Shown one piece after another: positions 1 to 32,539 of a DNA stretch of 32,539 bases. Origin of the DNA: an uncultured Bacilli bacterium (GTDB lineage: Bacteria > Bacillota_I > Bacilli_A > RF39 > UBA660); NCBI GenBank assembly GCA_947626515.1, contig CANQSL010000012.1, forward strand, positions 1-32,539. Reading direction: 5' to 3'. A program made the translations under genes and the position numbers. Each line of letters opens with the position of its first letter. The stretch's first letter is position 1. The notes below the pieces were generated by a model. The model ran no database searches. It saw only the letters and a list, made by a program, of their open reading frames with translations, and was not told the DNA's origin.

Positions 1-45
1 TATAGCAGACTTTCACCACCTAGTTATATACCATGCCTGGCACAC
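1..45 (-). mobile_element. Group II intron, 5' end only (group IIC-like), cut by the window edge
   Basis: Read on the minus strand from position 45, the sequence opens GTGTGCCAGGCATGG and, about 10 nt later, has CTAGGTGGTGAAAGTC. This matches from memory the start of group IIC introns such as Oceanobacillus O.i.I1 (GTGTGCC.GGCATGG followed by a GTGAGAGTC element in domain I). The first intron base follows directly on the T6 tract of the phosphoketolase terminator (46-75). Class C introns are known for inserting just behind terminator hairpins, so the position independently supports the call. The rest of the ribozyme and any reverse transcriptase lie outside the window. A multicopy intron could explain why the sequence stops here. 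Confidence 0.78.
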
Positions 46-75
46 AAAAAAGAAATAGAGTTAATTACTCCATTT
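46..75 (-). terminator. Intrinsic terminator of the phosphoketolase gene
   Basis: On the minus strand AAATGGAGT pairs with ACTCTATTT (9 bp including one G-U) across a 5-nt loop, followed by C and six T. The stem includes the last codons and the TAA stop of the phosphoketolase. The T tract ends exactly where the intron begins. Confidence 0.8.
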
Positions 76-2412
76 CCAATTATTTACTTCATCTAAATCA
101 GTACCTAGATTTTTTATATGTTCTCCATGCTTTAATAATTGTTTTACACAATACATTAATAATTCTTCTTTATTATATTCATCTGAAATATGTTCTAAGG
201 CTTCTAAACAAATATTATATCTATCTATTTTATTTCTTACTCTCATATCAAAAGGTGTTGTTATAGCTCCTTCTTCAATATAACCTAATACATACATATT
301 TCTATTCTTTCTATCATAAGTAAATTCATTGATTAAATTTTTATATCCATGGAAAACAAATATTATAGGTTTATTATCCGTAAAAATATAATTGTACTCT
401 TCATCGCTTAAACCTTCTTTAGAGGATTTATCTAATTTTAATAAATTTACTACGTTAACAACTCTAACTTTTAAATTAGGTAAATATTTTTTAAGAATAG
501 TTTTTGCCGCTAATACTTCTATTGTTGGAGTATCTCCCGCACAAACTAATACTATATCAGGATTATCCTCACTTGCCCAACTCCATATACTTATACCATT
601 TTCAAAATGCTTTATTGCATCATCCATACTTAACCATTCTGGAGTTAGATGTTTGCTCGCTACTATTGCATTTATTTTATTTTTTGTTTTTAAACAATGA
701 TTCATAGTAACTATTAAAGTATTTGCATCAGCTGGCAAATAAATTCCAACATTTTCTTTTTTCTTAGTTGCCAAATGATTTAAAAAACCTGGTTCTTGAT
801 GTGTATATCCATTATGATCCTGTTGCCAAATATGACTTGATAAGATAATATTTATTGAAGAAATTGGTTTCCTCCATGATATTTCACTCGATGCTTTTAT
901 CCATTTTGCATCTTGACTAATCATTGAATCTATTATTCTTGAAAAAGCTTCATATGTATGGAAGAATCCATGCCTTCCAGTAAGTAAATATCCTTCTAAT
1001 AAACCTAAACAAACATTTTCTGAAAGAAATGAATCTATTACTCTACCATAATTATTTAAATATTCATCATATTCATTTATACTACTATTCCATTCTCTAT
1101 TAGTTACATCAAAAATATAATTTAATCTATTAGATAAAGCTTCATCAGGTCCAAAGATTCTAAAATTTTGATTTTCTTCATTAGCAAGAATTACATCTTT
1201 AATATATCTGCCAAGTTCTTTCATATTCATGGTCTTTATTTCGCCATGATTATTAATTTTTATACCATAATTTCTAATATCTGGCAAATTTAAATCTTTT
1301 CTTAATAATCCACCATTTGAATAAGGTGAATTTCCCATTCTTAACCTTTCTTCTGGTACGAACAATTTATATTTTTCTCTTAATTTACCATTTTCATCAA
1401 ATAATTCATCTGGTCTATAGCTTTTTAACCAATTTTCAAGTAAGCTTAATAATTCAGGATGCTCTTCATCAACCATTATTGGAACTTGATGAGCTCTAAA
1501 AGAATCTTCTATTTTTTTACCATCAACAACTTTTGGTCCAGTCCAACCTTTTGGACTTCTTAAAATTATTAATGGCATCTTTGTCAATTCAATATTATTT
1601 TTTGCTAATATCTTTCTGTTTTTGATCATCATTATAGCTTTATCTAATGTTTTTGCCATTAATCTATGCATATAATGAGTATCTTCGCCACTAACTATTA
1701 AAACTTCATAGCCCATTCCTTCAAACATTTTTGTTAAATCTTCGTCTTTCATTCTTCCCAAAATAGTCGGATTAGCTATCTTATATCCATTTAAATGTAA
1801 AATTGGCAATACAGTTCCATCAGTTACTGGATTTATAAATTTATTTAGATGCCAACTAGTTGCAATAGAACCTGTTTCTGCTTCTCCATCACCTACCACA
1901 CAGGCAACAATTAAATCGGGATTATCTAATACTGCTCCATAAGCATGAGCTAAGCTATATCCTAATTCTCCACCTTCATGTATTGAACCTGGTGTTTCGG
2001 GAGCGACATGGCTAGAAACTCCTCCAGGAAAAGAGAATCTTCTACAAATTTGTTTAATTCCTTCTTCGTTTTCTTCTATTTCTGGATAAAATTTTGTATA
2101 TGTTCCCTCCAAATAATTATTGCTGATCATAGCTTGTCCACCATGTCCAGGTCCAGAAATATACAACATTTCCAAATTATATTTTTTAATTGCTCTATTT
2201 AAATGGGCATATATAAAATTTTGCCCAGGTGCTGTACCCCAATGTCCAACTAACCTAGGCTTTATATCATTAATTGTTAATGGTCTTTTTAAAAGTACAT
2301 CATCTAATAAATAAAGCTGAGCACAAGAAAGATAATTTGCTGCTCTAAAAAAACCATCTAAACTTTCTAATTCTTCATTAGTTAATACATTTTCTATATC
2401 TTCAGTATACAT
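61..2412 (-). CDS. xfp: Xylulose-5-phosphate/fructose-6-phosphate phosphoketolase
   Basis: This is a full-length 783-aa thiamine-diphosphate enzyme that splits xylulose-5-P (and often fructose-6-P) with phosphate to acetyl-P and glyceraldehyde-3-P or erythrose-4-P. It is cytosolic and central to heterolactic or bifid-type sugar fermentation. Visible family marks are GHWGTAPGQNF (about 56-66), GPGHGG (87-92), SHVAPETPGSIHEGGELGYS (134-153) and the TPP motif GDGEAETG (174-181) with Asn in LHLNGYK near 208. The length equals the family norm. The ATG follows AGGGAGTG. The gene stands alone with its own promoter and terminator, so it is probably monocistronic. Xylulose-5-P versus dual specificity cannot be read from sequence. 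Confidence 0.97.
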   Translation of the reverse strand: MYTEDIENVLTNEELESLDGFFRAANYLSCAQLYLLDDVLLKRPLTINDIKPRLVGHWGTAPGQNFIYAHLNRAIKKYNLEMLYISGPGHGGQAMISNNYLEGTYTKFYPEIEENEEGIKQICRRFSFPGGVSSHVAPETPGSIHEGGELGYSLAHAYGAVLDNPDLIVACVVGDGEAETGSIATSWHLNKFINPVTDGTVLPILHLNGYKIANPTILGRMKDEDLTKMFEGMGYEVLIVSGEDTHYMHRLMAKTLDKAIMMIKNRKILAKNNIELTKMPLIILRSPKGWTGPKVVDGKKIEDSFRAHQVPIMVDEEHPELLSLLENWLKSYRPDELFDENGKLREKYKLFVPEERLRMGNSPYSNGGLLRKDLNLPDIRNYGIKINNHGEIKTMNMKELGRYIKDVILANEENQNFRIFGPDEALSNRLNYIFDVTNREWNSSINEYDEYLNNYGRVIDSFLSENVCLGLLEGYLLTGRHGFFHTYEAFSRIIDSMISQDAKWIKASSEISWRKPISSINIILSSHIWQQDHNGYTHQEPGFLNHLATKKKENVGIYLPADANTLIVTMNHCLKTKNKINAIVASKHLTPEWLSMDDAIKHFENGISIWSWASEDNPDIVLVCAGDTPTIEVLAAKTILKKYLPNLKVRVVNVVNLLKLDKSSKEGLSDEEYNYIFTDNKPIIFVFHGYKNLINEFTYDRKNRNMYVLGYIEEGAITTPFDMRVRNKIDRYNICLEALEHISDEYNKEELLMYCVKQLLKHGEHIKNLGTDLDEVNNWKWSN

Positions 2413-2438
2413 AATAGCACTCCCTTATTCTAAATAAA

Positions 2439-2468
2439 ATTATACCATTGTTATATTAAAAAAATCAA
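2439..2468 (-). promoter_or_regulatory. Promoter for phosphoketolase gene
   Basis: TTGATT (2463-2468, minus) and TATAAT (2439-2444) are separated by 18 bp, about 27 nt upstream of the start codon. The -35 box lies inside the terminator hairpin of the upstream 202-aa gene, so termination and initiation signals are interleaved. Confidence 0.6.
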
Positions 2469-2486
2469 TAATATTGATATTGATTT
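2458..2486 (-). terminator. Terminator of the 202-aa gene
   Basis: On the minus strand AAATCAATA pairs with TATTGATTT across a 7-nt loop, and the 3' arm runs into a seven-T tract. It begins directly after the TAG stop at 2487-2489. Confidence 0.65.
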
Positions 2487-3095
2487 CTATTTTGTTCTTC
2501 CAATACTTTCATGTTCAAATTCATTAGTAACATTTAAATTATTTAATAAACTTTCCCATTTATTTCTATACGTAGTACTTATACCTACAAACGCTTCATT
2601 AGCATAAGGAACTAACATTTGTGTTTCTTTAAATCCAAAACTTTGTAATATATAGACCATATCAAAATAAGGTGTTACATAAGACTGTCCCTTTTCATCG
2701 ATAAAAGAAACAACTCCATTATTAAAACAATAAGTCATTGGTTGCCCAGTAATTTTATTAATTGAAATATTTGGTATACTTTCTTGAACACCATTATTAT
2801 TAAAATATAGAGTTTTGTTGTCCGAATTATATTTGACTAAACCATAAGAATTTATTAAAGGTGCTCTTTCTCCTAATCTGCTTTGAATTTCAGTTATAAC
2901 TCCATTTTGAAAGAAACTAATATCAGTTACATTTATACATTTTTCCTGTTTCAACATTTCAAATTTTTCCAATGCTAATTGCTTTTCTCTTTCTATTTCT
3001 GATTGCTTAGCTTCATCAAATGTTTCATACATTTTTCCATCAGCGCCTTGATAACCGTATTCATGTTTCTTTGGTTCATTTAAAATAGTATCCAT
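2487..3095 (-). CDS. Hypothetical protein, 202 aa, soluble
   Basis: I do not recognise this protein. The ATG follows GAGGTGGG. It has no signal peptide or membrane helix. Residues 1-50 are charged and helical (a GADGKMYETFDEAKQSE stretch with a Lys/Glu-rich helix after it); the remainder looks like alternating beta strands with repeated FNNNGV-type turns. The N-terminal 'YxxxDGKxYxTxdEA' pattern resembles short motifs that read like 'sequence plus modifier' in other Bacillota hypotheticals, but that is not diagnostic. It has its own promoter and terminator and is a single-gene unit between xfp and tsaD. Codon use matches its neighbours. Confidence 0.8.
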   Translation of the reverse strand: MDTILNEPKKHEYGYQGADGKMYETFDEAKQSEIEREKQLALEKFEMLKQEKCINVTDISFFQNGVITEIQSRLGERAPLINSYGLVKYNSDNKTLYFNNNGVQESIPNISINKITGQPMTYCFNNGVVSFIDEKGQSYVTPYFDMVYILQSFGFKETQMLVPYANEAFVGISTTYRNKWESLLNNLNVTNEFEHESIGRTK

Positions 3096-3114
3096 TTATT
3101 CCCACCTCATTTTA

Positions 3115-3143
3115 AATATAGCATCACTTAAATTAGTTTACAA
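3115..3143 (-). promoter_or_regulatory. Promoter for the 202-aa gene
   Basis: TTGTAA (3138-3143, minus), a 17-bp spacer and TATATT (3115-3120), about 20 nt ahead of the ATG at 3095. The good spacing supports it. Confidence 0.5.
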
Positions 3144-3159
3144 GACATTTAAAATATTT

Positions 3160-4185
3160 TTACTTTTTATTTACATCTTCTTTAAAAAAATACTCTTGAC
3201 TTTTTCCATTTAAACTCAAATTAGAAAATTCTTTTTTTAAGAATAATGGATATGCTGCACAAGCAATCATAGTAGCATTATCTGTACAATATTTAATTGG
3301 AGGAATAGATAAATCTACATTCATTTCTTCACATAATTGTTCTAATTTTCCTCGCAAATATTTACTTGCACTAACACCTCCTGCTACTATTAATCTTTTT
3401 ATTCTAGTTCTTTCTATTGCAAGCTTAGTTTTTCTAATAATTTCATCTATAGCAACGTCTTGAAATGAATATGCTAAATCTTCTCTATTTATTTCATTTC
3501 CTCTTTGATGTTCATTATGCACTAAATTAATTACAGAACTTTTAAGACCACTAAAAGAAAAATTAAGTTCATTATTGTTCATTGGTATTGGCAAATCATA
3601 TGATTTTTTTCCATTTAATGCCAATTTTTCTAAATTGGGTCCACCTGGATAAGATAAACCGAGAACTCTCGCCACTTTATCAAAACATTCTCCTATAGCA
3701 TCATCAAGTGTAGTTCCCAATATTAAAAAATCATAATCATCGTTCATTTTTACAAGTTCTGTATGACCACCACTAACTATTAATGCTAAAGTAGGAAACT
3801 CAATTTTCTTTACTAAATTATTAGCATATATGTGTCCCGCAATATGATGTACTTTTATTAATGGCTTATTATATACCATCGATAATACTTTTGCAAATTC
3901 TATGCCAACCAATAAGCTTCCTAATAATCCAGGAGCATAAGTTACCGCTATAGCATCCACATCCTCTATTTGAAGATCAGTTTTGTTTAATAAATCTTCT
4001 AAAACCATAGTAATATTTTCTGTATGCATTCTACTTGCAATTTCAGGAACTACACCACCATACTTTGCATGAGTATCCATTTGTGTTAAAACTGTCGTTG
4101 CGATTTCAACATTGCCATTTTTTACAATAGATATACTCGTCTCATCACAACTGCTTTCTATTCCTAAAATATATACATCTTTCAC
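3160..4185 (-). CDS. tsaD: tRNA N6-adenosine threonylcarbamoyltransferase TsaD
   Basis: TsaD transfers the threonylcarbamoyl group from TC-AMP onto A37 of ANN-decoding tRNAs (t6A), working with TsaB and TsaE in the cytosol. The 341-aa length is typical. It opens with the ASKHA phosphate-1 motif LGIESSCDETS, then YGGVVPEIASR (42-52), the metal-binding HHIAGH (113-118) and SGGHTEL near 138-144, with the second ATPase half GGVSAS late in the protein. The start is GTG, placed 8 nt behind GGAG and overlapping the rimI stop by GTGA, so it is translationally coupled. Upstream partners are rimI and tsaB; tsaE and tsaC are not in this window. Confidence 0.97.
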   Translation of the reverse strand: MKDVYILGIESSCDETSISIVKNGNVEIATTVLTQMDTHAKYGGVVPEIASRMHTENITMVLEDLLNKTDLQIEDVDAIAVTYAPGLLGSLLVGIEFAKVLSMVYNKPLIKVHHIAGHIYANNLVKKIEFPTLALIVSGGHTELVKMNDDYDFLILGTTLDDAIGECFDKVARVLGLSYPGGPNLEKLALNGKKSYDLPIPMNNNELNFSFSGLKSSVINLVHNEHQRGNEINREDLAYSFQDVAIDEIIRKTKLAIERTRIKRLIVAGGVSASKYLRGKLEQLCEEMNVDLSIPPIKYCTDNATMIACAAYPLFLKKEFSNLSLNGKSQEYFFKEDVNKK

Positions 4186-4592
4186 TTTATCATCTCCATC
4201 TGATAAGCATCGCTATCTTTATAATAGTTCTTTCTTGTATTAATAATTTTAAAATTATATTTTTTATATAAATTAATTGCATTTATATTTAAAACACTAA
4301 CTTCCAACATAATATGTTCATAATCGTAATTAGAAATTAAATACTCTAATAAATAAGAAGCAATATGTTTTCTTCTAAAGTTTTCATCTACTATTAAATA
4401 TAGTATATCAATAGTTTCATATATCTGTTCAAATATCAAAATACCTAATAATTTATTATTTAAATAATATCCTAATATAGATTTATTATTTATTAATTTT
4501 TCTATATTATTTAATTTTTCAAAATCATAATTAAAGTTTTTACCTAATTTAATAATTATATCTATATCATTATAAGTACAATTATTTATCAT
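4182..4592 (-). CDS. rimI: GNAT N-acetyltransferase, RimI-like
   Basis: This is a 136-aa single GNAT domain. The acetyl-CoA pyrophosphate loop appears as ENFRRKHIASYLLEYLI (about 69-85), a divergent Q/RxxGxG/A where the usual GxG is HIAS. After it comes the LEVSVLNINAINLYKKYNF strand-helix typical of RimI, which acetylates the N-terminal Ala of ribosomal protein S18. Its place between tsaB and tsaD is the standard Bacillota order and supports the assignment over a generic GNAT. It overlaps tsaB by 11 nt and tsaD by 3 nt. Substrate is inferred from family and context only. Confidence 0.85.
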   Translation of the reverse strand: MINNCTYNDIDIIIKLGKNFNYDFEKLNNIEKLINNKSILGYYLNNKLLGILIFEQIYETIDILYLIVDENFRRKHIASYLLEYLISNYDYEHIMLEVSVLNINAINLYKKYNFKIINTRKNYYKDSDAYQMEMIK

Positions 4593-5163
4593 TCAATGCC
4601 TCAATGCTTTTAATATATATAGGATTTACCATATGAGGATTAATACTTTTTTTATTTTTTAAGTAATTATATACTTTTTCTAAATTAATATTTTTAGATT
4701 CTATAATATAATCTTTTTTCCCTTCAATATATTTTTCATAATCACTATTATTTAAATATACTAAATCGTCAATTAATTCATTATTTTTATTAAAATATCC
4801 TACATATTTTCCTTTATGATCACTTATACTAACTAATTTATTATTTTCAGATTCATTACTTACTGCATATAATTCTAAACTTGTTATAGTTTTAATATCA
4901 ATTTTTAAAGTATACGCTAATGTCTTAGCTATAGTAACACCAATTCTTACTCCAGTAAAAGAACCTGGTCCATTAACAACAATAATTTGATTCAAATCTT
5001 TTGGTATTAAATTATTATTTTTTAAAATAGAATCTATCATAGGCATTACTAACACACTATGATTTTGATTAGAATCATTTTCTAATTTTTCTAAAATATT
5101 ATTATCTTTTAATAATCCTATTGTTATTAATTTATCATATGTAGATATAAATAATGAGTACAT
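4582..5163 (-). CDS. tsaB: tRNA threonylcarbamoyladenosine biosynthesis protein TsaB
   Basis: TsaB is the inactive ASKHA paralogue that scaffolds TsaD. The diagnostic VVNGPGSFTGVRIGVTIAKT block lies near 63-82, preceded by a short N-terminal strand (MYSLFISTYDKLITIGLL) in place of the full phosphate-binding motif. At 193 aa it is slightly short, with the C-terminal half reduced, as is common in compact Bacillota genomes. The ATG follows GGAAGTGG. A TATAAT at 5184-5189 could start a short-leader transcript, but its -35 region is only a T run. It is the first gene of tsaB-rimI-tsaD. Confidence 0.93.
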   Translation of the reverse strand: MYSLFISTYDKLITIGLLKDNNILEKLENDSNQNHSVLVMPMIDSILKNNNLIPKDLNQIIVVNGPGSFTGVRIGVTIAKTLAYTLKIDIKTITSLELYAVSNESENNKLVSISDHKGKYVGYFNKNNELIDDLVYLNNSDYEKYIEGKKDYIIESKNINLEKVYNYLKNKKSINPHMVNPIYIKSIEALNDK

Positions 5164-5204
5164 GATACCACTTCCGATAAATGATTATAACATAAAAATA
5201 TAAT

Positions 5205-5231
5205 TAAAAAAAGTTTCTAATATAAGAAACC
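5205..5231 (-). terminator. Terminator between the 253-aa gene and tsaB
   Basis: On the minus strand GTTTCT pairs with AGAAAC across a 6-nt loop and is followed by seven T. It starts a few nt after the stop codon at 5234 and separates mscL plus the 253-aa gene from the tsaB operon. Confidence 0.7.
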
Positions 5232-5233
5232 CT

Positions 5234-5995
5234 TTATATATGATATTTTTTTTGTTCATTACTTTTAAACTTATTTATTATTTCATAAATATCTTCTATT
5301 TTAACACAATCATCTATTTTAATATTTATATATTTTTTCAATTCATCAAAATAATTATTATTTATTTTTAAAATATTTATTAAAGGAATATTATTAACAG
5401 TAGAATTTAAAATATCTTTACTTGTATTTATTTTTCTTATGTGTTCTATTATATTTTCATCATTATAATTTACAAATAAATCTATTAACATTAAAGCTTT
5501 TTCTTTAATCTTAACACTATTACATAACTTTCCTGTATAAAATGAGCTATCTAAATCTAATGCTAATAAAAAATTATTTCTTAAATTACTACTTAAATAA
5601 TCATCTATTTCATTATTTTCTATGTTTATTTCATAATGTTTATTAACAATTTTTAAAGCTTCTTTTAAAATTTTAATTTTATTTGGCTCATATTTTATTA
5701 TTAAATCTAAATAGTTTTTACAAAATAATCCATGATAATGATTAGAAGCAACATAGGGAGCCGGCCCTATAGTTAATTCATACCCTGCTTCAATATAATC
5801 TTTATAGTACACATACTTTTTTTTATATAAATCATCCATACTGTCTAAACTAACAACTCCCATAAAAGCACCATAATTTTGTACAATGTAACAGTCGAAA
5901 TCATAATTAGGTATAAAACCAGTTAAAGACATATTTTCATTAAAAAAAGGTCCAAAATGTTCTATATTTTTTGTGCAACTAACAAACCCTTTCAA
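5234..5995 (-). CDS. Hypothetical protein, 253 aa, next to mscL
   Basis: I do not recognise this protein. It starts with TTG (5993-5995) 5 nt behind GGGTGG; there is no better in-frame start. The N-terminal third is the most structured and contains a GPAPYVASNHYHGLFCKNYL segment (about 77-96) rich in His, Tyr and Cys that could form a ligand or metal site. The rest is Asn/Ile/Lys-rich and helical. No signal peptide or transmembrane segment is visible. It begins 12 nt after mscL ends, so it is probably cotranscribed with it, and a terminator follows. A link to osmotic stress is only guilt by association. Confidence 0.75.
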   Translation of the reverse strand: MKGFVSCTKNIEHFGPFFNENMSLTGFIPNYDFDCYIVQNYGAFMGVVSLDSMDDLYKKKYVYYKDYIEAGYELTIGPAPYVASNHYHGLFCKNYLDLIIKYEPNKIKILKEALKIVNKHYEINIENNEIDDYLSSNLRNNFLLALDLDSSFYTGKLCNSVKIKEKALMLIDLFVNYNDENIIEHIRKINTSKDILNSTVNNIPLINILKINNNYFDELKKYINIKIDDCVKIEDIYEIINKFKSNEQKKYHI

Positions 5996-6007
5996 CTATA
6001 CCACCCT

Positions 6008-6421
6008 TTATTTTTTCACTTTTTTATTTTTTTCTTTTAATAAATCTCTTATTTCTTCTAATAAAACTTCTTCATTACTTTTCTTTACTTCTTCAACAGA
6101 TTCTTCTTTTTTATTTTTATCAAATCCATCTTTTAATGCATTAAATATTTTTACTATTATAAAAATACAAATAGCCATTAACAAAAAGTTAAATATACTT
6201 TGTATAAATGACCCATAATTGATAGTTGCGTCTTTGAATTTAATTGATAGATTACTAAAATCATGACCACCAATTATAATTCCTAATATTGGTGTAAAAA
6301 TATCATTAACTAAACTAGTCACTATACCAGTAAAAGCACTACCTATTATAACACCTACTGCTAAGTCTAATACACTTCCTTTATTTATAAAATCTCTAAA
6401 TTCTTTTATTAAATTTTTCAT
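6008..6421 (-). CDS. mscL: Large-conductance mechanosensitive channel MscL
   Basis: MscL is a homopentameric membrane channel that opens under lipid tension and releases solutes on hypo-osmotic shock. The 137-aa protein has the N-terminal amphipathic helix (MKNLIKEFRDFINKGSVLDL), pore helix TM1 with the Gly/Ala pattern VLDLAVGVIIGSAFTGIV, the NDIFTP turn, a periplasmic loop and TM2 at about 65-85, then a charged C-terminal bundle (EEVLLEEIRDLLKEK). The length is normal. The ATG follows AGGAGGAG. It has its own promoter and is probably cotranscribed with the orphan downstream. Confidence 0.97.
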   Translation of the reverse strand: MKNLIKEFRDFINKGSVLDLAVGVIIGSAFTGIVTSLVNDIFTPILGIIIGGHDFSNLSIKFKDATINYGSFIQSIFNFLLMAICIFIIVKIFNALKDGFDKNKKEESVEEVKKSNEEVLLEEIRDLLKEKNKKVKK

Positions 6422-6440
6422 ATACTCCTCCTTACTTTAT

Positions 6441-6469
6441 ATAGTAACAAAAGCTTATTTGTTAGTCAA
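6441..6469 (-). promoter_or_regulatory. Promoter for mscL
   Basis: TTGACT (6464-6469, minus), a 17-bp spacer and TACTAT (6441-6446). It overlaps an AAGCTT...AAGCTT self-pairing hairpin that may weakly end the upstream operon. Confidence 0.55.
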
Positions 6470-6475
6470 AGCTTA

Positions 6476-7366
6476 TCATTTATTTTTTAATTTTAATGCT
6501 TTTATTTTTTCAACATCAAATTCATTTTCTAAATCTAATGAATTAATCATACTTATTGTATCATCATAAATATTTTCACCTTTTATTCCCATATCGTTAG
6601 GAGAAGATATTATTAAATCCTTTTCCGTAGCATTTTTGATCTTGATAATTTCAGAAACAGTAGCAGGTCTTCCATATCCATAGAACCAATTAAAATTTTG
6701 TACTGGTACACTTTCTAGAACTCTAAATAATATTCTCCTCAAAAATTCTTTTGCAACAATAGGAAAATAACATTTTTCAATATCTAAAAATATCTCACCA
6801 GGTTTTTTTAAATATATTTTAATATCCACTATTTCATCGTAAACTAATGCAAGTTCAAATGCATTAAAATTAATCATTTCTCCCTTTTCTTCCAAAGCTT
6901 GAATAATATAGAGAGTAGCTAAGCCACGATTTATAATTTGATTTGTCCTAGTATTCGAAGGATAACCTAAATTATAATAAACATTTCTAACAGTGGCCGA
7001 GTTATCCCTTTCATATCTAAGCATACAATCAGGAACTCCTGAAGCTACCAATGGAGATAAGGGAATTCCTCCATAAAGCCCTCTAGCAAGTTTTCTATTA
7101 TCGCTTAAATTTAATTCTGCATTTACTAGTTCTTTATTTGCTTTCAAAAAATTATTTAATCCAATTTTATATCCACTATTTAAATATTCTATAGACTTGT
7201 TTAAAGACTCTCCATAAAAAGAATCAGGAGATAAACTAGATTGAATATTAAATACAATATTATTTACTTCAGGATCACTTTTTAAATAATTATATAAATC
7301 AGTAATATTTAAAAAATCTATGCTATAAAGTGTATAATCTTCATTTTTAATTATTTCTGTTCTCAT
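6476..7366 (-). CDS. vWA-like partner protein of the AAA+ ATPase (uncharacterised)
   Basis: This 296-aa soluble protein is the last gene of a four-gene operon and overlaps the AAA+ gene by ATGA. Its core is GGIPLSPLVASGVPDCM (99-115), then RNVYYNLGYPSNTRTNQIINRG (127-148), a helix LATLYIIQALEEKG and strands leading to IYLKKPGE, then FPIVAKEFLRRILFRVLE (201-218). This pattern ('VPxCM', then a basic strand, 'RGxAxxxxIxxLExxG', then 'P..lRR..FR..E') recalls a family of phage and bacterial proteins with a von Willebrand-A-like fold that sit beside CobS/MoxR ATPases (I think DUF7192); this is recall, not a search. No MIDAS DxSxS is visible, so metal binding is doubtful. The likely role is substrate recognition for the ATPase. 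Confidence 0.6.
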   Translation of the reverse strand: MRTEIIKNEDYTLYSIDFLNITDLYNYLKSDPEVNNIVFNIQSSLSPDSFYGESLNKSIEYLNSGYKIGLNNFLKANKELVNAELNLSDNRKLARGLYGGIPLSPLVASGVPDCMLRYERDNSATVRNVYYNLGYPSNTRTNQIINRGLATLYIIQALEEKGEMINFNAFELALVYDEIVDIKIYLKKPGEIFLDIEKCYFPIVAKEFLRRILFRVLESVPVQNFNWFYGYGRPATVSEIIKIKNATEKDLIISSPNDMGIKGENIYDDTISMINSLDLENEFDVEKIKALKLKNK

Positions 7367-9516
7367 TGTTCACTCTTTTCTTTTATTAAAGAATTAAAAG
7401 TTTTTAAAAGTTTTTTACCACCATTTGTAAATTCATTTCTTTCTGCTGATTCTTTCATTCTTTGAGAAAGTTTATTTAATAGATCTATATCTTTAGTTTG
7501 AATAAATTCAAATTCTAATATTTTTTCTGTAGTAAAACTATTATTATCTAAATATTTTTTTACACTTTGGGCATCTCTAGTAGTAAATGTTCCCATAGTG
7601 TTTTTTTCTTCTCCACCAGTTGGGATTAATTCTATAGCTTTTCTAAAATTAATTGCAAAATTGTACCAATCTGGATAATCTTTTAAAATTAACTTTTCTA
7701 TTCTATTATCGTAATTAACTTCAATTGGAGTCAATCTCTGAAGTACTGACTCATCCATTTTTTGTCTAGTATTATATGCAACTGTTCTTCCTTCACCTTT
7801 AGTATTACCCGATGTAATAATTCTAAAGTTAGGATGCTTTTTAGTACTTATTCCATCTGGAAAAGTATAACTTTCTTCATTTGATCCAATAAATCTATTT
7901 AATACTACTGTAGCACTTGCAATACCATTATCTAATTCATCTAAAAATATTGTCTTTCCATATTTATAAGAATTATAAAAATTATTAGGCACATATCCAC
8001 CAGTTGCACTATTTGTATATCCTATTACATCTTGTTCATATAAAATATAACCACAAGCAAGAACATCAATATTTAATAATTTAGCTAATTGAGATTGAAT
8101 CATATATGTTTTACCACATCCACTTGGTCCATGAATATAAGGAGTTTGCCCTTGTATTATTAATTTAACAATATCGTCAAATCTTTCATGAAATATCTCG
8201 CCATTTTTTTCTGCTGCTTCTTTCAACTTTAATATTTTTTCATATCTTTCATTAAATGGAATACTTTCATTAAAATAATAATTAATAGTATAATCAATTT
8301 CCTTTTCTATATTTGTTATAATATTTGGAACAATGATTTGTGTAGAAGAATTTAAGCTTTGCTTAGGCTCTACTTCAATTCCTTTTTGTGATATTAAATC
8401 GGATATTTCCGTCAACTTATTTAAAAAATCTTCATCTGTTTTAGCATTATTTATTATAGACTTTATTTTTTCACTATTTTCAACAAATTCTTCTAACTTT
8501 CTAACTGATCCATCAGTAGCAGAATTTACTCTTCCTAGTTGTATTTTAGCTATTCTTTCAATGTCATCTGCATAGCTTAATAATTCTCCTCTTCTAGACT
8601 CTAATTCTGTTCTAATAGATGCTAATAATTCATCTTTTTCATCATATATACTTTTCTTTTGACCATTTAATAACTTTAAATAATCATCATTGAAACTTTT
8701 AATTATTTCTCCACTTTTTTTACTTAATTCACGCAAAGCTGAGTCTTTGCCATCTTTTATAGCAATATCAATTTTTAAAATAGAATTTTCAATATCTTCT
8801 TTAGATTGTTTAGCAGATTCAATTAATGTTCTAATAGATTTATCTAAATTTTTTAGTTCTGATAACTTCTCGCTCATTTCAGCTAAAGTATATTTATCAA
8901 CGTCATAAATACCATTACTTTTTTTATCTTCTTCAAGCTTTTTTTCAACATCTTCTTCTACGTCTAATGAACTATATTTAAATACACTATCATCTATATT
9001 ATTAATTAATGAAATAAAAGATGTATAAAGAGCTCTATCATCAACAAAAAATTCTCTTGCTTTTACTAAATAATCTATTACTATAGCTATATTATCTTCA
9101 TTATAACAATTTATTATTTTATCGTTAGTAGTTATATAAGAAAATAATTCAAAAACTATTCTCTTGTCATCAAATGAATTAACTACTTTAATAAAATTAT
9201 CATTTTTAGTAAATATTTCTTGATTTTTTAAAAATAAATCTACTAAATTAAGTAAAATTTTTCTTTCTTCTGATTTATTTCTATTTACACAAATTGAAAA
9301 ATACATATTAATTATAAAAGGCAAAATAGTTTGAAAGTTTTCATCAGTCAAAGATATTTTTTCTAAAATATCACATAATAATTCCTCATCTTGTATTTTA
9401 TTTAAAACTTTTTGAAAATCATAATTATAAATTTCACTAGAATATTCATAATTACTATAATATATATCTTTTTTTATTTTTTCCAATGTCTTCTTTTCAT
9501 TATTAAAAATTCCCAT
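7363..9516 (-). CDS. MoxR/CobS-type AAA+ ATPase with long coiled-coil N-terminus
   Basis: The 717-aa protein has three visible parts. Residues 1-200 are helical and HEAT-like. Residues about 205-385 are charged coiled coil (repeats such as KLSELKNLDKSIRTLIESAK). An AAA+ module follows from about 420: Walker A GPSGCGKT (463-470), Walker B FLDELD (524-529), sensor-1 IITSGNT (566-572) and an arginine-finger candidate in DESVLQRL (R594). The Walker B 'DELD' and the 'VIGYTNSATGGYVP' loop point to the MoxR/CobS clade, chaperone-like remodelling ATPases that work with vWA proteins. ATG follows GAGGGGGC, which is embedded in the end of the preceding gene. The client is unknown; the cotranscribed TelA-like and beta-rich proteins are obvious candidates. 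Confidence 0.88.
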   Translation of the reverse strand: MGIFNNEKKTLEKIKKDIYYSNYEYSSEIYNYDFQKVLNKIQDEELLCDILEKISLTDENFQTILPFIINMYFSICVNRNKSEERKILLNLVDLFLKNQEIFTKNDNFIKVVNSFDDKRIVFELFSYITTNDKIINCYNEDNIAIVIDYLVKAREFFVDDRALYTSFISLINNIDDSVFKYSSLDVEEDVEKKLEEDKKSNGIYDVDKYTLAEMSEKLSELKNLDKSIRTLIESAKQSKEDIENSILKIDIAIKDGKDSALRELSKKSGEIIKSFNDDYLKLLNGQKKSIYDEKDELLASIRTELESRRGELLSYADDIERIAKIQLGRVNSATDGSVRKLEEFVENSEKIKSIINNAKTDEDFLNKLTEISDLISQKGIEVEPKQSLNSSTQIIVPNIITNIEKEIDYTINYYFNESIPFNERYEKILKLKEAAEKNGEIFHERFDDIVKLIIQGQTPYIHGPSGCGKTYMIQSQLAKLLNIDVLACGYILYEQDVIGYTNSATGGYVPNNFYNSYKYGKTIFLDELDNGIASATVVLNRFIGSNEESYTFPDGISTKKHPNFRIITSGNTKGEGRTVAYNTRQKMDESVLQRLTPIEVNYDNRIEKLILKDYPDWYNFAINFRKAIELIPTGGEEKNTMGTFTTRDAQSVKKYLDNNSFTTEKILEFEFIQTKDIDLLNKLSQRMKESAERNEFTNGGKKLLKTFNSLIKEKSEQ

Positions 9517-9519
9517 TTT

Positions 9520-10743
9520 TTATTTGCCCCCTCTAAGAACATATTTTTTTACATCATCTAAAAATATTATTTCTTCTTTAATTTCTTTAGTATTTATAAT
9601 ATCAAAAGGTTTTGTTAAATCTAAATCACAATTTACTTCAATTATAGAATAAGAATAAGAAGAATTAAAATTATTTTTAAATTGTTTTTCCATTAATATA
9701 TAATATTTATTATCAATACATATTTTAGATATTATAATTTCTACAGTATCTTGATCCAATGTCACTCTTATTTGATCATCATATTTGTTAAAACCATTTT
9801 TAATACTATATTTAATACTTATATTATTTTTATCCAACTCAATTTGCGATCCAATTTTTTTATATAATTTGCCCTCTTTTTCATTGCTTATTAATTCTTC
9901 ATCAGTTAATACAAATGAAGATTCATTAATTTTTAAAATATGACTTGGTTTATTTAGTTGACACAAATTATAATAAAAATCTATTATTTTAGTATCATCC
10001 ATCGTTATACTATTTAAAGTATTATCTAAATACAATACTTCTTCTTGTGAATCTATTCTCTTTTCAGCTTTATTATTTTGTGCCATATATTCAATATGAC
10101 CTTCATTATTATTTTTATCAGTCCAATCTACCGTTATTTTTCCAGAGTCATTTTCTATTTTTCCCTCGATAGAATTAAGTGTTTTATCTATTATATTTAA
10201 TCTAAAACTAATTGTATCATCATCTAGTTGAGATATAATTATTGGGATACTTTTCTTTACTGAACCAATATTATAATTTATAAAAAATTTATGATTATAT
10301 CCATCAATACTAGTTATGTTAAATGTTTCATAATTTTTAGTATAAGATATTATTACTTTAATAGCTTCCTTTAAAATATTTTTAAACCATATTAAATATC
10401 TATCAAAGGAATTAAATATTGCCAACCCTTTATTTTGATTTCCAGTAACATTTTCTTTTTTTAAAACATCAAAAGACGATTCATTAATTAATTTCTTAGT
10501 TAATGAACCTAACAATATTATTTTTCTACTATCTTTTTCTATATTATATGTTTCAAGTATTTTTCTTATAAAAGTTTCAAAAAACTTATCTTTGTAATCT
10601 AAAGATAAAATTTTATTGTTGTTATATACAACTTTGGCACCAATATATTTATTAGTATCATTTTTAAAAATACTATCATAAGAATATATATATATTAATT
10701 CTAAATTCTTTATATCGGAAATTAAAACCCCTTTTAAGTCCAT
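9520..10743 (-). CDS. Hypothetical beta-rich protein, 407 aa, in TelA-AAA+ operon
   Basis: I do not recognise this protein. It starts one base inside the TelA-like stop codon (TAATG) behind GGTGG, and stops 3 nt before the AAA+ gene, so it is clearly part of the same translation-coupled unit. There is no signal peptide or membrane helix. The N-terminal 150 residues mix strands and helices; from about 150 to 390 it is a succession of short beta strands (for example RLNIIDKTLNSIEGKI, IRVTLDQDTVEIIISK), as in a beta-sandwich or repeated barrel. It ends in VLRGGK, whose Gly codons supply the next gene's ribosome site. It may be the scaffold or sensor of the system; no function can be assigned. 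Confidence 0.8.
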   Translation of the reverse strand: MDLKGVLISDIKNLELIYIYSYDSIFKNDTNKYIGAKVVYNNNKILSLDYKDKFFETFIRKILETYNIEKDSRKIILLGSLTKKLINESSFDVLKKENVTGNQNKGLAIFNSFDRYLIWFKNILKEAIKVIISYTKNYETFNITSIDGYNHKFFINYNIGSVKKSIPIIISQLDDDTISFRLNIIDKTLNSIEGKIENDSGKITVDWTDKNNNEGHIEYMAQNNKAEKRIDSQEEVLYLDNTLNSITMDDTKIIDFYYNLCQLNKPSHILKINESSFVLTDEELISNEKEGKLYKKIGSQIELDKNNISIKYSIKNGFNKYDDQIRVTLDQDTVEIIISKICIDNKYYILMEKQFKNNFNSSYSYSIIEVNCDLDLTKPFDIINTKEIKEEIIFLDDVKKYVLRGGK

Positions 10744-11921
10744 TATTTTCCACCTAATCTATTTCGTTTAATAGGTTTTAAACTTTTAGTATGACTATCT
10801 TTTGAAATAACATCTGCAAATTGAGATTCACTCAATACTTGTTGCCATTCTTGATTATAAGAATCCAAAGCTTGTGATAACTTTTCATACTCAACCCTTT
10901 GCTTATCGTTTAAAGCTTGTTTTTGAGCTCTACCATTTTTAAATACTTCTGCACCTTTTCTTAAACAACTTTCAACAACTTGTACAGTTTCTAAAGTAAT
11001 TCCACCATTTAAACTCAAATCTATTGCAGATGTTGCATTTTCAGCTAAATCATGTGCATTTTCTTGAATAGCTTTATTAGCAGCAGTATTTAATGCAACT
11101 AATTCACCTAATTTATTTTTTTGATCACGATTAAAGATTTTAACGCTACCTTGAGCCTTTAAGATTTTTTCTCCATCACTTAACCAACTTTCTTGTTGCA
11201 TTACAATTTCCATCTCAGTAGCTTGTTGCATTCTATAACTTTGTACTTGTTCTTTATATAAAGTTAATACATTATTTAAACTAGTAAGTTTATTATTAAA
11301 AGTTTGAGATAATTGCTCTTTAAATTGAATTTCATGTTGCACATCAATTGTTTGTTCTAATTTTTTTAATTCTTCTATCTGTCTATCAAAAGTCTCCTTA
11401 TCAATATATCCAACTTTAATCATTTCTTCTAATTGTTTAATATAAGGAATCATTTCTTCGATTATAGCTTGTCTTAAATTATAATTATTAATTGAACCTT
11501 GTTTTTGAGACTCTACTGCAGTAGATATTTCTTCTATATATTGACAATATTCTTTAAAACGTCCTTTATAAGTTTTTGACTCTTCATCTTCTTTAAATTT
11601 CTCAATTCCCATTTTACTTAAAAAGTTCTTTACATTTTTTACAACAGGCAATTGTTTTTTATTTTTTAATTCTTCACTTTCATCTAAACTTTTATCTAAA
11701 GTTTGAATTTTATTTAACAAATCTTGTTTTATACTAAGTTCATTAGTTTCTACTGATAATTCAGCAGTTTTTTCTAAAACTCCAGTAACAGAATCCTTTA
11801 CATCATTACAATAATTTAATAATGTTGGTGGATTTGAAAAATCAACTCTTTCAAAATTGCAATTTATTATTTCTCCTTTTTCATTATAAACAGTTAAATT
11901 TGTTTCTTTATTTTCCTCCAT
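10743..11921 (-). CDS. TelA-like coiled-coil protein (toxic anion resistance family, divergent)
   Basis: This 392-aa protein is mostly long helices rich in Lys, Glu and Gln, with no membrane segment. The C-terminal half follows the TelA/KlaA layout: a long helix (LSQTFNNKLTSLNNVLTLYK), a Gln/Met-rich QSYRMQQATEMEIVMQQESW, then LGELVALNTAANKAIQENAH and a final helix after GGITLETVQVVESC. TelA proteins are known from tellurite and Ter-type stress operons, where MoxR ATPases and vWA proteins also occur. Its N-terminus (LTVYNEKGEIINC) looks like a small separate beta domain. ATG follows AGGAGGA at a good distance. It is the first gene of the operon, behind a leader with a terminator. Assignment rests on remembered family patterns. 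Confidence 0.68.
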   Translation of the reverse strand: MEENKETNLTVYNEKGEIINCNFERVDFSNPPTLLNYCNDVKDSVTGVLEKTAELSVETNELSIKQDLLNKIQTLDKSLDESEELKNKKQLPVVKNVKNFLSKMGIEKFKEDEESKTYKGRFKEYCQYIEEISTAVESQKQGSINNYNLRQAIIEEMIPYIKQLEEMIKVGYIDKETFDRQIEELKKLEQTIDVQHEIQFKEQLSQTFNNKLTSLNNVLTLYKEQVQSYRMQQATEMEIVMQQESWLSDGEKILKAQGSVKIFNRDQKNKLGELVALNTAANKAIQENAHDLAENATSAIDLSLNGGITLETVQVVESCLRKGAEVFKNGRAQKQALNDKQRVEYEKLSQALDSYNQEWQQVLSESQFADVISKDSHTKSLKPIKRNRLGGK

Positions 11922-12060
11922 TTATTTCCTCCTATATTTTTAGACAAAAAAAACTTTTAAAAATGCAGTATCACTATTTTTAAAAGTTTATTTCAAATAT
12001 TCATATTTTAAAACGATTAAATCCAATAAATGTTATTTGAAATTTTTGTCCCTTTTCGAG
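11922..12060 (-). promoter_or_regulatory. Long structured 5' leader of the TelA-AAA+ operon (candidate attenuator)
   Basis: The leader is about 137 nt from the predicted start to the ATG at 11921. It contains a 10-bp inverted pair (12034-12043 with 11990-11999, 34 nt apart) followed immediately by a terminator hairpin (11946-11989), then AGGAGGA and the start codon. Several TTTTAAAA segments could swap partners between the two structures. No known riboswitch consensus is recognised. An alternative is a short independent RNA of about 115 nt. Confidence 0.5.
11946..11989 (-). terminator. Intrinsic terminator inside the leader, before the TelA-like gene
   Basis: On the minus strand AAACTTTTAAAAAT pairs perfectly with ATTTTTAAAAGTTT (14 bp, 11-nt loop) and runs on into more T. 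It lies between a strong promoter and the first gene it would serve, the geometry of transcription attenuation. The stem is almost all A-T, so its efficiency is uncertain. Confidence 0.6.
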
Positions 12061-12065
12061 GTAAT

Positions 12066-12093
12066 ATTATACCATATTACATAATTTTGTCAA
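12066..12093 (-). promoter_or_regulatory. Strong promoter of the TelA-AAA+ operon
   Basis: TTGACA (12088-12093, minus), a 16-bp spacer and TATAAT (12066-12071): both hexamers match the sigma-A consensus perfectly, the best promoter in the window. Transcription should start near 12058-12060. Confidence 0.75.
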
Positions 12094-12095
12094 AT

Positions 12096-12121
12096 AAAAA
12101 AATGCTAAATATTCACATTTT
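12096..12121 (-). terminator. Weak terminator of the S1-domain gene
   Basis: On the minus strand AAAATGT pairs with GCATTTT (one G-U) across a 9-nt loop, followed by more T. It lies about 20 nt after the stop codon at 12143 and just upstream of the next promoter. Confidence 0.45.
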
Positions 12122-12142
12122 ATTTTGTTTATAGACTATATT

Positions 12143-12490
12143 TTAATGTTCCATTTCTTCTAAAGCTTCTTTAGTCCATCTTTCTAAATTTTCTTGTAAA
12201 GGAGAAAAACCTCTAACTGACTCTTTTACTTTTCTATTAGCATAAAATTCTTTATAATTTAAACCTTTAATAGATAATTTTAATTTTTTATTTTCTTTAT
12301 CTACTTCTATAATCTTAGCATATATTCTTTCTCCTAAAGTAACATATTTTGATATATTTGATACAAAACTATCTGCTATTTCACTTATATGTATTAATCC
12401 AGCATAATCGTCTATAGATACAAAAATACCATAAGGTTCAATTCCTGTTACTTCTCCTTTAACAATACTTCCAACCTTAAAGTCTTCCAT
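12143..12490 (-). CDS. S1-domain RNA-binding protein (YugI/GSP13/CvfD-like)
   Basis: The 115-aa protein carries one S1 OB-fold at about 3-72: VGSIVKGEVTGIEPYGIFVS, YAGLIHISEIADSFV and LGERIYAKIIEVDKENKKLK, followed by a basic tail. It matches the YugI/CvfD small S1 proteins of Bacilli, which associate with ribosomes or RNA and influence stress responses; that role is from family knowledge. I start at ATG 12490 because AAGGAGC lies 5 nt upstream; the upstream TTG at 12505 would place the Shine-Dalgarno inside the gene. It is transcribed from a promoter that abuts the divergent NifU-like promoter. Confidence 0.88.
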   Translation of the reverse strand: MEDFKVGSIVKGEVTGIEPYGIFVSIDDYAGLIHISEIADSFVSNISKYVTLGERIYAKIIEVDKENKKLKLSIKGLNYKEFYANRKVKESVRGFSPLQENLERWTKEALEEMEH

Positions 12491-12509
12491 ATATGCTCCT
12501 TCCAAAACA

Positions 12510-12538
12510 ATTATATCAAATTTTATTTACTAAGTAAA
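12510..12538 (-). promoter_or_regulatory. Promoter for the S1-domain gene
   Basis: TTTACT (12533-12538, minus), a 17-bp spacer and TATAAT (12510-12515). The -35 box is one half of a TTTACT-A-AGTAAA palindrome (12526-12538) whose other half is the -35 of the divergent promoter. Confidence 0.6.
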
Positions 12539-12554
12539 ATTTTTAAAGTATAAT
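12526..12554 (+). promoter_or_regulatory. Promoter for the NifU-like gene
   Basis: TTTACT (12526-12531), a 17-bp spacer and TATAAT (12549-12554). The predicted leader is only about 11 nt, with GTGAT as a weak ribosome site. Confidence 0.6.
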
Positions 12555-12571
12555 TGTATACGTGATTAGTT

Positions 12572-12796
12572 ATGGAAGAAAAAATAAAAGAAATAATTGA
12601 AGATATAAGACCATATTTAAATAATGATGGTGGAGATATAGAATTTATAAAATATGAAGATAATTATGTATTTGTAAAAATGTATGGTGCTTGTAGTCAT
12701 TGTGGATATATTGATTTCACTTTAAATGATAATTTATTAGAGTTAATTAAAGAACAAGTTCCTGAAGTTAAAGGTATTATTAATGTAGAAATTTAA
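12572..12796 (+). CDS. NifU C-terminal domain-like iron-sulfur protein (YutI/NfuA-type)
   Basis: The 74-aa protein is one NifU-C domain: IIEDIRPYLNNDGGDIEFI, then ACSHC (Cys41 and Cys44, the CxxC that bridges a [4Fe-4S] cluster in a dimer), then a helix ending VPEVKGIINVEI. It is expected to carry or deliver Fe-S clusters to apoproteins. Length is normal for the Bacillus YutI type. The ribosome site is weak (GTGAT, very short leader). It converges on a YutH-like gene, the pairing remembered for B. subtilis yutI-yutH, which supports orthology. A cysteine desulfurase is encoded at 18938-20062. Confidence 0.93.
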   Translation: MEEKIKEIIEDIRPYLNNDGGDIEFIKYEDNYVFVKMYGACSHCGYIDFTLNDNLLELIKEQVPEVKGIINVEI

Positions 12797-12807
12797 TTTT
12801 CTACATT
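12782..12807. terminator. Bidirectional terminator between the convergent NifU-like and YutH-like genes
   Basis: AATGTAGAAA (12782-12791) pairs with TTTCTACATT (12798-12807) across a 6-nt loop, with T tracts on both strands. Both stop codons (12794-12796 plus, 12793-12795 minus) overlap within and beside the loop. Confidence 0.75.
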
Positions 12808-13683
12808 TTTAATTAACCATTCTATTCTAAACATATTATATTTTTTATTATATATTAAATATATTTCTTTTAAAGTATTTATATATTCATCTACATTATT
12901 TAATATAGGAACAATATCAGAATCTTTTTTTTCTTCTAATATTATATTATCTAATACATCAAAATAAAATGTTGGAAAAAGCAATCTTGAATATAAAATA
13001 TTAAACATTAAAGTATTTATATTTAATTTATTTATTAATTCAATTATGTTTTCTATATCAAAACGATCAGAAATAATATATGATTTAATATATTCACTTA
13101 TATCCCTAACATTATAATCTATTACTAAATCTAATGGATTATAATAATCAATTTGCAAACAAGGATATTTCATTCTATTATGTACAATACCAACAACCTT
13201 CTCCTCATTAAACTCATTTATAGATAAGTTGTAATATAATATTGCATTTTCTGCTATTCCTGCAAAAAAACCATATGAATTAAGTACAGTTTGATAATTA
13301 TAACCAAGCTCTCTTAATTGTATTTCATAATAATCTAATTTATCTCCCCATAATTTTCCCCAATTATGGGGTTCTTTATTTATAGGAAAATATTTAAATT
13401 CTTCAAACTTAATTTCATATTTATAAATACCATCTATTTTTAATAAAGCATAATTATTACTATCCACTAAAGTAAAAAGATTTCCATCTTTATTTAAAAT
13501 AATTTCATGGAAATTATTATCATTTGACTTTGCATTATAATATATATCATTTATTAAATTAATATCATTCAAAACTAAATAGAAAACATATAAATAATTT
13601 TCATAATAAAAATAATAATTTTTGTTATATCTATTTAAATTATCAACTAAAATATTATAAAAAGTATAAATAACATTTTTCAT
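12793..13683 (-). CDS. YutH/CotS-like kinase-fold protein (spore-coat type), probable
   Basis: The 296-aa protein is rich in Asn, Tyr and Ile. The N-terminal part reads as a degenerate kinase-like lobe (EIILNKDGNLFTLVDSNNYALLKI). A central block WGKLWGDKLDYYEIQLRELG (about 109-128) and the following YGFFAGIAENAILYYN match what I remember of YutH and other spore-coat kinase-like proteins. No catalytic HxD...DFD pair is obvious, so it is probably not an active kinase. The neighbour test helps: YutH lies next to YutI in Bacillus, and here it converges on a YutI-type gene, sharing a 4-nt overlap. Function in an organism of unknown sporulation status is uncertain. Confidence 0.5.
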   Translation of the reverse strand: MKNVIYTFYNILVDNLNRYNKNYYFYYENYLYVFYLVLNDINLINDIYYNAKSNDNNFHEIILNKDGNLFTLVDSNNYALLKIDGIYKYEIKFEEFKYFPINKEPHNWGKLWGDKLDYYEIQLRELGYNYQTVLNSYGFFAGIAENAILYYNLSINEFNEEKVVGIVHNRMKYPCLQIDYYNPLDLVIDYNVRDISEYIKSYIISDRFDIENIIELINKLNINTLMFNILYSRLLFPTFYFDVLDNIILEEKKDSDIVPILNNVDEYINTLKEIYLIYNKKYNMFRIEWLIKNVEN

Positions 13684-13705
13684 ATAACCACTACTAAATT
13701 ATATG

Positions 13706-13730
13706 AAAAAACCTAAGTAATATACTTAGG
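13706..13730 (-). terminator. Terminator of the Pro-rich DUF1292-like gene
   Basis: On the minus strand CCTAAGTA pairs with TACTTAGG (8 bp, 3-nt loop) followed by six T. The hairpin covers the TAA stop at 13726-13728 and lies just upstream of the YutH-like gene. Confidence 0.8.
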
Positions 13731-14892
13731 CTATTTTTTGTTCAGTTGTAAATGTAGGTGCTGGTGTCATTTCTAAAACCTTATTTTCATCAAAACCATT
13801 AGGTCCAAATAAATCTGCAGCTGTTTTTTCTAAAGGTTCGTCACCAACGCTTTTTTGTTCTGGAGCCAAAAGCTTTAATTCCCTATCTATTAACTCAATT
13901 CTTTGATTTAAATAAGCTTTTTCAGCTTTTAATTCAACTATTCTTAAATCATTTAATGTAGATTGATTTGCTGTATCATTAACTGCTATTGGAGCAGTTT
14001 CTTGTGGAATTGAAGGAGCACTAGTATCTACTGCAGGAGTATCTGCAACACTTGCTTGTGATGGTTCTACTGAAGGAGATACTTCATCAAACATATTTGT
14101 TCTTGGCCCATTAGGATTTACATTAAAAGGACTATCTATGATTGGAGTCGTAGACTCTACCTTATTAGGGTCTGAAACAGTAGTTGATGCTGGCTCAACA
14201 TTAATTTCTGGCAATACTGGTTGTTCTTGTTGATTTATTGGCTCTACTTGTCCGGCTGGTTGTGTATTCTCTTGAGTAGGAGCCTCAACTGTTAAAGGAT
14301 CTACACTAGGAATTGGAGGAACAGTAGAATCTAATGGTGGAACAGTAGAAACTGCTTCTAAAGTTGCTGGTTGACTATCAATAGGCTCTACTTTTTCACC
14401 AAATTGAGTTGTAGGAATACCTTCAAATTTTACCGCTGGTTCTTGAGGAGCTGCTGTATTTTGAGCATTTGGTACATCAAAAGCATTGTTTAATAAATCC
14501 CCATTCGTTGGCGCTGCTACTACACTAAAACCATGACTAGATGAATAATTTCTTATTCCATCTAAATAAGCTTCTGTCATTGCTATAGGTCTTGCATTGT
14601 TATATCCAGGTACATCTAAAGTACTATTTGCTTGCCCTATTTCAATATCTGGAATTTCTTGATTATTAATCATATTGGCCATAACGTTTTTTTGAAGAAA
14701 TTGCCAATCAGTATCATTTATCATTGAATTTTCAGTTATGTCCAAAACATATAATGGAATACCATTCGTTGTAGTTTTTCCATCTGTATAAAATATATAA
14801 TCCTTACTATTTGTTTTATTTTTGAATTTTGTCAACAAATCAATTACTATAGTCTGACCTTGACTATCTTTTAAAGTTACTTGATTTTTCAT
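13726..14892 (-). CDS. DUF1292-like N-terminal domain with long Pro/Val/Thr/Glu-rich linker
   Basis: The 388-aa protein begins VTLKDSQGQTIVIDLLTKFK, resembling the small DUF1292 (YrzB-type) beta domain, ending about residue 80. Residues about 140-310 are disordered and rich in Pro, Val, Thr, Gln and Glu (for example STVPPLDSTVPPIPSVDPLT), which is unusual in so AT-rich a genome. A single coiled-coil helix follows (LNDLRIVELKAEKAYLNQRI, about 315-340), then an acidic C-terminus. No signal peptide, membrane segment or LPXTG is present, so it looks cytosolic. ATG follows GAGGG. Its terminator overlaps the stop. The function is unknown; a long flexible tether between a folded head and a coiled coil is what the sequence shows. 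Confidence 0.75.
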   Translation of the reverse strand: MKNQVTLKDSQGQTIVIDLLTKFKNKTNSKDYIFYTDGKTTTNGIPLYVLDITENSMINDTDWQFLQKNVMANMINNQEIPDIEIGQANSTLDVPGYNNARPIAMTEAYLDGIRNYSSSHGFSVVAAPTNGDLLNNAFDVPNAQNTAAPQEPAVKFEGIPTTQFGEKVEPIDSQPATLEAVSTVPPLDSTVPPIPSVDPLTVEAPTQENTQPAGQVEPINQQEQPVLPEINVEPASTTVSDPNKVESTTPIIDSPFNVNPNGPRTNMFDEVSPSVEPSQASVADTPAVDTSAPSIPQETAPIAVNDTANQSTLNDLRIVELKAEKAYLNQRIELIDRELKLLAPEQKSVGDEPLEKTAADLFGPNGFDENKVLEMTPAPTFTTEQKIA

Positions 14893-14986
14893 AAAATCCC
14901 TCGCTATTCTAAATAAATTCTAACATATAATAATATAAAAAAAAAGAGAAAAATCAAACTTTGTTCAATCATTTGACAAAATTTTA

Positions 14987-15778
14987 CTAACTTCTCAAAA
15001 AATATAATGCAATTAAAACACCAATTATTATTTCTGTAGTCATAATACTAAGCAACATTAAAGTGTCGACAAAACCATTTCCACTTGTAATTATTAAATT
15101 TTTAGGAATAAACTTTTTATTATTTTTTTCTTCTTCTTTTTCTTTAGCTTTTATATTCTCATTTAAATCTTTAACTTTTTCTTCACTCATTTCGGAAACA
15201 TCTTTTGGTTCAACACCATATTTTTTATACGTTGAAGAACTTAACACACCATTCTTAACAAATTTTAAATGCATCGAAGCATCAAGTAAAGTTTTTTTGC
15301 TATTCCAATAATTTGGAACTTGATTGACATCCTTGGTAATTAAACTATGCAACTTTTCTAAATTATTTCCAACTGGATCAAAAAAATTATTAAAAAATTC
15401 AATTTCTTCTTTTGAAAACTTATTTATTTTATTTTTTTCAACTATCATATTGATTAAATGCATCTCTATTTTGCTTGTAATATCAGTCTTTCCAACAGCC
15501 GATTCACTATTTAACCATTTTGTATAGTTTTCCATTTCAGAAAAGAATTCTTCCATCTCTTTAGCTTTAAAGCCATACATAATCAAATTAGTCTTAAAAC
15601 TATTTGAATTTTTTATTCTATATGGATTAATTATATTAATTTCACCATATATCTTACATAAACACCTAATAATATGAGCTTCGAATATATGGGATTTTTC
15701 ATATTCTTTTTCCTCTTTTATAAGTATATAATTACTTATACCATTATCTATAAAATCATTTATAAAAACATTTTCCAT
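14987..15778 (-). CDS. Tail-anchored hypothetical protein, 263 aa
   Basis: I do not recognise this protein. The cytosolic body is helical, with a Lys/Glu-rich segment (LNENIKAKEKEEEKNNKKF) before a C-terminal hydrophobic helix (DTLMLLSIMTTEIIIGVLIA, ending YFLRS), so it should be anchored by its tail with the body in the cytosol. I start at ATG 15778, 9 nt behind AGGTGG, rather than the TTG at 15784, which sits too close to that site. It has its own TATAAT promoter and lies next to yunB and another tail-anchored protein, suggesting a membrane-associated cluster. Confidence 0.78.
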   Translation of the reverse strand: MENVFINDFIDNGISNYILIKEEKEYEKSHIFEAHIIRCLCKIYGEINIINPYRIKNSNSFKTNLIMYGFKAKEMEEFFSEMENYTKWLNSESAVGKTDITSKIEMHLINMIVEKNKINKFSKEEIEFFNNFFDPVGNNLEKLHSLITKDVNQVPNYWNSKKTLLDASMHLKFVKNGVLSSSTYKKYGVEPKDVSEMSEEKVKDLNENIKAKEKEEEKNNKKFIPKNLIITSGNGFVDTLMLLSIMTTEIIIGVLIALYFLRS

Positions 15779-15802
15779 AAGCAATCGCCACCTACTATAA
15801 AA

Positions 15803-15830
15803 ATTATATCATATATATTATCTTTTTGAA
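15803..15830 (-). promoter_or_regulatory. Promoter for the 263-aa tail-anchored protein
   Basis: TTCAAA (15825-15830, minus), a 16-bp spacer and TATAAT (15803-15808), about 25 nt before the ATG. Confidence 0.5.
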
Positions 15831-15841
15831 TATATTATTTT

Positions 15842-16564
15842 TTAATTTACATTGCTATTTACTATCTCTGATGATTTATCAAAATTTGTACCAATAAAGT
15901 TTGGTACTTGCCCATTTACAAGCTTACTCGCTAATAAATATTTATAAGAAATAGTTGAAGTATCGCTTTCTGTTGGCATCTCTATTATTTCTTTAATATT
16001 AATATTTATATATAACTTTATTAAAGAATTATTAATTCCATAATTTGAAACTTCTACATCTACATTAGCCTCTAAATTATTTAAAAAGCTTGATTTTATA
16101 GGTATTTTTGGCCCTAGATTAGCTAAAATAGCATTATTAAAAATTACTCCTGTTGGAACATAAAGTACAACTCCATTATTTCCTCTTAATAATTCTAAAT
16201 TAAAATAATCATTAATATCTCCCTTAGTAATATTTTTTATATTGTTAGTTAAGTCTTCTATAATTAGTTTTAACAACTTATTAGAATTTTCTTGGTCAAT
16301 ATCAACGTTTACAATATTATTATTGACAAAATTTAATTTAATATAATCATTTGTATCAATATTCAAAAATTTTTTTATAGTATTATTTAAATAATACCTA
16401 TTTAATTCCTCTAACTTTATCTTAACAATATTAACAACATTTTTACTTAAATTTTTAGTATAATATCCAAAAAATATATAATCAAAAATAATTATTAATA
16501 ATAATATTAAAAACACATAGTTAATTTTTCTTTTATTATATTTTCTTGCATTAAAACGTTTCAT
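15842..16564 (-). CDS. yunB: Sporulation protein YunB-like
   Basis: The 240-aa protein has one N-terminal membrane helix (INYVFLILLLIIIFDYIFFG, 14-33) and an extracytoplasmic domain. Family marks are LANLGPKIPIKSSFLNNLEA (about 148-167) and VSNYGINNSLIKLYININI with a late GQVPNFIG, matching YunB, a sigma-E-controlled sporulation protein of Bacillus. The length fits. No Shine-Dalgarno is visible before ATG 16564, so expression may depend on coupling to the 257-aa gene 30 nt upstream. YunB occurs in spore formers, so it hints at present or ancestral sporulation. Confidence 0.8.
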   Translation of the reverse strand: MKRFNARKYNKRKINYVFLILLLIIIFDYIFFGYYTKNLSKNVVNIVKIKLEELNRYYLNNTIKKFLNIDTNDYIKLNFVNNNIVNVDIDQENSNKLLKLIIEDLTNNIKNITKGDINDYFNLELLRGNNGVVLYVPTGVIFNNAILANLGPKIPIKSSFLNNLEANVDVEVSNYGINNSLIKLYININIKEIIEMPTESDTSTISYKYLLASKLVNGQVPNFIGTNFDKSSEIVNSNVN

Positions 16565-16594
16565 AATAATATATATGAAAAAATTGAAGACTTA

Positions 16595-17368
16595 TTAAAA
16601 TCCCCAATCTATATGATTTTTTATAAATATAAAAGATACTACAAAAATAATTATTAAAAATATTATTATTACAATTTTTATCGCTAATGAATTAGACTTC
16701 AAATCTTTTTCTAATTCTTTAAAATCATCATAGTTTTCATTAATACTGCTATCTTCCTCTTCATTTTCAGATTGTTTTAATTCTTCCTTATCTAATTCCA
16801 TAGTCTTATATGTATTTTCTGTATCATTATCTGATAAATCACTTAATAAATCTAAAGCTGTTGTACTTCCGGATGATTCCTTTTCTTTATTTTTCATTTC
16901 TAAAGCTGTAATAGTATTAATTAAATTTACTAAATTTTCTTCTGAATCATCATCATTTATTGCATTATCTTCTTTTATATCCAAGTTTTTTAATATATCA
17001 TATTGCGTATCATGAACTTTTTTTAATCTTTCTTTTTCATAATCTACTTTTTGCTCTTTTTTTGCATTTTCCAATATGCGATTAATATCATATTCCTTGG
17101 TATCAATATTTTTTTCTATTTCTACTTCAGGTTCTATTTCTGGAGTAATTGTTCTTTTTGGAAAATTCTCCCTATATCTTTTATCTAGCATGTCTCTTAT
17201 TTTATCTACATCTATTACATTATAATCTTCATCTATAATAGTTGAATTACTATTAATATCAAAACTATCTATATCAGCATTTTTAATTTCTTCATATAAT
17301 TGTTTGTTTTTTTCAACTCTACTTTTTAAATTAGGAGTTTCGGCATACCTATCCATTCTTGAGCTCAT
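16595..17368 (-). CDS. Acidic tail-anchored hypothetical protein, 257 aa
   Basis: I start at ATG 17368 (MSSRMDRY), which follows AGGTGAT at the right distance; ATGs at 17407 and 17395 lack a ribosome site. The protein is acidic and largely disordered or coiled (runs such as ENEEEDSSINENYDDFKELE), then has a single C-terminal hydrophobic helix (IKIVIIIFLIIIFVVSFIFI) and the short tail KNHIDWGF. It is therefore probably a tail-anchored cytosolic protein. No domain is recognised. It precedes yunB by 30 nt and is probably cotranscribed. A role in division or envelope assembly would be plausible but is not shown. Confidence 0.75.
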   Translation of the reverse strand: MSSRMDRYAETPNLKSRVEKNKQLYEEIKNADIDSFDINSNSTIIDEDYNVIDVDKIRDMLDKRYRENFPKRTITPEIEPEVEIEKNIDTKEYDINRILENAKKEQKVDYEKERLKKVHDTQYDILKNLDIKEDNAINDDDSEENLVNLINTITALEMKNKEKESSGSTTALDLLSDLSDNDTENTYKTMELDKEELKQSENEEEDSSINENYDDFKELEKDLKSNSLAIKIVIIIFLIIIFVVSFIFIKNHIDWGF

Positions 17369-17427
17369 ACTATCACCTATATTAAATATTATCATACTTT
17401 TTAACATTATTCTACATTTTTTACTAA

Positions 17428-17456
17428 TTGATTAATTAATCTTTGAATAGTATAAT
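17428..17456 (+). promoter_or_regulatory. Promoter for the duplicated ferredoxin gene
   Basis: TTGATT (17428-17433), a 17-bp spacer and TATAAT (17451-17456). The GGAGG ribosome site at 17467-17471 follows closely, so the leader is very short (about 13 nt). Confidence 0.65.
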
Positions 17457-17475
17457 ATTATTTTATGGAGGTAAT

Positions 17476-17862
17476 ATGAAAAAAGTAAGTCTTAATAAAG
17501 AAAAATGTATAGGATGTGGAAGTTGTACAAATATAGCTTCTGAGAATTTTTCTTATAGCGATGAAGGTAAAGCTGAACTTATAAATGATAATGTAACAGA
17601 TAAAGCAATAGAAGCTAGTGAAGTTTGCCCTACTGAAGCTATTGAAATTGTAGAACAAGATACTAAATCAATTAATTTTAAAAGTGAACGATGCATTGGT
17701 TGTGGAAACTGTGTTAATATAGCTCCTAATAACTTTAAATTTAACGATGAAGGTAAAGCTGAACTTATAAATGAGGAAATAACAGATGAAGTTAAAAAAG
17801 CTAGTGCACATTGTCCTACTGAAGCAATTTTATTTACTACAAATGAAAACTCAGAAAAATAA
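17476..17862 (+). CDS. Tandem-duplicated single-cluster ferredoxin (two [4Fe-4S] domains)
   Basis: The 128-aa protein consists of two near-identical ferredoxin domains. Domain 1 has CIGCGSC and a later VCPTEAI; domain 2 has CIGCGNC and HCPTEAI. Each supplies four cysteines (CxxCxxC plus CP), i.e. one [4Fe-4S] cluster of the monocluster (Bacillus Fer) type, so two low-potential electron sites. The usual family member is about 80 aa with one domain. I start at ATG 17476 behind GGAGG; the earlier ATG at 17443 lies upstream of the -10 box. A 30-bp exact DNA repeat inside the two halves shows recent duplication or gene conversion. It converges on trmL across a shared terminator. Redox partner unknown. 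Confidence 0.92.
   Translation: MKKVSLNKEKCIGCGSCTNIASENFSYSDEGKAELINDNVTDKAIEASEVCPTEAIEIVEQDTKSINFKSERCIGCGNCVNIAPNNFKFNDEGKAELINEEITDEVKKASAHCPTEAILFTTNENSEK
17559..17774 (+). repeat. Exact 30-bp direct repeat inside the ferredoxin gene
   Basis: Copies at 17559-17588 and 17745-17774 are identical over 30 bases, 186 bp (62 codons) apart. Both encode the DEGKAELIN stretch of the two domains. Synonymous positions have not diverged, although the flanking domain sequence has. Confidence 0.9.
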
Positions 17863-17879
17863 TCTTCTGAGTTTTTTTA
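17846..17879. terminator. Bidirectional terminator between ferredoxin and trmL
   Basis: AAAACTCAGAA (17846-17856) pairs with TTCTGAGTTTT (17865-17875), 11 bp with an 8-nt loop and T runs on the plus strand. The ferredoxin stop (17860-17862) lies in the loop, and the trmL stop is immediately outside. Confidence 0.85.
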
Positions 17880-18389
17880 TCCATTTTCCTCAATAAAATT
17901 TTTACTTTTATGTGGTTCTTCAAATAATAAATCTCTATAATTTTGTTGCCTTAAAGCTTCGTATACCATAATTGCAACAGTATTTGAAAGATTTAAAGCC
18001 CTTACCTTATCAGTCATTGGCATTCGCATACAATGATCTAAATGAGGTTTCAATAACTTAGCTGGTATTCCTGTAGATTCTTTTCCAAATATAAAGTAAA
18101 TATTCTCATTTTTATCACTGTAATCAAAACTTGTATGAGGAACATGACCATATCTAGTTAAATAATAAAATGTTCCATTATTTTTACTATAAAATTCTTC
18201 TATATTTTCATATACTTGATAATCACAATTATCAATATAATTTACTCCACTTCTTCTAATATATTTCTCATCTAAACTAAATCCTAAAGGTTTTATTAAA
18301 TGCAATTTAGTATTAGTAGCAACACAAGTCCTCATAATATTGCCAGTATTACCAGGTATTTCGGGTTCAAATAAAACTACATTTATCAC
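17877..18389 (-). CDS. trmL: tRNA (cytidine(34)-2'-O)-methyltransferase TrmL
   Basis: TrmL 2'-O-methylates the wobble C or cmnm5U of tRNA-Leu. The 170-aa SPOUT protein shows FEPEIPGNTGNIMRTC (7-22), YFIFGKESTGIP (the SAM-knot GxExxGxP motif) and MPMTDKVRALNLSNTVAIMV (NLSxxVAI knot), all in the expected order and length. The start is GTG at 18389, sharing a base with the upstream stop (TAGTG) and 7 nt behind GAGG. It is cotranscribed with the thioredoxin-fold gene, which has no evident functional link. Confidence 0.95.
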   Translation of the reverse strand: MINVVLFEPEIPGNTGNIMRTCVATNTKLHLIKPLGFSLDEKYIRRSGVNYIDNCDYQVYENIEEFYSKNNGTFYYLTRYGHVPHTSFDYSDKNENIYFIFGKESTGIPAKLLKPHLDHCMRMPMTDKVRALNLSNTVAIMVYEALRQQNYRDLLFEEPHKSKNFIEENG

Positions 18390-18877
18390 TACTCTACCTC
18401 ATATTCATCTAATATTTTTTCTAAATTACCTACATTAATAAAATATTCATTACTATCTATACTTTCAGCAACTTTACCATCTCTATAATAAATTAAAGCT
18501 GGTATTTTTTTTATATTTGTTTTTAAACTTTCATTTAATTTTTTCAAATCTTTTTCATTACTATAATCTATATATATAAAATTATCTCTTAAATTATGTT
18601 TCTTAATAACTTTTTTAATATCTTTTTCTAAATTATATACATTCTCATCATTTGTCTTTGTAATAAATACAAATAATTCACTACTAGGTTCTGTTAAAAT
18701 ATTTGATATATCTTTTAATTCAACTTTATTTATATAATTTGATAAATAGCTTTTCTTTAATTTTTGAGTATTATAAACATTTCCAATCTTAACAATAGTA
18801 AAAGTAATTGCAATTACAAACATTATCATTATAAATAAAATAATATAATTTTTTTTAGGTATTTTTTTACTCTTCAT
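18389..18877 (-). CDS. Membrane-anchored thioredoxin-fold protein without cysteines
   Basis: The 162-aa protein has a basic start, one membrane helix (YIILFIMIMFVIAITFTIVK, 11-30) and then a thioredoxin-like body. SSELFVFITKTNDENVYNLE occupies the position of the active-site strand and helix, and KKIPALIYYRDGKV gives the cis-Pro loop and strand. The CxxC is replaced by KTNDEN and there is no cysteine in the whole protein, so it cannot do thiol chemistry. It may be a chaperone-like or binding relative of thioredoxin, or a bacteriocin-accessory type protein. ATG follows AAGGGTG. It overlaps the trmL start by one base. Confidence 0.7.
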   Translation of the reverse strand: MKSKKIPKKNYIILFIMIMFVIAITFTIVKIGNVYNTQKLKKSYLSNYINKVELKDISNILTEPSSELFVFITKTNDENVYNLEKDIKKVIKKHNLRDNFIYIDYSNEKDLKKLNESLKTNIKKIPALIYYRDGKVAESIDSNEYFINVGNLEKILDEYEVE

Positions 18878-18937
18878 AACAACACCCTTTCCTTAATTAA
18901 ATTATACTAAATATACCATTAAAAGTCTATAAAATAG

Positions 18938-20062
18938 TTATTCATTTAATGAATGCAATTTATCATATATTATGTTAAAAGCATTTAAAAATACAGTTAT
19001 ATCTTCTAATTTTGTCAAATAAGATAAACTTATTCTAATAGTAGTTTCTGCTCTAGTTTTATCATTATATAAAGCCATCACGCTTGTAGACATTTTGCCA
19101 CTACTACAAGCTGTATTACTAGATACATATATTTCATTTTTTTCTAAAGCATGTATAAAAGTTTCTGGTTTTATATCCATCAAACTAATATTTATTATAT
19201 GAGGTATAGAATATTTAGTATGATTTATTTTTATATCAGGGAATTTAACTATATTCTTCAAAATCTTTTCATTCCATTTTGCAACAATCTCCTGCTTTTT
19301 TGTAATTTCATGCAAAGCTATTCTCAAAGCTTTAGAAAAACTTACTATTAATGGTAAAGGAGGAGTTCCCGGATGAAAATCATGTGAACTTCCATATAAC
19401 AAACTATTACATTTTATGTTCTTCTTCTTATAAAATATGCCAATACCTTTAGGAGCAAATATTTTATGCCCACTAGCACTAGCTAAATCAAAATCATTAA
19501 AATTAACAGGTATTTTTCCTAATGCTTGTGTTATATCAGAATGCAATATAATATTTGCTTTACATTTATTCATTATTTGTCTAATAGTACGAAGTGGTTG
19601 TCTTACTCCTGTTTCACTATTTACCATACAAATACTTACTAAAATAGTATCTTTTGTTATCTTCTTTTTTAAATCCTCAAAATCCACTACCCCTTCTTCT
19701 GTATGATTTACATAGCTTATTTTAAAACCTAATGTATTTAAATAATCACAAATACCATATACACTAGGATGCTCTAACTTAGAAACAATTATATGATTTC
19801 CATTACTTTTATTAGCAAGACATGTTCCAATTAAAGCTATATTATTTGATTCAGTAGCCCCACTTGTAAAAGTTAACTCTTCTATATTTATATTCAATAA
19901 TTCACAAACTTGTTTAGTTGCACTATCTAATAATTCTTTAGATTTAGTTCCTAAATTATGTAAACTATTAGGATTTCCAAAATAGTCAGTTGTAACTTTA
20001 TTATAACTATCTAAAACTTCAGGCAATACAGGTGTAGTAGCTGAGTAATCTAAATATATCAT
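18938..20062 (-). CDS. Cysteine desulfurase (NifS/IscS family)
   Basis: The enzyme is PLP-dependent and moves sulfur from cysteine onto an active-site persulfide for Fe-S clusters or thio-tRNA. In the 374-aa protein, YLDYSATTPV opens, FTSGATESNN (65-74) binds PLP phosphate, HSDITQALGK follows, the Schiff-base lysine is in ASGHK (K200) and the active cysteine is in SSNTACSSGK (C319). I start at ATG 20062 behind AGGTGAT rather than the GTG at 20071, which is part of that site. The NifU-C protein at 12572-12796 and ferredoxin at 17476-17862 could be partners. Fe-S versus tRNA supply cannot be decided. Confidence 0.95.
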   Translation of the reverse strand: MIYLDYSATTPVLPEVLDSYNKVTTDYFGNPNSLHNLGTKSKELLDSATKQVCELLNINIEELTFTSGATESNNIALIGTCLANKSNGNHIIVSKLEHPSVYGICDYLNTLGFKISYVNHTEEGVVDFEDLKKKITKDTILVSICMVNSETGVRQPLRTIRQIMNKCKANIILHSDITQALGKIPVNFNDFDLASASGHKIFAPKGIGIFYKKKNIKCNSLLYGSSHDFHPGTPPLPLIVSFSKALRIALHEITKKQEIVAKWNEKILKNIVKFPDIKINHTKYSIPHIINISLMDIKPETFIHALEKNEIYVSSNTACSSGKMSTSVMALYNDKTRAETTIRISLSYLTKLEDITVFLNAFNIIYDKLHSLNE

Positions 20063-20080
20063 TATTATCACCTATTTTTA

Positions 20081-20109
20081 ATTATACAAAACAATATAAT
20101 TAATTTAAA
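20081..20109 (-). promoter_or_regulatory. Promoter for the cysteine desulfurase gene
   Basis: TTTAAA (20104-20109, minus), a 17-bp spacer and TATAAT (20081-20086). The -35 overlaps the last codons and stop of the AlkD-like gene. Confidence 0.5.
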
Positions 20110-20818
20110 GTATTTTATATTGTTTTAAATCATTTTTTAATTCTTTATTTATTTTAAATGAGTCATTAATTTTACTTATTGTTTTATTTTGTACAAATTT
20201 TGGTAAAGTCTTTTCTTTTAAAATATCAATTACTTTTTCTTTATAATTTATTATTGCAACACTTAATAACCAACTTATTGCCATATTAATATAATAATAA
20301 TCTGTTTTTATGTTACTTACTATATTTAATACTCTATCTATATATTTATCATTTAAATAATAATTTAGCATATTAACAATAGATAGTCTAGTTTGAAATT
20401 CATTATTTAAATCTATTAAATTAGTAAAATAAATCCAATATTTACCACTTTTTTTATTAATTATTTTCATACTGCTAGAAAACATATCACATATTGCCCA
20501 GTTATCAATTCTATTAATAAAATCAACTAAATATTTATCTAAATACTTTTCATCACTGTTAGATAAAACAAAACCATAAATTAATACTTCCTCATAGTAA
20601 CAATTTTTATTTTTTATTTTTAAAAATTCTAAATAATTTCCCTTTAATATTTCTTTTGCAATTTTTTTTAATATTGGAACTTTAATACCAATCATTTTTA
20701 ATTTTGTACTAACTATTTTAGAATTAAATTCTCTATATTTTAAATTTTCTAAACTTTCCAAATATTTAATATATTCATTATATATAGTTTTATTCCATTC
20801 TATATTTTTTAAATTCAT
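20105..20818 (-). CDS. DNA alkylation repair protein, AlkD-like (HEAT-repeat glycosylase family)
   Basis: The 237-aa all-helical protein follows the AlkD layout: MIGIKVPILKKIAKEILKGN (about 42-61) matches 'GvxvPxlRxiAK', followed by YEEVLIYGFVLS, then a DNWAICDMFSSSMKIINK block (the 'W..cD' segment) and a C-terminal AISWLLSVAI / NKTISKINDSFKI. AlkD excises positively charged N3- or N7-alkylpurines without base flipping; that is family knowledge. Ribosome site AAGGAG precedes ATG 20818. It has no linked repair gene. Enzyme activity versus non-catalytic relative is not resolved by motif. Confidence 0.85.
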   Translation of the reverse strand: MNLKNIEWNKTIYNEYIKYLESLENLKYREFNSKIVSTKLKMIGIKVPILKKIAKEILKGNYLEFLKIKNKNCYYEEVLIYGFVLSNSDEKYLDKYLVDFINRIDNWAICDMFSSSMKIINKKSGKYWIYFTNLIDLNNEFQTRLSIVNMLNYYLNDKYIDRVLNIVSNIKTDYYYINMAISWLLSVAIINYKEKVIDILKEKTLPKFVQNKTISKINDSFKINKELKNDLKQYKIL

Positions 20819-20845
20819 AAAAACTCCTTAAAAGTAGTATAACTT

Positions 20846-20874
20846 AAAAAAACTTTTAATAATAAAGTTTTTTT
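20846..20874 (-). terminator. Terminator of the 238-aa gene
   Basis: On the minus strand AAAAAAACTTT pairs with AAAGTTTTTTT (11 bp, 7-nt loop). It covers the TAA stop at 20856-20858. Confidence 0.65.
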
Positions 20875-21572
20875 ATTTTTCTCTTATTAGGTACTAGTTT
20901 AATCGAATTATTATCTTCCTCTAAATTATAATTTCCATAATATATATTATCCTTAGTTTTTTTAATACTTAAATCATGTGGCAATATAATTTCTTTAGAA
21001 TCTTTATTATTCTTTATTATTTCTTGATAATAAATTGGCAATTTATCAAAATCAATTGGATAATTTAATATGCTATTTATTATATTATTATTTATATTTG
21101 GTTCTATATCTACAATTTGTATACTATCGTTATCTGATTCATAACTTATTGAAGTACATAAGTCATCTACTAAAGGTGTTATGTCCATTCTTCTTCCAGT
21201 TGTTTCGATTAAAAATTCATTACATTTATAACAATTATAAATATTTAAAGCAAAATTAGAATTCAAAATACTGTTTGTTATTTCATCAAAATATTTTCTT
21301 TCTTTAATATAAATATTTGAACTATTATATAATATATTGTTTAATTCTATGGATTCTATATTATTAGATAGAGCAAATATGTTAGCTTTTTTTATTATTT
21401 TTAAACATATCTTTGCTTTATTAAAATCTTTTTTATCTAAATAAAAACTAGCTGTATTTATTTTTTTGTCATCTATTTCTATTAATTGATTCAATTTTCT
21501 TAACTTATTTTCATTTTTTATATATTCTTTTCTTAAAGCTTGTAAAAAAACTTTATAATAAATATTATCCAT
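20856..21572 (-). CDS. Hypothetical protein, 238 aa
   Basis: I do not recognise this protein. It is soluble and Asn/Ile/Lys-rich. The first 110 residues are helical with TPR-like spacing (ASFYLDKKDFNKAKICLKII), then comes a Cys-containing segment NIYNCYKCNEFLIETTGRRM (about 124-143; the CxxC could be a small metal site), then a strand-rich C-terminus ending PNKRKIKKLYY. ATG follows AAGGAG. It sits between dedA and the AlkD-like gene, all on the minus strand, and has a terminator over its stop codon. Confidence 0.75.
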   Translation of the reverse strand: MDNIYYKVFLQALRKEYIKNENKLRKLNQLIEIDDKKINTASFYLDKKDFNKAKICLKIIKKANIFALSNNIESIELNNILYNSSNIYIKERKYFDEITNSILNSNFALNIYNCYKCNEFLIETTGRRMDITPLVDDLCTSISYESDNDSIQIVDIEPNINNNIINSILNYPIDFDKLPIYYQEIIKNNKDSKEIILPHDLSIKKTKDNIYYGNYNLEEDNNSIKLVPNKRKIKKLYY

Positions 21573-21610
21573 TTAAAACTCCTTAACATTTAATTATTTT
21601 ATAGTAATTT

Positions 21611-22246
21611 TTATTTATTGTAAAGTTTAATTTTATATCTCTTTTTGTTTATTTTATTTAATATTTTATAAATTAGTAATAAAATTATACAAAATAGTAT
21701 TAATTTAGAATATTTACTAAATATTTTAGCTACAACCATATAATTTTCACCAACTAAAGCTCCTAATGAAACCAATACTGCATTCCAAATCAAAGAGCCT
21801 ATTAAAGTATAAATTAAAAATATAGAAAACTTCATCTTATTCATGCCAGCTGGAATTGAAATTAAGCTTCTAACTATTGGTATAAATCTACAATATAATA
21901 CTGTTAAATTACCATTTTTAGAAAACCAATTATCAGATTTATTTATATTGGTTGATTTTATACACAATAATTTTCCAAATTTAGAATTTATTATTTTTTC
22001 TATTCTATCTTTATTTAAAATATATCCTAAATAATATAGTAATATAGCTCCAATTATACTTCCAACTGTCGATGAAAATATAACTCCAAATAAAGTTAAT
22101 GTACACTCTTTTTGAGTAGTCATAAAACCACCTAATGTTAATATTACTTCACTAGGTATAGGAGGAAATATATTTTCTATAGTAATTAGAAAAAGTATTC
22201 CTAAATATCCAAAACTATTCATTGTATTTATAATAAAATTATTCAT
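21611..22246 (-). CDS. DedA family (VTT domain) membrane protein
   Basis: The 211-aa integral membrane protein has about five hydrophobic segments. It shows the DedA signatures FPPIPSEVILTLGGF (28-42), a GAILLYYLGY helix, WFSKNGNLTVLYCRFIPIVR and SLISIPAGMNKM with the conserved RFIP and AGM elements. DedA/VTT proteins move or scramble lipids (for example undecaprenyl phosphate in UptA-type members) and help hold the membrane potential; which subfamily this is cannot be told. Length is normal. The ribosome site is weak. It stands alone upstream of the 238-aa gene. Confidence 0.93.
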   Translation of the reverse strand: MNNFIINTMNSFGYLGILFLITIENIFPPIPSEVILTLGGFMTTQKECTLTLFGVIFSSTVGSIIGAILLYYLGYILNKDRIEKIINSKFGKLLCIKSTNINKSDNWFSKNGNLTVLYCRFIPIVRSLISIPAGMNKMKFSIFLIYTLIGSLIWNAVLVSLGALVGENYMVVAKIFSKYSKLILFCIILLLIYKILNKINKKRYKIKLYNK

Positions 22247-22282
22247 CTTACTAATTTTATGTTTAATAAAATTTATTTAAAA

Positions 22283-22312
22283 CAAAAAAGCTAATGTTTA
22301 TTCATTAACTTT
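22283..22312 (-). terminator. Terminator of the rpsO-pnp-DUF1653 operon
   Basis: On the minus strand AAAGTTAATG pairs with CATTAGCTTT (10 bp including a G-U) across a 6-nt loop, then more T. The TAA stop of the DUF1653 gene (22298-22300) lies in the loop. Confidence 0.8.
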
Positions 22313-22546
22313 TTCAAATCTATATTTTTGAGTTACATTGGGATATTTTTCTTTATCCACAAGCGAATTAAACATTTTAAGTGGCCTTGCATATATTCCA
22401 TCAACGTGATTAGTATTATTGCTATCTACACAACAATAAATAACTAAATCTTCCAATGTTTCAGAGTCTTTTGCTAAAGTTATTATAAAAGCTTTAGCAC
22501 CTTTAAAATGCTTATAAACTTCACCAGGCTTTACTTCTCTATTCAT
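22298..22546 (-). CDS. DUF1653 family protein
   Basis: The 82-aa cytosolic protein fits DUF1653: [20 protein letters not shown], then [26 protein letters not shown] and the closing KYRFEKV, matching remembered 'YxHyKG...RPLxMFxxxV...RF'. Its function is unknown in the family. It overlaps the 3' end of pnp by 8 nt and so is translated from the same mRNA with a weak ribosome site. The HKVDGIY substitution where many members have 'WVRP' is minor. Confidence 0.85.
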
Positions 22547-24707
22547 CTTTAACTTTCTTTTCTGATTTTTTATCTTCTTTTTTTGGTTTAGGTAAAGCGT
22601 CTTTTCTCGATAAATTTAGTCTGCCACGATTATCATATCCTAAAGATTTTACAACTATTTCATCTCCTACACTAAGAATATCACTTGGTTTGTTAATATG
22701 TTTATGATCTAGTTGAGATACATGTACTAATCCTTCACAACCTGGCCATATTTCAACAAAACATCCGAAATCTTCTATCTTAACTACTTTTCCATTATAT
22801 ATTTTACCAACTTCTACTTCACGAACTACATTTTCTATCATTTCTATCGTTTTATTGATAATATCTATATCCGTATGATAAACAATTACTCTACCGTCAT
22901 CTTCTAAGTCAACTTTTACAGCATCCTTGTCATTAACAGTTTTTACATGGCTTGCATCTAAAATTATTTTTGTAATCATTTCTCCGCCACGCCCAATTAC
23001 ATCTTTTATTTTTTCAGGATCAATTTGAATAGTCTTAATTTTTGGTGCATATGGACTCAATTCTTTTCTTGGCTCTTTAATTATACTAGTCATTAAATCA
23101 AGTATTTGCATACGAGCTTTTTTAGCTTGTTCTAATGCTTCCTTTAAAATTTCTCTAGTAACACCTTTAATTTTAATATCCATTTGAAGTGCTGTTATAC
23201 CTTCTGTAGTCCCTGCTACTTTAAAGTCCATATCTCCCATATGGTCTTCCAATCCTTGAATATCTGTTAAAATAGTATATTTATCATCTTTTGTTATTAG
23301 ACCCATTGCAATACCAGCAACTGGAGCTTTAATTGGAACACCTGCAGCCATCAAGCTCAAACATCCTGCACATATACTTGCTTGACTAGATGAACCATTA
23401 CTTTCTAAAATCTCACTTACAACACGAATTGTATAAGGAAATTCTTCTTCACTTGGTATTACTTGTAAAAGAGCTCTTTCTCCTAAAGCACCATGGCCAA
23501 TTTCTCTTCTTCCAGGACTACCATATCTTCCTGTTTCTCCTACACTAAATGCTGGAAAATTATAATGTAACATAAATCTTTTTGTATCTTCTATACCAAG
23601 ACCATCTAATATTTGATGTTCACCTATTGCACCTAAAGTAGTTGTTGATAAAGCTTGAGTTTGTCCTCTTGTAAATAATGCTGAACCATGCGTACGAGGT
23701 AATAAGTCTATACTTGCACTAAGTGGTCTAATTTCATCCATCTTACGTCCATCAGGTCTAATATGTTCCTCCGTTATTAATCTTCTAACTTCATTAGCTT
23801 CAATCATATCTGTAATTTTTCTAACTGTTTTTAAAATATCTTCCAAATTTTCTTCTTCGGCATAAATTTCATTAAAATGTTCTACAGTATTATCTTTTAC
23901 TTCATCAATTCTTGCATATTTTTCTAATTTATCTTTTATTTGAATAGCTTCTAGCATATCAGAAGTAGCATAATCATTAACTGCTTTTTCTAATTCAGGA
24001 TCAATAGAAGCTAATTCTACTTCCTTCTTTTCTACGCCAATTTCTTTTATTATTTTCTTTTGAAATTTACAAAGCTTTTTAATTGCTTTTTGACCAAACT
24101 CTAAAGCATCAAGCATAATTTCTTCACTTACTTGTTTTGCCCCTGCTTCAATCATACATATATCATTTTCTGTACCAGCAACAGTTAATGTAAGTTCACA
24201 ATTTTCAATTTCATCACTGGTAGGATTGATTATAAACTTTTTACCAATTTTTCCAACTATTACACCAGCAACTGGCCCATCAAATGGTATATTTGATATA
24301 CCTAAAGCTAAACTTGAGCCAAAAAGAGCAGTCATTTCAGGACTATTATCTGGATCAACTGATAAAACAGTATTTATTACTTGAACTTCATTTCTAAAGT
24401 TTTCATCAAACATAGGCCTTATTGGTCTATCAATTAAACGTGCTGCTAAAGTTGCATTTTCACTAGGGCGCTCTCTTTTAATAAAACCTCCGGGAATTTT
24501 TCCAACAGAATATAATTTTTCATTATAAACTACAGTTAATGGAAAAAAATCTGCTGTAGATACATTATTACTCATTACTGCAGTAGATAAAATAACTGTA
24601 TCTCCATATCTTACTAAGACAGCTCCATTGCTTTGTTTTGCAAGTTCTCCATTTTCAATTATTAACTTTCTTCCTAAAAAATCTAATTCATATATACGCT
24701 TATCCAT
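22539..24707 (-). CDS. pnp: Polyribonucleotide nucleotidyltransferase (PNPase)
   Basis: PNPase degrades RNA 3' to 5' with phosphate, releasing NDPs. The 722-aa protein shows two RNase PH-like domains (catalytic [11 protein letters not shown] in the second; [21 protein letters not shown] near the start), then KH ([16 protein letters not shown]) and S1 ([20 protein letters not shown]), ending in a Lys-rich tail. I start at ATG 24707 (MDKRIYEL), 7 nt behind GAAGG; an ATG at 24725 would put that site inside the gene. It lies just below rpsO, the classic order, separated by a terminator. Membership in a degradosome is not evident here. Confidence 0.97.
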
Positions 24708-24736
24708 AATACTACCTTCTTTCATTCTTTTATAAT

Positions 24737-24764
24737 AAAAAAAGACACTAAAAATAAAGTGCCT
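24737..24764 (-). terminator. Terminator between rpsO and pnp
   Basis: On the minus strand AGGCACT pairs with AGTGTCT (7 bp with one G-U) across an 8-nt loop, followed by seven T. It overlaps the rpsO stop (24763-24765) and lies about 30 nt before pnp. It would partly uncouple S15 from PNPase levels. Confidence 0.75.
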
Positions 24765-25032
24765 ACTTTCTAATATTTAATTTTTGAATAACTTCACGAT
24801 ATGATACAACGTTAGTCTTTTTCAAATAATCTAACAAACTACGTCTCTTACCAACTTTTTGTAATAATCCTCTTTTTGAATGAAAATCATGTTTATGAAC
24901 TTTTAAATGTTCAGTTAAATCATTAATTTCTTCAGTAAGAATAGCAATTTGCACTTCTGTTGCGCCTGTATCTTTATCGTTTTTTCCGAAAGCTTTAACT
25001 AGTTCTGCTTTCTTTTCTTTTGTAATTGCCAT
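24763..25032 (-). CDS. rpsO: 30S ribosomal protein S15
   Basis: The 89-aa protein has the S15 signature: [20 protein letters not shown], then [37 protein letters not shown] and [12 protein letters not shown], the full conserved central 16S-binding block. S15 binds 16S helices 20-22 early in assembly and in many bacteria represses its own leader. ATG follows AGGAGGA. Its leader is about 85 nt, long enough for autoregulatory structure. It is first of the rpsO-pnp-DUF1653 operon. Confidence 0.98.
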
Positions 25033-25151
25033 AAATTTTCCTCCTTTATATTATATAATCGGTTATAACTTAGTATTAATTCGGAAGATAAATCAAAACC
25101 AAGAAATAACTTTTACAAACCTATTATATATTAAGAAATATGCAAAATCAA
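25033..25151 (-). promoter_or_regulatory. rpsO promoter and leader
   Basis: TTGATT (25146-25151, minus), a 17-bp spacer and a perfect TATAAT (25123-25128). Transcription should start near 25117, giving about 85 nt of leader, where S15 autoregulatory elements are usual. I cannot pick a fold by eye. The stretch 25152-25233 further upstream holds nothing I can identify. Confidence 0.65.
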
Positions 25152-25233
25152 GCATTTTATTAATTATTTTTATAAAACATCTTTATCAGCTAATAATATA
25201 AGTATGTATTATAATTACTTATATTTATTTACA

Positions 25234-25269
25234 AATAAAAAACTCCTTATAAAATTGAAGTTTTTTATT
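25234..25269 (-). terminator. Terminator downstream of the small ORF, upstream of rpsO promoter
   Basis: On the minus strand AATAAAAAACT pairs with AGTTTTTTATT (11 bp, 14-nt loop). It overlaps the stop codon at 25268-25270 by two bases. Confidence 0.6.
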
Positions 25270-25381
25270 AATATATCCATTTTTTGATATTATTTTTATG
25301 AAATATTAAATTAGACTCATCTATCTCTTTAATAATTTCATCTATAATAAAGTCTATTCTTATAAGAACCCCTTCTTTCAA
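25268..25381 (-). CDS. Possible small ORF (37 codons) or gene remnant
   Basis: In the roughly 400-bp gap between the amidase and rpsO, an open stretch of 37 codons from TTG 25381 encodes KEGVLIRIDFIIDEIIKEID plus a basic end, closing in TAA. A terminator touches the stop, as for real genes here. Against it: no AUG, an AGAAGGGG site lies inside the ORF (25369-25376) and is followed at 5 nt only by an ATA codon, and the start is unclear. A TTGAAT-16-TAAAAT promoter-like pair lies just upstream. It could be a short peptide gene with a non-canonical start, or the tail of a decayed gene. Confidence 0.3.
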   Translation of the reverse strand: MKEGVLIRIDFIIDEIIKEIDESNLIFHKNNIKKWIY

Positions 25382-25429
25382 ATATATTTTATCAAATAGA
25401 AACTATAATTCAATAGATTCGACAAAACA

Positions 25430-27145
25430 TTACTTTATTTGAAAGTATTCTAATATTGTATCTGCTATTGTATTGCCTATTAATTCTTTATTATCCATAA
25501 TCCATTTTGCATCGCTTTCATAATCATGATGAGCTACTTCTATTAAAATTCCAAAAGGAACCATAGTAGGATTTACTTCACCAAGAGTTCCTTTAGCATA
25601 TTTAACACCTCTATTAGCAAGTTTATCATCTTTTTTATAATAGATATTCATCATATTATTTTGAAGCATCTGTGCAAGTGAATAAGAAGCAGAATCTTCA
25701 TTATTAACCCATGTTTCAACACCATAAGTTTTATGATCTTCACTAGCATTTGAATGTATAGCTAAATGTAAATCAACACCTAAATATGTACTATCTGCTG
25801 TCCACCTATTTATACCACCAGAATCGTGTGTATAAGTAATTACACCATACTCATTTAATCTCTTCTCTATATAATTAGTTAAATCAGTCATTTCTTTTTT
25901 TTCATTTGTATAACCTGTAGAAGATACTCCTAAATTTGCTGGTTGATCTGATGCACTTAAATAAACTTTATATTTATCTTTAGTACCCACTTTAAAATCA
26001 TAAGTTGTCACAATACTATCGTTTTTCTTATCTTCTTTTGCAACAGCCTTAACTGTAGTATTTTCATTTATTGTAATCTCTTCTGTATACTCTATACCAT
26101 TTTGTGATGGATCACTACCATCTAAAGTATAATATATTTTAGCATTTTCATTAGGACTCATTAATTTAATTTTAGTTCCCTTTTTAATATTATAAAAATT
26201 GTGATCAGTATATACTGGCATAAGTGTTTCTTTTGGATTTATTGTAAAATCTACTTCTGCACTTTTAGAATAATCTACATAATCATAATACGATGCAGTT
26301 ATTTTTACTTTATAAGAAGAAGATTTCTCAAATAAATTACTTGACAATATTACATTTTTGCTTTTTATTTCTTTTCTTCTTATTAATTTATTAGTTGTAT
26401 TATTATAGAGTTCTAACAAATAATTGCTGGCATTATCTCCACCTTCAAAAGAAACCGCTACATCATTATAATCCATCATATCTCCAGTAGAAGGATATTT
26501 TATTTTTATATCAGTTATAGGACTCATTAAATTATATATATTCAAAGTTGAGATAACTAAACTTTGGTCTATGATTTCTAAATTATAATTTACTTGTTTA
26601 TCTTTAAACATACTATTTTTTAATGTATATGTATTATTTTTTATATCTACCGTATCTATTAATTTTCCATTTTCCTTTATATTCATTTTATAATCTTTTT
26701 TATCATAATGGCCATCAAACAATATTACATAATCTTCATCATTAGTAATCAATACATCATTTTCTTCTGAAAAAGTTAATTCATCCCATTTAAATTTATA
26801 TGGCTCTTTTACCTTTTTTTTATCTCCATTTTTTAAATTTGCTATTAATTCTATTTCATAAGATTCATCATGAATTAATGAATCAAATTTTATAGTTGCA
26901 CTACTTTCTTCTATTGAATCTCTATAAACTATATTACTTAAACTATCATATACGGTTATTTCATAATTTTTAGCATCTTTTACAGGATTATAATATACAT
27001 AATAATTTAAACCCGTATTAGTTACATTTGTGAACTCAAAATTATTTAGAACACCATCATCACTCATTAAAAAATTTATTACAAATAAAATAATCCCTAT
27101 AAATAAAATAATGACAGAAGAAATAATTATAATAAGCTTTTTCAC
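25430..27145 (-). CDS. Secreted N-acetylmuramoyl-L-alanine amidase with FN3-like and chitobiase-type domains
   Basis: The 571-aa protein begins with an N-terminal membrane helix (IIIISSVIILFIGIILFVIN, 4-23), which tethers it. Two or three Ig/FN3-like beta domains follow (about 35-310), then a CHB_HEX_C-type domain (AKIYYTLDGSDPSQNG, about 335-350). The Amidase_3 domain runs from about 393 to the end: VYLSASDQPANLGV, TNEKKEM (metal-binding Glu candidate), LHLAIHSNAS (metal His) and ILIEVAHHD (catalytic Glu). The first usual His of 'GHGG' is Ser-Asp-Gln here, a variant I have seen in clostridial and phage amidases. It cleaves the peptidoglycan amide at the cell surface. GTG start behind AGGGAG. 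DUF3006 and an MBL gene lie upstream. Confidence 0.85.
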   Translation of the reverse strand: MKKLIIIISSVIILFIGIILFVINFLMSDDGVLNNFEFTNVTNTGLNYYVYYNPVKDAKNYEITVYDSLSNIVYRDSIEESSATIKFDSLIHDESYEIELIANLKNGDKKKVKEPYKFKWDELTFSEENDVLITNDEDYVILFDGHYDKKDYKMNIKENGKLIDTVDIKNNTYTLKNSMFKDKQVNYNLEIIDQSLVISTLNIYNLMSPITDIKIKYPSTGDMMDYNDVAVSFEGGDNASNYLLELYNNTTNKLIRRKEIKSKNVILSSNLFEKSSSYKVKITASYYDYVDYSKSAEVDFTINPKETLMPVYTDHNFYNIKKGTKIKLMSPNENAKIYYTLDGSDPSQNGIEYTEEITINENTTVKAVAKEDKKNDSIVTTYDFKVGTKDKYKVYLSASDQPANLGVSSTGYTNEKKEMTDLTNYIEKRLNEYGVITYTHDSGGINRWTADSTYLGVDLHLAIHSNASEDHKTYGVETWVNNEDSASYSLAQMLQNNMMNIYYKKDDKLANRGVKYAKGTLGEVNPTMVPFGILIEVAHHDYESDAKWIMDNKELIGNTIADTILEYFQIK

Positions 27146-27161
27146 ACTAACACTCCCTATC

Positions 27162-27374
27162 TTACTTTTTTAAAGATTCAAATAAATCATTTATTCTTTT
27201 TTTTGTTTCTTTTGTTTTTTTGGTATTTAAAACAAATTCATTATCAATAAAATCTAATATAGATCCCTCTTGAATATCTTTAGGCAATTTATTTATTTCA
27301 ATTTCAATTATTTTTAAAGTTTTTCTATCTTCTAAAATAACTATATCTTCTTCTATTCTATCTACAGTATACAT
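27162..27374 (-). CDS. DUF3006 family protein
   Basis: The 70-aa soluble protein reads VDRIEEDIVILEDRKTLKII, then INKLPKDIQEGSILDFID, matching DUF3006 (small beta domain with 'DRiEg..AvLe...' pattern). These genes commonly lie beside ComEC-like MBL hydrolases, as here: the MBL stop is 4 nt upstream of this ATG (GGGTGAT ribosome site). Its biochemical role is unknown. It starts a downstream run with the amidase, 16 nt away. Confidence 0.88.
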   Translation of the reverse strand: MYTVDRIEEDIVILEDRKTLKIIEIEINKLPKDIQEGSILDFIDNEFVLNTKKTKETKKRINDLFESLKK

Positions 27375-27378
27375 TTAA

Positions 27379-28293
27379 TCACCCATCTATCTCAGTTTTA
27401 ATTTTTTCTATATTAATATTATTTCCATCACTTACTAATTTTATAGTACCATCTAAATCTGTCCTATAAATCATAATATTCTTTTTATTTAATAAATCTA
27501 TAATTTCTTCTTTAGGATGGTTATATTTATTATTTTTACCAACAGATATTATAGCATATTTCGGATTAACCTTATCTAAAAAATTAGATGATGTACTATA
27601 AGAAGAACCATGATGCCCAACTTTTAAAACATCCACTTGAATATTTTTATTAATTATTTTTTTCTCTACGCTCTTTGGGGCATCGCCCATAAATAAATAT
27701 GACGTATTAAAATAATCTAATCTTATAACAATAGATGATTCATTTAAATCCTTTTCATTAGTACCTGTATATAATATTTCAAAATTCATATTATTTAATG
27801 AAAATTTTTCTCCTATTTTAGGTATAGTAATAGTATAATCTTTATTTTTAATAGCAAGTAAAACATCTTCAAAAGTTTTAGTAGTTGTTGTAACATCAGG
27901 GAGATAAATTTTACCAATATTTGCATAATTAATTACATTATCTAATCCTCCAATATGATCTTCATGAGGGTGAGTACCCACTAATACATCTATATCTTTT
28001 ATATTTAATTTTTCTAAATATTTAACTAAATTATCTCCATCAGCATTATTTCCAGCATCTATTAACATTACTTTATTTTCTTCTTGAATTAATATTGAAT
28101 CTGCTTGTCCTACATCTAAAAAATATATATTTAATTCTTTATTATTAGATACATTTTCTTCTTCTGTCTTTTCATTGAATGAAAAAGAAGTTTGAATTAT
28201 ATCTTTAGCATAATATATACCAATAGCTATTAATAAAACTACTATAATCTTATTAAATATTTTATTTACTTTATTACTAACTTGTCTTTTCAT
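27379..28293 (-). CDS. Membrane-anchored ComEC/Rec2-like MBL-fold hydrolase
   Basis: The 304-aa protein has one N-terminal helix (KIIVVLLIAIGIYYAKDIIQ, 15-34) and a metallo-beta-lactamase domain outside. Motifs: FLDVGQADSILIQ, MLIDAG, GTHPHEDHIGGL (HxHxDH), FMGDAP and KVGHHGSSYS, as in the isolated MBL domain of ComEC-type proteins. ComEC itself also has a channel domain, absent here, so this is a stand-alone ComEC-MBL homologue, presumably a nuclease or phosphodiesterase at the surface. It starts the MBL-DUF3006-amidase operon, with AGAGGGT before ATG 28293. Confidence 0.9.
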   Translation of the reverse strand: MKRQVSNKVNKIFNKIIVVLLIAIGIYYAKDIIQTSFSFNEKTEEENVSNNKELNIYFLDVGQADSILIQEENKVMLIDAGNNADGDNLVKYLEKLNIKDIDVLVGTHPHEDHIGGLDNVINYANIGKIYLPDVTTTTKTFEDVLLAIKNKDYTITIPKIGEKFSLNNMNFEILYTGTNEKDLNESSIVIRLDYFNTSYLFMGDAPKSVEKKIINKNIQVDVLKVGHHGSSYSTSSNFLDKVNPKYAIISVGKNNKYNHPKEEIIDLLNKKNIMIYRTDLDGTIKLVSDGNNINIEKIKTEIDG

Positions 28294-28313
28294 ATAACCC
28301 TCTATAATAAAGA

Positions 28314-28342
28314 ATTATATCACGTATAACAAGTTATGTAAA
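28314..28342 (-). promoter_or_regulatory. Promoter for the MBL-DUF3006-amidase operon
   Basis: TTTACA (28337-28342, minus), a 17-bp spacer and TATAAT (28314-28319), about 20 nt before the ATG. It is divergent from the LCP promoter, with about 20 bp between the two -35 boxes. Confidence 0.65.
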
Positions 28343-28363
28343 TTTTTAAAAATAAAAAATTTA

Positions 28364-28392
28364 TATACATATAATACAATTTAGTGTATAAT
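28364..28392 (+). promoter_or_regulatory. Promoter for the LCP gene
   Basis: TATACA (28364-28369), a 17-bp spacer and TATAAT (28387-28392). It gives a leader of about 50 nt with AAGGA ahead of the ATG at 28448. Confidence 0.6.
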
Positions 28393-28447
28393 TTAATAGA
28401 GTTGTCACTCTTAAATAACTTAGTTATATAAAAAGGAATGAGACTTA

Positions 28448-30523
28448 ATGAAAAAGATTTTAAAAAAATTTAAAAAATTAAAAAAGTTTAATAAAATATC
28501 ATTTTTTATAGTAGAAATAATATTCTTTATTACTATATGTTTTTTTATATATAATTTATTATTATTAAAAAATATAGAAACTTTTATAAGAATAATAATT
28601 ATTATTTTATCTATATTAAGTATATTCTTTACTATTTTTATAAATATATTATTATTGTTTAGCAAAAAAAATAAATTATATATAACCAATAGTATATTAA
28701 TGATAATTATTAGTATAGTTTTATTTATTTTATCTTTTAATATTTTTAAAACATATGGAATAGTAGATAACATGAGTAAAAATACAATAGAATATTCTTC
28801 TAGTTTAGTTGTACTAAAAGATACTGAATTTAAAAATAACAATAAATTTAAAGTTGGTATGATTAAAGATGAAAATGATATAGAAGGAAATATACTCGCA
28901 AATGAATTAATAGATAATAAAAATTTAAAAGATATAGATATAGTTTACTATGAAACATACTTAGAAATGCTAGGTGATTTATACTCTAATAATATAAATG
29001 GATTATTTATAAGCAGTAACTATGTAAGTGCTTATAATAGCTATGAAAATTATGCAAACATAAAAGATGAAACTAAAGTCGTTTATTCATATAAAAAGAA
29101 AATGAAAAATCAAGATTTTAGTTTAGCATCTAACAAGAGTTTAACAGAACCATTTACAATATTATTATTAGGAGTAGATTCAGAAACAGATGGATTAAAT
29201 ACTAATACAGCTTTTAATGGAGATACAATGATGCTAATAACATTTAATCCATTAACATTAAATGCAACAATATTTAGTATTCCAAGAGATACATATGTTC
29301 CTATAGCATGTAATAATAACAGATCTAGTAAAATTAACTCATCAGCTGCATATGGAACTAATTGTGTTATAAATACAATAAAAAATTTAACTGATATAGA
29401 TATTGATTATTACGTTAAAATTAATTTTAAAGGTGTTGTTAGTTTAGTAGATGCATTAGATGGTATAACAGTTGATGTTCCCGTTAAATTCTGTGAGCAA
29501 GATTCTAATAGACTTGGAGATAGTCACAATATTTGTTTAGATAAGGGTTTACAAGAATTAAACGGTGAACAAGCTTTAGCATTGTCAAGACATAGACACA
29601 GCTTACCTCTTGGAGACTTCCAACGTGTACAACATCAACAATTAGTAGTAGAAGCCATAGGAAATAAAGCTAAAACTATTAGAAGTGTAGATAAATTCTA
29701 TAATGTATTAAATGCAATAAGCAGAAATATAGATACTAATATTAGTACTGATGAATTATTAAATTTATATAATGTTGGTAAAAAAATGTTCTTAGGAAAT
29801 AATACATCATTAAATATACAAAAAACTTATTTAACTGGATATGATTTAACATTATATATACCCGGTCTTGGAAATGTATATACATTCCAGTATTATGAAC
29901 AAAGTTTAAATGAAATAACAAAAGCAATGAAAATAAATTTAGGTTTAATAGAGCCGGAATTAACAAAAACTTTCTCTTTTTCTGTCAATGAACCATATGA
30001 AGCTCCTATAATTGGAAAAGAATATTATACAGTAAAAAGAAATGAAGCTATGCCTAATTTTATAGGCTCAACTATCAATTATTTAAAAGACTGGGCTAGT
30101 AGTAGAAATATAACTATAATTGAAAATTATATAACTGAAGGTATGACAGACTATGATAAAGATAAAAATGGAATTATAACTAATCAGAATGTTGTATCAG
30201 GTACTTTAGTATCAAGTGTTTCTACAATGACAGTAGATGTAATAAAAGTTGAAGATAAAAAACAAGATAAAGAAGAAGATAAAGAAGATAATAAAAATAA
30301 TAAAGACGATGACAAACAAGATGATAATAAAGTAGATGACAAAGAAGAAGAATCTAATAAAACGGATGATAATAAAGAAGAACCAAAACCAAGTGAAGAT
30401 AATAATGATAAAAATGAAACAGATACAAATACTGATTCTAATGATGAAAATAATTCAGAAAAAGAAGAAGTTCTTCCACCTACTAACTTACCAATAGATG
30501 AAACTGAGCAAAAAGAAAACTGA
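28448..30523 (+). CDS. LytR-CpsA-Psr (LCP) family transferase with extra N-terminal domain and PASTA domain
   Basis: LCP enzymes join teichoic acids or other glycopolymers to peptidoglycan outside the membrane. In the 691 aa, three membrane helices (about 18-40, 46-71, 79-99) are followed by an extra extracellular domain (about 118-225, SLVVLKDTEFKNN..., a binding-protein-like insertion). The LCP domain (235 to about 405) follows: ILLLGVDSE, GDTMML, IFSIPRDTY (R280 D281), then NGEQALALSRHRHS and GDFQRVQHQQ. Near 535-607 MPNFIGSTI...GTLVSSV is a PASTA-like domain. The last 80 residues are a Lys/Asp/Glu/Asn tail. This architecture recalls Erysipelotrichia/Mollicutes-type LCPs. The ATG has AAGGA 10 nt upstream. 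It converges on a membrane protein across a shared terminator. Confidence 0.93.
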   Translation: MKKILKKFKKLKKFNKISFFIVEIIFFITICFFIYNLLLLKNIETFIRIIIIILSILSIFFTIFINILLLFSKKNKLYITNSILMIIISIVLFILSFNIFKTYGIVDNMSKNTIEYSSSLVVLKDTEFKNNNKFKVGMIKDENDIEGNILANELIDNKNLKDIDIVYYETYLEMLGDLYSNNINGLFISSNYVSAYNSYENYANIKDETKVVYSYKKKMKNQDFSLASNKSLTEPFTILLLGVDSETDGLNTNTAFNGDTMMLITFNPLTLNATIFSIPRDTYVPIACNNNRSSKINSSAAYGTNCVINTIKNLTDIDIDYYVKINFKGVVSLVDALDGITVDVPVKFCEQDSNRLGDSHNICLDKGLQELNGEQALALSRHRHSLPLGDFQRVQHQQLVVEAIGNKAKTIRSVDKFYNVLNAISRNIDTNISTDELLNLYNVGKKMFLGNNTSLNIQKTYLTGYDLTLYIPGLGNVYTFQYYEQSLNEITKAMKINLGLIEPELTKTFSFSVNEPYEAPIIGKEYYTVKRNEAMPNFIGSTINYLKDWASSRNITIIENYITEGMTDYDKDKNGIITNQNVVSGTLVSSVSTMTVDVIKVEDKKQDKEEDKEDNKNNKDDDKQDDNKVDDKEEESNKTDDNKEEPKPSEDNNDKNETDTNTDSNDENNSEKEEVLPPTNLPIDETEQKEN

Positions 30524-30545
30524 TAATTTGTTATTTATCAGTTTT
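30516..30545. terminator. Bidirectional terminator between LCP and the 162-aa membrane protein
   Basis: AAAACTGATAA (30516-30526) pairs with TTATCAGTTTT (30535-30545), 11 bp with an 8-nt loop, and flanking T and A runs serve both strands. Both stop codons lie in the stem or loop. Confidence 0.85.
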
Positions 30546-31019
30546 TTCTTTTTTCTCTTTTTTTTCGTCCTCTTTTTTATCTTCTTCTTTAATTCTTACT
30601 TTAGAAGGCATTCTTTTATTTATACTATCAATATTCTTAAACATATATAGTACTAATAATATAAATTCGAAAGATAATCTTAAAGCTAAATTACCAAATA
30701 CTAATACACCTATAAAACTAAAGAAATTTTTACCGATTAAAGAGAAAGATCCTAATGTTAAAGCTATAGTACATATTACATAAAGCATTCTAAAAATAGG
30801 TTCTATTATCGTTATTTTAAAATTAAAGAAATCGTATATAACTTTTTTATATCCAGTATATTTTCCTTCCTTTTCTTTACTTAAATAATTAGAATAAATA
30901 AACATTCCTCCAATAACTGCTAATAGAATACTTATTATTATCCAAACTTCACCTAAAGTAAATGAATTATTTTTTATAATACTACTACCAATTATAGAAT
31001 CTGTATCATATTGTGGCAT
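30531..31019 (-). CDS. Hypothetical membrane protein, 162 aa, with charged C-terminal tail
   Basis: I do not recognise this protein. I start at ATG 31019 (MPQYDTDS), 10 nt after AAGGAG; the longer frame from 31055 has no ribosome site. It has a membrane helix at about 24-44 (IIISILLAVIGGMFIY), then KVIYDFFNF and helices at about 78-98 and 103-126, and ends in a Lys/Glu-rich tail (EEDKKEDEKKEKKEKTDK). The DFFNFKITIIEPIFRMLYV pattern resembles a family of small integral membrane proteins of Bacilli with a zinc-ribbon partner, but that is uncertain. It has its own promoter and shares a terminator with LCP. Confidence 0.78.
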   Translation of the reverse strand: MPQYDTDSIIGSSIIKNNSFTLGEVWIIISILLAVIGGMFIYSNYLSKEKEGKYTGYKKVIYDFFNFKITIIEPIFRMLYVICTIALTLGSFSLIGKNFFSFIGVLVFGNLALRLSFEFILLVLYMFKNIDSINKRMPSKVRIKEEDKKEDEKKEKKEKTDK

Positions 31020-31045
31020 ACCATAATCACTCCTTTTACGATAAA

Positions 31046-31074
31046 AATATATCAAAGAAGTGTGAATTTTTCAA
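31046..31074 (-). promoter_or_regulatory. Promoter for the 162-aa membrane protein
   Basis: TTGAAA (31069-31074, minus), a 17-bp spacer and TATATT (31046-31051), about 27 nt before ATG 31019. Confidence 0.6.
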
Positions 31075-31122
31075 GAAAATGTAAAGCTTTTTGTCTATGA
31101 TTTACATATTTTAGTCACAATA

Positions 31123-31155
31123 TAAAAAAAGTTTATTAAGGTATTAATAAACTTT
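31123..31155 (-). terminator. Terminator of the LysM gene
   Basis: On the minus strand AAAGTTTATTAA pairs perfectly with TTAATAAACTTT (12 bp, 4-nt loop) followed by a T run. It covers the stop codon at 31136-31138. Confidence 0.85.
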
Positions 31156-32452
31156 GACCTATTGTAAGAGAATTATTAATTAAATTATTTAATTCCTTAA
31201 TTTCATCTACAGTTGTATTATTATCTTTTGCTATGCTCCATAAAGTATCTCCTTTTTTTACTATGTATATAGATTCTGTAGAAGCTGGAATTTTTATCAA
31301 ATCACCTACTATTAATTCATTACTTGTTAAATTATTAAGTTCTTTTATATTATCTACTGTTGTATTAAATCTTTGCGCTATAGAATATAATGTATCTCCT
31401 CTTTTTACTGTATAATAATCATAATCTTCAGTAACTACATCACCATACATTTCTCTTATTTTTAATGTTTGTCCAACAGATAGTAAATTAGATGTCAAAT
31501 TATTTAAAGCTTTTAATTCATCCACAGTTAGATTAAATTTACTTGCTATAGAATATAATGTATCACCCTTTTGTACTGTATAAGAACTACTAGTAGTTTC
31601 TGTAGTTTCTCCTGGCAATAACAATACTTGGCCTACACTTAAGTTGTCACTAGTTAAATTATTTAAATCTTTTAAATCACTAACTGATATACCAAATTCT
31701 CTTGCAATAGAATATAGTGTATCTCCTTTTTTTACAGTATACGTCGTTGGTTCGTCTATATTTAATCCTGGTATTATTAATACATCCCCTATATTTAAAG
31801 TATTAGAACCTAAATTATTAGTATTTTTTAATTCATCTACAGTAATACCATATTTTTTAGCTATAGAATACAACGTATCTCCTTTTTGTACTATATATGT
31901 ATTATTTCCTATAGAAGGAATTTCTGGTTCTACTTCATTAGAAGGTATTTTTAATTTCTGCCCAATAGATAAATTATTATTAGATAAATTATTTAATCTC
32001 TTTAGTTCACTTACTGTAGTATTAAATTTTTCAGCAATACTCCATAAAGAATCCCCTTTTTTAACAATATAATATCCACTACTTTCATATGGAATATTTT
32101 TATAATCTAATACTGCTTCTACTACTGCATCAACATAATCTTTATAATTAGATTTAAGTCTAGCTGCATCATTAGCATTATCTAAAAATCCATATTCTAC
32201 AATTACTGTCTCAGCATTAGGTGTATTTCTCAACATATAATAATAATCTTTAGAAGTATCACTAGGTAATCTACGTTGATAATATTTTCTAATCTTTTGT
32301 CCTTTTTCAGATAATTCATTTATTATATTACTAGCAAGTTTATCATCATTTCGTAATGCATATATAACTTCAGCACCTTCGCCACCTGCGGAAGCAAATT
32401 TTGTTATCTTTTTCTTATTTTCACTTGAAATTACAGCAAATTCTTTAATCAC
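31136..32452 (-). pseudogene. Six-LysM protein with truncated Amidase_3 domain (5' end lost or replaced)
   Basis: Residues from about 22 onward match the C-terminal half of an Amidase_3 domain (GGEGAEVIYALRN, RRLPSDTSKDYYYMLRNTPN, VIVEYGFLDNAND), followed by six LysM repeats (Y.VKKGDTLYSIA... type) that bind peptidoglycan. The N-terminal half with GHGG and the metal Glu is absent, and where 'SNHINAGG' is expected the text reads KFASAGG, so the third ligand is missing too. The only start is GTG 32452 without a ribosome site, next to a palindrome. The open frame continues upstream to a TGA but has no better start. It is either a decayed gene or an assembly chimera. The catalytic Glu (VEYGFLD) and LysM part remain intact. 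Confidence 0.7.
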
Positions 32453-32492
32453 ACACTTTAGATCGACAGGCGATGGAAAATGTGTGATTAAA
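32444..32492. repeat. Long imperfect palindrome at the right edge
   Basis: TTTAATCACACA (32444-32455) pairs perfectly with TGTGTGATTAAA (32481-32492); within the 25-nt centre TTT/AAA (32457-32459 with 32477-32479) and ATCG/CGAT (32462-32465 with 32471-32474) extend it, with an ACAGG loop. The centre is more GC-rich than its surroundings. It lies between a gene 3' end and the truncated amidase. No T tract follows on either strand, so it is a poor terminator. Confidence 0.8.
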
Positions 32493-32539
32493 TTAACTAT
32501 TCATTGCTAAAACGAATTTTTCATATAAATTTTCATTGT
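32493..32539 (-). CDS. Possible 3' end of another gene (14 codons and stop)
   Basis: On the minus strand the window opens in a frame reading NENLYEKFVLAMNS then TAA (32493-32495). It looks like the C-terminus of a protein and is immediately followed by the palindrome. Too short to name, and could be chance. Confidence 0.3.
   Translation of the reverse strand, partial: NENLYEKFVLAMNS

Follow-up and report, generated by a model that had tools for sequence, protein, structure and literature searches.

A patchily distributed TelA-linked gene set of uncultured Bacilli that may encode a MoxR-vWA-type remodelling machine

The AAA+ ATPases CobS, CbbQ and NorQ are rings that work with vWA partners, and the MIDAS of NorD binds the target and not the ring. 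In NorQ-NorD, CbbQ-CbbO and RavA-ViaA, the gene of a MoxR-clade ATPase adjoins the gene of a vWA-fold partner. In NorQ-NorD, a finger of the vWA protein plugs the pore of the hexamer and motion is passed to the target, which was suggested to be general for MoxR/vWA couples (PMC9976466), and RavA-ViaA works at the inner membrane on lipids (PMC9489729). The predicted MoxR-vWA ternary conflict systems (eLife 2020, PMC7159879) have a patchy distribution and add dedicated components to the MoxR and vWA proteins; some of their vWA members are without the MIDAS aspartates, and TelA is nowhere mentioned in that paper.

A TelA-family coiled-coil protein is found in the Ter stress systems and in the XpaC-TelA pair. 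TelA is widespread and tied to tolerance of tellurite and of cell-wall-acting agents, by a mechanism that is not established. A Listeria TelA mutant, as cited in PMC12791056 and PMC8740179, had raised sensitivity to nisin and tellurite.

The locus compared here with these systems lies on contig CANQSL010000012.1 of an uncultured Bacilli bacterium (GCA_947626515.1), and the whole stretch analysed, 32,539 nt, is referred to as the window. Four minus-strand genes in the order T-B-A-D form one packed run spanning 6476-11921, with a 1-nt overlap at the T/B junction (-1), a 3-nt gap between B and A (+3) and a 4-nt overlap between A and D (-4). The coordinates and junctions given in a preliminary description of this DNA were found to be exact when the open reading frames were read again.

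12066..12093, minus strand: predicted sigma-70-type promoter, TTGACA-16-TATAAT with TG ahead of the -10 (extended -10), 12/12 consensus match
11927..11933, minus strand: strong ribosome-binding site AGGAGGA ahead of the T start, read from the sequence
10743..11921, minus strand: T, TelA-family coiled-coil protein, 392 aa (Pfam PF05816, 5.4e-09, 36 bits)
9520..10743, minus strand: B, beta-rich protein of unrecognised fold, 407 aa (AF2 model, no Pfam family)
7363..9516, minus strand: A, MoxR/CobS-type AAA+ ATPase, 717 aa (AAA_5, 2e-08; phrog_249, 1.7e-28)
8107..8130, minus strand: Walker A of A, GPSGCGKT, residues 463-470 (alignments)
7936..7950, minus strand: Walker B of A, IFLDE, residues 523-527 (alignments)
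6476..7366, minus strand: D, DUF7192 protein, 296 aa (Pfam PF23822, 1.2e-14), likely vWA-type fold (AF2 and Foldseek)
6959..6973, minus strand: NLGYP, residues 132-136 of D, at the position expected for the MIDAS DxSxS (placed by eye from the strand pattern)

The predicted promoter lies ~145 nt upstream of the T start codon; promoter-like matches are frequent in the local AT-rich DNA, and this was the single 12/12 match within the 6.9 kb scanned. Transmembrane segments were not detected by hydropathy in T, B, A or D.

The AAA+ protein with clear Walker motifs of the preliminary description was recovered as such, with both motifs aligned and AAA_5 exceeding the Pfam cut-off, and the same protein matched the phage family phrog_249. 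Among solved structures, CobS came first (6e-08), followed by CbbQ and NorQ. Therefore, A was placed with the MoxR/chelatase AAA+ proteins, and on its sequence it is a member of that clade of the CobS/NorQ type. The ~440 residues N-terminal to the AAA+ module look helical or coiled-coil. Plasmid matches of A, aligned over ~160 residues, were ordinary MoxR/CobS ATPases and were rejected as relatives of the set.

The last gene product, D, scored 54.8 bits against DUF7192 (curated cut-off 27), and the same family was matched by 40/40 of its relatives. When an AF2 model built from the window sequence and 21 relatives (pLDDT 83.9, pTM 0.79) was compared with the PDB by Foldseek, the top four matches (E 1.7e-4 and probability 0.98 for the best) were all NorD VWA chains from structures of NorQ-NorD; small GTPases and other vWA domains matched weakly further down. 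The global TM-score between D and NorD was low (0.31) and none of the Pfam vWA families matched D by sequence, so that the assignment draws on local fold similarity and on the identity of the partner A; a vWA-type fold, closest to the NorD co-chaperone type, is likely. At the DxSxS position no intact MIDAS was found, and across the 40 D relatives the first MIDAS residue was D in 4/40 and N in 21/40, a degeneration that extends to two-gene and phage loci. The earlier label of a vWA-like protein thus holds for D at the level of fold, but not at that of Pfam vWA matches or of the MIDAS.

T exceeds the curated cut-off of PF05816 (36 bits against 30), in agreement with its previous naming as TelA-like. 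Its relatives score 20-202 bits, some of them under the cut-off, and at most loci where T comes first the score is 24-84 bits, against ~400 for canonical TelA in the same bacterial family; judged by these profile scores, T is a divergent TelA. The short T of Clostridia (~205 aa) exceeded the TelA cut-off in 2/3 tested (46.6 and 36.3 bits), the third scoring 20.3. When the profile of the long T family was compared with that of the short one, the probability reached only 45%, and their kinship is argued from the match of both to Pfam TelA.

The model of B (pLDDT 83.8, pTM 0.75) is beta-rich with some helices, which bears out the 'beta-rich' label. No Pfam family was found for B; Foldseek gave no PDB match under E 1e-3 and no convincing match among viral structure models, and no beta-propeller match was convincing. 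Weak sequence matches to proteins of the Nup358 and RanBP1 type (E 0.005-0.07), and one to a sigma-factor model (0.0016), were discounted as fortuitous.

To follow the set across genomes, 386 genomes of the bacterial family were surveyed. D was present in 37/386 and B in 20/386, while TelA over its cut-off was found in 45/386. A and D were neighbours at nearly all surveyed loci, mostly ≤20 nt apart, and three layouts were seen: A-D, B-A-D and T-B-A-D. The complete T-B-A-D order occurred at 12 distinct loci of uncultured Bacilli (the window, L007, L010, L051, L059, L066, L082, L088, L093, L094, L095 and L098), a count that leaves out L096, L097, L099 and L100, whose contigs equal in length those of L082, L088, L051 and L059, respectively, and are taken to be the same. 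At 14 loci of Lachnospiraceae and Oscillospiraceae the order was B-A-D-T, with a short T. A single Bacilli locus, L065, also has T last, in this case an unmistakable TelA of 440 aa (202 bits). The position of T thus varies, whereas the order B-A-D is constant: T precedes B in most of the Bacilli sets and follows D in those of Clostridia. The possibility raised beforehand, that the four genes would not be neighbours in relatives, did not hold in this survey, and the same order at many independent loci, which is not due to chance, upholds the four genes as one self-contained unit. Queries with single proteins gave no matches in viral or genome contigs, and alignment-based queries gave none in viral contigs; relatives in genome contigs were recovered with a closer alignment as query.

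The window genome holds three A-D loci: the window set, a second T-B-A-D set ahead of rsmC and rpoB (L007, 4460-9633) and a two-gene copy (L008, 6573-9208) that diverges from an apparent Tad/Flp pilus cluster. One clade of B-A-D loci has no adjacent T, which suggests that the set may do without T or draw on a T encoded at another place. In three genomes whose B-A-D loci are without T, open frames of ~1,370-1,640 aa that match TelA in part were seen (G107:C12, G385:C12 and G233:C6); these may contain an embedded T or be a chance coiled-coil match. Several other arrangements were observed. Within one A-D clade, one or two extra genes of ~300-330 aa follow closely behind D (L055 3485-5338, L056 9365-11206, L061 9164-10159 and L064 3526-5468), those scanned being without a Pfam family, and are possibly another accessory set. 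In L123 (36-6258), a divergent relative of the T-B-A-D set, T is followed by a protein weakly related to B (8e-9) and then by three genes without annotation, of 471, 503 and 281 aa. Other TelA-linked sets, in genomes without a DUF7192 match, have an operon-type TelA followed by proteins of 1,089 and 1,150 aa without Pfam domains (L119 1325-9621 and L120 5593-10203, respectively).

Pairwise distances among A, B and D were correlated (r 0.83-0.97), as were those of T with the others (r 0.80-0.91), although such a correlation taken alone could stem from species relatedness. However, two genomes (G000 and G210) carry two sets each, and the window set resembled L088 in all four genes, with 38% identity in T, 38% in B, 42% in A and 52% in D, while other pairs shared 20-32%; comparisons across the two types of set gave 20-28%. 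L007 and L066 were mutually nearest for A (32%) and B (29%), and the relation was unclear for T and D. In an AAA+ tree with an arbitrary root and several long branches, the B-containing systems formed one group (support 94/85), apart from the two-gene loci and the phage copies, which grouped together.

The congener G003 keeps the flanks of the window operon in order at 56-88% identity (orf12793, an S1-domain gene, MscL, orf5234, TsaB, a RimI-like acetyltransferase, TsaD and phosphoketolase) and has no operon; in its place are a gene for a small membrane protein and three Tim44-like genes (L144 3131-5767, G003:C34). The stretch from the S1 gene to mscL resembles a cassette site. At the L007 site, the LtaS-like gene adjoins rsmC in G002, G003 and G004, again without the operon; besides the operon, the window genome has two further additions there, a small ORF and a gene for a glycosyltransferase. 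As the flanks are intact without the operon at both sites, the operon is a discrete accessory block, present or absent as a whole, whose limits match the unit boundaries proposed earlier. Since 4/5 of the sampled congeners and ~90% of the family are without D, some genomes being incomplete, acquisition by transfer is considered more probable than repeated loss. MscL and the other flanking genes were rejected as members of the unit: 0/6 tested adjoin the operon in relatives, the flanks are continuous in the congener, and the single TsaB match in this test falls in L118. Elsewhere in the window, a gene for the sporulation protein YunB was seen (15842-16564, 7.3e-20), in a genome of 1.37 Mb.

Compared with the described systems, A-D is a couple of the MoxR-vWA type in that the AAA+ gene adjoins that of a vWA-fold partner, though the TM-score with NorD is low. 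However, D is short and without an intact MIDAS, A has a long helical front, and B and TelA are extra conserved members; moreover, unlike in NorQ-NorD and CbbQ-CbbO, neither a respiratory enzyme nor Rubisco is linked to T-B-A-D. With the ternary systems it shares a MoxR and a vWA protein with dedicated components and a patchy presence, but Pfam and PADLOC revealed no VMAP, iSTAND, FtsH or beta-propeller component, and the vWA protein is not fused to an effector. A known defence system was ruled out, as PADLOC gave no match. In contrast to Ter and XpaC-TelA, the TelA of the operon is mostly divergent and is paired with A, B and D, and no TerD gene was found in the whole assembly, which rules out a standard Ter operon, in agreement with the preliminary description. 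The closest likeness in phages is the Herelleviridae pair phrog_249 and phrog_1909 (AAA+/DUF7192), in which the same two families are adjacent and mostly in the same order, but the phage AAA+ is short, lacks the long front, is without B or TelA and belongs to another branch of the AAA+ tree. In its working the T-B-A-D core would resemble the MoxR-vWA kind, but it falls outside each of the named subsystems. No mention of DUF7192, and no description of a set joining TelA to MoxR, vWA or defence, was found in the literature searched, where subscription journals were thinly covered; on this weak evidence the set appears undescribed, as the preliminary description proposed.

To account for these features, we favour, at about an even chance, the view that the operon is an accessory cassette acquired by horizontal transfer and that its products make up a protein-remodelling machine of the MoxR-vWA type, with TelA and B coupled to it. 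A would form the ATPase ring, and D, as a vWA-fold co-chaperone without a standard MIDAS, would dock on the ring or plug it as NorD does on NorQ. T and B would be dedicated partners supplying the target of the ring or its place of action; because they travel with A-D, they are the first proteins to consider as target or tether. The likely task would be to remodel or assemble the TelA coiled-coil structure, or a complex scaffolded by TelA, at the inner face of the membrane when the envelope is under stress, for instance from antimicrobial peptides or phage. As the D proteins of two-gene and phage loci share the degenerate MIDAS, D would touch its targets otherwise, and B would not be a simple replacement of the MIDAS. 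Given the nisin and tellurite tolerance linked to TelA and the action of RavA-ViaA at the inner membrane, an envelope role is the first guess, and the cassette probably acts near the envelope under stress, by analogy with the behaviour of these proteins elsewhere. The low TM-score of D with NorD, its degenerate MIDAS, the clade without T and the lack of transmembrane segments argue against the machine.

The main rival to an envelope role is a role in conflict, because of the patchy presence, the multiple copies and the site with alternative contents. B and T would sense or execute in an anti-phage or conflict system like the ternary ones, and A-D would be the regulating chaperone. The counts of D (37/386) and B (20/386), the three A-D loci in the window genome, the other genes at the same site in the congener and the use of MoxR-vWA pairs as the core of predicted conflict systems (PMC7159879) are consistent with this. 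However, besides the missing PADLOC match, T, B, A and D contain no recognised effector domain (nuclease, TIR or peptidase), D has no variable C-terminal effector and no defence genes were among the window genes scanned, so that this role is rather unlikely.

It is more improbable still that A-D is a domesticated phage chaperone for virion assembly or host takeover, joined later by B and T to serve an assembly task of the cell. A-D are adjacent, mostly in the same order, in Staphylococcus Kayvirus and in phages of Lactobacillus (3-521), Enterococcus and Listeria, the AAA+ tree joins the phage copies to the two-gene loci, and a MoxR-vWA pair was proposed for virion assembly in jumbo phages (PMC7824862). 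Against it, the B-containing systems are a separate group of that tree (94/85), a search of 50,697 phage records did not reveal B and phage structural genes are absent near the window operon; such an origin would, moreover, account for where the pair came from and not for its function. A CobS/CobT-type chelatase-like machine that inserts a cofactor metal is very improbable, for although CobS is the closest solved protein to A, the phage homologues are annotated 'porphyrin biosynthesis' and cobST is widespread in tailed viruses (PMC8651126), the large chelatase subunit is absent both from the operon and from the neighbourhood conserved around it, TelA and B are the partner proteins, and D has no CobT-type MIDAS.

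Beyond the remodelling cassette favoured above, a broader reading is put forward tentatively, as possible but doubtful: the sets would form a class of multicomponent MoxR-vWA systems of their own that moves among Bacilli and Clostridia. In it, an AAA+/vWA chaperone pair of phage type would drive the assembly of the TelA coiled coil together with a beta protein whose fold is new, and the whole would serve immunity or resistance to antimicrobials; TelA would then gain an ATP-driven partner. For DUF7192, which is present in Staphylococcus Kayvirus phages and has no assigned function, the results suggest both a fold and a partner, and B adds a protein family without known relatives. By linking TelA in one conserved set with an ATP-driven chaperone and the vWA-fold partner of that chaperone, the locus opens the mechanism of TelA to direct tests.
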